A stretch of 64,000 bases of DNA from contig CM060199.1 of assembly GCA_030562195.1 (NCBI GenBank), forward strand, positions 12,544,338 to 12,608,337. Reading direction: 5' to 3'. The position numbers and the translations under genes were made by a program. The stretch is from Nipponacmea schrenckii (taxonomy: Eukaryota; Mollusca; Gastropoda; Lottiidae). Position 1 is the first letter of the stretch. Each line of letters begins with the position of its first letter. This document shows positions 1-64,000 of this stretch, one piece after another. Under the pieces are notes generated by a model. The model worked only from the letters and a program-made list of their open reading frames with translations. It was not told where the DNA came from and did no database searches.

Positions 1-264
1 GCCATGTGGACATGGATAACCACTCTTTTGATGTATAAAATACAAGTTAAAAAGAACCAATTGATATACAAACAAGTCAATGTCACAGAGTTTAATCTAT
101 CATCAAAGTAAATCATACAGAAGCAAAAATTTACCAATGTACAAATTAAGATGCTTATTCAAAATTTCCCACAAATTATAGTCTGGAAGAGCCTTTTAAC
201 TGTCACATTCTTGAAATAAATCTATATTATTTAGCAATGTACATATAACAATGTAATTGGTTAG

Positions 265-1070
265 TAAATGTGTAGTAAACATGCTAAAATAGTGAGATTA
301 GCGTGAACAAGTTAACTCTATTATCCAATAACAAAAACTTTAAACAAGCTCAATAAATGTCTCTAAATTGTCTTTGCAAAGATTGTTAAATAAATGACAT
401 GCTATAACATGAATGTACAAAATCAAAAGAATCAAAGAACCAAGTAACACACAAATCTGAGCAAATTGAAAAGAAAAATATTTTGAAGAACTATTGTTGA
501 GATATTTTCTATGGAAGGGAATAGCTGCCATAATTAGATGCAATGAAGAAGTGTTTAATTCCATTGTAATACGTCAAATGACATGTGTGATAAAACAAGA
601 TACATTAATATAAAAAACATATGACAACTTTTGTTAAAGTAAATTGTTTTAAAACAAAAGTTTTATGTTTAACGGTAAGATCACTCTTGTTTTTGTAGAA
701 TATAATATTATTAAATTTACATTTTAAAATTAAAGGTTTGAAAATGTGTAGTAAACATGCTAAAATTGGATTTGGGGTGAAAAAGTTTTTTTCCAATTAC
801 ATTTAAAAACTCATTGTCTCAAAATTGTTTTGCGATTTTTAAATAAATGACATGCCTATCACGTGACCAAAAAAAAAAATCAAAAGAACCAGTCCCAATT
901 TGGAAATTAAAAAAGAAAAATATTTTGAAAAACGTTTGAATGAATTTTTCGGCAGGGAATAGTCCATGTTTAATAATGAAGTTTTTAAATTTGGGGGAAA
1001 AACCCAAATTAAATTGTGAAAAAACAATTACATTTCTCATATGAAACTTTTGTTGAAGTTTGTTTAAAAC
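265..1070. repeat. Tandemly duplicated ~480-bp AT-rich unit
   Basis: Two diverged copies in the same orientation start near 265 and 745. Both carry the phrase gtgtagtaaacatgctaaaa, then a tract around taaataaatgacatgc, then a match around gaaaaatattttgaa. The second copy is much more decayed, with expanded homopolymers. No protein is convincing in any frame. A third, inverted copy lies at 2218-2432. This may be the arm of an inverted-repeat transposon or segmental repeat debris; the family is not recognised. Confidence 0.6.
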
Positions 1071-2217
1071 TTTTGTTTCGGTAAATCCTCTTTTTTTTAA
1101 AATTTTTTTGGCATTTTCTTAATTTGTCACACATCCTCTCGAAAATAAAATTGGTTATTCGCTTGAGATAACCCAATTACCCTTACTTTTGATACTTTTT
1201 TTATTTTTTACGTTCAACATGCCCAAACCCGGGGAGCTAAAAAATGCATATCATTCAAATTCCCAGGGTTTTGTTTTGTTCCAGACAGACCAGTGAAAAC
1301 CCACCGATTTATGATAATAATGATTCTAAAAATTTGGGTCAAGAAATTGTGCCTTTTTTCTCTTTTAAGGCTCGACTATTTAACCTTTCCCTTAAAGTGT
1401 AGTGGAATGCAAAGAGCGGCCTTATTTTTTTGGCATTCATTTTACCATAGTAAAAATCAAAGTATTTGTTGGGGGGAAGGGGGACGTGATTTTGTTTTCT
1501 GGCACAGGCAAATCATCGGAATTTGAAGTGAGGTGGGATGCAGCTTGTCCTAGAAGCTCCGCGACCTAAAAATCAGATGTGTCTAAATAGATCAGTGGAA
1601 TTCAACCTTTTCAAGCAATGTCCCCATTTTTTGGTTAATGAAAAGTTCGCGTCTCCTAGTTCATTTCAAATATTGACTTTAAAGGCCTTGCATTAAATCT
1701 CAAACCATAACATGTTCACAGACACAACATTTTTTTTTTTTTTGCGATTATATGTTGTTCGCGTGACCTAAAAGTTTTCCGACATCCCCAAGGTTGAAAA
1801 CCACTGAAATAGATAATGCCAAAAAAAATAAAGAAAAGAAAAACAATTCTTAACCTTGAAAGGGGCTTTAGCAAAGAGACAGTTTAAGCAAAGGCTTAAA
1901 TAAGCAAACTTAAATGGGAAATCGAAAATGTTATGCATAATAAATTGTTGACCCAAATAAAGAATCATTATTATTATCATGGAAATTGGTGGCGAAAATT
2001 CATTTACCGTCTGTCATGAAGAACAAGACTATAAATTCCACTGGGAGCAGTTCTTATATGATTTCTATTTTTTGGTCACGTGATGGTCATGTGATGAACG
2101 TAAAAGATACGACAAAAGAGATATGACAAAAGTGAAATGTAAAAAGAGAAACTGCACGCGACAAATAACCAGTGTGTTATGAAGGGGGGTTTGTGACATA
2201 CATCTAATGTAAAAAAT
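1071..2217. other. No gene seen; AT-rich filler between inverted copies
   Basis: Short open frames only, no recognisable protein. It contains homopolymer-rich stretches (1080-1250) and a poly-T run near 1731-1743. It probably lies in, or downstream of, the large NPHP1 intron that starts at 4031 on the minus strand. Confidence 0.5.
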
Positions 2218-2432
2218 TTTTAGTAATATTATATTCTACAAAAACAAGAGTGATCTTGCCGTTAAACATACAACTTTTGTTTTAAAACAGTTTACTTTAA
2301 CAAAAGCAGTCATATGTCTTTTGATATTAAGGTATTTTGTTTTATTACACATGTCATTTGACTAATTACAATGGAATTAGACACTTCTTCATTGCATCTA
2401 ATTATGGCAGCTATTCCCTTCCATAATTTTCA
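2218..2432. repeat. Inverted copy of the 480-725 segment
   Basis: Read in reverse complement, this segment follows 480-725 closely. It includes the tracts around caatggaattagacacttct and ctacaaaaacaagagtgatc. With 480-725 it forms inverted arms of about 215-245 bp separated by about 1.5 kb. Confidence 0.7.
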
Positions 2433-2924
2433 CTTCAGAAATTACTTGTATTTGTACTAGGTGAGAAGTAAACAAGTTTCTTCAAAATCCCTTTTACAAT
2501 AGTGTCCTGTAGTGGTTTGAAACAAACACAAGCAGAAGATAAGATTTTTCGTTTTGAAAAGTGTCTGAATTATTCAATTAAAGTCAATAAATTGTTGCCA
2601 ACTAATTTTTTTTTATTCAATTCACATAATTGTGTAAACTTTGCATGTTCCTTTGTAATAATCTTTTAAGGAGTTGTATTGTTTTTTATTTTTAATTTGC
2701 TCAGTCCTGTACAACAACATGATAAACATGTAATAATCTTACCTGATTCACCTTAAAATTTATAATTAGATCAAATTAGACAACATGGAAAAGAATGTGA
2801 TAATTATATAGAATTATGAAACATAATAAAACCTTCTGGTCTTATATAGACACTAATTGACATATGAAGATTGGTCAGAGACAACAAAACCAAACAGATT
2901 TACAGGAATCTTGTACCTTTTGAT

Positions 2925-3475
2925 CACAACCCATTAGTTAAAACCTATTTTCAGATCACAACCCATTAATCAAAACATATTTTCAGATCACAACCCATTA
3001 ATCAAAACTTTTTTCAGATCACAACCCATTAGTCAAAACATATTTTCAGATCACAACCCATTAGTCAACCCATTAATCAAAACATATTTTCAGATCACAA
3101 CCCATTAATCAGAACTTTTTTCAGATCACAACCCATTAGTCAAAACATATTTTCAGATCACAACCCATTAGTCAAAACATATTTTTAGCTCACAACCCAT
3201 TAGTCAAAACATATTTTCAGATCACAGCCCATTAGTCAAAACATATTTTCAGATCACAACCCATTAGTCAAAACATATTTTCAGATCACCACCCATTAGT
3301 TAAAACCTATTTTCAGATCACCACCCATTAGTTAAAACATATTTTTGGATTGCCACCCATTAGTTAAAACCTATTTTTTTTAGATCACCACCCATAAGTT
3401 AAAACATATTTTCAGATCACAACCCATTAGTCAAAACCTATTTTCATATCACAACCCATTAGTCAAATTCAATTT
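2925..3475. repeat. Minisatellite, 32-bp unit, about 17 copies
   Basis: Contiguous imperfect copies of a unit built on agatcacaacccattagtca followed by aaacatatttt. The spacing is 32 bp, for example from 3121 to 3153. Variants replace tcaca with tcacc, or agtc with atca or agtt, mostly in runs, as expected of local duplication. There are no unique spacers, so it is not a CRISPR array. Confidence 0.9.
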
Positions 3476-3489
3476 CTGATCACTGATAA

Positions 3490-3705
3490 ATGAAAAGAAA
3501 CAGCATTATAGGAACAAATCCTTACAATTTGTCATGCATAGAGAAATTAAGAGTGAAATCACTGAAGCCCATCCCAACATCTACATATCAATCATCTAAT
3601 CAATGCAAAGAATCAGCATATAGGAACAAATCCTTACAATTTGTCATGCATAGACGAGATTAAGCCCACTTAAGATCACTTAAGCCCATTCCAATATCTA
3701 ATAAA
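3490..3705. repeat. Direct duplication, two ~110-bp copies
   Basis: The phrase ggaacaaatccttacaattt followed by gtcatgcatag occurs near 3507 and 3617, each followed by a diverged tail ending in aagcccat and a short caa(c/t)atct. No coding content. Confidence 0.75.
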
Positions 3706-4031
3706 ATTATTAATATTAAAAAAGCATAGATTAAATAGAAATGAGTGAAATTTAAAACAAAATATTCTAAATATGTAAAAGCACTTACACTTTTCACACA
3801 AGAAATACACAATTCAAACAAAATTCCTATAAAAAAATTAAGAAAAAATTGAATACATTGTCATCAGTTATAGGTTCACAGGCCATTTTTAGACAATAGT
3901 CTTAGACTAAATCAAGGGACATAACTCAAATCACACATACAAAGGAAAAGCACTGTTGTCTGAGATAAATGTCCACATTTTAACATTTTAAAACTATTAA
4001 ATTAAAGAATAGGTTGATTAACTTGACTTAC

Positions 4032-7000
4032 CAATATTACTATTAGTACTGTTACTTCTAATAAAAAACTCATTATGTAAGTGGACATCCATGAGATCTG
4101 AAATCTATGAAGCAATAATGGATAATAATTAGCAAATGGTTAACGAAATACTAGAAGTGGTTGAGTGTCAACAAAAGTCTGACTTTAAAAGACACTGAGT
4201 ATGGCTTCTGAACTTGAAGTGGATTCCTGACGCTCGCGATATTTTATTGTCCAGCAGACGACAATTGCTACAATCGCTAATCTTAGTCTTAAAGATACAA
4301 TCACAAATATATCTCACCTTTGAATTAAAAGACCAATTTCTTTCTGTTTTGTCTTCTGCTGCCACTCTGATAGTGTGTATATTACTCAATACCTAGAATC
4401 AAAGCAAGTCTTGTTTTGAAAATATCAGTATCTTTCAATGAATGTAACAATTAACAATTGAAATATTGAGCATTTAATTTTGGTAAAATTGGAACGGTAC
4501 TTACATTTTGACCATCAAATAAACACATTCTAACATATCTTCTTTGTACTATTATCCCTGAAATGGCAATGGAAAATTAAATAACATATAACTTTTGCAA
4601 TTAAGAATAAAGAAAAGTACATAAGTTACAACTGATCTGTTGAAATATTTATTGACCTGAGTGAAGAAAAGGCAGTCAAAGGTCAGAGAATAGTGGAGAA
4701 GAAAAGCAATGCCTTGAAGTGAGCATTTCAATGACAATGACATTAGTTTATATTTTCTAAAATTATCAAACTGTGGTTGATTTTTGGATCATTGTACTGT
4801 CTCCCATAGACATTTTTTTCCAAGTAAGCTCCTCTAAGCAGCATCACTTGCAGAGTAACACTGGGTTAAAAAAGTGGATCTTAATCAAATTCACTCACTC
4901 CAATAAAAATACCAGATTGAAATAAACAGTGAAATTAGGGCTGCAACGATACTCAAAGCCACTTTACGATACAGTATCACCAACAAAGCATGCGATTCCA
5001 TAGTATCACAATCCATCGACAAAAATTGATTTCGAAAATTTGTTTAATAAAATTTGGGTTTAAATCACAATGAAAATTCTTGACAGAAAAATAAATATTT
5101 TGAACACTACTTAAGTATTAAGTGTTTACTATTGGAATTTTTTTAGACGGAAATTTATAAATTGCATCTTAATTGCAAGCTATTGACATAGGGTGAATGT
5201 AGAAAGAAAATTTAGATATCGTCTGACGTATCACAATATGAATGTTAAAAAAAAACGGTTAGCGAAATTTGAAAATTAACCGTGATGCATCGATGTATCG
5301 ATAAATCGTTGCAGCCCTTAGTGAAATGTTGTGTTACCTGTGGCTGGCGGTGGTATTTGTTGACATGATACTACTGTTATTACTCTTTCTAATCTTACTT
5401 CTACTGCTCTCATCTATAAATAATATTATAAATTGTTTATAACTATAAATAATATTATAAATTGTTTGTAACTATAAATAATATTATAAATTGTTTGTAA
5501 CTATAAATAATATTATAGACTGTTTGTATCTATAAATAATATTATAGATTGTTTGTAACTATAAATAATATTATAAATTGTTTGTAACTATAAATAATAT
5601 AATAAATTGTTTGTATCTATAAATAATATTATAAATTGTTTGTAACTATAAATAATATTATAGATTGTTTGTAACTATAAATAATATTATAAATTGTTTG
5701 TAACTATAAATAATATTATAAATTGTTTGTATCAATAAATAATATTATAAATTGTTTGTAACTATAAATAATATTATAGATTGTTTGCAACTATAAATAA
5801 TATTATAAATTGTTTTTAACTATAAATAATATTATAAATTGTTTGTAACTATAAATAATATTATAGACTGTTTGTAACTATAAATAATATTATAAATTGT
5901 TTGTAACTATAAATAATATTATAGACTGTTTGTATCTATAAATAATATTATAAATTGTTTGTAACTATAAATAATATTATAGATTGTTTGTAACTATAAA
6001 TAATATTATAAATTGTTTGTAACTATAAATAATATTATTAATTGTTTGTATCTATAAATAATATTATAGATTGTTTGTAACTATAAATAATATTATAAAT
6101 TGTTTGTAACTATAAATAATATTATAAATTGTTTGTAACTATAAATAATATTATAAATTGTTTGTAACTATAAATAATATTATAAATTGTTTGTTACTAT
6201 TCATAATGCGCAAATCCAGTTTAGCTGGATCAAGGCTTTGATCATCTGATGTAAATAACTTTCAATATGAGAAACAAGCTAATGGCAATGTGAAGGTCAT
6301 GTTCAGAGATCCAATATCTTTTAGAAAAGAATGAAATAAATATTTTACCTCTCCACTGGCAGGATTAAACAGAAGATCTCTATAACCCAAATTTGATTCA
6401 CTTAGTTTAGGTGCTAAGAAATTTTTCATTCGAAATTTTTCACCTTGAAAAATAAAGCAGTTTGTATAATATTAACTCTTTCATACAGACAGGTCTAATA
6501 ACAATGAGGCCTACAAAATAAATGATAAGAACCCAATGTGAACTAAATGATATAAGAACCCAATGTGAACTATATGATATAAGAACCTCATGTGAACTAT
6601 ATGTTATAAGAACCCAATGTGAACTATATGATATAAGAACCCATGTTAACTATATGATATAAGAACCCAATGTGAACTATATGATATAAGAACCCCATGT
6701 GAACTATATGATATAAGGACCTAAATAAACTGAATTATATGATAAAAACTGAAACTTAATTGTATTTTATGACAAGAACCTAAATTGTATTATATGACAA
6801 GAACCTAAATTAAACTTTGAGTACCTAAACAAAGTGCATTACATGATAAGAACCTAAACTAAACTGTTTAATAGGATAAGGAACTAAACTGTATTATATG
6901 ATAAGAACCTAAACTGAACTGTGTAATACTTACTCTCATTAAAGTATTTTGATAAGGTTGGAAGTCTGAAACCTGGTGGACCAGCTCCCATAGCATGTAA

Positions 7001-10000
7001 TACATCAGTTACTAATGTCTAAAAAAAAAGGAATGATAATATGTCAGTGAGTGTCAGAGCTGAGCGTTAGTTAGAGTAATCCAGTCACTTAGTGACTTTA
7101 ACACTAAAAGTGTAACACAAAAAGCCAAAACAATAACACAACACTTATGTGAACTTGTGCTCTGACATTGTGTTAACTTTTATGGGTTAGTGTTGAAGAG
7201 ATAGGAAAACTCATGCTAAGACCGTGTTCTGAAATGATGAGTTGGGATTTGTGGAAAAGTAAAGAAGAACTTGATTAACCCTTGTGTTGAATTGTTTCCA
7301 AAATACCTTAAAGTGTAGTGTAACACAAGACTAACACATATACACTAATCTAACACAATCACCAAGTTCTGACCCCCACACAATGTAGGAATTTTAGCTT
7401 ATAGAATTTAGATTATGCTAATTACAAATTATTTTCATAATGTGTATTTTATGGTCTTCCTATTCTGTGTGTTTGAAATGGGTAACATCACAAGAATCAT
7501 GGAAGTTTTAATTTTTTCTGAATATAAACTGTTCAAACAGCTTTAAATTGATAGTTTCAATTTTACAGAATATTTGAAGAATTTGTTTCTCCTTACTACA
7601 GTACCTCAGTAACCGTTTTCTTGAGACTTCCCCACAACTCTCTACCACTGTAATGAAAATCATTTATCTCATTCTTGTTGATTGAATACATCCGCATATC
7701 AGACATAATACATTTAGATTTCCCCACAAGGTAAGATTAATAATATGCCTTATTCAAAAAACTAACTTGGAAGAAAAGAAATCTCAAATCAAAATGGCCT
7801 TAAACATAATTCAAATTACTACAATAACTGGTATTGCTGCAATCAAACCATACTTTGTAATTGTTTTCTGAAATGGTATCATACTTTTATAATAATGTCT
7901 TAATAATACCTTCTACGTTTGTGAGGAGTTTTTTCTCCATCTTGTTTCTCTTCTCCTTCCTCTTCTGAATCTCCATCATGTTCTTTATCTTCTTCTATAA
8001 TATCAAAATATAAACTTTATTCTAAATAAATACTGGACAAACATAACAGATTTTTTATTTTGATCCAGAACTATATACATTAAATACTAATTATACATAG
8101 TGTATATTCAATGACAATTAATCAAGACATCCACAATAGGGTAGGTCCTACCCGGTAGGATAACATAAAAATAATAATAATAATAAAATAATTAAATTAA
8201 TACCTTCATCATGTTGTTGAATAGATGAATACTGATTATATACCTGTAACATAACAATTATGAAATCTGTTAACTTTCACCACATTTATAAACAATTTTA
8301 ATCTTGAGCTCAAAAAGATTCTCAACAAGACAGGACATATAATATTTCAACACAAAGAGCGAGAGGTGAAAATTTTAGAAACAGTACTGCCCCATTTTTT
8401 CCTTTTTTGCACATTACTGATGTGATTTTATAATTTACCTTTAAATAAGTTTTGGGTACTAATCCTTGTTTTCCTGCATCATTTTCTGCCACCCACCAAC
8501 CATCTTCCCTATAATACATCATGATACATCAAGCTTGATATAATAAATCTTAAATATTTAAACTAATGCACCCTTTAATGTCCACTTTATCTAGTATGGT
8601 CTTGTATGGTAGTTTGAAGAATAAGTTGTATAATTACATGAATTTGGCAAACCATCCAAGTTTTTCTACTTCTCAATGGATTATAGAATCAAGGTAAAAT
8701 ATTTTGACATGCTTTAACTAAGAGATGATAAACAGGGATTCCTTAAAATATTTCATTGGATGGTCAAAATCATTCTATTATGGGTAAGTGTTCACAAAGT
8801 GATTCGAAACAAACTAAGTTATGAAATGAAGTATTGGTTAATGAAAAGAAATAAAATCAAATGAAATAAAATAAATGCTGAAATGAAATGAAATTGGTAT
8901 GTAAATAAATTAGATGTTGAAGTGAAATGGAATGGATTTCAACTTTCTACTGCTAAAACCCTTATTGCATTAATGTGACATCTGTTATATACAGGCAACA
9001 CTTACCCTCTGATGTGAGACATAGAAAGTTTCATAAAATAGTTAAAGATATTACAAATAAATAAAGAAGAAAGGCCATTCAAGTAAATGATATTTAATTT
9101 ATAACACATTGATTTCTTGAAATTAAAGTTAAATTTCTGTGCAGAAAGTCACAAAATCATTATCAGAAAAACAACAAGATGAAATACTTCTCGATAACTT
9201 TTAAAGACAACTGGTTAAATATCAGGTAAACAATGAAGAAGTTCCTGTAGATTCTGATATAAAGTAACAAAGTTAACTCTTTCAACTCTGTTACCAACCT
9301 AATAATAATGTAATATATACGCCAGCATCTTAATTGGAGTATTTATCTACAATCAGGGTTCAAAGGGGTTAATGTTTATATTTCTTACATATTTCAAGTA
9401 AGGTTATTTTTCTGATATATATACTAACCTCACTTCAATTATTCGAATAACTTCATCTTTTTTCACTGACAAATCCCCCTTTTCTACAGCTTCAAAATCA
9501 TCAACAGCAACAAATCTCTCAATCTGAAAAAATTATGCAAATTTAACAAAAATTCTTGCATGACATTACAAAATTTATTTGTGAAAGTATTGCTCAAGAA
9601 AGTGGGCATTATTGCCCTTTTGAATGTCTTCAAATTAGCTGCTGTAAACAATAATTACTTGTAGAAACATCTTTGAATTAACACAAATTTCATAATTAGA
9701 CTTACTCCTTGGGTAACCTCCAAGGTAGCCTTTGTCGTGTCTTCTTCTTCGTCTTCTTCTTCTTCATCATCATCTTCTTCAGATTCTTCCTCCTCTTCAC
9801 CTTCTTCTCCTTCACCTTCTTCTTCCTCTTCCCCCTCCTCTTCTTCAGATTCATCTTCCTCTTCCTCCTCATCCTCATGGTCAGCCTCATCCTTCTTAGA
9901 CTCTATCTTAGAAACTTCTTTTGAGGAAGAAGATGATGCCTTTGATGTTGATGAACGACTAGCCGGTTTTGGTGTCTTAGATTGTGATGCACTGCTGGTA

Positions 10001-13000
10001 ATGTTTGCAGATTCAGTTTTATTATCAGAAGAACTGCTTGGAACTACTGTGGAACTGCTGGTAGTTTTTTCAGAATGGGAAATCAATTTTCGGCTGGCAG
10101 GTTTTGGAGTGCTGGCTATCACCTTAGCCTTTTCTGGTTGTATCAAGTCTTCATCATCATCTTCTGAATCTTCTTCCTCTTCAGATTCTTCTTCTGAATC
10201 TTCTTCATATTCCAATGTCTTCACATAGTCAGTTTGATCCTTGGGGCTATAAAGGTAACAAAATTATGCCAATGTTAAGTAAGCTCTTATAAATTGTTAT
10301 TGAGTATTTTAACTTATTCTAGTTAAAATATAATATAAATATGTAATATACGCATGTTCTTGAAATAGAATAAAATGGAAATCTAATGCATCTATAGAAA
10401 TTTATTAGTGCCTATAACTTAGAGACGTGGTAATCACATAAACAGATGTTTTGAATATAGAATTACAGTATTTAAAATGACCAAGTCAATTCTAAATAAT
10501 TATTCATATATTGACATTTACTTTCAGACCTACCTTGTTTTCGCTGGTGTTGCATCCTGTTTTCTAACACTTTCAACAACAGCATGATCTTCTTCTTCAT
10601 CTTCTGTTTCTTCAAAGTCTTCTTCATCATCCCCCTCTATGGCCTCTTCAATATCATCATCTTCTTCTGATTCTTCTTCTGATTCTTCTTCTAGATCTTT
10701 CACTTCTGTTTTAGGTGTCTCAACTTTCTCCTTATTTTTCTTTTCATCCTTGTCCTTTTCTTTCTTATCCTTATCTTTCTTATCTTTGTCTTTTTTCTTA
10801 TCCTTGTTCTTTGTATCTTCATGAACACCTTCTCCCTCTTGAACATCTTCATTTTTCTTCTTCTCATCCTTTTTGTCTTTTCCTTTCTTGTCTTTGCTTT
10901 TCCCGTCTTTCTTATCCTTATCCTTACTTTTCTTATCCTTTGCCTTGGCATCTTTATCATCTGTTTCCTCATCATCAGTGTCATCATCAACCTCTTTATC
11001 ATTCTTTTCTTTCTTATCCTTTTTCTTATCTTTTTCTTTCCCTTTCTTATCTTTATTCTTATCTCTGTCCTCACCTTTCTTTTCCTTAACCTTATCTTTA
11101 CCTTTTGTACTATTCTTGGTTTCTTCTTGATTTTCTGCAAATTAAAGTGAAATATTATTACAAAGCATTACATCATAAAAAAAAAGAAGTAGCTTAAATT
11201 TTCATTAATTGTTCTTGTCTTTGAATGTGGGTTTGGGTTGTTACAATAATAAATTGGTTTTACTGGAAAAGTTTTGTTGTATGTCTCTGAAGCAAAGCAT
11301 CAAATGCCAAATGAACAATTCTTGAAACCACGATGTCTTCCGAAACGAAACTCTACAAAAATCCCTTTTATAACAATTTCTGTTGACATATTTTCAAAAC
11401 ACAATCATTCAAAATCATTTTCAATACTGTAAATTCATTGGTTAATATCACTGAATTTAAAATCCATTTTTCTGATTAACTAATCAGATGAAGACTAATA
11501 TGTTATAAGGCTAGCTTGATATGTAAAAGAAAACCTATAAAACTAAACCTGCAGTTTAAACAATTAAAAAAAATCCCCAAAAATAAATCTCAATAAATTA
11601 GCTAGGGTTACATCAAGGATTGAAAAATAAAAAATCTCTTTAAATCAACTTCCTGCCATTCTCTTCAGCAAGAGCCTGAGGAGACAAAAAAGAGTAAAGA
11701 AGCTGAAAGACAGCAAGGTAAAGAAATTTAAAGCATGAATATGCAATCATGTACTTGGTATATTTTAAGTCTTAAAGCAAATTTAAAACTGTATCTTATA
11801 GTAAAAACATCTTGAAAATTAGTTTTAAGCCTGGAAAAATTAATGCTTTCTCTATCTTCAGAAGAAAAAAATAAGAATGATTATAAATGTAAAGGGTCTT
11901 TTAATAAATTTATTTTAACCTGGTTATGATTGTCCATCTTAGCTATGAGAAAACTGATTTGTATGCTATTATAAATGATGCTCCAAATGTTTATTTAGCC
12001 CTGGTAGACAAAAATGTCAGAAGACCCTTCTTGCATCCCTCTAATAATATTGAAAAAAGCACTAATTATGAATTTGCTTTAAAGGTAAAATGCCATCCTG
12101 GCAGATCTTTTAGCAGAAGACATATAAGGCTCTTTAAAAATCTACTAAATCAAAATGAAAAATAACTTCATTTCTACCAGAAGAATAATGTTCATCCTCT
12201 TCTGCAATGGCCTCTAAACCTAATAACATAGATTCCAATTTAATACAGGAAACAAATGCTGTAAGTCTTTGAAACTAAAAGCTTATTTAATTCAGAGTGT
12301 TAACTCTTCCATAACAAACTCCTTTCTGTGCGTTGGACAAAATGAGCTTTTGAAAATAAGATAGATTCTGATTCACTGAGAGCCTAATACACATATTTGG
12401 TTCAAACCAAATCAAGTTATTTAAAATGTACTATGTCTACGAGAGAAAGTTAGTTTCTCCTGAAAGCATTATCTAGCAGATATTCTCATCATTATATTTG
12501 GCCAAAAACAACCATATAAAATGAAATAATATTATCATAAATGTCTTTACCTTGAGAAATAGCATTATCAGCCTCATCTTCCTCTTCACTTTCTTTTTCT
12601 TCTTCTTCTTCCTCTTCGTTAACTGGTGTATCTGATATTTCACCTGCTTCTTTCAATTCTCTATAATATTCAGTGTGGGATAAAATCAAATTGTAAATTC
12701 GGAAAAGAACTAACAGTACGTACAATTTAAGAGAAAAAAATATTAGACACATTCAAGATTTTAATTGCAGTGCGTTCTATCGTAGCGCTATTTATGTGGT
12801 GTCTCAATGTTATACCCTGGCGACTTAAGACAACTTGAACCATTAGTGACCTTTCGATTTGTATATTGCTTCGACATTGTCTATCCAATGCTATATATAT
12901 ATTTTTTGTACGATATCTACTTTTGGTTTCATCGCCATCTGAAAATTGCGAATTTAATATATAAAACAATCTACTTTGTATTGGGTATTATTCTCTACGT

Positions 13001-14726
13001 TTGGGCGATTTACAAATATGAGTTTCGGCGATCCGGATATCTTTTTTAGATTAAACGACCCTCTATCCATTTTTTATTATGATTTTAACTTATTATCTAT
13101 CTTAATTGATGATGAGGGCTAAGGATGGGGAGGGGCAAAGAGGGGAAAGGGGGAAAAGGGGGGTATGGAAGCGTTTGTTATGAAATCAAAATCCATTTCT
13201 GATGCACATTTTTTATTTTAATAAACCCTTTTTGTCTTTTGCTTAACGAACGAACGGACGAATCCCTGGATGGAACGCACTGCTTCAGTGCCGTTAGGCG
13301 TAGGCTCTAGTTCTGTTTGTAATGATAATCTACTCACTTGGTAAATGCTTCTTCATCTTCTTCAGGGGCCAATTTAGGCATAATCATTGTCAACTGATTC
13401 TAAAAATAAACATGAGATATAGTACCAGAAACTTAGAAATGAAATGTAAACAGAAAATGAAGTGAAAAATCTTTCAATTATTACTTTCACTGTTATCTTT
13501 CTTACTTGATAAATGGCCGAAACTGTAGACTTACAAAAGTGTACATACAAAGAGATGATATCAATTTCTATTTTAATGCTTAAAATATTAAAATTCTTCT
13601 TACTATGTGACTTTATTTTATCAAAGCACTGTTAAATTTTCATATTTGCTTCTCTGTGTACATTTACAGTATTTACAGTAATATTTAAACTAAAGTTGAA
13701 TAACAAAGCTTCAAATACCTGTAAATTGGCCAACCTTTTAACTTCAAAATCTCTTTTGTTGTCATAATTCTTGACTTTCTTCGGTTCATCATCCTACAAA
13801 AAAAAAAAAAGATCTTTTAGACAAGTTACATGCAAGTCTGAAAATGCATTGATGTGTTCTTGACAATACAATGTGCTCTTCATTAAATAAAGAGGATTTG
13901 TCAACAAAATAAGTTCAGCACTAATTCAAGAGATTTCATTCATAAACTCTACCTTAGATAATTTCTCTGCTCTTCCATGAACACTAATAACATCTTTCTT
14001 CAGTTGAAAACATCTTCAATATTAAACAATTAAAATTAAAAAATTATAGAACCTTGAACACAGTTTATTGATTTTTGGAGCTCACTAGTAATGAATGAGT
14101 ATATATGTAAGTTGAAATTTTCTATTTTTAGTTGATGTAAATCAAATGATTCACATTTACTGACACTTCATATGCCTGAATGCCTTATTTAGTAAATGGT
14201 GCCAAATCAACAGTTTTGCAATGTGACTACATTCTATAAGTGACTTGACATAAAAAATCACAAAATGAAAGCAAAAATATTTTGACTTTTACCAGTGTTT
14301 TAGAACATCAATTGCTACAATAACTTCTGAATGTTTGTTACGATAAGATCAATTCTTTAAATATACAGGACAAAAAGGTTTAGATTACTGTCCATCTTTA
14401 CTTACTCTTTGAAGAGCTGTTTCTGTTTGACATCTTTATCTTTTAATTTCTTATCTTTTATAACTTTATTACATTCTTTTAATAACTTTTCAACCTAGAG
14501 TAATTTAAGCATATAATCAATTAGCAAGCATCATTGTTCAACTTTTTGGCTATGAACATTTCAGATAAGATCAAGTGCAGACTTGTCGATCTGAAGTCAG
14601 TGCTGATAAAAATTGTATTTACAAATAATTCAAACGTTTACATGTATATACAATACTCACTGCTTTTTTAGTCACTTCAGCTTGTTTTTGAACAATTGAT
14701 AGCGGACTAGCGTCTGTTTTGGGCAT
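4032..14726 (-). CDS. NPHP1: Nephrocystin-1, 5' 19 exons (3' end outside window)
   Basis: Scaffold protein of the ciliary transition zone and cell junctions; in vertebrates it binds NPHP4 and RPGRIP1L partners. Exons read right to left: 14661-14726, 14406-14494, 13953-14013, 13719-13793, 13338-13399, 12551-12660, 10534-11134, 9706-10246, 9429-9523, 8439-8508, 8204-8243, 7910-7994, 7605-7647, 6934-7018, 6349-6443, 5338-5413, 4505-4548, 4318-4392, 4032-4104. All junctions are AC..CT on plus (GT-AG on minus) and all phases agree, giving 2386 coding bases (795 codons plus one base). The start [13 protein letters not shown] opens a coiled coil. A long K/E/D-rich linker, an SH3 domain, a second acidic stretch and the nephrocystin core follow. 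The core is recognised by [46 protein letters not shown] and [13 protein letters not shown], which track human NPHP1 closely. The gene stops at phase 1; the remaining ~300 residues are not in 1-4031 and must lie left of the window. Confidence 0.93.
4928..5327. mobile_element. hAT-type MITE with perfect 8-bp target duplication
   Basis: Element body 4936-5319 (384 bp). The left terminal inverted repeat is agggctgcaacgat (4937-4950), and its exact reverse complement atcgttgcagccct ends at 5318. It is flanked by the direct 8-bp repeat agtgaaat at 4928-4935 and 5320-5327. An 8-bp duplication with an AGGGCTGCAACGAT-like terminus is typical of non-autonomous hAT elements. No coding capacity. It sits in the NPHP1 intron between exons 5338-5413 and 4505-4548. 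Confidence 0.93.
5414..6195. repeat. Minisatellite, 29-bp unit, ~27 copies, abutting an exon
   Basis: The unit is ctataaataatattataaat followed by tgtttgtaa. About 27 head-to-tail copies fill most of the 935-bp intron. The first unit starts at 5414, the first intron base beside NPHP1 exon 5338-5413. On the gene's strand every unit ends in attatttatag, so each copy carries an acceptor-like AG. Confidence 0.92.
6512..6725. repeat. Minisatellite, ~27-bp unit, about 8 copies
   Basis: Copies of atgatataagaacccaatgt followed by gaactat lie in an NPHP1 intron (6444-6933). The array decays rightward into related but irregular units (ataagaacctaaact) up to about 6920. Confidence 0.85.
8439..9523 (-). 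CDS. NPHP1: NPHP1 SH3 domain, split over two exons
   Basis: Exon 9429-9523 gives [20 protein letters not shown] with the ALYDF-like start, and ends EVIRIIEV. Exon 8439-8508 gives [20 protein letters not shown], which carries the conserved WW, the G-LVP motif and the tyrosine of SH3 domains. The intron falls after the codon pair EV with two bases carried over. In vertebrate NPHP1 this domain binds proline-rich partners such as p130Cas and PTK2B. Confidence 0.93.
9706..11134 (-). CDS. NPHP1: NPHP1 charged linker: two very large exons
   Basis: Exon 10534-11134 (601 bp) encodes a K/D/E tract dominated by KDKK-type repeats, ending in an acidic stretch and ATPAKTR. Exon 9706-10246 (541 bp) continues with Glu/Asp runs, a Ser/Thr/Pro-rich centre containing STPKPASRK and KTPKPASRS, and a second pure acidic run. 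The region adds about 380 residues where human NPHP1 has a short E-rich segment. Its low complexity explains the spurious Ser-rich and Phe-rich reading frames on the opposite strand. Probably intrinsically disordered. The splice sites at both ends keep frame. Confidence 0.85.
12178..12219 (-). CDS. Possible cassette exon of NPHP1 (42 bp)
   Basis: On the minus strand an acceptor (gttattag) precedes 42 bases and a GTAGAA donor follows. Entry and exit are both phase 1, exactly fitting between exons 12551-12660 and 10534-11134. It would insert [13 protein letters not shown], acidic like its surroundings. Inference only: without transcripts it could be an optional exon or chance. Confidence 0.4.
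12767..13283. mobile_element. MITE-like element with gcagtgcgttc inverted ends
   Basis: Left end gcagtgcgttctatc at 12767; right end gatggaacgcactgc ending at 13283, its inverted repeat with one mismatch. Length is 517 bp and no transposase is present. The interior has a short match (catctgaaaattgcgaattt region) to repeats near 43,850. It lies in the NPHP1 intron between exons 5 and 6. No clear target duplication is visible, so the superfamily is left open. Confidence 0.6.
13338..14726 (-). CDS. NPHP1: NPHP1 exons 1-5: N-terminal coiled coil
   Basis: These five exons encode about 118 residues, rich in K/E/Q/L with heptad-like spacing ([41 protein letters not shown]). This matches the N-terminal coiled coil of NPHP1, which mediates self-association in vertebrates. 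The ATG at 14726-14724 is the first in frame and the exon runs directly to a GTGAG donor. The following tract APEEDEEAF starts the acidic region. Confidence 0.88.
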
Positions 14727-14949
14727 TTTGGTTTTATAATAATTGAAATATTACAAGAATTGACACTTAAGTTGAGAAATCCCGGCCATTGATAAACAAA
14801 ACTTTTTTCACTTCCGGTAATTTATGGTGCGTCTAATCAATTAATGTACTCAATCTGTAAAAAATGAACTACACTAATAGTCTTTAATCCAAAATTGAAT
14901 AAACAAGAGAAGAACATTTAAAATGATAATATAATATATAGAATTTAGG

Positions 14950-17260
14950 GATGACAAAACACCCTCGTTTTATAGATTTAAAGCCGAACTATCAAAACGG
15001 ACACGATTGACACTGAATGGTCTAATTGAGTTAGATGAGAAATGGTTGAACAACATATCCAGGAAATATTTTGTACCTTCTAAACACGAAGACTATGTTT
15101 CAGGTAAATTAATAAATGAACTAAAGTGTGCCAATGCTTTGGACAGGTTATAAAATATGACTTATATTGTATATTAGTAATAGCCTAGTTTGTCTTATAC
15201 TATTAAACATACAAAGAAAAACATACCTTCAGGCTGTCAAAGCGTCAAAAAACAGCCAATACTTCAATTGAATATGATTTGATTTGTTATAAAGGGTTCT
15301 GTATCTAAATTTTTCTCTTAACTTTCAGGTATTCACCCAAGAGTTGATCCCGATTCACCCCATAGTATTCTGTACAGTGCTGTACCGACTTTGTTCTCAG
15401 CTCTATCCCAATATCTTCAACCAGTAATTAAACCAGCACGACCATTGCCGAAGAAGATACTCAGTTGAAACCGAAGTTCATTCACCAAAGAGAATTTGTT
15501 TGGAACACTCGTATGGTGATGCCCAGGGTACATTAGAAGATAAATTGATAAGAACAGAGGCCAAGCTTGAAAGTAAAACAAAACAGTTAAAGATTGTCGA
15601 AAACTCAAACGCCATGAATACGAAAACAACAAGTTGTTAGACCAAATACCAACACGAACCGAACCTGATCTCTAAAAATGAACTAGATCTGTTAGAAATG
15701 AATTTCGTGGAAAAGGCATACCATTTAATTCATAATGAAGTAAGACAGATGGAAACTAACAAGCATGGTGTGAGATATTCTGAAGAATTGAAGAAGTTCG
15801 CTGTTACTTTGTATTTTTATAGTGCTCAAGGTTACGACTTTGTACGGCAGTATTTACACTTACCACACCCTGGTACAATTCGACAATGGAGTGCAAGCAT
15901 AAACTGTCAACCAGATTTTTGGACTGAAGTCATAAACCATTTAAAGGAAATGGCCATTTCAAAGCCTGACTTTAAACACTGTTGTTTAATGTTTGATGGA
16001 ATGGCTATAAAGAAAGAGGTTGTCTTTGATCCCAAGTCTGAAAGTTATGTTATGGATTATGGATTTATAGATTATGGTCATTTTTGTCCAGCTTCCGATG
16101 ATAATTTAGACACTGAAGCTCTTGTTTTTATGGTAGTTGGTATAATTGGCAATTGGAAATATCCTGTAGCTTATTACATGACGGATCACCTCTCTGGCAA
16201 AAGTCAACTAGAAATTTTGAAGTCGTTAATAACAACTCTGACAGAAAATGGATTACATATTCATGGAATTGTTTGTGATGGGTCATACGCTAACCAATCT
16301 ATATTTTTGGAATTGGGGTGTTCCATGGATCCAAGCAACATAAAACATTCATTTCAAAATCCAGCTAATGAAGAACAATCTATTGCCGTAATTTTCGATT
16401 CTTGCCACCAAATTAGATAGAAATTGTCTTGCTACCATGGGAGATATTTATTATAAAGACAGACTGATTTTATGGAAATATATCGAGAAGTTGAATGAGC
16501 TCCAACAACAAGATGAATTACACCTTGCAAACAAACTTAAGTCCAAACACATCAAATAGAACAAACATAAAATGAACGTGAAGCTTGCTGTGTAGACATT
16601 GAGTAGTTCAGTAGCTGATGAAATTGACTTCCTACGAGAGGAGATAGACTTTGCTGGAAGTGAGGAAACCTCAGCATTTATTAGAAACACGGAAAAATTA
16701 TTTGACTTCATGAATTGCAGAACACCATGTGGGAAAGGCTTAAAACAGCCTATGAAACTTGCTAATTTAAAGTACCGTAAAGACCAACTTCTTACCATCC
16801 AATCCTACATTACAGACCTCTACGATAAAACTGGAAACAGCTGTGTAAAGGGAGACGTAAGACAGCATGGACAGGTTTTATGATTACCATTACCTCAGTA
16901 TTGGAGATAACAGAGCGACTACTAACAATGCATCAACCTTTGAAGTATCTTTTTATTTACAAGTTTTCACAGGACCATTTAGAGATGTTCTTTAGTCGGA
17001 TTAGAAGACGTGGCGGCTGGAACAACAATCCAAATTGTCTGCATGTCAAATGGGCATTACGAGCGATACTCCTGAAAAATGACATCGCTCATTCAGGACA
17101 TGCTAATGTCATCATTGATGAGCCTAGAAAGAATATCTTAAACGACCAAACAGTACAAGTGACAAATGAAAAGGTTCGCTGAACTCTTACAACACCCAAA
17201 TGAATACCATGATTATGTTTACACTACATAACTGGATACATCACTAGAAGAGTTCGAGAT
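14950..17260 (+). pseudogene. THAP9/P-element-type transposase, frameshifted
   Basis: Relative of the P-element transposases, cut-and-paste enzymes with an RNase-H-like catalytic core. Segments in order: a degenerate THAP-like start (14950-15103, FYRFKAELSKR, KWLNNISRKYF); an intron-like gap; 15329-15468 with the THAP AVPTLF-type motif; a coiled-coil tract (15468-15640) in another frame; an intact 240-codon block 15698-16420 carrying FAVTLYFYSAQGYDFVRQYL, the first catalytic Asp in CLMFDGMAIKKE and HGIVCDGSYANQ. Then, in changed frames, come 16438-16560 (NKLKSKHI), 16566-16850 (FIRNTEKLFDFMNCR) and 16880-17182, which has KFSQDHLEMFFSRIRRRGGW and NNNPNCLHVKWALR, the P-element C-terminal signature. 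At least four frame changes or stops make it non-functional. Terminal inverted repeats were not identified. Confidence 0.88.
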
Positions 17261-17954
17261 GATTGCGCATGTGGTGAATGTCAGCACGCACTATGTATTT
17301 CATCTACTAGTACTCTTCATTACAATCACCAATAGATGACGTGTCTGCTTTTACCAAACGAAAAGACAGAGGTGGATTGATACAATCATGTGATGATCTT
17401 AACACCATAATAAAAATAAACGACAAAGTATTCAGGTGATTAAAACTTGAGTTTATAACTAAAAATAAGAATATGAAAACAATTAGTTTTAACAATATTA
17501 AACATCTTTTTCTAATTTGCAAAATAGTCTAATAATCTTGCTGTCAGAGTTTGAAAATGTAATAAAAGCAACGATATTGTATGAAAATACCAAGATAGTT
17601 AGATATGAAGAAATTTTTAACACTAAATATCGAAAAAGGCTTATATGTCTTATATTTTCTTTTTCAGGTCAAGAATGAAAAGCAACCCGTTAAGATGATC
17701 AAAGCATCTTCTTATCAGTATTCAGAATGAAGTATAGGCGCAAGTGAGAGGGTGTGTATTCGAAAGCTGAACATTTTTGTGAAAGGGGTATTTTGGACAA
17801 CGATCATTGCTCACAATTAGTAGACAAAATTTCGAATCTTTTTATTCGGACCTTGTTACACCATCATGGCAGGATATGTAATGAAAGATTCGTTTTGGAT
17901 AACCAAAATAGAAAAAAAAATCAAACAAGTTAAAATAATTGTTGTCTATTAAAG

Positions 17955-19207
17955 TTAAAATGATTTTGAAATAATTTTGAAAGTAAAATAAATTAAAAGA
18001 AAACATTCTGAGACTAAAAGTAAAACTGATTTCTTTTAGAGATTTTTTTAATCTATTTCATTCAAATATTATTTTAAAATTGAAATGAAAGTTAGGTGAA
18101 TTTAAAATGATTTTAAAAGTGAAATAAATTAATTTAAAAAATCTGAAGAGCCTAGAGCTATCATAGTATACCATCATGCATTGTGCACTCCGGTAAGATT
18201 TTTGTCTCTTTAATTTTGAGGAAAAACTTGATTATATTTTGATAATTTTCCTGGAAGTCAGCAGTCAGTTGTTTACTAGTCTAGAATTTGAATTGAAGGT
18301 CCCATTATTTGAGAGTTGGTCTGAACGTGAACTTTGAACCTTGGCTGTTATTAATATTATAATTCTCATTCTATTGCTATTAAAGACAAAACAACCCACA
18401 GACATCATTTATTATTATAACACAAATTCGATAAAAAAAAGTAAATCATATTATATAAAACATCTCCTTTTTTTCGTTTCTCGTTACTTTCACCGAAAAT
18501 TCAAATTTTTTTTATCCTACCAGTAGTTTTGATTATCCAAACGTCTTTCTGGTGTTGGGCGCTTTTGGGCGTTGGGAATTTTACAATAACCGCTGAGCGC
18601 AGACTCCGGTCAGGGCTTAGGTTAGGTTAAAAGTTAGGGCTAGCCACAGCCCACAGGTAACTGGAATCAGCGACTTGGCCATACTCTAGTTGTTTCTTGT
18701 TTGTAGCTGATTCCAGTCACCTAGGCTAGGTAGATTTATTTATGAGACCTCTTTAAATCATGTTGTAGACCTAGATAAGCTTACAGGATTTATTCCCCAT
18801 GACATAGCTGCCATCATAGCCTAATAATAAACCTAGATTGTGGTAAAGCCTTTTATTGTTGATTTTGATTTGGCCTATGATTAACACTAGATCTGTTTTT
18901 CAGTCAAAGTTTTCATTGAATTGATAATCAGTGGGCAAAATTTTCGGAGTGATTTCCCTTTATGTCAAATCGTCTCCAATCCACATCGACCATACAATGC
19001 ATGATGGTATACTATGATAGCTCTAGGCTCTTCAGATTTTTTAATTTAATTTATTTCACTTTTAAAATCATTTTAAATTCACCTAACTTTCATTTCAATT
19101 TTAAAATAATATTTATCTTTAAAAGAAATCAGTTTTACTTTTAGTCTCGGAATGTTTTCTTTTAATTCATTTTACTTTCAAAATTATTTCAAAATCATTT
19201 TAAATTT
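17955..19207. repeat. Foldback: 215-230-bp inverted arms around ~810 bp
   Basis: Left arm 17955-18184 and right arm 18994-19207 are reverse complements with few mismatches, including atgcattgt/acaatgcat at the inner ends and gaagagcctagagctatcat against its complement. The loop (18185-18993) shows no protein. The structure resembles a foldback or long-TIR element, but the conserved part of the arms faces inward and no target duplication is obvious. Confidence 0.8.
18653..18724. repeat. Imperfect hairpin inside the foldback loop
   Basis: The arms ggtaactggaatcagc and gctgattccagtcacc pair with one mismatch across a loop of about 30 bases. It may be the end structure of a small element; function unknown. 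Confidence 0.5.
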
Positions 19208-19634
19208 TTTCATTTTTTTTTCTATTACTTTTGACTTTATTTTATTCTTTTTTTTTTCAATTACTTTTTATTTTATTTTATTCTTTTTTTTTTTCAATTA
19301 CTATTATTTTATTCTTTTTTTTTGTGTTATTTATAAATAATTTAATAAATAGAATGAATTAATTAGAAAATAAAGTAGGGCCATGTTGAAAAAACTGAGT
19401 GATAGCCATGGGCCACCATAGGGGTGGCCTCCTCGTGGCAAGAGTTGGGCAGTGTAAGGGTTGTTTTACCTTAATACTGGCGAAAAACCTCGAATGACAC
19501 TATTTTCTTTGTCTTAACTATATTATTATTAAAACTTAAAAAAAATAGGAATGGACGTAAAGATACACAGATTGTTTGTGATAGAAAAAGGTTCCGAAGT
19601 TATGGGATAAAAATCAAATGGCAAATTGTTATAC

Positions 19635-20334
19635 AAGTGGTTGCCTAGCAAGATACGCCCACTTTAAAATATATATTCTGTTTTAACACAGGCAACAACT
19701 CTAAGATTATTTAGGTCTAATCCAAGTTCTCGTCAATATAAATATAAATCAAATGGAAATTGTGATCTCTATCGCGTTCACAAGCCAATTTTGAGGCGTT
19801 TTGGCTAAGTCAAGTGCAATAACCCAAAAACCGTTCATCGAAAAATCGCCAATTTCGAACTTGTCCGAGATCTCATCAATATTAATGATCACAGAAAGTT
19901 TCATTTAAATCCGATGAAAACTGTAGTCTCTATCGCGTTCACAAACCAATTTTGACGCGTTTTGTCTAAGTCAAGTGCAATAACTCAAAAACCGTTCATC
20001 CAAAAATCGCCAATTTCGAACTTGTCCATGCACTTATCAATATAAATGATCACAGCAAGTTTCATTAAAATCCGATGAAAACTGTAGTCTCTATAGCGTT
20101 CACAAGCCAATTTTGACGCGTTTTTACTAAGTAAAGTGCAATAACTCAAAAACCGTTCATCGAAAAATTGCCAATTTCGAACTTGTCCGAGATCTCATCA
20201 ATATAAAGATTCACAGCAAGTTTCATTCAAATCTGACAAAAACTGTAGCCTCTATTGCGTTCACAAGCAATTGTGGACGGACGGACGGACAAGGGTGACG
20301 ACAATATACGACCACATTATAATGTGGGCGTATA
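19635..20334 (-). mobile_element. Pearl/Helentron-like element A (minus)
   Basis: Read on minus, it opens with a 30-bp near-perfect palindrome at 20334-20305 (tatacgcccacatt..aatgtggtcgtata). A (CCGT)n run follows (near 20275-20290), then about 3.5 tandem copies of a ~160-bp core (19730-20270), and then agtgggcgtat with a short hairpin ttgctaggcaa (19651-19641). Order, repeat length and both ends match element B. No coding capacity. The architecture resembles the pearl/CvA elements of bivalves, regarded as non-autonomous Helentrons; that assignment is by memory of the family. Confidence 0.7.
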
Positions 20335-20614
20335 AAAACGGAGTATTCCCTATGTTAACTATGTGCGCAATGACGTCAAGTAGACCTTTCAGAAAATGGC
20401 GGACAGCCTCACATACTGGCCCAAACATGGACATCCTATAACAGTTATTTATAGGATATCTATGGGCACAAAGCTCAAAGTGAGATTTGGTAAGGTCATA
20501 TAGGCGTGACGTCATCAGTCTGCACTCTAGTTATTTAAGTATTAAACGTTGGTCTCACTAGCATTATTGGTGTGTAAAGGTAGTTGATCACGTGACAAAC
20601 TGGCGTCATCAACT

Positions 20615-21258
20615 TCGAGTAAAAATTCAATGGAATATTCCTATGCTTTGTCGGATTTTATCACAGGGTCTTCGTTTTTTGCCTCGTGGGGTCTTCCTTT
20701 TGAACCTTTTTTTACATGCGTATTAATGATTCACCCTGTAGGAAAGGGAGGGGGTGATGGATTTTACTCATTTTCTTGGGAAATTGGCCTATTTACATGC
20801 TTTACCTTTGAGTGAAATTTCAATGGAATATTCCTATGCCTTGTCGGATTTTTTCACAGGGTCTTCGTTTCTTACCTCGTGGGGTCTTCCTTTTGTACCT
20901 TTTCTTTACGTCCGAATTTATGTTTCACTCTATAGCGAAGGGGGAAGGTGATGGATTTTGCTCATTTTCTGGGAAAATTGGCCTATTGACATGCTGAAAC
21001 TTCGAGTAAAATGTCAATGGAATATTCCTATGCCTTGTCGGATTTTTTTCACAGGGTCTTCTATATTTACGTTTTTGGGTCTTCCTTTTGTACCTTTTTT
21101 ACGTCCGTATTTATGTTTCACCCTGTATAGAAGGGAGGGATGATGGATTTTGCTTTTTTTCTGGGGAAATTGGCGTATTGACATGCTTAACCTTGGAGAG
21201 AAATTTCAATGAACTATTCCTATGCCTTGTTGGATTTTTTAAAAGGGTCTTCGTTTTT
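20615..21258 (+). repeat. Tandem array, ~190-bp unit, about 3.5 copies
   Basis: Repeats contain tcaatggaatattcctatgc, then ggtcttcgttttt, cctcgtggggtcttcctttt and a purine tract with ggtgatggatttt. The array is cut at 21258 by element B and resumes at 23415. Confidence 0.85.
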
Positions 21259-23414
21259 TATACGCCCACATGAAATGGGGGGCGTATATTGTCGTCACCC
21301 ACATCCGTCCGTCCGTCGGTCCGTCCGTCCGTCCGTCCACAATTGCTCGTAAACACTCTACACAGTGTAATTCTTGACGGATTTAGATGAAACTTAATAT
21401 GAGTGTTTATGATCACGCAAGGATGAACCCTATTGAAAATCAGCGAAATCGGAAAAAAATTAGTATGAGTTCGTGCCCTTGTTCTTGAATGGCTCGTAAA
21501 CACTCTACAACGTGCAATTCTTGACCGATTTTGATGAAACTTGGTGTGAGTGTATGTTATAACTCAAGGATAAACCCTATTGAAAATCAGCGAAATCGAA
21601 AAACATTTAGTATGAGTTATTGCCCTTGTTCTTGAAAACGCGTTCAATTTTAGCTTGTAAACATTCTTGAGAGAACAATTTTTAATGGATTTTAATGAAA
21701 CTTGGCCTGAGTATTTGTTATCACCCAAGGATGAAGCCTATTGAAAACCAGTCAAATCGAAAAAAAATTAATATCAGTTATTGCCCTTGTTTTTGAAAAC
21801 GCGTTCAATTTTTAGCTTGTAAACACTCTACAAAGCACATTTACTGACCAATTTTGACGAAACTTGCTGAAATTGTTTAATATCACCCAAGAATGAACCC
21901 TTTTGAAAATAGCACATATCGAAATATATTTAATAGGAATTATTGCCTTTGTTCTATAAAATGTGTTGGATTTTTGCCTTGTAAACACTCTACAAGTCAC
22001 AATTCTTGAGCGATTTTGACATAACTTGGCATGAGTATTTGTAATCACCTAAGGATGAACCCTATTGAAATTCAGTTAAATCGAAAAATATTTAGTATCA
22101 GTTATTGCCCTTGTGTTTGAATACGCGTTCAATTTTAGCTTGTAAGCACTCTAGAAAGAACAATTCTTATTGGATTTTGATAAAACTTGGCTTGAGTATT
22201 TGTTTTTAACCAAGGATGAACCATATTGAAAATCAAATAAATCGAAATATATTTAGTGTCAGTTATTGCCCTTGTGTTTGAAAACAGGTTTAACTTTTTA
22301 ATAAATACTCTAGAAGGTACAATTCATGACCAATGTTGACAAAACTCACTGAAATTGTTGGATATCGCAAGGGATGAGCCTAATTGAAAATTAAAATTAT
22401 CAAAATATATCTAATATGAATTATTGCCCTTGTTCTTTTAAACGCGTTCGATTTTTGTCTCGTAAACACTCTACATGGCACAATTCTTGATGGATTTCGA
22501 TGAAACTTGGTGTGAGAGTGTGTTATAACTCAAGGATGAACCCTATTGAAAAGCGAAATCGAAAATTTTTTTAGTATTAGTTACTGCCCTTGTTCTTGAA
22601 AACGCATTCAATTTTAGCTTGTAAACACTCTAGAAAGAACTATTCTTAATGGATTTTGATTAACTTTGGCTTGAGTATTTGTTTTTACCCAAGGATGAAC
22701 CCTATTATAAATCAAATAAATAGAAATATATTTAGTGTCAGTTATAGCCCTTGTTCTTGAAAACGCGTTCAATTTTAGCTTGTAAACACTCTAGAAAGAA
22801 CAATTTTTAAAGGATTTTGATGTAACTTGGCTGGAGTATTTGTTGTCTCCCAAGGATGAACTCTATTGAAAATCGAAAAATATTTAGTACAAGTTATTGC
22901 CCTTGTTTTTGAAAACGCGTTCAATTTAACTCGTAAACACTCTAGAAAGAACAATTTTGAATGGATTTTGATGAAGCTTGGCTTTAGTATTTGTTTTCTC
23001 ACAAGGATAAACCCTATTGAAAATCAGATAAATCGAAAAATATTTAGTGTCAGTTATTGGGCCTGTTTTCAAAATCGCTTTCAACTTTTGGCTTGTGAAC
23101 ACTCTAAACATTCATTTTTGACAAAACTCGCTGAAATTGTTTAATATCAACTAAGAATGAGCCTTATTAAGAATTAAAAATATCAAAATATTATTAAGGG
23201 TGAACCCTATTGCAAATCATAAAAATACCGACAAATATTTAATGAGTTGAGTTAGGTACAATTCTTGACAGTTTTTAATGAAACTAGAGACCCTAGAAAA
23301 AAATATATGGTGGAAGGTTGAATATTTCATTCCACTTTTGTAACCTTACTGAAAAGTTTTTATTTGAAATAAATGCTGCCAGTGGGCGTATATTACCTTG
23401 CCTGGCAAGCTATC
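21259..23414 (+). mobile_element. Pearl/Helentron-like element B with ~12 core repeats
   Basis: It starts with the imperfect palindrome tatacgcccacatgaa..ggggggcgtata (21259-21288), then ttgtcgtcaccc and a CCGT tetranucleotide run (21305-21338). About 12 tandem copies of a ~160-bp core follow; the phrase tgcccttgttcttgaaaa recurs every 147-163 bp from 21475 to 23060. The end is agtgggcgtata plus the hairpin cttgcctggcaag (23397-23409) and ctatc. No transposase. It is inserted into a T-run of the ~190-bp array, in line with insertion of Helentron-type elements at T-rich sites (family knowledge). Confidence 0.75.
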
Positions 23415-23505
23415 TTTTTACCTCGTGGGGTCTTCCTTTTTTAGGTCTTCGTCTTTTACCTCGTGGGGTCTTCCTTTTTTGGGGTCTTCGTTTTGTACAC
23501 ACCCG
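23415..23505 (+). repeat. Continuation of the ~190-bp array after element B
   Basis: tttttacctcgtggggtcttcc continues exactly where the array was broken at 21258. A second short copy of the same phrase follows, then non-repetitive sequence. This places the array before element B in time. Confidence 0.8.
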
Positions 23506-24949
23506 CTAAACAGTAACTCAGAGTTATCAAGTGAGCAAAAATTCAAAATTCTCATATTAGATGTGCCATATAATTCAGCAGTGGCTCAACCGCCACCTGC
23601 ACATGGATAAGAAATTTTATTTTTTGAACATGTTTTGTTTTCAAGATTTTGTATATATTTGTATCATCTTTTGTGCTTGTTTTTTTCCCCATTCCAGATA
23701 TATTACAGTTTCGATTTTCCTAACCGGTCCAAATTATAAATAAAACACTTGCAGCGGGACAACAGATAAAAAAAATATTTCGATTCATGTGTAACTTGAC
23801 GCCATTACAGATTTTATCCGAAACTTTTGGATTCGTTTTACAGGTCTTATAAAAGCAGTTGGGCAGTCTATTATATCTCTATGGGATGGACACAGTAGGC
23901 CGAATACAAGTACATAGGCCTAGTACCTAACTCTACTTTACACTACCTGTTCAAATTGACTCAGACCACAAAAAACATTTTACAATGATTGTATTTAGAA
24001 ACCTTCTTTCTCCTTTCCTTTTTGCATGTTCATTCTAGACTAATTTTTGGAATTTGATGTCTGAAATTGCATTTTCTTTCGGAATTTCGGAGATAATGAG
24101 AAATTAAATTGGCGGAAGGTTATTTCTAAAAATAGTGGTTTTGTGTGCAGTGACAGTCAAGCGGGTGTTGTTAATTACTTTCATTTTGACTAGTTCAAAA
24201 TTTTCATGGTCTTGCTAAATATTGAATCTTTGTAGAGAAACCAAGTTTTGGCTGGGCTTTCATGTGACATATTGGAAAGATTTCAACTAGATTTCTGGAA
24301 AAAGTTAAAGAAGGTTAAATATCGTGATTTTTCATTGAAACCGAAGTCAAATGAATTGGTAGACCGAGTCCAAATTTCACATTACAAGGGAAGTAACCCT
24401 TGATAATTTCAAAACTAGGTCAATGCGATTCCCCAAGATTAAAAGAGTGAAAGACAGAGTTAAATGACATCTAGAAGTCGAAAGAACATTTTCTGTATAA
24501 GGCCACCACTATACCACTTCTCTTTAATTTTAAGCAACGTTACCATTTACATACAGGAACCTTTATCAAGCAATACAATATTGATAAGGTTGAAAGGACA
24601 GAGCTAAATTAAATTATATAACTCATCCTAATAAGTTATTACCATGATAACAATACCGAAAAGCACACATAAAGCTAATTAAGGTAACTGCTGGGTAATT
24701 AAAGCACTGCAAGGTATAATAAAGAAGTAAGTAAAATATGTTTATTAATGTCTAAATAGGATCCAAGTCACTTCAAGGGAAGTAACCCGTGATAAATAAT
24801 CGACATCCCGAAAGTAGGTCAATCTACATAATATATTGATTTATCAAAACATAACTTCAGAAGGAAAGATAGATTTACAGATTTATTGTAGTTTTCAAAC
24901 AAAACAAACAAAAGTAGGCCTACAAAAAACATCTCATCTCCAAACAAAC
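23506..24949. other. No gene seen; holds a dispersed repeat copy
   Basis: AT-rich sequence without credible coding frames. 24025-24240 is a diverged copy of the repeat at 58976-59175: both share tgtctgaaattgcattttct, a following ttc(c/g)ga tract and a run ending ccatggtc-like. The phrase agggaagtaaccc recurs at 24388 and 24777, suggesting another local duplication. Confidence 0.5.
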
Positions 24950-27900
24950 ATCGTTTGAATTTACTTCAGATTAGGAATTCTTACAAGCTGGACCAAAGGG
25001 CCCGTTCAAAAGGATTCCACCAGCTGTTTACCGAATCTTCTTTACCCGATCTATCACTTGCTGTAAACAAGAGACTCCAGAACAGGCGGTTACTCGACAT
25101 CACCACCAAGAAAAACCACAATTTTTTTTTTACCCAACAACGACACGTAAACTCTGCCAGGTGTTGTTACGCCTATGAGGGAATGTCCATCAAACAACAA
25201 AACTTCTATTCCATCAGAAATTGGAGTGTTTCATCATAAAGATTTGATGATTGTGTTGTAATGTTTGAATACATTTTTAGAGCAAAAAAGATGAGGATAC
25301 TTGACTGCATGCTGATATTGGTTGTATCATCTCCACCGTCATTGTATATTTGGTTCCATTCTGGACATTGGTTAGAATCGAATTCATCAGGATTATCAGC
25401 ATTTTCTTGGTCCTCGTGTACGTCCATGAAGTGTTTTTGTTTTTGGCACGCTCAATATCGGCTCTAAGGAAATTCGGACATTCATCAGATGCTAGGAAAA
25501 CATTTCATTTGGATATCCATGATTCTGACTCCGGTAAGATCTCAGCTTATTGTCCAATGAAGTAATATCATAGAGCGGCTATATTCTTCACCCGAAGGCC
25601 AGGAGACCTATCTATAAAACCAGATAAAACAGGAACTTCTTTTGACTCAAATAGAACAGGGAAGATTTATCTTTTTGATTACATCAACCACTGTTCAACT
25701 TTTGGCACTGCTTATATTTCTTTCCAAAATTTTAAACCCTGATAAACTGAAGGTTTGAAACGTATTTCTTGATCTATAGAGATGGTAGAGTAGATGGTAG
25801 AGTGGTGCAGCTAGTTGTTGCTGTTGCTTCCGTGTTGTCATCAGAGGCATTCAGTATGTCGTTGTATAAGGTTAAAGCTGCCCCAGTTCCCACATTCCCT
25901 TTGTAAGCATAATCACATCAATAACATATGTTTCAACTGAAAGTATTTTATCTACTGGTGGGTTTTGAGAATTGCTTTTGGAAACAATGAGTGAAACATC
26001 AACATTAACTCTCCATCCTTGTATATGAAATTTAGAATGTTGAACGATGGCTAGGTGGTCTCTTGGCAATTCAAATCTCAACGATCCATTTGATCTTTTA
26101 CCATAGATGGATTTTCTCTCAAAGACTTTCCAGGATTTTTTTTTCTTTTCCATATTCCACTCGGAACATTTTTTCTAGGTGTACGCTGCTGTAATCAGAT
26201 CAACTATGTAGATGTAATCTAATTGTTAGCAGAAAATGGTGATGTGCATACATCTATTAAACGTTTGATGAGGTGGAGGTGGTGCAGTTCCTTATGTTTA
26301 TTGTCTTTTAGAAAGTCCTTTATCATCATACCCGTTGTATGAGACGCTGTCATACCAAACTTTGATTTTGCCCAAAGACCAATTTTTCATCTGTTTGGCC
26401 AAATGTGTAACCATTTATAGCTTCAAAAAGCACTGACCATGTCAATGTACCATCCCTCTAGATATTGCAAATTCTTGTCGATATCAATATGCATTTACAC
26501 CAAAACTTGAGACATTACATCAGAGAAGTAAGACTTGTAATACATCGAACAATAATGTAGATTCCAAGTAGATTTTGAACGGTATTTTCCACTGCTTCCT
26601 TTTGGGAACATTCTAGGTAATCCGTTTCCCAAATTCATTTGATCTTCTTTCACTGTGCCAAGTATTGGTTGGTTCCTCGAAGACGTGCTCCGAAATAGAA
26701 GTTAGTTTCATGTCCATCACCAAGCTTTTTGTTTTACTACAAAATTACTGTTTTTTAATGGATGAGCGGCAAACCTTTCATTATCATACAAAGCAAATGA
26801 TCTGTCCATGCTGACATCGAGGAAAGATACGTCTTCTATTTATGAAGAAATCAGCTTCTGCATATAGAAACAAGCATGGAAAAAAAAACTTGAGGAAAAC
26901 GCGGATAGGAATATTTTGTATTCTCATTATCTCCCATAACATCAGATACTATCTCCTGAACCGTTTCATGGATGTTGATATTAAAACAAATTAAAGATGA
27001 ATTCCGTTTTGCTCAAAATTTGGAGAACTTGTAAACAGAAATGTTTCCTATAACGTATAATTGGTAGTAGCAATAAAAAATCCAGCTGTTGATCTTTATT
27101 GATTTATACTTCTAAGTACCTCACCGAATTTTTTCCGAAATAGTTTGGTGAAAGTTTTTAATTTTTTGAATGGTTCTCCCATCACAGATGATTATATATA
27201 TTTATTATAATATATAACCAATTTAATATCGCAGTAATTAACCCTTCTTCAGAATTTGGTACCATCCACTATAATACAACTAATTTCTTGGTCTGTCGTA
27301 AAAGGTTTTATATGAGGACCACCTGATGCCTCTGTTTTTAATTTTGACTCATTGTCAGGAACATCCTAAAAAATAAACAAGATTTTAAATTATGTAGACA
27401 TGAACATTAGCTAGGCTTAATTTCTAGACATTCAAAAGTTGGCCTTCTTTCGTTGAAATCCATAGAACCTCTAATATAAATTTCGGTTACAACCTCAAAT
27501 CATACCTCGACACATATTGGAGGCTACCTTCGTTTGCATGTGTCAGTGAATAAAATTAGATGGAGAGGCATAAAATATTGAACGCTTTTGTTCCCATAAC
27601 AAAACCCTATCGTAAGAGAAGACTGTTTAAAGAGACTTGTCTTCAGATCAATCAAGTATTTTAGTATACGAATACTAACCTTTAGGCCCACCTCTTCAAC
27701 AACCGATTTTGGTCTGCTCACTCCTATATTTTTTCAATAAAATTAATCACATCTAGCATTCTCATAGGACTCTAAAATAATAACAAATCAAAAACAAAGA
27801 AAACTACTTAATCGCAAAACATATGGAAATAGAAACGCCAAGTGATACGTAAGCATTAAAGAATATGGTATATTTATTTCAGAACACCTTGTGTCTATTT

Positions 27901-28560
27901 AAAAATGTTTGACGTAGACGTAGGGCTTTGCCTGTGACGTGAAATTTGGCCTATCTATCTTTCATTCGCAAATAAGGCCAGCTATGAAGGGACCTGGGAA
28001 GACCTCTTGACTCACACGCATTCGGCGTGAGACACATGCATTCGGCTTCAATCTCACGCTCTCACGCAGCTACCTTAAAATCTCACGCATGTTGAAGGTT
28101 TTGGGTAAAAAATCAAAAACATTACTGGTATTTGCTGGTTAGCTTATGATATTAATCTCACCAAAGAACAGGTCGTGTCTTCAGTCATATTCCTAGGAAA
28201 TTCCGCATGTTTATTTTTAACCTTGCTGATCATTAGCTATCAAAGTTGAGTCTGGCCGATCGTAAAACAGCAATCTCTCCCCAGAGTTGCCGTTCCTACT
28301 TCGCCTTATGATTGAAAAAGAACGATATCTCTGCGTTGACAGTTCAGATTCCAGCACCACGTGTTCAGGCTGTCAAAGTGTCGGACACGCGGGACAGTTC
28401 AGATTCAGATGCCAGCTTGGACGACTCTTCCCGTAAAACGGAGCAAATATACAGAAGCCGCCAGGCAAAAATAGAAGATATTGTACATACATGTACAACC
28501 AAAAAAAAAACAAGTTCACATACTGATTTGCAGTTTTATTCTCCGGAAATGAGCTAGAAT
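24950..28560 (-). other. Decayed, unrecognised coding-like debris
   Basis: The minus strand has several short open stretches in different frames, for example 27721-27524, about 26,850-26,740 (LDVSMDRSFALYDNERFAAH), about 26,680-26,510 (NLGNGLPRMFPKGSSGKYRS) and 26,153-25,872 (LPRDHLAIVQHSKFHIQGW). They are separated by stops and frame changes. The protein-like composition suggests an old gene or mobile element reading right to left, but no motif allows naming it. 27,990-28,090 has several copies of ctcacgcattcgg-like phrases. Confidence 0.3.
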
Positions 28561-29500
28561 ACATCTCCGACTATAAGACCCCAGAGCTTCCAGGGGACTA
28601 GGCGGCGTCTGGACCCGTAACCAAATCTCACTCCTTGGGAACATTCTAGGTTGAGAGGTCTGTCTGGAATGTTGTGCAACAAGTCGAAATAGATTAACCT
28701 CGCCCAGATTTTAGCTGATTAGTCTATTTGTTCTAACCTACATCAAATCATGTAGATAACTTTGTTGATTAATTTGTTTATGGGCATAATTGCATAGGCC
28801 TACATTATGCAGGCTAATATTTTGGTTAGTGACACTAACATTGGCTTGGCATTTTATGCTCTTTCTATTTCAAGGTCTATTTACTGCAGATCTGTATAGA
28901 ATCAATCCAGGGCTACAACAAATTAAAAAATATTCAATTCTGTTTTTAATCTAACTTTATTTTGTTGTTGGTGTTGTAGATTAACGTCCAGAACACATAG
29001 TTCAGAACACTACTGTTCTTATCTTGAACTCATTTTCTTCAAGCGAACACCTTTTAGATCATACTGTGCCGCGTTCAGAACACCATGGACGCGTCCTACA
29101 GAAAGTGTAGTAAGAGATTAAGACGTTCTGGCTTATGATTATAAAAGTAGGATTATTTTCTTAAGCCACATGAGAGCTGTTTGAACCCTGTGTCTACTCA
29201 GATTAAAATCTTTGGATCTTTTCCAATCCATTCGTCTAACTCTGATTATGTTTAATTTTTCTTGAAGTTGGGAAGATCTGTGCCGACTAGTTTTTTTCTT
29301 GAAAGAAAGTTACACAATGTCCACTGACATCTATTAATCGTTAGTAGATGTTAATCTGTTTATAGGTGGAGACAATCGTGAAATTAACTGTTGGTCGACA
29401 AGACTTTATTCATTCAGTTACAAAGGAAACCTACCTGGGTTCATATTAGTTTCACTTGAAAACATTTTAATGTCATCTTTTTATTTTTAACTTCTACAGG
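28561..29500. other. No gene seen
   Basis: Only short open frames and no repeated structure that I could recognise. Confidence 0.4.
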
Positions 29501-29580
29501 TGGATGTTGATTCTATCCATTATAATTCCGGAAAGTTCACTTGAAGTAAAATCTTCACCAACTTATTTTTTTGTACACAA

Positions 29581-29700
29581 AATGCCTGAAAGTTGTTGTT
29601 CTTATGGGTGTTTTAACATGACAAAGAAGGGAAATGGCCTAGAATTTATCAGGGTTTGTCCCCTCGTTCAAACAAATTCGACTTATTTTGTCAGGGGTTG
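29581..29700 (+). pseudogene. THAP-domain start fragment
   Basis: The frame opens MPESCCSYGCFNMTKKGNGL and continues EFIRV. It has the Met-Pro start, the C-x3-C pair (CCSYGC) and the KG-G-x-FxR pattern of the first half of a THAP zinc-binding DNA-binding domain. The second Cys-x2-His pair and the AVPTLF motif are not found in the following sequence, so this is a fragment. It may be the missing first exon of a P-element/THAP9-type copy; no transposase core is attached here. Confidence 0.5.
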
Positions 29701-30299
29701 GTATTTTTGCACTGTCACAAATAGGCCTAGATCATTATGGATGGATATTATACAGACTTGACAAGTATACCAATGTTTAAAATGAACGTGTAAATAAATT
29801 AAAGATATGAATACCAGCCAGCCATATCTCTACAGGTAATATCTCCTGTAAACGCTCATTAGTCTACAGCTTTAACCTATTATTTGACAAAGTTTGGCAT
29901 GTAAGGCCTGCTGTGATGATCCTAATAGCTCCTTCAGTTTTAAACAGATTTAGATGTAGATGTAGCCTTTTTTGAGTTTCTGGCTTGTTATTGAAATCAG
30001 ATGAACTATTTTGAGAGAACTGAATGAATACATTCTTGATTGCGACTTGATGACTAACCTATTGTGCGCAATAAAACAAATAGACCAAACATCTCTATTC
30101 ACTAATACAGTATTACTTGGATACACCTATATATTGATTTGGCATGCGAACTTGTACAAAAATACAAAAAAAAGAACAAAAATACCCCTCCCCCTCCCCC
30201 ACCTAACAGTTTCGGTTCTGTACCACGTGGAGAATGTGTCGTACTTGGGAATATATACATCTTTCTCACTTTTTTGAAAATAAGAAAAATGGCAAACTT

Positions 30300-30545
30300 T
30301 TTGAACATACGGAAGTTCTTTCGTGCAACGATAAAAACATCATTTACCTAAGTTTCTGTAAAAACGCGAAGTGCAATATATTGGCGATACCCAAAAACGC
30401 GTTGCGTACTCGTTTAAGCGGTCATCGCTTTGACATTCTCCTTAAAAAAGATAGACCAAACCGTTTCAATACAATCAACCATTCCATGGAAGATCTTCTT
30501 GTTATGCCCATACAAAGGTTTCGGTTCCTACTGCAGAGGGAGAGT
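30300..30545 (+). pseudogene. Penelope-like GIY-YIG endonuclease fragment
   Basis: The frame around NDKNIIYLSFCKNAKC, LRTRLSGHRFDILLKKDR and FNTINHSMEDLLVMPIQR lines up with the intact Penelope-like endonuclease at 56,511-56,720 (VIYLISCKKCPKQYIG, LRTRFNAHRSDIKLKKD, FNLDDHSLDDLTLTPIER). The YIGET portion is mutated and the reverse transcriptase is absent. Confidence 0.75.
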
Positions 30546-30954
30546 TAAGGGATAGGCCAACTACAAACAGTTGTACCTCGAGCAATCATCGATAATCAGA
30601 TTATACATTTTCTGCTGAAATTAAGCTTTTCTGCAAGTTTAGTTGAAGAACTTTCCCATTTCCCGAGTGTCATACCTTGTGGATATTGTTTTCATAAGGA
30701 TAAAAAGTGGCATCAAGTTATCAAAAGAGTTCATACAAATAGAGCGGGGAGGCAAAACAAAACCCAGTGTTCAGTAAAATTATAGAATTACATTGAAAGT
30801 AGAGTAGATATTACATGTAGTGCGTGATCTCTTCAAGTGATATTGTACGTACACAGTTGGTTGTTTTGAGCCACCACCGACAACGAATTTTATCGAGTAT
30901 CGAGGGAATAAAGTATAAAATATTTCAAAACTTTAATAAACATAAATTTTAAAA

Positions 30955-31475
30955 ACAAAAAGCATTAACAATAGGAGGAATACATTTAAGTGAAAATTAT
31001 AATTTCGAATAAAAATATATATATCATATGTGTCTATCAAAATACAACGGACTTAATTCAATACAAAAATATAAATAAAATTTGTGGGCATTTAATAGTC
31101 CTTAAAGAATAAATCTAGAACTAACAATCACTCAGATTTATTTGGATCTGATTTCACACAAATAGATCAAAGAGCTGTTGGTGCTCAAAAGTTATATAGC
31201 TGGCTTGGCATTTAGGGTAGGATTAAAGCATTAAAAATAGGAGGAATACATTTAAATGAAAATCATTATTTCGAATAAAAATATATATATCATATGTGTC
31301 TATCAAAATACAACGGACTTAATTAAACATAAAAATAAAAATAAAATTTGTGGGCATTTAATAGTCCTTAAAGAATAAATCTAGAACTAACAATCACTCA
31401 GACTTATTTGGATCTGATTTCACAAAGAGTTGGTGCTCAAAAGTTATATAGCTAGTTTGGCATTTAGGGTAGGAT
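30955..31475. repeat. Direct duplication (~262 bp) at the PHYHIP-like 3' end
   Basis: Two copies (about 30960-31222 and 31223-31475) share aataggaggaatacatttaa, the tract catatgtgtctatcaaaata and gttatatagct(g/a)g. The second copy reaches the stop codon region of the minus-strand gene, so the first copy looks like a duplicated 3' flank or UTR. Confidence 0.85.
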
Positions 31476-33961
31476 TTGTGACAAATTACATGCATTACAT
31501 TGAGAAGGTTTGGGGATCCCGCCTGGCCTACTTTCACCCATAACAAATTGATTCTCTAAAACGCTTTGCCTAAAATCTAAAAAACCACGTTTTTTAAATC
31601 TGTTCAGTTCTACCAGATTCACATTTTCTGTGTATAATATTTCAATATGTAAGTAGAATGCAAGAGGAACATAAAATCCATCAAGTTCGCTGTAGAAAAA
31701 TGGATTATCATTAAAATCAAGTTGAATCAATCTGTTCTTACAATATCTATCCTCTTTACTATTTATTTTAGTTAAAACTAGAGTGATATAGTGAGATTTT
31801 CCAGCTAAACAAGTAAAATCAGCAAAGTAAAGATGACAACCCTGGACAAGATATTCTGGTGGAATCATTATTCTATAGTTGCCGAAATAACTCTCATCTG
31901 GTATTTGTCCCGATGTTGTTTTTGGTGTTGCCATAAAGAATAGTCCTTTTATTTTATTATTGATGCTTGAACCTGGATCTCCATTGTTGTCTTTTAGATA
32001 TTTCTCCATGACTCCAGTTGTAAAGGCCTTGCGAATAGTAGGATGGTGGGTAGGTTTATTACGGTATAGATGACGAACTGTTGCTTTTCTCGATCCTTTT
32101 CTGCTCAAATGGTTTTCAGCCAAATCCATTAAATCACTTACATCTGCCTGTGTATTATCTGTAAAATTAAAGGTGTAAACAGCTTTATCACTTCAGCATG
32201 GATAATTGAGAACTGTTCTGGACATACGAAGTTGTTTCTGTTTGGAATCTACATGACTAATGATTTATTGTGAGGCCCATAACGAATGGTCACTTCCAGT
32301 TTTAGAATTGTTTGACCAACTATCACCAAATATAATTATAGTAAGTAGTAAGAATTAAACTTACGAGTTACTATTGATATCAGTCTAGTTTCATGAGTTA
32401 CAGTAAGTTGTTTATTTTGTTTGTGAACATTGTACAGTTGATATTCATATCTTTGTCTTGAATTCAGACGAACACTGGAACTGATAGTTTGAGTTGTAGT
32501 TCGAATTTTTTCAAAGTATCGATTACCAGTTGTTTTCTCAGTCAATAACAATATATAGTAATTGGTGTTGTAGGACAATGGGGAGTTTTTCTGTACAAAC
32601 TGAAGTGTTAATGTGTTTGGTATTGGAACATATTGGTTCACTTCTACATCCATGTCTTCTGTATTTAGGTACATGTACTGAAGAAGAGGTATATAGCTAA
32701 AAATAAAGTAATAAATTTAACAAATTCTTATATAGATGTAAGAAAATTCTGAATGCATGTATATGCCTATAGTTGGAATTGTGCATGATTCTCATGATCC
32801 GTTAATACTCCAAATATACATGTATACTTTAGATGATGTACCAAACGACTTTAATTGCTATTGAATTTTTATTATAATCTAAGTATCACATGAGTAACGG
32901 TATGATATTTTACATATTGTCATTTATACATGTACTATGGGTTTATATATTCAACTTTCTGAACATGATTTGTATCGTATGCTAGTACTTACTGCAGGTT
33001 GTTTATTTCTTCCTAGATATGTAAGTTTGAATTTATAATTTTCATAGCTGATTCTACATGATGCACTATATTTTATTTTATTATCAATCCCCATTTCATA
33101 CACAGTGATTATAAAAGGACTGTACGCATCCTCGTTTTCCATCTTCCAATCATCATTTATTTTGAAGAAATAGAAATTTAGTCTTCCCTTTTTGCGATTG
33201 TAGATACTAACAGCATACTTAGTGGATCTCCATGCAATTGGCGAAGTATAGGTGAAGGGCTTCTTCCCAACATAAATGTATTTCTGCAAGTTCATACAAA
33301 TTAACAAATCAGATAAGCATTAATAATCAATTCTGCAACTTTAAGATTGGTGTTTCTATGAAACTATATTTAAGGGACTGTAGGAATTTGAACACAGCAT
33401 TCATCACTTAAAATTGATTAGGATAGACCGAATGTCCTTGATAGATTGATATAGCAAATGGTCTGCCTAATATTTAGAAACTGAACTATTGTTGAGAAGA
33501 TAGTATTTTATTCTCTAGTCCAGAATGGGGGTTCAAATGTGGATCAGCTTTTAAGGTTGAAATTCAAATATGACAGCCCTGTGGAAGCTTATTTAATAAT
33601 ACTTTAATCTAGTCTACAATGATGTATGATTCTTAATTTGTACTCCACACAAAAGATTTACCCAAACTAAAATGTTGCTGAATGTCGGGATAGTATTCTA
33701 AGTCTACTATCATCTTGTCTATAATGTTCCTTGGTTGTTTTGGTCGAAATGACCTTTTTTGATTTTTCAGCCCAGTTTCCCCATGTCAGTGATGTAGGTC
33801 TTTGGGATTGACATAGAAAGAGCGTCTTGTGGTTCGGATGGGACAGATAACCGAGGCCCCGTGTATTACATTATCAATGGCTAAATAATTTGGACGAGTT
33901 GAAGCGACTTCAGCCATGGTATTAAATAATAACAATGTCCAAAAGACCTTACCTTGTTCAT
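31464..33961 (-). CDS. PHYHIP-like protein, copy a (435 aa, intact)
   Basis: Relative of phytanoyl-CoA hydroxylase-interacting protein (PHYHIP/PHYHIPL); no enzymatic activity is known for the family. Coding exons on minus: 33953-33961 (MNK then GTAAG), 32993-33283, 32365-32677, 31464-32158. Phases agree and the sum is 1308 bp, 435 residues. The second exon (KYIYVGKKPFTYTSPIAWRS) fills the place of the N-terminal region before the conserved C-terminal domain. The C-terminal domain is clear: MEKYLKDNNGDPGSSI, GLFFMATPKTTSGQIPDES, LYFADFTCLAGKSHYITLVL and CKNRLIQLDFNDNPFFY follow human PHYHIP (YLKDNSGSHGSP, YFADFYCMYTAYHY). It ends with a CNAC pair as PHYHIP ends with CKTC. The start is chosen because the MNK exon and donor recur in the other copies at 35979 and 40630. 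Confidence 0.85.
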
Positions 33962-35978
33962 ATTTCTTAAATACAGGTATATTGATTAAACATTTTATAG
34001 ACTGTATTATTTGATTTCTAGAAACATTGAAAATGAAACTAGAAATACGTCATAAGATATATCCGTGCATAAAGAAACGCATAAAAGTCCACTTAGTATA
34101 TGGAAAATCGTTTTTCCCTCTTGAAAAAACACCTAACATCATTTGACTAGGTCATATTGACCACAGACAGATGTCTTTTGATCAACTGGCTTGTAGCTTG
34201 CAACAATAATTCCGTAGCCTTGGTTTTACTTCAGTGCTTGTGCTTAAATTTAAAGTCACAAATCAATGCATTAGCAGTACGCCATTTTTGGTGGCAACTT
34301 TGGGGTTTATCAACGAAAGCGCAGGTACAGGTATCAAGCAAAGCATTTAGTTTTCAATACGAGCCTTGCAAGAAAAAATAAAACTGAAAGTAGATTTGTT
34401 ATTCTAGCCCCCAATGCGTTATCGATTATGAATTCTTAGTAGTGTAACTAGATAGTAAGCGAAAGTAAAAGTAGACTGATTCGTTGAAAACTGACTTACG
34501 TCATGCTTAATTTTCATAACAAAAAGATGTACTTGGAAGGCCTATGTGTTTCCGATAATTGCGTTGGATACAATACTTACAATAGGGACTAGATGAACTC
34601 CATTAAGAGGGCCACCACGCCCAAATATAAATCCAGGAGAGTATGTTATTTCAGAGTACTAAGGCTCCAACCCACTTACGTTCAGGGGCCCAACGCAACT
34701 AGTTGAAACATTGGCTATTTGGCGGTTTCAGTTTGAATTTTTCTTCTGCACGAACCATCGGCTCGGGCAGAATTCATCCGTGCACATCTCCTTATGCGAC
34801 AGGCCAATGTGCGGGTAAATATATGTAAAATGCTAGTCATTCGTGGCGAAAAATCAAAAAATCAAATGATTTTGATAATATTTTAAACGAATAATCAAAT
34901 GGTTGTGTGTATGGGTAATGAAAGCTATCTACTTAGAGGTAGAGATTTAGATTCAGATTTTATCTCAATATCAATATAGATTGATAAAACTCCGATTTTA
35001 AACCAGGCGTCTGTGTGCTATTCACCAAGGCAAGTCCTTACATCAATAGTAGTGCGTTCGCTTCGCTATAAAACGCTTACTTGAAGTGGAATCACAAGAG
35101 CCACATGATAAATATACACTTTGTGTTGATGATTGAACAAGCTCCTTTTCCAAACACCAGTTACTTTCAATTTGCAGTACAATAGATATCTATATGGATT
35201 AGTTAGACTATTGGAGGGATACAGATGAGCAATAACCTTTAAAGGGCTCGTAATAGGAATGGCTCCCCAAAAAACAAAGTTTGTAGTGAATTAAGCTGCG
35301 ATTACACAGCCTGATAATGATCTGGGTTAGTTTTCAAAATTATAACGATATAGCTGTTCACACACAGCGCTTCTACCTTCAGGGTATTTGGGCAAATTTT
35401 GCATTTTGGACCATTCCGGCTATGCCGTTTAAGCCTCAAGACAATAAAACAAAGTTCCCCTGGGACCCAAATAAATTCCTGGCATGCAATTGTCCTGTAT
35501 TATGTTAATCGTTAATAACGTTTATCAAAATTTTACATTGGTGCAGCCATTTTAGAATTATGATGGTACCTTGACGGAAGTAGCAAAAGCTCTATAAACA
35601 CACGTGACCCGCTTCAGGTGTAAATGTAGCTTTAGTGGCCTATAATGTACCTACGTATTCCTTTTCCACTATCAGATTCCTTCAATGGGTTTTCTATAGC
35701 GTATGTAATGACCTCTGTTATGTTCCCAGAAGGTGTCATGAAATAAGAAAACTATGTAACCTATTAGGTCATTCAAACTATTATAGTCTATTTTATGCGC
35801 ATTCATTATATACCAATTCGTCATGTTGACTTCTACTTTCACTTTGAACAAGTTCCCAGAAAAGCTATTTTTAACATTATTATGATATAAATTATTAGAA
35901 ATTGTTATCGTTTCTTTGATTTTGTAGAGCTTCAAATAACATAGTCCATACAATTTTAATTCAAAATAATTAACAAAT
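33962..35978. promoter_or_regulatory. Divergent spacer between PHYHIP-like copies a and b
   Basis: About 2 kb between the first exons of the minus-strand copy a and plus-strand copy b. No gene is seen in it. It should hold both promoters, but I can name no element. The part 35632-35978 recurs, diverged, before 40630 and around 41395. Confidence 0.45.
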
Positions 35979-36339
35979 ATGGATAAGGTAAGTCTCTTGG
36001 ACAATTGTATTGTTTAATATCTTGTTAAGGTCGCTTCGACAATTTGTATAGTTATTGATAAAGAGATTTTGTTGATACGAAGATTTAATAAGGATAAATA
36101 AAATGCGAAACACTAATTTTGAAATTTGCTTCAAAACCGTGTATGGTGGTTCTAAAATAACATTATGAATTAGAGTAAAGGTAAAATATCACTATAAAAT
36201 GAATGATATTCAACACAATTTCATTTCGGGGAAGTGAGGGTTTGTTCTCCCAGATGCACAGACCTATATAGGGTGGAACAAATATTTTATTGAGAAATGG
36301 GGATCTGGATCAGTTTAAATAAATCAAGCAATACAGTTA

Positions 36340-36640
36340 ACATTTCCGATTTTCAGCAACATTCCAGTTTAAATAAACATAATTGGTATAACCAAATCAA
36401 TCTAGGATCATACATCATTATAGATTAGATGATAGTAGAATAGAATACTATAATGATATTCAGCAACATTTCAGTTTAAAATAAATTGGGGTTTAACCAA
36501 ATCAATCAAAAATCATACATCATTATAGACTAGATGATAGTAGAATGGAATACTATAATGATATTCAGCAATATTTCAGTTTAAATATTGGGAATTTAAA
36601 TCAATCAAGAAAATCATTATAGACAAGATGATAGTAGAAT
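36340..36640. repeat. Intronic tandem repeat, ~106-bp unit
   Basis: The phrase gatattcagcaacatttcag recurs at 36348, 36455 and 36560, each followed by catacatcattatagac and agatgatagtagaatggaat. The same unit appears at 40,880-41,090 and 41,540-41,640, after the other first-exon copies. Confidence 0.85.
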
Positions 36641-37540
36641 GGAATCTATATTATTCAGCAAAAGAAAATTTTTTAAACAAAACAATAAAGAAAAATAAAA
36701 TCTTTTTTCTAGTGAAAGAGAATGGAATACTTAAAATTTAAAAAAAAATATTGGTTTAATTTCAAAACATTTCTCATTATAGACAAATTAGTACAATGAA
36801 AAACCCCATCAGAAATTGCAAAATTTAAATTTAAATGGAAATATATTTTTTAAACAAACAAGCAATACTCTTTAGATTTTATGAAGTTCAATAATATCAC
36901 AATTTCAGCAAATTTGTTTAAATAGCCTGTTTAATAAATAATCTAGGAAAAACATCAAAGACTGATGAAAGTAGAATGGAATACGATAGATATTCAAGCT
37001 CATTTTTTTGAAAATTTGGTTTTAAAATTTGGTTTTTAATTTACAGAAAGGAAAATTTTTTTTCGGAAAGAAAAGGCTTCAATCAAAACAATCAAGGGTA
37101 AAACTCATTAAGTAAAGATGTTAAGGGGAAAACTACAAAGAAAATTCAGCAACAAGATTTTAAAAATTTGGTTTTTTTTAATCATACAATTTTATTTTTG
37201 GCAGAAAGGAAAACAGGATATACAGCACATTTTATTAAAAACTTTAATAAAAATTAGGGGTTTATAATAAAATTTAAAAATTTTGTGATATAGAAGAAAA
37301 AATCACGGAAAGCAAATTTTAGAAAAAAGGGTTTCATAAACAATCTAGGATCAAAAAAAGACAATGATAAGGTACTAAACCAAAAAACTGATATTTTCCC
37401 TTTTTTAGGAATTTGTATTTAATAAAATAAATTTCTTAATTTATATGATCCTTAAACAATGTACTTTGGACATCACCAAATCAAAAGGATGATTTCAATG
37501 GAAATTTTTTTAAACATTAGCAAGCTTTTAAAAGGAATTA
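36641..37540. other. Corrupted-looking repeat tract
   Basis: Continuation of the ~106-bp array, but saturated with doubled homopolymers (aaaattttttt, gggaaaa) and small indels. It looks like poorly resolved consensus, or a very decayed array. The missing second exon of copy b would be expected here. Confidence 0.45.
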
Positions 37541-38365
37541 CTGATCATAAAATTTTAAATTTTATTGTCATAAAGTCAAATTTGTAGGCAGCAAGTTGTG
37601 TCTTTCCAACCCTGTTTTCAGTTATGTAACTCTTATTCAGTACATAAATACAGAACATAATGGATGTAGAAGTGAAAACATGTTCCAGTACCAAACACAT
37701 TAACACTTCAGTTTGTAAGAAAAAACACCCTTTTAACATCATGGAGAATAATCACGGAAATAAATTCAGAATCGGAAATAACATATCTTGGGGAAAAAAA
37801 ACAACCGGCAGTAAGTACTATCATAACTTTATTAATGTCATATTCGGAATTCTAATATTAATCAATAAATTACATATATTTATGATGATATGTGTTTTGT
37901 AGTTTGGTACATCATCCAAATTAAAAGGATGCATTCAATGGATTGTATACATCGTATCAGCTAAGAGGAATTACTGATCATAAAATTTAAATGATTGTCA
38001 TACAAGTCAAATTGTGTCTTTCCAATCCCTGTTTTCAGATAATTTTACTCTTATTCAGTACCTAAATACAGAACACATGGATGTAGAAATGAACCAACAT
38101 GTTCCAGTACCAAACACATTAACACTTCAGTTTGTACAGAAAAACTCCCCATTGTCCTACAACACCAATTACTATATATTGTTATTGACTGAGAAAACAA
38201 CTGGTAATCGATACCTTGAAAAAATACGAACTACAAGTCAAACTATCAGTTCCAGCATTCGTCTGAATTCAAGACAAAGATATGAATATCAACTTTACAA
38301 TGTTCACAAACAAAATAAACAACTTACTGTAACTCATGAAACTAGACTAATATCAATAGTAACTC
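37541..38365 (+). repeat. ~430-bp duplication of the copy b third exon
   Basis: 37541-37815 and 37966-38365 share ggaattactgatcataaaat, ctttccaa(t)ccctgttttcag, cttattcagtac and the exon itself. The first copy (from about 37638) is damaged in frame and ends in a short run before GTAAG; the second is open. Confidence 0.8.
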
Positions 38366-39659
38366 GTAAGTTTAATTCTTACTACTTACACATGAAAGTT
38401 TATTGTATTTGGTTAAAGTATGTCCAGTAATATAAACCACGGAAGGAACATGCCGTTGCTATGGTCAAATGTCAAAAAGATCATATTATCTTCTGAAAAG
38501 GTCTCTGTAGCTTTAAGTGGGATGCATCTGTCGAGTTGCCATCTCATCTCTTTCTTAAACATCTTTGTAAGCTTTTTACGAATTTCTCATTCTCATTTAT
38601 GGTTGATCGCAAGTTATTTTAGCAAAACACAGTCAAATCCAGCCCTGCAGCAGAGAGGACATTAATGTGAACAGTTAATTGAACCTAACTTTTATTTTAC
38701 AGATAATACACAGGCAGATGTAAGTGATTTAATGGATCTGGCTGAAAACCACTTGAGCATAAAAGGATCAAGAAAAGCAACAGTTCGTCATCTATACCGT
38801 AATAAACCTACCCACCATCCTACTATTCGTCAGGCCTTAGCAACTGGAGTCATGGAGAAATATCTAAAAGACAAAAATGGAGATCCCGGTTCAAGCATCA
38901 ATACTAACATAGATGGACTATTCTTTATGGCAACACCAAAAACAACATCGGGACAAATACCAGATGAGAGTTATTTTGGCAACTATAGAATAATGATTCC
39001 ACCAGACTATCTTGTCCAGGGTTGTCATCTTTACTTTGCTGATTTTACTTGTTTAGCTGGAAAATCTCACTATATCACACTAGTTTTAACTAAAATAAAT
39101 AGTAAAGAGGATAGATATTGTAAGAATAGATTGGTTCAACTTGATTTTAATGATAATCCATTTTTCTACAGCGAACATGGCGGATTTTATGTTCCCCTTG
39201 CATTCTACTTACATATTGAAATATTATACACAGAAAATGTGAATCTAGTAGAACTGATGAGATTAAGCAACGTGGTTTATTAGATTTTAAACAAAAAGTT
39301 TTAGAGAGTCACTTAGTTAAAGGTCGTGGTGAAAGTAGGCCAGGCGGAATCCCCAAACCTTCTCAATGTAAAGAATGTAATTTGCCACCAATTCTTCCCA
39401 ATGTAGGCCTACTATTTTCTTTATTTCAAAGATAAACACTTTAAAAGTAAGCTTCGTAAATAGTTGTTGAGCTACAAGTATCCTCAAGTTTTGACATCCT
39501 TGGGAGATCTGAAACCTGAAAGATTTGTGCTCAATACCTCCTCATTGAATGTCAGTCAAATTTTAATGAAAATTCCTTCTAAAACTTTGTTCAGTGCTTT
39601 TTTTTTTTTGCTTATTAATATGAACGTGATTCGACGGTTTATTTGAAACTACAATAACC

Positions 39660-40640
39660 TTAAGCAAGATTTAACTTACGTAGTCGAGGAAGAGATTCAA
39701 AATGGCTTTTAACTACGTTTGTGTGGGTTTTTTTTTGCAGATTCTAACCGGCATCGGTTCCGTTTGCCCTATTTATCATAATTTTTGAGTTATTGCAGTT
39801 TTGTTACGTTTCCTATTCTAATTTGATTTCTGTTTAATAATAATTGGTGTTTTTTTTTAACTTCCTTCAAAAGTTAGTTTTTCTTGTTATGTTTGCATAT
39901 CTATATTTAATATATAAATATATTTTTATACTCATAACTGTGATATTAATTTTTTCAATATTTATTAAACTTAAAAAAAAAAAAAAAATTATACTGCCTA
40001 TCCTTATCCTTGTAAGAGATGAAGGTCGCAAGTCGGAGGGATAAAATGTCTGCACATTTAAAGAGACAGTGGGAGATTGTGCTAAAAAGGCTGCCCATCT
40101 TAAATATCCCCCATCAGATGACCTAAAGATAAACCGACGTATTAATGAAATTTGTAAATCTATGAAAACGGGAATCATGAAGGCTCTATGGTTTAACGAG
40201 GTAAGGAAAAGTAGACCAGAAAAACATTCAAAATTCCTCAGGTATGTTTTAACTAAATTAGTAGGTAGGCGTGTCTCAAAACATAGTAATTGTCCAAGAC
40301 AAAACGCATTCAAACCGCAAATAGATTCACCATTTAGGTTCTCAATTAATATAATTTTATTCAGGTATTTCGAATTCTACTTTCATTTTCAATCAGTTTT
40401 CAGAAAAGCTATTTATAACATTATCAAGAATCTTAACCATCAGAATTTGTAATCGTTTCTCTGAATTAGAAAGTATATCAAACAAAACATATAACATTAT
40501 GACGTATTTCTAGTTTCATTTACAGAAAGCGAAGCATTAAAACCGTTGAAATTGTAATCATTTCATTCAATTCAGAAGACTGTCAAATAAACCAGTCCAC
40601 AAATCTTTCATTTAAAATATTTATCAAATATGAATAAGGT
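39660..40640 (+). other. First-exon and promoter copy c of the PHYHIP-like locus
   Basis: 40630-40638 reads MNK followed by GTAAG, as in copies a and b, and the 250 bp before it parallels 35,820-35,978 (ctactttcattttca, cagaaaagctattta). Upstream, an open frame 40069-40452 (GDCAKKAAHLKYPPSDDLKI) has no recognised relative. It is repeated in decayed form at 41,150-41,300, so it is probably part of the duplicated flank rather than a gene. Confidence 0.5.
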
Positions 40641-40859
40641 AAGGTCCTCTGGACATTGTTTTAATTTAACATCATAGCTAGGGACGCTTCAACTCGTCCA
40701 AATTACATGTATTTATTGATAAAAGGATGTAGTTTACAAGCAGACGTCATAAGATTCATTGTAACTTTAAATATCAATTTGATATCGAAGAAATTACTTC
40801 ATGATGGTTCTAGAATAACCTAGTATATCATAATGGATTCAAGCCAGGTAAAAAATAAT

Positions 40860-41650
40860 AGAATGAATGTCGACAACATTTCAATTACTAAATAGAGGTA
40901 TAGACAAATTAATCAATCAAAGATCATACATCATTGAGACTAAGAATAGAATACTATAATGATATTCAGCATCATTTCAGTTTAAATATAAGCGTTAGCA
41001 AATTTAATCAAGGATCATCACATTATAGATTAGATGACAGTAATAGAACACTACATGATATTCAGCAACATTTAAGTTTAAATCAAGGATTTAACTTGAT
41101 ATCTATCCTTATATTTTGTAAGTGATGAACGTCGCAAGTCGGAGGGAAAAAGCGTCTAGAAATTTATCGACACAAAGGTTCCCGTGCAAAAACAAAGTCT
41201 ATGTTAAATATCCCCTAACGGTTGGCCTGAAGATATACCGATGTTTGAAAGAGTAGACCACAAAACAAAACGCTTTCAAACCCACTACAAACTTGATTCA
41301 CCATGAAATTTCTATTTAATATTGGTTTCTAAGGTCTTTCAAACTATTCAAGACTATTTTATGCACAACCACAATCGCAATATACCGATAAGCTATATAG
41401 AATTCGACTTTCATTTTCAACCAGTTTTCAGAAAAGCTATTTATAATATTATCAAGAAGTCTTACCCGTCAGAAATTGTAATCGTTTTATGAAGGTTCTC
41501 GAATAACCCAAAACATCGTAATAGAATGAATGTCGACAATACTTCAATAAATAAATAGTAGGTATAGACAAATCAATCGAGATCATACATCATTGTAGAC
41601 TAGATGATAGCATAATAGAATACAATCATGATATTCAGCATTAAAATACA
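40860..41650. repeat. Further duplicated flank and ~106-bp repeats
   Basis: 40,880-41,090 holds two units of the ~106-bp repeat. 41,100-41,300 repeats the gatgaa(g/c)gtcgcaagtcggaggg tract of 40,018. 41,395-41,480 repeats the pre-exon tract without a clear ATG-AAG-GTAAG. 41,520-41,645 is another ~106-bp unit. So there are at least three flank copies before the gap. Confidence 0.7.
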
Positions 41651-41703
41651 GATGTGATGTCACCCTTTGTTTTTTGCGTACCAATATCCAACATATTGGT
41701 ACT

Positions 41704-41758
41704 GGCAAGTGGCTGATATTGACTTTAATATTGGACTCTAAATATCAGCCACTTGGCC
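41704..41758. repeat. Hairpin, 15-bp stem
   Basis: aagtggctgatatt (41707-41720) pairs exactly with aatatcagccactt (41741-41754), with a 20-base loop. A third diverged copy of the sense (ccaatatccaacatattgg) lies just left. Probably the end of a small element. Confidence 0.6.
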
Positions 41759-42013
41759 ATAACGAATGGGGATTAGACTGACCGCTACTCACATTAAATT
41801 CACTCATACTTTATTCAGAGAACTAATCCAGGTTTCAAAATGTATAGTGTTCAATGTTACGTCCAATTAAAACTTAAAGTTTATCTTCAAATCCTTACTT
41901 TCAAATGAAAAAGATAATTAATTATTCATTAGGGCGAAATCTGTCAGCATCGATTAAAGTTGTATTTCAAATCTTGTCAAATAAGCTTACCAATTGATAA
42001 ATTATGCGTTTTT

Positions 42014-42513
42014 NNNNNNNNNNNNNNNNNNNNNNNNNNNNNNNNNNNNNNNNNNNNNNNNNNNNNNNNNNNNNNNNNNNNNNNNNNNNNNNNNNNNNNN
42101 NNNNNNNNNNNNNNNNNNNNNNNNNNNNNNNNNNNNNNNNNNNNNNNNNNNNNNNNNNNNNNNNNNNNNNNNNNNNNNNNNNNNNNNNNNNNNNNNNNNN
42201 NNNNNNNNNNNNNNNNNNNNNNNNNNNNNNNNNNNNNNNNNNNNNNNNNNNNNNNNNNNNNNNNNNNNNNNNNNNNNNNNNNNNNNNNNNNNNNNNNNNN
42301 NNNNNNNNNNNNNNNNNNNNNNNNNNNNNNNNNNNNNNNNNNNNNNNNNNNNNNNNNNNNNNNNNNNNNNNNNNNNNNNNNNNNNNNNNNNNNNNNNNNN
42401 NNNNNNNNNNNNNNNNNNNNNNNNNNNNNNNNNNNNNNNNNNNNNNNNNNNNNNNNNNNNNNNNNNNNNNNNNNNNNNNNNNNNNNNNNNNNNNNNNNNN
42501 NNNNNNNNNNNNN
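42014..42513. other. Assembly gap, exactly 500 N
   Basis: A run of exactly 500 undetermined bases, the round number used for gaps of unknown size. It follows the repetitive PHYHIP-like cluster, so further gene copies may be missing here. Confidence 0.98.
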
Positions 42514-42639
42514 CAAACTCATCCAAGAATTACAAAAAAAAAAAAATAAAAAAATACTAGAACCGTTAGACGGTACCAAGGCAGTGCGCGTCCCTTCTAT
42601 TGCATGGGTGAAACTTTGCATTTATAATATCCAATTCCA

Positions 42640-44335
42640 AGATAATAACTAGACCTGTTTGTAACAATTGTTATATATTTAGAATTTGTTATATCTCCTG
42701 GCTGTCATTTAAAATAGAACGTAACCACGCCTACTCAGTATAATGACTTGTTTTGATTGGTTGCGATACTTAAACTGGAAATGTCAAAATTTGTCTTGAC
42801 CAAACATAAGAAATTAACACAATTTGACTTTATGACCTGTTACATTATCTTCTTAACTCTTCTTGTAATATTTATATCTATTTAATTAGTGTGTAAAACA
42901 AAACATCGAAAAAACAAATTTGTGGTCTAAGGGACATAACACCTTATTTGAGATTACAAATTGATCTCGGATTAAATTAACTTTCCAGATCGTTGATACT
43001 TTTAATTTGTTTATTTATTTATTTATCAATCTTAATTTAGATGTAGTAGGAACATTAGATCCTGCAATTTGTGGCAAGTTGCCATGGTATAACATAGAGC
43101 CATCAAATTAACAGCGCGGCTTTACATCTTTTAGAGAGTATTTTTTAGAGTTGCGTCCCTTATACCACTAGTCCTCTCAACTGTACATTATTTTTGCTTA
43201 AGAGAATATCATTTAAAATTCTAAAGGTTGTCATTTCCTTCCAAATATTCCATATCATACATCGCCCACAACGAGAAATGAACAATCATTCCTTTTATTT
43301 AAGATATATAATATCTTTGAATTAATTTTTAATCGTAAAAAATCAAAATCAAAATAACAATTCAAAAATCGGTTTCCATATATTTCGGCAATAGATTCTA
43401 TATACATGTACATCAAAATAACACAAATTGAATTATCTTCCGAGACCCTATTTCGATTTAAAGAAAAATACACACAGTTAGTATAGAAGAAATTACAAAA
43501 TTTGCAAATTTAAAACGTGCAATTTTGATCAAATATCAAGTGTTATACACCATTGGAAAGAATAACTAGACCTGTTTGTAACAGTTCTGCAGCTTTCGAG
43601 CTATTTAGAATTTGTTGGTCTCCTGGCTGTCATTTAAGGATAGAATGTAGATTGATTTTGCGATTATTGGGAGAGATGATTTATTCATGATTTAACACGT
43701 GACATTTGAGTTTGTTTATAGACTAGCAATCATTAAGGTTTGTGATGTAAAAATATCTGGGCTTAACCACGCCCACAAAGTCCATTGACTTGTTTTGGAA
43801 ACTTCAACTGGAAATGTCAAAATTTGTGAATTGACCGTTTTATAGGAAAAATTCGCAATTTTTAAATGCCGATAAACCGAAAATTTACATTTTGCTATAA
43901 AGCTTAATATGTCATTGGATAGAAATATCACATATGTACAGGTATAAAGATCGCCAAAGGTCAACGTCACAATATACACCTTCGAAGTTTTTATAATTTT
44001 TAATCGTAATTAAATCAAAATCAAATTAAAAATTCAAAAATCAGTTTCCATATAAATTTCGGCAATCGGTTATAGATTCTATATACATATCCATCAAAAT
44101 AACACATATTGACTGATCCTCCGAGACCCTATTTCGATTGAAAGAAAAATACACACAGTGATGTAAAATATCTGGGCTTAACCACGCCCACAAAGTCTAA
44201 TGACTTGTTTTGATTGGTTGTGATACTTTAACTGGAAATGTCAAAATTTGTGTCTTGACCAAAAGATAAGAAATTAACACAATCAGACTTTATGACCTGT
44301 TGCATTTATATCTGTTTAATTAGAGTGTAATTTTA
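42640..44335. repeat. Mosaic of three or more dispersed repeat copies
   Basis: aataactagacctgtttgta followed by acaa/acag recurs at 42646 and 43560. The tract ggcttaaccacgcccacaaa followed by gt..atgacttgtttt and aactggaaatgtcaaaattt occurs at about 42,720, 43,755 and 44,175. aatcggtttccatata..tttcggcaat to ccgagaccctatttcgatt occurs at 43,310-43,470 and 43,995-44,155. No coding content. Confidence 0.75.
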
Positions 44336-44764
44336 TTCTTAAACTTTTCGCAATTTTTATTTATACATATTGATTTATATATTGCTTGAAAGCTGGGAAT
44401 TTGCACATTATAAATCTGTTCGAATTTTCTTTTTAAGTTAAATAGAACTAAATATAAAAAAATATGAATGTTAAAATCGCTTATTTTCTACTAGGCGGAT
44501 TTTCATCAGTTTTCGGTCTATAGCTAAAATAAAGATATTGTTAGAAACCTGATGAAAATCACATCACAATAGTGTCAATTAGAATGTTGCCAAGAGTCTT
44601 GTTCATGAGATATAACCATCTGAAGATACGAGAAATATGCAAATTACCAAATTTTTGGATCCCTATTAATCCAAATGTTCTTTACTAAAATTAGAAATCA
44701 AGGTATCATATGAACCTTTAGCCAATGAAGATGATTGTGCAGAAAAATAAAGGATGTATATTAG

Positions 44765-44965
44765 TAAGTTAGTCCTCTTCGTACCTTGCGGAGAATAGGG
44801 CTGCTACAGACGTTCTCCATCTCACTCTGTTATGAGCTGTTCTTTTTGCTTCATTCCAGGTCTTGCCAATCCTTCCTAGCTCTTTCAGTCTTATTCTTTT
44901 CAAGCTATGTAAAGGTCGTCCTTGTCTTCTATGCCCTTGGGGGTTCCAGTCCAGTGCCTCTCTGG
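44765..44965 (-). pseudogene. LINE reverse transcriptase C-terminal fragment
   Basis: On minus the frame reads TREALDWNPQGHRRQGRPLH, then SLKRIRLKELGRIGKTWNEA and NRVRWRTSVAALFSARYEED. The pattern A-L-W-P-Q-G-x-R-x-x-G-R-P followed by W-x-x-A-x-x-x-A-x-(D/N)-R-x-x-W-R marks the C-terminal end of non-LTR retrotransposon polyproteins found in many invertebrates. Only this tail remains. Confidence 0.8.
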
Positions 44966-46594
44966 TGATGTTGTTTTGAGATCAAAAGGATGCATATGGT
45001 AGAGTTCAAAAGTTATGAACTTTCAAACGGAAGTCAGTTTTGAAAAACTTTGGCAGGACCTGGTCCAAAGACAAATTTGAAATTGAAAAATATGCCATTA
45101 GAGGACCTAGATAATTATCCAAATTATATTTTAAAACAAGTCTGAAAAAAATAGGATTAAAAATGGCGGACGAGTAGTATTTTTCCAACAATTTGCATAT
45201 TTCAAGATGGCGATCAAACGGTTAGAAATTTGCATATACGGCATACATACAAAATGAAGATATTGATGGTACTAATTCTTTGTAATAATAAAATTGCAAG
45301 TTTGTGCAAAAATTTAATCCGAAAATTCCGATTTCTGTGATTTTCTACATTTTTTGGTCATTTTCCGACGTTTCCGGCTAATTTCGGAAAATGTTTTATC
45401 TTTAATGATAATTTTTTGTCTACTCATCTACCAATTTTTGTGGAAAAATAAGACGTAAATTAAAAAAAAAAAACGTGCTTTTTCATAAATCACGCACAAT
45501 TAATATAGAACTAAGAACAAAATTTTCAAATATTAAAAAGCGCAATTTTGATCAAAATATAAAGTGTTATACACCATTGGAAAGAATAAATTACGCGTAA
45601 TAAAGACATAAAAGAAATTTTGACGTATGTAAATTAGGTCACGTGACAGAGCTCTTCGAAGTTAAAAAGTGCAATTTTCAAATGGCTGCAAAACCGGAAG
45701 TTGACATTGCACAACACAAATGAAGACATCAATGGATAGATCTCGACAAGGGCAACAACTTTTGTGCAGGTCACATGGTCACCAAAGGTCAAGGTCACGA
45801 TATATGAACGTTGGAAAATTAGGCACTGAGTGAAAAAAAAGAACCGGAAATGAAAGGTAAGCTAAATCGAAATTCAAAATTCGGCTTCCTAAGAAATGTT
45901 AGCAATCGATTGAAGATTACATAGAAATCAAAATTACAATTGTCCGATTAACCCCTAAGGCCCAATTTTTCACTTTACAAAAGTAAGTGGTTTAATGGTG
46001 GCGACTGATCTGCTACTTCCGGTTCAATTTTTGTTAATTATAAAATCATTATGGGTTAATAGTAACTAATTGCCAAAAAAAAAATTCAAATATCTTTAGA
46101 ATTCCGGAAGTGAAAATTCGAAGTTTAGCGACGTATGACGCCGAAACCGGAAGTGATGTCAACATTTTGAAAACAGATTTTTCTTGACAAGAAAAATGTT
46201 TATCTAACTGCAAATTTTGATTCCGATCTAATCAAAATTGCAAAAGTTAGAAAAAGTGTTAAATTTTAAAATTCAAAAGTCAGCAACAAAAGTAAAAATT
46301 TCAAATTTTTTAAACTGCTATTATGTAAATCTAAGTTATAAGTAGTAAATAAAAAAAGTCCGAACCAGATTGGATAAAAAAACGAGCCGTGAGTTAGTAA
46401 ACAAAAATAAAATTTGTGACGTTCTACGTCATTTCCGGTAGAACAAAAATGCGTCATTTTACATTTAAACAACAACGAGCACTAGATTACGTTACAATAT
46501 CACGCCAGATTGTGTAAGACATTTGCAGTTATGGCTGGGGAGCGTGACCAGAAAGAGACAAAAAAAAAAAAAAAATAGTCATTTCGAAAACAAA
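44966..46594. other. No gene seen; AT-rich, repeat pieces
   Basis: 45,530-45,595 repeats 43,500-43,565 (gtgttatacaccattggaaa), and 45,735-45,815 resembles 43,910-43,980 (caaaggtcaacgtcac-type phrase). The rest has no recognised content. A left LTR for the BEL element was sought here and not found. Confidence 0.5.
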
Positions 46595-46619
46595 GCAGTG
46601 CGTTCGAAGAACGCACTGC
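46595..46619. repeat. 25-bp palindrome of MITE ends
   Basis: gcagtgcgttc and gaacgcactgc meet with a 3-base centre. These are the two terminal sequences of the MITE at 12767-13283, here joined end to end. Confidence 0.75.
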
Positions 46620-46624
46620 AAAAA

Positions 46625-46730
46625 TAATCCGAACGATTACAATACGTTTTCGCCAAAGTCGAAATACGTAAATAAAATAATCCGAACGATTACAATACGT
46701 TTTCGCCAAAGTCGAAATACGTAATTAAAC
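46625..46730 (+). repeat. 53-bp direct duplication before BEL gag
   Basis: taatccgaacgattacaata followed by cgttttcgccaaagtcgaaa and tacgtaa starts at 46625 and again at 46678. It is in the BEL leader. Confidence 0.9.
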
Positions 46731-46765
46731 TGAATGAAATCGAACGAAAGGAAAAGGAATTTATT

Positions 46766-47443
46766 TTGAAGTCGAAATTAAGTGCGGCAGTGGAAATCAA
46801 CAGAATAAACGTAGATTCTGAGATAAGTTTTAGGCCTAGACCTCAATTTCCAGTTTCTGTGGAACAATTTTATAATCCCATAGAAAATACAGCAATGGTA
46901 GAGGAACATATTCCTGCTACAACCAATGTAGATACTGACAATTTTCAAAGACCTAGTGAGTCGTATCCAGAAATTGTAAACAGTTTAAACCACGCAACGA
47001 ACACTTCACCTATTTATCCCGTGCAACACACGCAACAACCCATGGACAATGGTGTGAGTACAATTTTGAATAAATTAATTGAAAATCAAAGAGAAAAAGC
47101 CTTACCTACGCAGGATTTGCAAGTTTTTGATGGTGATATTTTGGATTTTCCTACCTTTCTAACAAACTTCAAGTATGTCGCCGAAAACAACACTAGTGAT
47201 CCAGCACGAAGATTAGAGCTCCTTATAAAGTATACAACTGGGGACCCCAAGGAATTAATCAAACAGTGCCCAATGATTGTTCCTCCATCCGAAGCCTATA
47301 AGAGAGCACGTTATCTGCTAGAGAGGGATTATGGTGACCCACTGATTATGGCTGCTAGTGCACATGATAAGGCAGAAAGTTGGGATAAGATTCAAACTGG
47401 AGATAAAAAAAGGTTTGAGAAAATATTCTTTGTTTTTAAATAA
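46766..47443 (+). CDS. BEL/Pao retrotransposon gag-like N-terminal part
   Basis: Opens in frame before 46766 with no clear ATG; the first internal ATG is in ENTAMVEEH. The conserved BEL/Pao segment is LQVFDGDILDFPTFLTNFKY, then RRLELLIKYTTGDPKELIKQ and AYKRARYLLERDYGDPLIMA. At the A7 run 47405-47411 the frame shifts: the following GLRKYSLFLNNCVNIKRSNS is open only in the next frame. The family normally has one long ORF, so one extra A is either a mutation, an assembly error or, less likely, programmed frameshifting. Confidence 0.85.
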   Translation: MKSKLSAAVEINRINVDSEISFRPRPQFPVSVEQFYNPIENTAMVEEHIPATTNVDTDNFQRPSESYPEIVNSLNHATNTSPIYPVQHTQQPMDNGVSTILNKLIENQREKALPTQDLQVFDGDILDFPTFLTNFKYVAENNTSDPARRLELLIKYTTGDPKELIKQCPMIVPPSEAYKRARYLLERDYGDPLIMAASAHDKAESWDKIQTGDKKRFEKIFFVFK

Positions 47444-50400
47444 TTGTGTCAACATCAAAAGATCCAATTCCGAGATGACAATTATGGATAATAGTAACTT
47501 TTTAAACTTATTAGCATCCAAGATTCAAATCTCACACCAACATAAATGGATTACCAGATTGGGTGACATTCGTGAAATAGATCATAGATCTCCCACCTTG
47601 GAAGACTTTGAGAAATTTGTTAGTCGCATTTCAAGAAATGAAAATGATCCAAGAGTTAGAGGCCTTGGATATCAACAAAGGGCTCAAAACCTTAAGACTT
47701 CATTTGGAAATCAAAGACATTCAAGTCAGCAGAACCATTTTAGGCCGACTGGTTTTAAACCCTACAACAAGCCGACTCCTGTAAACTCTACTCAAGTAAA
47801 TGTTAATTTAGCTGCGCAATCACCATGCTTGTTTTGTAAAAATGAACATTCATTATTGAACTGCAGAAAGTTTAAATCGCTAAACCCTAGTGAGAAACCT
47901 TCTGCTGTAAAAACACGTGGTTTGTGTTTTGCATGTCTTAACCCTAATCATATGAAGGCAAATTGTAACAATAGTAGTTGGGTTGAATGTGAAAAATGTA
48001 ATCGAAAGCATATGACCATAATGCATGATCCATCATGGGAGAAATTCAATCAGAAGTCAAATTATGTTAAACCAAATGTGAACGCTGAAGCCAAGATAAC
48101 TTCAGGTTGTGTTTTAGAAAGTAAAAACCCTTTAAGGGCTATCCTTCCTGTATTGGTCAAACATAAATTTAGCAACCAATTTGTGGCAACTTACTGTTTT
48201 GTAGACAACGGCTCTGCAGCTGGATTCATAACTTCAGAGCTTACTTGTGCGCTCAAAGTTACTGGCCGAGCCACTAATGTTACTCTTAAAACTTTTAATA
48301 CAGAACAATCCTTAAAGACCGAAATTATTGAAAATTTACAAGTGGGAAATTTTGATCAAGAATATATAGACATACCTCCCACCTATGTTAAAGATACCAT
48401 GCCTGTTGGAATGAATGACATTCCTACAGCTAATGATTTGAACAAATGGAAACATTTGAGTGGAATAAGATTGCCAGATGTAATGAATTATGCTAATTGT
48501 ATACCAAGAGTCAGTTTAATGATTGGGTGTAATACTCCAGCAGCAACCATACCACTAGAAATAAGCGCTGGATATGTCGGTGAACCCTATGCAATAAAAT
48601 CTCCACTTGGGTGGTTATTGTATGGTATTCCTGGCAGACAGTCTCCAAATTTATCTGTAAGTGTCAACTTTTGTAAACTTGATAAAAATCTTGAGGCTGA
48701 AGTCAAGAAGTACTTTGAACTTGACTTTAGTGAAAAACTGTCAGATGATAAGCATTCCTTGTCATTAGAGGACAAAAAATTTATACAGATTATGTCTATC
48801 ACCCTGACAAATTCGCACTATGAGACCAACCTACCATTTAAAGACAGAACCATAATTATGCCAAATAATAGACATCAGGCTAAAATCTTTGCAGATAAAC
48901 TAAAATGTCGCCTGCTAAAAAATGATGTTTTATATGATAAGTACTCAAACTTCATGGCTAATCTGATAAAGAATAATTTTTCTGAAAAGGTTCCTATCTC
49001 AGAAATTAATCGTGATGACGGTCGTGTGTGGTATCTACCTCATCATAATGTAGTTCACCCTAAAAAACCAGATAAAGTTAGAATTGTTTTTAATTGCCCT
49101 ATAATGTACAATGACGTTTCTCTAAATAACCAATTATTACAAGGTCCTGACCTGACCAATCTTTTATTGGGTGTTCTTTTAAGGTGGAGACAAGACATTT
49201 ATGCCATAATGGCAGACATTGAGCAAATGTTCTACCAGGTTAGAGTTAACGAACAAGACTCAGATATGTTAAGATATTTTTGGTGGCCTAATGGTGATTT
49301 GACACAGACAATGACAGAGTATAGAATGCGTGTGCATCTTTTTGGGGCTGTCAGTTCCCCAAGTTGCGCAAACTTTGCACTCAAGCAGACAGAAATAGAT
49401 AATGTTAATGATTATTCACCTGAGTCTATAAAAGCAGTTAACAATGACTTTTATGTAGATGACTTCTTAAAATCGCTTCCCACAGAATCAGAATGTGTGA
49501 CTTTAATGAATGATATGTGTGACTTATTATCTAAAGGCGGTTTCCGTTTGACTAAGTGGGTCAGTAACAGCAGAAAGGTATTATCTGCTATTCCTAAAAA
49601 TGACTTAGCTGACCAATATAAAGACCTGGACATCTTAAATGAATCTTTGCCCATGCAAAGAGCCTTAGGGGTGCAATGGAATGTAGAATTAGATATTATT
49701 GAATTCATTCCAAGTGATGTCAATCCATGTGCTACGCGACGTAATATCCTTTCAGTAATCAGTTCAATTTATGATCCGTTTGGTATTTCATCACCATTTG
49801 TGTTGAAATGTAAAATAATACTGCAAAATTTGTGTCGAGATAAACTATCTTGGGATGAACCAATTTCAAGTGATTTTGAAAAAGAATGGAATGAATGGCT
49901 TAGTGATCTAAAAAATCTAGGCAATTTGTCAATTAATAGGTGTTTGAAGCCAATTGATTTCGGAAACATCATTAATACACAAATACATCATTTTAGCGAT
50001 GCTTCTCAAGAAGGTTATGGTTCAGTGACCTATTTGAGGCTAGAAAATGAAGATGGTCGCGTATACGTTAAGTTCTTGCTAGGGCGTTCACGTGTTGCAC
50101 CTATCAAATCTCTGACGATAGTAAAACTTGAGTTAGCAGCAGCGACAACAATTGTCAAAATCAATAACATGTTAACACGTGAGTTAACAATTCCAGTCGA
50201 TCAAGTATACTTTTGGACCGATAGCCAAACTGTTTTAAAATATATTTTTAATGAGAAAACACGTTTTCCAGTATATGTAGCTAATAGATTAACGATAATC
50301 CATGACGGATCAAATATTGATCAATGGCGGTTTGTACCAGGAAAGTTGAACCCAGCAGACATAGCATCACGTGGATCGTCCGTTGCAAATTTAAGAGAAT

Positions 50401-50564
50401 CAAATTGGATAAAGGGGCCAGAGTTTCTTTCTCTGCCTAACAGTGGATGGCCTAACAACAATGTTTTAAGTGAATCGGAAACATTTGACGTTCATGTTAA
50501 TGTCGTCATTGTTGATGATTCTGTAAATAATGTGAATAAATTAATTGAGAAATATTCTAATTGA
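47412..50564 (+). CDS. BEL/Pao polyprotein: protease, RT, RNase H
   Basis: Continues gag in the +1 frame. In order: zinc knuckles CLFCKNEHSLLNC, CFACLNPNHMKANC and CEKCNRKH (47,825-48,020); aspartic protease CFVDNGSAAGF (about 48,196); reverse transcriptase with HHNVVHPKKPDKVRIVFNC, MADIEQMFYQVRV and the YVDD box (49,452-49,463); the BEL-type block SVISSIYDPFGISSPFVLKC; RNase H HHFSDASQEGYGS, KLELAAAT, WTDSQTVLKYI and GKLNPADIASRG. The ORF stops at 50,564 before the integrase, which follows after a stop in another segment. Replication machinery of an LTR retrotransposon that uses a particle-borne cDNA. Confidence 0.93.
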   Translation, partial: GLRKYSLFLNNCVNIKRSNSEMTIMDNSNFLNLLASKIQISHQHKWITRLGDIREIDHRSPTLEDFEKFVSRISRNENDPRVRGLGYQQRAQNLKTSFGNQRHSSQQNHFRPTGFKPYNKPTPVNSTQVNVNLAAQSPCLFCKNEHSLLNCRKFKSLNPSEKPSAVKTRGLCFACLNPNHMKANCNNSSWVECEKCNRKHMTIMHDPSWEKFNQKSNYVKPNVNAEAKITSGCVLESKNPLRAILPVLVKHKFSNQFVATYCFVDNGSAAGFITSELTCALKVTGRATNVTLKTFNTEQSLKTEIIENLQVGNFDQEYIDIPPTYVKDTMPVGMNDIPTANDLNKWKHLSGIRLPDVMNYANCIPRVSLMIGCNTPAATIPLEISAGYVGEPYAIKSPLGWLLYGIPGRQSPNLSVSVNFCKLDKNLEAEVKKYFELDFSEKLSDDKHSLSLEDKKFIQIMSITLTNSHYETNLPFKDRTIIMPNNRHQAKIFADKLKCRLLKNDVLYDKYSNFMANLIKNNFSEKVPISEINRDDGRVWYLPHHNVVHPKKPDKVRIVFNCPIMYNDVSLNNQLLQGPDLTNLLLGVLLRWRQDIYAIMADIEQMFYQVRVNEQDSDMLRYFWWPNGDLTQTMTEYRMRVHLFGAVSSPSCANFALKQTEIDNVNDYSPESIKAVNNDFYVDDFLKSLPTESECVTLMNDMCDLLSKGGFRLTKWVSNSRKVLSAIPKNDLADQYKDLDILNESLPMQRALGVQWNVELDIIEFIPSDVNPCATRRNILSVISSIYDPFGISSPFVLKCKIILQNLCRDKLSWDEPISSDFEKEWNEWLSDLKNLGNLSINRCLKPIDFGNIINTQIHHFSDASQEGYGSVTYLRLENEDGRVYVKFLLGRSRVAPIKSLTIVKLELAAATTIVKINNMLTRELTIPVDQVYFWTDSQTVLKYIFNEKTRFPVYVANRLTIIHDGSNIDQWRFVPGKLNPADIASRGSSVANLRESNWIKGPEFLSLPNSGWPNNNVLSESETFDVHVNVVIVDDSVNNVNKLIEKYSN

Positions 50565-50591
50565 CATAGCCTTAAACGAGCTATAGCATGG

Positions 50592-51516
50592 ATGTTGAGG
50601 CTAAAACAAATTTTATTATCTAAGTCAAAAGGTATTAATATTCTTGATTGTCATAAAAATAAATTGTTATCTTTAGATGAAATTAACAATGCAGAGTGTG
50701 AAATTATTAAATTTGTACAAAATAATTCATTTCATAAAGAAATTAAGAGATTACGTGATGAAGCAAGTGTTAAAGCTAACAGTGATTTGAGTAGCTTAGA
50801 TCCATTTCTTAAAGATGGAATCTTACGTGTAGGGGGAAGGTTAAGTAATGCCAATATTCCTTACAATTCAAAGCATCAAATTTTGTTACACAAACCAACG
50901 TGGTATCAAGTGGCATTTCAATCCACCAACTGCTTCTCACTTTGGCGGTGTATGGGAACGGCAGATACGAACTGTGAGAAAAATCCTTTATAGTATCCTT
51001 AGTGAACAATTTCTTAGAACAACTCGAAGTGAAGAAGAACTGAGAACATTATTTTGTGAAATAGAGGCTGTAATTAACAGCAGACCTCTAACTAAAGTGT
51101 CAAGTGACCCCAATGACTTGGAAGTGATTACTCCTAATTCACTTCTTATGTGTCGTCAGAATGATATCAATCCACCAGGACTGTTTAATAATCGAGATTT
51201 GTATGCAAGCAAACGGTGGCGTCAAATACAATATTTGACTGACCTGTTCTGGAGAAGGTGGACAAAAGAATATTTGCCAGAATTACAAAAACGTGAAAAA
51301 TGGATCAAGCCATCCAGAAATGTTACAGTTGGTGATGTAGTCCTCATTGTGGACTCAAACGCTCCCCGTGGTTCGTGGCCTATGGGTTTAGTACAAGAAG
51401 TATATCGAGACAAGAATGGACTTGTCAGAAGTGTTAAATTGAAAACAAAAACTTCTGTTTTAGTAAGACCTGTTGCAAAATTGGTTCTTATTCTAGAAGT
51501 TGATAAGAATGTCTAA
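50592..51516 (+). pseudogene. BEL/Pao integrase with internal deletion
   Basis: 50592-50910 encodes the N-terminal part (LDPFLKDGILRVGGRLSNAN, then IPYNSKHQILLHK). From about 50,912 the frame jumps to IKWHFNPPTASHFGGVWERQ, the conserved end of the core, and runs to 51,516 (VINSRPLTKVS, NSLLMCRQ, GDVVLIVDSNAPRGSWPMGL). Absent are the HHCC zinc-binding region and the first two catalytic aspartates, about 150 residues. The copy cannot integrate by itself. Confidence 0.88.
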
Positions 51517-51821
51517 TACCTACATAGCATCTGAATTAAGATTAGAGAATTGAATTTGAATTGTGTATTTACTTAAATGTAGTATTTCATTTTGAATTGT
51601 AATGTGAAAGATTTTATTGGTATTAAGTACCTCAACTTTGATTATATCATTTTAGTTTTCTATGCATGCAATTATATATTTTGTATCAGGACAAGACTTT
51701 CATGTTGCAGTTTGTTTATTATAGTGATAAAATATGATATGGTTAGAAATATAGTTTTTAGTTAGTTTTGAACATTATTATTAGGTTAGGTATTTCATTA
51801 TCATTTCAATAGGGGCCGGTG

Positions 51822-52405
51822 TGTAATGTTCAACTAAGTTCTTATCTTTAAACTGTCTGGTCCCAGAGACGAAATTTATCTTTTGTCATCAAAGTAACAT
51901 GATATTTAATAGAGACCTCCATATTTAATGTTTGGCATCATAGAGAAAGGAATCAGACAGTGATAGGACTTGGCTGAAGTAGCACGGCACAGAACCCACT
52001 CTATGAGTGTGGATGCGACATAGATTTTCACCTATTGCAAAAAGGGAACTTGTGAACTATTGTGTGAATTATTGCAAACGCATGTGAACATTTGTCCTTG
52101 TGAATCATGTACTCTAATGTGAACTGTTGATATTGAGAACTATTGATATTGTGAACTGTTAAGTTTTGTATTTTACTTGTGAATGTGAACTGTCAGTAAG
52201 TGTGAACTGTCAGCATACCGTGATCGTGAACTTTCCCTTTGTGAACCTATGTATTCTTTGTGAACCTTTTATACTTTTCTTATATTAACAATATATCAAT
52301 ATTAATCAATATCTTGTGTGATCATTTCCCCAAAACCGTGATTGGCAATCGAGTGCGAACAGTCGATAATCCCACTCTGGAGTATGTGATCGGGGTCTGT
52401 GCGCT
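51822..52405 (+). repeat. Probable 3' LTR of the BEL element
   Basis: It follows a purine run (aggggccgg, 51,811-51,819) that fits a polypurine tract and starts tgtaatgttcaact. It contains a degenerate (gtgaact)n tract at 52,045-52,265. The right border (near ctaca) is uncertain, because no second LTR was found to compare. Confidence 0.5.
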
Positions 52406-52469
52406 ACAAATATTTATCATGCTTAAACACAATAAAAATTAAACCTTAATATAACATTAATTTTTAAAT

Positions 52470-54360
52470 CATAATTTACATTTCAGTAATCAATCTCTTA
52501 ACTGGTTTAACTTTACGTTTTGATTTTCTTAATATACGTTTTGGGCTATTACGTTCATTTTATAACTAGTCTCAGAATTGTCTACAGGCAAATGTTGCTC
52601 TGCATCGCTATCATTATCATCAATATCACTATATGAATACTCTACATAATAAGGTGGTTTACATTTAACTAAATTCGAACGATTACGTCTAATACAACCT
52701 TTGTTAGTTTGTACAGCATAAGATCTTGGACTAATATGTTTATCTATTACAGTACCATGTGTTTTATTGTCTCTTACATATTCGGAATCATTAAAATCTA
52801 ATTCTTTCAAATTTGTTGCTTTATAACGTCTATCGAAATTTGTTTTGCTTTTAGACTTATATTGATGTTCTCTCTCCCGAACTAAGTTTAGAAAGGGTTT
52901 CTTATTTTTCTACCAAATGATAATTCAGCTGGGCTGAATACATTATGTAAAGAACTAGATCTATAAGACAACAAAGCTTTATAAGGATCTTTTGATTTCT
53001 TAATTACATTTTTTCGCGGTTTTAACTGCTATTTCAGCGGCACCATTACTTTTAGGAAATAAAGGACTACTAGTAATGTGTTCAAATTCATAATCCTTGG
53101 AAAATTCCTTGAATTCTAACGACGAATATTGAGGACCATTATCAGACCTAAATATTTGAGGAATTCCGTGTCTGGAAAAGAATGATTTTAGATATACTAT
53201 AACCTCATTGCTAGAAGAACTATTCAATTTAGCAATCTCTACAAATCTTGAGAAATAATCTACAACTAACAAATAATTTTTTCCTTTACAACAGTATAGA
53301 TCACTACCTACCATTTGCCATGGTCTGTCTGGAAATTCAGACGGTATAAGTGTTTCAAATTGTTTTGGACGGTGTTGTGCGCATTGCGTACAGTTATAAA
53401 CTAAATCTGCTATTTGAGTGATCATATTGGGCCACCATACACTTTGTATAGCGCGTTCTCGACATTTCGTAACACCCATGTGTCCTTCATGTAATTTATC
53501 CAAAGTTTCTAAAATCATTGAGCTAGGAAAAATAATTCGAGATCCTCTCATAAGGATATCTTTAACAAGACTTATCTGCTAAAACTAACTCTTGTCCAGG
53601 TATATGTGATATAGAATAATTATATCTAAATAATCTTTATCTGAATCTCTGGATTCTAGCAGGCAATTCATTTGTGTACCTAACAGCGATATTAGCGGTT
53701 TGTGATCCGTTTCTACATGTATATGGAACTTAATACTAACTAAATAGTCTGAAAACTTATCACAAGCCCAAGTCACACTTAGTGCTTCCTTATCTATCTG
53801 AGGATAATTGAGCTCTGCTGAGGACATAGTACGAGATGCAAATGACACAGGTTTTCAATCCTTATCTCTGCTTTCCCTCTACAAAAGTGCTGACCCTAAT
53901 CCAAATTTTTATGCATCTGCCGTAACCTTAGTTTCATGATTTTTATGATACAGTCGGTGAACATGATTCTACCTTAAGACTTTCAAAGGCTCGCTGACGC
54001 CTGTCAGTCCATTTAAATTCTACCTTTGAGGATATTAACTCTCTTAATGGTTGTGTTAATTTGGCTAAATTTGGGGTAATTTGTGCTAGAGTGGGTTCAA
54101 GTGGATGTGTTGGTAACATATAATTCTCAACTAAAACATTCTTGTTTAACATAACAAAATCAACACACAATCGTATCCGACCATCAGCCTTATCAATTGG
54201 AACGATTGGAAACACCAATCCGTCGGATTTTCAACTTTAGAAATAACACCCGTTTCTAATAAGTGAGACAACTTTACTTTAAGTTTCTCATATAAAGGTA
54301 TTTTGACGGATCTAGAGCAAACTACAGAATAAGGAACTGCTTCTTCCTTGAGTCTAATTA
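52470..54360 (-). pseudogene. Ty3/gypsy pol: RT remnant, RNase H, integrase
   Basis: Reading right to left: LLETGVISKVENPTDW (about 54,230), then VPIDKADGRIRLCVDFVMLN (54,200-54,140). An internal loss follows, so the RT core and YxDD box are missing. Then ITPNLAKLTQPLRELI, RNase H (NYPQIDKEALSVTWACDKF, IHVETDHKPLI), an H2C2 zinc region (HEGHMGVTKCRERA, CTQCAQH) and the integrase core DLYCCKGKNYLLVVDYFSRF, FRSDNGPQYSS, KSNGAAE, with its catalytic triad visible. The C-terminal tail has GTVIDKHISPRSYAVQTNKG. Several stops and frame changes. The 5' part of the same element lies at 57,080-58,142, beyond the Penelope insertion. Confidence 0.9.
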
Positions 54361-54361
54361 T

Positions 54362-54749
54362 ATATTCACGTTATGAATCTTACGACCATGATCATAAACC
54401 GGCTACGATCATTCTGCATGTAGGCCTCAACAATCGTGACCAGTTAGCCAAAACCTCATTTAACCAAGCCCAGAAATTAATTTCCACAGCCAACCAAACC
54501 TTTCCTAGCTCCAAGATCATCTTTTCTTGTATACCTATCTCTAATAAAAACTCTAAGAAAGCCCAGCACAATCTTAAGACATTCAACGATATGATGATGA
54601 ACTCCGACATTGAGAACGCAACAATCCTGTCACCCTACGAAGAAGAATTCGAACCAGTTGATAATCTTCATTGGTCTCCGGAAACAGCCAACAATATATA
54701 CTTGTTTTGGATACACCAGCTTCAAGCACCGGGTAAGTCTTTAAACTAA
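54362..54749 (+). CDS. SGNH-hydrolase-like ORF, 5'-truncated, of the PLE
   Basis: The frame reads KPATIILHVGLNNRDQLAKT, then SSKIIFSCIPISNKNS and EPVDNLHWSPETANN. The hydrophobic strand plus GLNN resembles block III (GxND) and DNLH resembles block V (DxxH) of SGNH/GDSL esterases; block I with the nucleophilic serine would lie upstream of the truncation. It stops at 54,749 immediately before the Penelope reverse-transcriptase frame opens, in a different frame. Assignment is inference from motif spacing. Confidence 0.55.
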
Positions 54750-57005
54750 TTACTGGGGATAAAAATATTGAGAGGCCGCCGCTAGGCCAAACCGTCGTTA
54801 ACTTAAGCCGAAAAATTCTCACACCCCTCCAGCATTCAATCTTAGACCGTGGACTTAAATTTATTCCGACTCCTAAATTACCTAACCTTGATTATCTTCA
54901 ACCGTCTATTCAACGATTTCAACGGAATCTCAGTTGCACATACTTTTTTCGAAACCACCCTCCACGCGGTGCTAGAACAATGTTTAATCCTAAATCCACG
55001 TGGAAACCACCTAAAACCGCTATCCATCCAGAAATATTAAACGTATTTACAAGTATGAATAACCAAATATCAAATCTTTCCATAACACACGAGAAGCCTA
55101 ATCTAACGCGAGTAGAACGTGAAGCATTAAATGTACTTAAAAAAGACGATAGCATTGTAATTAAAAAGAGTGACAAAGGTTCATGTTGCGTTATATTAAA
55201 TAGGGGAGATTATATTGCAGAAGCAGAGTATCAATTGAATAATCCTAAACACTATGCAATTTTACCGGAGCCGATTTTTAAAGAAACTGCTAATAGGATA
55301 AACAATATTCTTGCCGACTTAGTTAAAACAAGTCATTTAAAACAGAAACAATATGACTATCTTTCTGCCAAACCTGATTGCCGCGAGAGACACTTATACA
55401 CTTTGCCGAAAATTCATAAGAATCCTACCAAGGATTGGTTCATGCCTAATAGAATCCCTAAAGGCCGCCCGATTATCTCTGACTGTGGTAGTGAGTCTTA
55501 TGCAGTGTCAGAATACATCGATCATTTCTTACTACCACTAGCATGTCAACATCGAGCCTACCTTAAGGACACAACTGACTTTGTCAATAAAATAAAAAAC
55601 CTCAGTCCCTTCAAATGCTATTCTAATTTCAATAGACGTAACTTCTATGTACACCAATATCGACAACACTACTGGCCTAATGGCAGTTCGCAAAGCTTTT
55701 GATAGAAACTCAGATCCAGACAGACCCGACGATGCAATTCTACAGCTTTTAGAGATTTGTCTTAGTCGCAATGATTTCACATTTAATGGTAAAACATATC
55801 TACAAACCTCAGGTACAGCTATGGGCAAACGATTCGCCCCTTCATACGCAAACCTTTTCATGGCAGAGTGGGAACGTGAGGTATTACCCCTTTGTCCATT
55901 TGACCCACTTTTCTATGGACGCTTCTTAGATGACATTTTCATGGTTTGGACTTACTCCATAGAACAATTTTGGCAATTTTTTGAAATCCTCAACAACCAC
56001 CACCCGTCCATCAAACTAACAGCCAGCGTCAGTCACAAAAACATAGATTTTCTCGATACTACTGTTTTTAAAGGAGATTCCATAGCAGAGACTAATAAAT
56101 TAGATATTAAAGTATATTTCAAAGAAACCGACACTCATCAACTTTTGCATAAGAGCTCATTTCATCCAAAACATACATTTTCTGGAATTATTAAGTCACA
56201 AGTTTTACGATTTCGCCGAATTTGCACAAGGCCTTCTGATTTCAACCAAGCCTGTACGATTGTTTTCTCAAAACTGAAAGAGCGTGGATACTCTAAACGA
56301 TTTTTACGAAACATAACAAATTCCACATTAGCACCTTTAGCAGCTAAAAATAGACTTTATGCCGAAGGGCCTCCAGGTTTAAGGAGTGCCCCATGTATGT
56401 CAACCAGATGCAAAACATGTCCCTTTATATCAGAAACGCATTATTTTCAAAGTAACTCTACGAATAAAAGATACCCGATCCAAGAGCACCTAACATGTGA
56501 AAACTCGAATGTAATATACTTAATTTCATGTAAAAAATGTCCCAAACAATATATCGGGGAAACAAAGAACAAATTACGCACTCGTTTTAATGCTCACAGA
56601 TCAGATATTAAATTAAAAAAAGACAAGCCTGTTTCTAACCATTTCAATCTTGACGACCATTCACTTGACGATCTCACCCTAACCCCAATTGAGCGCATAG
56701 AAGTCGACTTGCCCGAAGATGAAACTACCAAATTCCGTCAATCTAGAGAAGCCCATTGGATTGAGACATTGAATACAGCAAGACCCATAGGACTTAATAT
56801 TCACCACAGTGTAGGCATAGCACCCTTTGTAGTTCCATTTAATACAACCAGTAATAAAGCAAGTAAGATAGTTCAAACCCATTATAAGAGTCTTCAAGAG
56901 AAATTTCCTCATGTCTATAAACAGAAAGTGATAGTGGCATATTCAAAAAATCAGAACTTAAATGACAACCTTGTTCATAGCAAACTAAAAATAATCTGTA
57001 CTTAA
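54750..57005 (+). CDS. Penelope-like element RT with GIY-YIG endonuclease
   Basis: Single-ORF retroelement enzyme that copies RNA at a nick made by its own endonuclease. It is open from about 54,750 (RPPLGQTVVNLSRKILTPLQ) to about 55,608, then one indel shifts the frame; the rest is open to 57,005. RT motifs: GSCCVILNRGDYIAE, LPKIHKNP, GRPIISDC, ISIDVTSMYTNI (motif A, 55,629), GTAMGKRFAPSYANLFM and FLDDIFMVW (catalytic DD). Linker cysteines are CMSTRCKTC. The GIY-YIG domain is VIYLISCKKCPKQYIGET, LRTRFNAHRSDI and the glutamate helix SREAHWIETLN. It would be intact but for the single shift near 55,608, so it is young. It lies inside, and opposite to, the Ty3/gypsy element. Confidence 0.93.
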
Positions 57006-57018
57006 CAGGTACTATACT

Positions 57019-57037
57019 ACTCGCCCATCGGGCGAGT
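57019..57037. repeat. Perfect hairpin just after the PLE stop codon
   Basis: actcgccc-atc-gggcgagt: 8-bp GC-rich stem, 3-base loop, 14 bases after the stop. It is followed by a T-rich run. It may be a 3' UTR structure recognised in retrotransposition; that is inference. Confidence 0.7.
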
Positions 57038-57074
57038 TATTTTATTTTTTCTAATTTCAGATCAGAAGAGAAGA

Positions 57075-57932
57075 AAATCATCCAACAGATCCAGATCCCA
57101 ATTTCTCAATAAGATATTTGTTCCACCCTAGGCCTGTACATTTGGGAGATTCAATCCCTCCCTTCCCCGAAACCTAATAATGCAGTTGATAAATTCTTAA
57201 CTACAAATATGTTTTGCTGACTGTTTTACCACAAGTATATACAGTCGTATTAAACATACCTAATACAAATATTCTTGTCTACCAGGACCATACGGTATTT
57301 AATTGGGTTACGTAGCTTAATATTAGGATTCAAAGACTTAATAACATTGAAATCTCTCTCTGGGATGGTTGTAACCTCTGCTCCAGAGTCTATCTAAAAT
57401 AAAATATTAGCATTATCAACCTTAATTGTGATTTTAAACAAATCATTAGATGTACATTCATTAATATTAAACTCAACAATACCAAGAAATGAACATTATT
57501 TGTATTATTGGTACTGTCAATATTAAAAACTCTTTTACTTTGACAAAGTTTTTCCCAGTGACCTAATTTTTTGCACTAATTGCATTTGCTGTTATTCGCT
57601 GGACAATCTTCTCGTCTGTGCTAACTTCTAACTTCTGTATAAGTTATTTTAGCACCATCTTCGGCTATGTTAAAGCTTCTATAAATGTCTTCTGCTTCTG
57701 GTCCCATCAAATATATTAACGTGTTGACCTGTTTATCCTGGGCTTCATCAGAAAGTCCGGATACAACTCTGTAGCGGTCAAACCTCCTCAACCATTTCGG
57801 CTACGTTTGTGATTCTCGTAAATTAAAGTTTTCTGGTGGTGGAACTGTTGATAATACCAGACCAACGTTCGATCTCAGGACACAATTTCCATTAGTAGCA
57901 CTTGAGCTGGACGCTTGCTGTCCTGACGTCAT
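57075..57932 (-). pseudogene. Ty3/gypsy gag and protease (5' part)
   Basis: On minus: ATG at 57,932 (MTSGQQASSSSAT), a capsid-like stretch RRFDRYRVVSGLSDEAQ and LIYLMGPEAEDIYRSF, a CCHC knuckle (CKKLGHWEKLC preceded by a CN..C pair), and a protease active site DSGAEVTTIPERDF (57,390-57,350). Then comes FVVKNLSTALLGF (about 57,180), which normally precedes the RT. In-frame stops and shifts occur. With 52,470-54,360 it is one element, split by the Penelope copy. Confidence 0.85.
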
Positions 57933-58023
57933 TTTTTCTCTCGCCAAGAAAAGTTGAAAACTTCTAATAAATCTTCGATTGAAAGTTCGTTATTACTCAC
58001 TGAATGCTAGAAAGATACTTCAA

Positions 58024-58142
58024 CTTCTGACACCATGTTTGGTTAGACCGAGAATACTTGTAGTTGCATATAATAAGATTTATTCATCATCCAAAATCAT
58101 GACAAATAACAATCAATGAGTACCAAACCACAACGTGCGACA
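58024..58142 (-). repeat. Ty3/gypsy primer-binding site and probable 5' LTR
   Basis: On minus, tggtgtcagaag (58,035-58,024) is a classic tRNA-primer site of metazoan gypsy elements. It directly follows a sequence ending in aaccaaaca. That LTR would start tgtcgcacg near 58,142 and contains aataaa. The LTR length of ~107 bp is a guess, as no matching 3' LTR was found near 52,470. Confidence 0.55.
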
Positions 58143-58259
58143 TGTCCTATTTTCACCATGGTGAAAAGTGGGTGATAATTCCTGTACTTTTTATTTAGAA
58201 ACTTTATTTTCCACCAAGTTGAAAAGTGGGTGCAGTCCAGTAGTTTTATTTATTTTTCA

Positions 58260-59175
58260 AATATGTCACATGAAAATATGGCCAATACTAAGTTTCTGTA
58301 CAAAATTCAATATATTGAATTATTGAGAGTAAACCACTACATTTAATCAACATTCGCTTGACTGTCACTACACATAGAACCACAATTTTAAGAAACAACC
58401 TTTCGCCTATCGAATCTCTTATTATCTCACAAAATCTGAAAGAATGTGCAAATTCAGACATCAAATTCCAGATCTAGACCAAAATTAGTCAAAATTGAGC
58501 ATGCAAAAACCCCCAAAAAAGAAAGGGCATTTCTAAAATTAGCACGGACTAAATTCGTTTCATTAGAATAAAATGTTTTACTGGACTGAGTTCTGACTTA
58601 GTTTGATAATATATTTTGCCATCTGTTTTCCACGATATTCAACATTCCATAACTGTTTCCAGAAATCTTGTTGAACAATATGTCACATGGAAGACTGGCA
58701 AATACTAAGTTTCTGTACAAAAATTCAATAAAGCATGACCATGAAAATCTTGAGCTTGTCAAATGAAGTTGACCACTCCATCTTATCTACACCCGCTTCA
58801 CTGTCACTGCACTCAAAACGAATATTTTTAGAATTATCCTTCCGCATTTTTCAACCAATTTTTTTAGTAATAGGACACAGACCAGTAAAACATTTTATGC
58901 TAATGATTGTATCGTGAATTTAACTCGTCCTATTTTGGAAATTCTCTTTCTGTCCATTTTGGGCTTTTGGTATGCCCATTTTTGGTCTAGATTTGGAATT
59001 CTATGTCTGAAATTGCATTTTCTTTCAGAATTTCCGAAAAAATGAGAAATTTAATTGTCGGAATGTTATTTCTAAAAATGGTTTCCTTCCGGATGTTGAT
59101 AAAATGTTGTGGTATATTTTCATTTTGATTTGCTAAAAAATTCCATGGTCATGCTATATTGAATTTTTGAAGGAA
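58260..59175. repeat. Nested direct and inverted repeats
   Basis: Direct pair: aatatgtcacatg followed by actaagtttctgtacaaaa at 58,260 and 58,675 (offset ~415 bp), each followed by a cttcactgtcact-type phrase. Inverted pair: 58,395-58,495 against 58,976-59,065 (tttggtctagat and tgtctgaaattgcattttct). The right arm matches 24,025-24,240. Probably two inverted copies of one dispersed element. No protein. Confidence 0.7.
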
Positions 59176-59179
59176 TAGA

Positions 59180-61270
59180 AGGTTTCATTTTGAATCTCAA
59201 ATCACTCTGTTAAGTCATTTTGACTGGGTGAGTCCTCTTATGAACAAAATTATCTTTCCATTAAAGATGGGTTGCCTCATTAATTAGAGCCAAAGTAAGC
59301 TTACTAATTGATTAATTGGGGTTTCTAATGAATAATCCATGTATTCTCAAGTTCAAAAGACCTATGTGGACGTAGAAATGCTTGTCGAATCCATTTGACT
59401 CTGATCTGCTTTGAAACGCTAAATTTAGACTCCATGTTTGTTCACGTGAGCAAATGACGTCATATGAATAAAGGCGTCTATAAATTGATTTTGTATTTTA
59501 TTATTAGTGAGTAAAAACTTATTTAGATTAATTCATAATGTTTTTACAAAATGATATTTAAACGTTTTATTGCCTTTTGCTAGAGATAATTAATGGAATA
59601 CCAAAATGCCATTGTTGTTGTGGAAAATATTAAGGAATGTGGACAATAACAACAGCGTCCGGTTACGTCATGATTTATGTACCGAATTGACAGACTGGAT
59701 GATCAAAAAAAAAGATCAACGACATTTGAACGACATTTGAGACTTGACGTACATACCTATGCTAGTACCCTACCGTGGGAAATCCCATCATAATTAGCCT
59801 AATTACGAGTTAATTAAGGACTTGTGGGACCATCTGGTATTATTCCAAGTCATTAGAACACCTCTACTTTCTATTGATATAAGTATTACCGGTCCAATTA
59901 TGGTAAACATACGTATATATATGAAAATGAGAAAACCCATCTTTAATCCTATTGGTCGACAAATCATATTTTAATGACTGAAATATTTCAGCCTATTTAA
60001 TTGTTCGTTGTTCTCAATCCTCGAAATGTTATGATGTGTTTCATGTTTGCTTTAGATATTGTTTTTTGACAATGTTCCTATGGACATTTTGTACACTTGT
60101 TAAAACCCATAGAAAAGTTTGTGACAAATTTCTGCATATGTTGTGACAGCTGTGAGCAAATGCATATATATATAGACTGTAATGATGGCCCTGATAATTT
60201 AGAAGCTTAATTTAATCAACAATACATGTCAAATATATTCACTGCCAAGTTGTATCAAGTATTTATATTTAAAGATTTTGTTTTTGTATTGTTTATTTAT
60301 AGATAGCCATTTGATGCATCAATAAGAGGCAATGCTATACATGTAACTGAAATATATTCTAATACGTCTCATCGTTTTCTATTTTCCCTGAAATCAACTA
60401 AATAATAGTTCCCTGTATATAATACCATTCAGTACTTTTCATTTTGAAATTTGTAAAACTGGTGCAACCTTAAGGTGAATAAGTTTAGGCTGCAACTGCA
60501 CTAACCTTTTGGCTATCGTTTTTGTTTTTGGCTCTTTGGGGGGGGGGGGGTTGTTCCAAAATGAATATGTTTGTATTTTGTTGTTCATCTCATGCATGTG
60601 CTTGTGCATTTCTTTTGCAGTGATGTACTTGACCGCAGCAAAATAAATCTTTCCATCTAAAACACTTGTTCTTTCTCCCACAAGCTGAATTTTAGACATC
60701 GCAGGGTGCCAAGTCCTTAGGAATTGGGCCTTATTCTGTCCCATGTACAATAAAGTGGGTATTACAATATGTATTTGTATTTGGTTCATTGAACTGTAAA
60801 TAGGTCGTTCAAAAATAGACACAGAATTAAGCAAACAAGGAAACATTAGCCAAGACACGTGACGTATTATGTGATACATATACAAAACTTTTCTAATGGC
60901 AAATGGCCTCGTGTACATAGTTGTCTACAAAGTATATTATACATGTATGTGTATTATTTATATATATTCAGTACTTGTTTCCGTGGCAGAAATATTGATA
61001 TTATGTTGATATTTATACATTGCACGATATAGATAGTCAAATCAACACGGTTTACGGTTACAAATCCTTTCAATTTTGAACAAGGAAATCATTGAGCCAT
61101 CATTCAACTGAAATCATTATCTCTGAATAAAGTCACGTCAATAACAGATACCCGCTAGAAATTCAATAATAACAAAAAATATCAGAAAAAAGACACGGTG
61201 AAATAATATGGAGTGAAATGCAGATTACATGACGTAGGCTGGCTGAATATTTCATCACTAGCTGAACCGA
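59180..61270. other. No gene seen; upstream flank of the SLC17-like gene
   Basis: AT-rich intergenic sequence with one chance-looking 159-codon frame on minus (60,439-60,918) and an 11-G run near 60,540. The SLC17 promoter should lie near 61,000-61,270, but I see no definite element. Confidence 0.5.
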
Positions 61271-63570
61271 ATGGAGTCGCAACGTGAAACTGACGAAAAG
61301 GGTTAGTGGTTTTCGATTTTCGTCTGCTTCATGCCATACGACACGTATTCTGTATTTACTCATATTATATGTACATGGTTAACGTATATTAGTATAGTGT
61401 AGCAAGGAACACAATGTATAGTATATCAATGAAAACGAACATAGCAATATATCAAGTGTATCTTCCATTACCAATAAGTACCTTGATAGTATGTCAATAA
61501 TACAACACAAGTTGATAGGCTGCCAATTTTAATGGAATTAGTTCACAATTGCGTATCCTATGTACAAATGTGTAGTGAAGACTAAAACATTAGAAAAAAA
61601 GATTTGCAATTTAATTTAAATTAGACATGACAAAATAATCAATTTCAATTATGTTATTTGCACAATGAGAGCAAAAATAACGAATAATTTCAGTTTTGCA
61701 GTATATCACCAAGATACTTTTATATGCCATAAATATCAGTATATGACGTATGATATAAATAACAGTCATCTACACGAATTTTCCCGTGCTTAGCTGTTAG
61801 TGTGTTGAAGCATAATTTCCAATGAATTTCTCTCTTCAGGTCCCCCTTGGTGGAGATCTATGCGGTACAGAATAGCTATGGTCGGTTTTCTTGGTGGAGC
61901 TAATGTAATTATACAGAGAACGAATTTAAGTATGGCAATTGTATGTATGGTGAATCACACGGCCTTAGAATTTTTAAAAAGGGATCAATTTGCCTTAAAT
62001 TCTTCAATAATCATTAACAGCAGCTTTACATATTCCTTTTCTAACAACGTATCAAATGGCAATGAATCTCAATCAGAACTGAAGACGTGTAATTCTCGAT
62101 CTGGAGTTTCTGTATACAGAGAGGTAAGTACTTGTCTATTTGGCCATTCTTACGACTTCGCGTAGGAAAAAGGAAGCAATATTTTCCTTCCCATCTGAAC
62201 ATTAAATCTACATTAAATGTTACTGTTATTTTCGATTCGGGTTTCGTTTTGCTGTTCTGATCGTAAGTGTTTTATTTAATTCCAATAGCCATCTTGGCTC
62301 CATATAATCTATTTTTTTTTCGTTTCAGGATGGAGAATTTGTGTGGTCCAAACACATTCAAGGATTATTGTTAGGTGCTTTGTTTTGGGGTTACATCCCT
62401 TTTCAAATATTGGGTGGATATCTCATCAAGAGACTTGGTGTACGAAATGCTGTCGGTCCATTCTATATAGCTATGTCTATCTTAACCATGTTGTCTCATC
62501 CAGCTGCCTTATGGAGTCCTTGGGCTTTATTTGTTTTACGGGTTTTAATAGGTATAACAAATGTAAGTATACTATACGAAGCATTAGAAAAGCGCCTTTC
62601 ACCGGTACCTAGGTCATGGCAGTAAGGTGCTAAATTATAAGTTTCCGTTACGTTCCCCAGTCAATCACATTGTTTATGACCATCTGAATACGACTACAGT
62701 AGTCTGAATCAATGTTTTTTGAATAATAATTTGTTGTTCATTTAAGATGGTGATGGGTTGTATTTTTTAGTCTGTTTGTATTCCTGGGAACTTCTTCATA
62801 ATATCATTATGGGCTCCACCGGCCGAGAAGAGTAGAATTGGTAGCTTATTATATGCAGGAGTAACGTTTGGTAACGTCATAGCATTCCCCTTATCTGGTC
62901 TTCTATGTCAATATGGTTTTGGCGGTGGATGGCCATCAGTTTTTTATGTCTCTGGTTCGTCACCTCTTAAATTTTTATCGAGCAATCCACCTTTCACCAT
63001 GAAGTTTCGACATTTTACTGGTCATCAAGAGAAAAATATGAACCGCTCTTTTTTACAGAATTTTACTAGAATCTGGAATTCAATATAGCCACAGATCACC
63101 ACATGTATTCATTAATCCTAGAAATGTGGCGTTTACGTGTATGGATGAGATGGAATTTACTGAAGCTGAATCTAACATGCATGATCTGGTATATGAATAT
63201 CCATATATATAGACACAGATCACCACTTGTATTCCTTAATCCTGGGAATGTGGCGTTCACGTGTATAAACTAAACATATCATTTGGCTGATTGTCAATTT
63301 GAAATCGAAATAGATCAAATAGATGGACTTCAAGTGAATCCATTTCCTTTAGTTTTCACAATTCAACGTGAGATATTGTGTATAGAAATTGTATAATTAT
63401 ATGCTTTACCCCAAACACGTTATTATATTTTAGGTATATTAAGTTTTATGTTAGTTATATTATGGTATTTATTTGTATATGACTCTCCACTGAAACATCC
63501 TTCCATCAGTTCAAGTGAACAGGCTTACCTCGTATCTAGCATTGATTTTGCCGCACTAACAAAGAAGAAG
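61271..63570 (+). CDS. SLC17-family (sialin/VGLUT-like) transporter, 5' exons
   Basis: Major-facilitator anion transporter of membranes; the SLC17 family moves sialic acid, phosphate, glutamate or nucleotides. Exons: 61271-61301 (MESQRETDEK plus one base, start chosen because its phase 1 end joins the next exon exactly), 61840-62123, 62329-62562, 62771-62953 and 63434-63570, then GTAAA and beyond the right edge. Recognised by YRIAMVGFLGGANVIIQRTN and LSMAIVCMVNHT (helix 1 with the R-x-NLS motif), a glycosylated loop with several NxS/T, FVWSKHIQGLLLGALFWGYI, GGYLIKRLGVRNAVGPF, ISLWAPPAEKSRIGSLLYAG and LVILWYLFVYDSPLKHPSI. At 62,940-62,944 a T5 run should be T6: as written the frame breaks between WPSVF and YVSG. 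Substrate not predictable. Confidence 0.88.
63085..63268. repeat. Direct repeat in an SLC17 intron
   Basis: acagatcaccac(a/t)tgtattc followed by ttaatcct(a/g)g(a/g)aatgtggcgtt(t/c)acgtgtat occurs at about 63,092 and 63,214 (offset ~122 bp). Non-coding. Confidence 0.8.
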
Positions 63571-64000
63571 GTAAAATAATCTTGACGTAACACGACGAAA
63601 GCATCTTCAAATCCCCTTTTATAAATTTTTAAATTCGACAACATGGTCATCGCATTAAAGAACAACCTTCGTATAGCTGCCATATGAGCGTTGTCTAACA
63701 TTTACAAATCATTGTTTTTTTTAACAATTTTTTAAATACCAAGATGATCATCTGAACCTCAGTGGCTGAGTAGTGGCCAACGAATTACCAAGGGTTCAAA
63801 TAGTACTAGGTATTAAGCAACTTAATGATGAGAAATTTGAAATTGGTACGGAAACGACAAATTGATTATCCGTTGAAACGACATTTCTATCTACATTTTT
63901 GAATATTTGGATTATAAGGTTATTAGTTATCTCTTAATACTAAAGTCAAAATTATTCTTTCGATTCTATCAAAACGAGGATAAAACACATAATAAGATAA
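63571..64000. other. SLC17 intron, no further exon seen
   Basis: Starts with the GTAAAAT donor. No acceptor with an open, family-like continuation is visible before the edge. Confidence 0.5.

What the first reader, a model, noticed from the sequence alone, without database searches (positions are those of the whole stretch)
21245..23430. Element B insertion with readable pre-insertion site
The ~190-bp array reads ggtcttcgttttttgcctcg at 20,668 and ggtcttcgtttcttacctcg at 20,859. It breaks inside the T-run at 21,258 and resumes tttttacctcgtgg at 23,415. This defines both ends of a 2.15-kb element: a TATACGCCC palindrome at the 5' end, and the cttgcctggcaag hairpin plus ctatc at the 3' end, with insertion within T's. 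It is a clean natural experiment for how pearl/Helentron-type elements choose sites.
Basis: partly seen in the sequence, partly recalled or inferred. Interest (0 to 1): 0.75.

Follow-up and report, generated by a model that had tools for sequence, protein, structure and literature searches.

The report
Non-autonomous Helentron in a T-run
It is a 2.15-kb parasitic DNA element that cannot move by itself, of a known rolling-circle type, inserted in a run of T's inside a repeated sequence; dozens of near-identical copies in the same mollusc-like genome show that it lands near the start of T-runs.

Summary
Element B (about 21257/21259 to 23414/23416, + strand) interrupts a 193-bp tandem array in a T-run. 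It has the parts of a non-autonomous Helentron (HINE, "pearl" type): 11-bp subterminal inverted repeats, a 5' hairpin, a TCCG microsatellite, twelve ~160-bp monomers, a 3' palindrome and CTATC. Genome searches scored 40 copies from each end (of 1307 and 707 candidates); 24 full-length copies are on average 97.5% alike. The genome also encodes Rep, PIF1 and endonuclease domains in one Helentron-type frame, but none of the 9 tails read carries B's 3' end, so the partner is unidentified.

The window's own site is a poor ruler: 11 T's now against a 6-letter run in 20 of 20 sibling units fetched (5 extra). In 9 of 11 informative empty sites exactly 3 letters are added. In 28 runs of five or more T's the cut follows the fourth T in 20 and the fifth in 8, never later. 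This refines the published TT/TTTT target rule. New member of a known kind; modest interest.

The parts
20611..21253 (+). Left part of the 193-bp tandem array that was invaded (3.4 units)
   Evidence: TRF period 193, 84% matches; the unit has 494 matches in 40 scored regions of the genome
21254..21259 (+). T-run at the 5' junction (6 T; part host, part element)
   Evidence: 5 T's in 28 of 36 copies and 19 of 20
21259..21269 (+). 5' subterminal inverted repeat TATACGCCCAC
   Evidence: perfect inverted match to 23382-23392; exact in 36 of 36 copies that were found by this end
21280..21288 (+). Inverted repeat GGGCGTATA closing the 5' hairpin
   Evidence: hairpin -9.7 kcal/mol, 0 of 200 shuffles as good
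21304..21338 (+). (TCCG)n microsatellite, 8.8 copies
21341..23250 (+). Central array of twelve ~147-162-bp monomers, 43-87% alike to each other
23382..23392 (+). 3' subterminal inverted repeat GTGGGCGTATA
   Evidence: exact in 32 of 36 copies found by the 5' end
23397..23409 (+). 3' palindrome CTTGCCTGGCAAG
   Evidence: exact in 32 of 36 copies found by the 5' end
23410..23416 (+). 3' terminus CTATC followed by TT; the TT is either element or target
   Evidence: CTATC followed by at least TT in 31 of 32 and 26 of 27 copies
23415..23498 (+). Right part of the invaded array (26-29 bp of the 193-bp unit, then a 38-bp period)
19640..20340 (-). Element A: a second, diverged, shorter HINE in opposite orientation (5' subTIR 20324-20334, hairpin 19640-19652, 3.3 x 161-bp repeats 19745-20272); its 3' end is not fixed
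   Evidence: 63 bp at the 5' end 85.7% identical to B

Best explanation
Element B is one copy of a recently amplified non-autonomous Helentron (HINE, pearl type) in an animal whose nearest named proteins are limpet. It has no recognisable coding sequence and is presumably copied in trans by a Rep/helicase/endonuclease protein of an autonomous Helentron. Shown: shared ends, hairpin, fixed repeat cargo, T-run targets, a gain of exactly 3 letters in 9 of 11 empty-site comparisons. Inferred: rolling-circle copying of one strand between the two ends and joining into a nicked T-run. Two parses fit equally: (a) element T-ATACGCCC...CTATCTT placed right after TTTT, or (b) element TTT-ATACGCCC...CTATC placed at TT^TT. 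In either case the cut is close to the 5' edge of the T-run.
For: Anatomy; no Pfam match in the two longest frames of B. Copies: 40 of 1307 candidates scored with the 5' query, window included, 98-100% identical; 40 of 707 scored with the 3' query, all 100%. 24 full-length copies: pairwise mean 97.5%, range 96.1-99.9%, while monomers within the window copy are 43-87% alike. T-run of 5 or 6 before ATACGCCC in 35 of 36 copies and in 20 of 21 copies chosen by the 3' end. Empty sites: 32 chimeras tried, 12 with spanning hits, 11 informative, +3 in 9. Position: 28 runs of five or more T's, after the 4th T in 20, the 5th in 8, later 0; in the sample chosen by the 3' end alone 10 and 1 of 11, P about 5e-4 for the summed position against a uniform choice. 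Proteins: 59 Helitron_like_N matches; L102 and L110, one continuous frame, carry DUF6570, Helitron_like_N, PIF1 and C-terminal Exo_endo_phos.
Against: No partner with these ends: 9 tails read of 59 Rep matches, 0 with B's 3' end. The window copy gains 5 T's, not 3; L013 is ambiguous (+3 or +4). One of 27 copies (L054/L055) has a 9-12-bp duplication at a TATC microhomology; L012 perhaps 3 bp (no empty site). In more diverged relatives inside the fetched loci only 6 of 10 full 5' ends have 5 or 6 T's, the others 3, 2, 2 and 0. The first sample was drawn with T's in its query and has more 6-T copies (7 of 36 against 1 of 20). For the second sample alone, the absence of cuts beyond the fifth T is not significant (P 0.087). 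A duplication of 1-2 T's cannot be told from element-borne T's. The 3' palindrome alone is little better than chance and is not the minimum-energy fold of the 3' end.
Confidence: 0.85

Rival explanations
1. A MITE moved by a cut-and-paste transposase, with TIR TATACGCCC and a poly-T target duplication of 5 bp.
For: Inverted repeats at both ends and T's on both sides; at the window site 5 extra T's could be a TTTTT duplication.
Against: The inverted repeats are subterminal and asymmetric: the 3' one is followed by a palindrome and CTATC. Other sites gain 3, and the sites with only four T's exclude a duplication of 3 or more (inference). The 5' side is nearly fixed and the 3' side variable.
Confidence: 0.03
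2. Canonical Helitron (Helitron1), inserting between A and T with 5' TC and 3' CTRR.
For: 3' hairpin a few bases from the end; Helitron_like_N matches in the genome.
Against: No 5' TC, no 3' CTRR, a 5' hairpin is present, insertion in T's.
Confidence: 0.02
3. Helitron2-group element moved by a Rep/helicase without the endonuclease domain; same ends and TTTT target, but not a Helentron in the strict sense.
For: The ends also fit Helitron2 as described in PMC3627910 (two hairpins, asymmetric inverted repeats, insertion after TTTT; passages). The cognate partner is unknown.
Against: One frame (L102/L110) has a Pfam endonuclease domain; eight other tails end in similar residues by eye only, and their continuity with the Rep matches was not checked.
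Confidence: 0.1
4. The T gain and edge preference are an artefact of T-run slippage after insertion and of sampling.
For: The first sample was drawn with T's in the query; the window copy departs by 2 T's; diverged relatives are less regular.
Against: The second sample, chosen by the 3' end only, gives 5 T's in 19 of 20 and the same tendency; 9 of 11 empty sites agree.
Confidence: 0.1

Closest known systems
Cg_HINE elements of Crassostrea gigas (PMC7492417; abstract, passages, section 9)
   Same: Module order 5' subTIR, complementary IR, microsatellite (GTCC among others), central satellite-like repeats, 3' subTIR, palindrome; subTIR 11-12 bp; T-rich target; no TSD; empty sites used.
   Different: Sequences could not be compared (their consensus sequences are in figures and supplements not open to me). 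Here the number of added T's and the position in the T-run are counted.
HINE / DINE-1 (PMC4067079; passages, section 16)
   Same: subTIR, IR, 3' stem-loop, TT insertion, no TSD, paralogous empty sites as proof, T's at the element ends.
   Different: That paper reports a variable number of T's and proposes indiscriminate cutting between T's; here the gain is 3 in 9 of 11 sites and the cut sits near the 5' edge of the run.
pearl elements of bivalves (Gaffney et al. 2003; not read, known here through PMC7492417)
   Same: ~160-bp core repeats; later re-filed as non-autonomous Helentrons.
   Different: B carries twelve monomers, pearl up to six; sequence not compared.
Helitron2 / Helitron-1N1_CRe of Chlamydomonas (PMC3627910; passages)
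   Same: Two hairpins, asymmetric inverted repeats, insertion right after TTTT, no TSD in regular copies, relatives with 7-19-bp duplications (compare L054/L055).
   Different: Alga; in the passages read no tandem-repeat cargo and no statement on position within longer T-runs.

Membership tests
HINE (non-autonomous Helentron) | 11-15-bp subterminal inverted repeats at both ends | tested here: met
   11-bp perfect match, 0 of 5000 shuffles
HINE (non-autonomous Helentron) | IR or palindrome next to the 5' subTIR | tested here: met
   GGGCGTATA 21280-21288; 5' hairpin z -3.3, 5 of 5000 shuffles
HINE (non-autonomous Helentron) | 3' palindrome close to the end | tested here: met
   CTTGCCTGGCAAG, 5-7 bp from the end, exact in 32 of 36 copies; alone not far beyond chance (207 of 5000) and not the minimum-energy fold of the 40-nt end
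HINE (non-autonomous Helentron) | T-rich target, TT insertion, no TSD | tested here: met
   1-2 T of duplication cannot be excluded; one copy of 27 with a 9-12-bp duplication
HINE (non-autonomous Helentron) | No coding capacity; microsatellite and tandem repeats inside | tested here: met
   longest stop-to-stop frames 101 and 94 aa, no Pfam match in either
HINE (non-autonomous Helentron) | Autonomous Helentron partner sharing the ends | tested here: inconclusive
   59 Rep matches in the genome; 9 tails read, none with B's 3' end; the pattern search of the genome did not complete
Helitron1 | 5' TC, 3' CTRR, insertion between A and T | tested here: not met
Helitron2 (without endonuclease) | Two hairpins, asymmetric inverted repeats, insertion after TTTT | tested here: met
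   the ends do not separate Helitron2 from Helentron
Helitron2 (without endonuclease) | Partner protein lacking the endonuclease domain | not tested
   partner unknown
Rolling-circle transposition | Single-strand copying, circular intermediate | not testable with these tools
   needs experiment

The most novel reading that the evidence does not exclude
Helentron-type insertion has a fixed register: the enzyme reads the 5' edge of a T-run (non-T followed by TTTT), cuts after the fourth T (sometimes the fifth) whatever the run's length, and every insertion adds the same three T's, so the donor and target cuts have the same sequence. That would replace the published idea of indiscriminate cutting between T's by a measured one, and give a defined substrate for testing the captured LINE-type endonuclease.
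Probability: 0.5. Interest if true: 0.45.

Novelty: new member of a known kind. Interest (0 to 1): 0.3.

Why it matters
Where Helentrons cut, and whether the T's belong to element or host, has been left open because T-runs hide the breakpoint (PMC4067079). A young family with dozens of near-identical copies, some nested in their own family, lets the T's be counted. It also shows an array of twelve diverged monomers travelling as fixed cargo, as described for oyster HINEs, now in a genome with limpet-like proteins.

Tried and rejected
Pattern scans of viral contigs and genome contigs: nothing. Rfam and tRNA scans of the window: nothing. Text search for the end sequences in papers: two unrelated papers. 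Protein searches only to place the organism: PHYHIP-like ORF, best Lottia gigantea 80%; BEL/Pao ORF, not informative on species. Base before the T-run: A in 29 of 49 against 52% background, not significant; run lengths follow the supply of positions (21 of 49 four-T runs against 44%). Partner search: 9 tails, none fits; one chance hit to the subTIR with 2 mismatches in L113, without hairpin. Of the 7 copies without a 5' end at the expected place, five have sequence there with no match to B or A, one (L068) has B-like repeats and one (L070) has a 5' end with the hairpin arm deleted and TTATT before it.

Rows dropped: 4 of 39 fetched copies (L027, L034, L043, L045) and 13 of the 40 places, because contig C3 holds them twice at an offset of exactly 29,626,336. 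In the empty-site test 4 of 36 copies without an intact CTATC end were not tried, and L029 (hits only to its own locus) was dropped. In one search, copies without a CTATC end or 5' end, with fewer than 5 T's left or 2 T's right were left out (30 of 36 and 19 of 27 remain); the window copy is counted there as a run of 8, as its T's stand.

Because of these the odds went from 0.92 to 0.85 (best reading), 0.15 to 0.1 (Helitron2, so that the odds add up) and 0.55 to 0.5 (novel case).

Full report
WHAT IS THERE. The window is animal DNA: among its coding remnants are a P-element-like transposase, BEL/Pao, an integrase-bearing retroelement, a GIY-YIG reverse transcriptase and PHYHIP-like genes. The best named protein match is from the limpet Lottia gigantea, 80% identical, so I call it limpet-like; the genome itself is unnamed (G000, 399 Mb, window at C8:12544338). 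A 193-bp tandem array (20611 on) is broken in a T-run at 21254-21259 and resumes at 23415. The joined flanks align ungapped to array unit 2 over 124 columns once 5 T's are taken out. The right flank carries only 26-29 bp of the 193-bp unit before turning into a 38-bp repeat.

ANATOMY. Reading 5' to 3': T's; TATACGCCCAC; a complementary GGGCGTATA that makes a 5' hairpin (-9.7 kcal/mol, 0 of 200 shuffles as good); a TCCG microsatellite; twelve 147-162-bp monomers; GTGGGCGTATA; the palindrome CTTGCCTGGCAAG; CTATC; T's. In shuffles of the ends the 11-bp inverted match was reached in 0, the 5' inverted repeat in 5, the 3' palindrome arm in 207 and all three in 0 of 5000. The 3' palindrome alone is therefore weak evidence, and it is not the minimum-energy fold of the 40-nt 3' end; its weight comes from position and from its exact presence in 32 of 36 copies found by the other end. 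The two longest frames in B (101 and 94 aa) match no Pfam family. A second, diverged copy (element A, about 19640-20340, minus strand) shares 63 bp of the 5' end at 85.7%.

COPIES. With 356 bp across the 5' end as query the genome search scored 40 of 1307 candidates, window included, 98-100% identical. With the last 125 bp it scored 40 of 707, all 100%. Both are capped lists, so the copies are the best-scoring ones. I fetched the 39 others of the first set and the junctions of 27 of the second. Contig C3 repeats itself at half its length, so 4 of the 39 and 13 of the 40 are duplicates and were dropped. That leaves 36 copies with the window's own, and 27. Twenty-four full-length copies (2083-2169 bp) are on average 97.5% alike (96.1-99.9%), but the monomers inside the window copy only 43-87%. 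The array is thus old and fixed cargo, amplified recently with its element.

ENDS AND TARGETS. In the first set the T-run before ATACGCCC is 5 in 28, 6 in 7 and interrupted (TTTGT) in 1 of 36; CTATC is intact in 32, followed by at least TT in 31. That sample was drawn with T's in the query, so I used the second, drawn by the 3' end alone: 5' end found in 20 of 27, with 5 T's in 19 and 6 in 1; at least TT after CTATC in 26 of 27. A further 5' end, lacking the hairpin arm, has TTATT (L070). More diverged relatives inside the fetched loci are less regular: 6 of 10 full 5' ends have 5 or 6 T's, the others 3, 2, 2 and 0.

EMPTY SITES. Of 32 joined-flank chimeras, 12 gave hits spanning the junction; one (L029) only to its own locus. 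Of 11 informative, 9 (L017, L018, L019, L023, L028, L036, L042, L046, L047) align without a gap at the junction if exactly 3 letters are attributed to the insertion; L023 has one mismatch in the run, and the 3 letters of L046 read TGT. L019, L023, L028 and L036 sit in copies of their own family. L013 is +3 or +4. The window copy is +5: the corresponding run is 6 letters long in 20 of 20 units that I picked from the listing (one with a G in it) and in units 1 and 2 of the window. Sites with only four T's exclude a duplication of 3 or more, but 0, 1 or 2 duplicated T's fit equally. Hence two parses: T-ATACGCCC...CTATCTT placed after TTTT, or TTT-ATACGCCC...CTATC placed at TT^TT.

POSITION IN THE RUN. 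Taking the gain of 3, 49 sites can be placed. In 28 with runs of five or more, the cut follows the fourth T in 20 and the fifth in 8, never later (first parse; second and third T in the other). Against a uniform choice no simulation of 200,000 had so low a sum, and a share of 5e-6 had no later cut. For the second sample alone (11 such sites, 10 and 1) the sum has P about 5e-4, but the absence of later cuts only 0.087. Bases before the run show no significant preference. The share of four-T runs (21 of 49) equals the supply of positions in the window's own sequence (44%).

IRREGULAR COPY. In L054/L055 the 3' end joins the host 9-12 bp upstream of the T-run's end at a TATC microhomology, leaving a short duplication. 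Chlamydomonas Helitron2 relatives are reported with 7-19-bp duplications next to TTTT (PMC3627910, passages).

PARTNER. The genome has 59 matches to Helitron_like_N, 18 of them in open frames above 2,000 codons; the same search rang in 0 of 14 control genomes. L102 with L110, one continuous frame, shows DUF6570, Helitron_like_N, PIF1 and a C-terminal Exo_endo_phos domain, the Helentron layout. Eight other tails, placed by their distance from Rep matches, end in similar residues by eye; their continuity with the Rep domain was not checked. None of the 9 tails (about 1.6 kb for eight, 3.3 kb for L110) has B's 3' end. The partner may be among the matches not read, or lost. Rolling-circle movement is therefore inferred from family membership.

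COMPARISON. Module order and sizes are those of Cg_HINE (PMC7492417: abstract, passages, section 9) and DINE-1/HINE (PMC4067079: passages, section 16). The latter reports variable T numbers and proposes indiscriminate cutting between T's. PMC5148889 (passages) sums up Helitron2 as inserting between TTTT and T or C, and Helentrons in TT, and saw no variation of T's at 3' ends of its fungal Helitrons. In the papers found by searches, and in the passages I read, I saw no count of added T's tied to position within the run; most were seen only as listings, and supplements were not open to me.

VERDICT. The element is a new member of a known kind. What is perhaps new is the register of insertion. 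Interest 0.3.

Noticed in passing
G000:C3 (loci L026/L027, L033/L034, L042/L043, L044/L045): Contig C3 (59,252,672 bp) carries 4 of the copies and 13 of those twice, at an offset of exactly 29,626,336 bp, half its length: probably an exact tandem duplication in the assembly.
   Followed up: partly
window 20611-21260 and genome places: The invaded 193-bp repeat is a dispersed family (494 matches in 40 scored regions). In 12 loci of the capped listing (e.g. C10:12101221-12105404, C8:17854216-17856636, C3:21673639-21679467) a minus-strand arm is followed by a plus-strand arm; I saw no locus there with the reverse order. It looks like a foldback element with tandem-repeat arms.
   Followed up: partly
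window 21054-21085: The third array unit differs from its siblings in just the ~15 bp where element B inserted in the fourth (TATATTTACGTTTTT in place of GTTTTTTACCTCGTG).
   Followed up: no
window 31464-33319 (-) and 37984-39283 (+): Two PHYHIP-like gene copies in opposite orientation, 92% identical over 192 aa; the second is 86% identical over 179 aa to a Lottia gigantea protein.
   Followed up: partly
L102 and L110 (G000:C14, about 19385530-19394600): Helentron-type giant frame with N-terminal tandem repeats of a LKxKY motif ahead of DUF6570, Rep, PIF1 and endonuclease domains.
   Followed up: partly
window 54737-57005 (+): Reverse transcriptase followed by a GIY-YIG domain, Penelope-like (the name is recalled; domains).
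   Followed up: no
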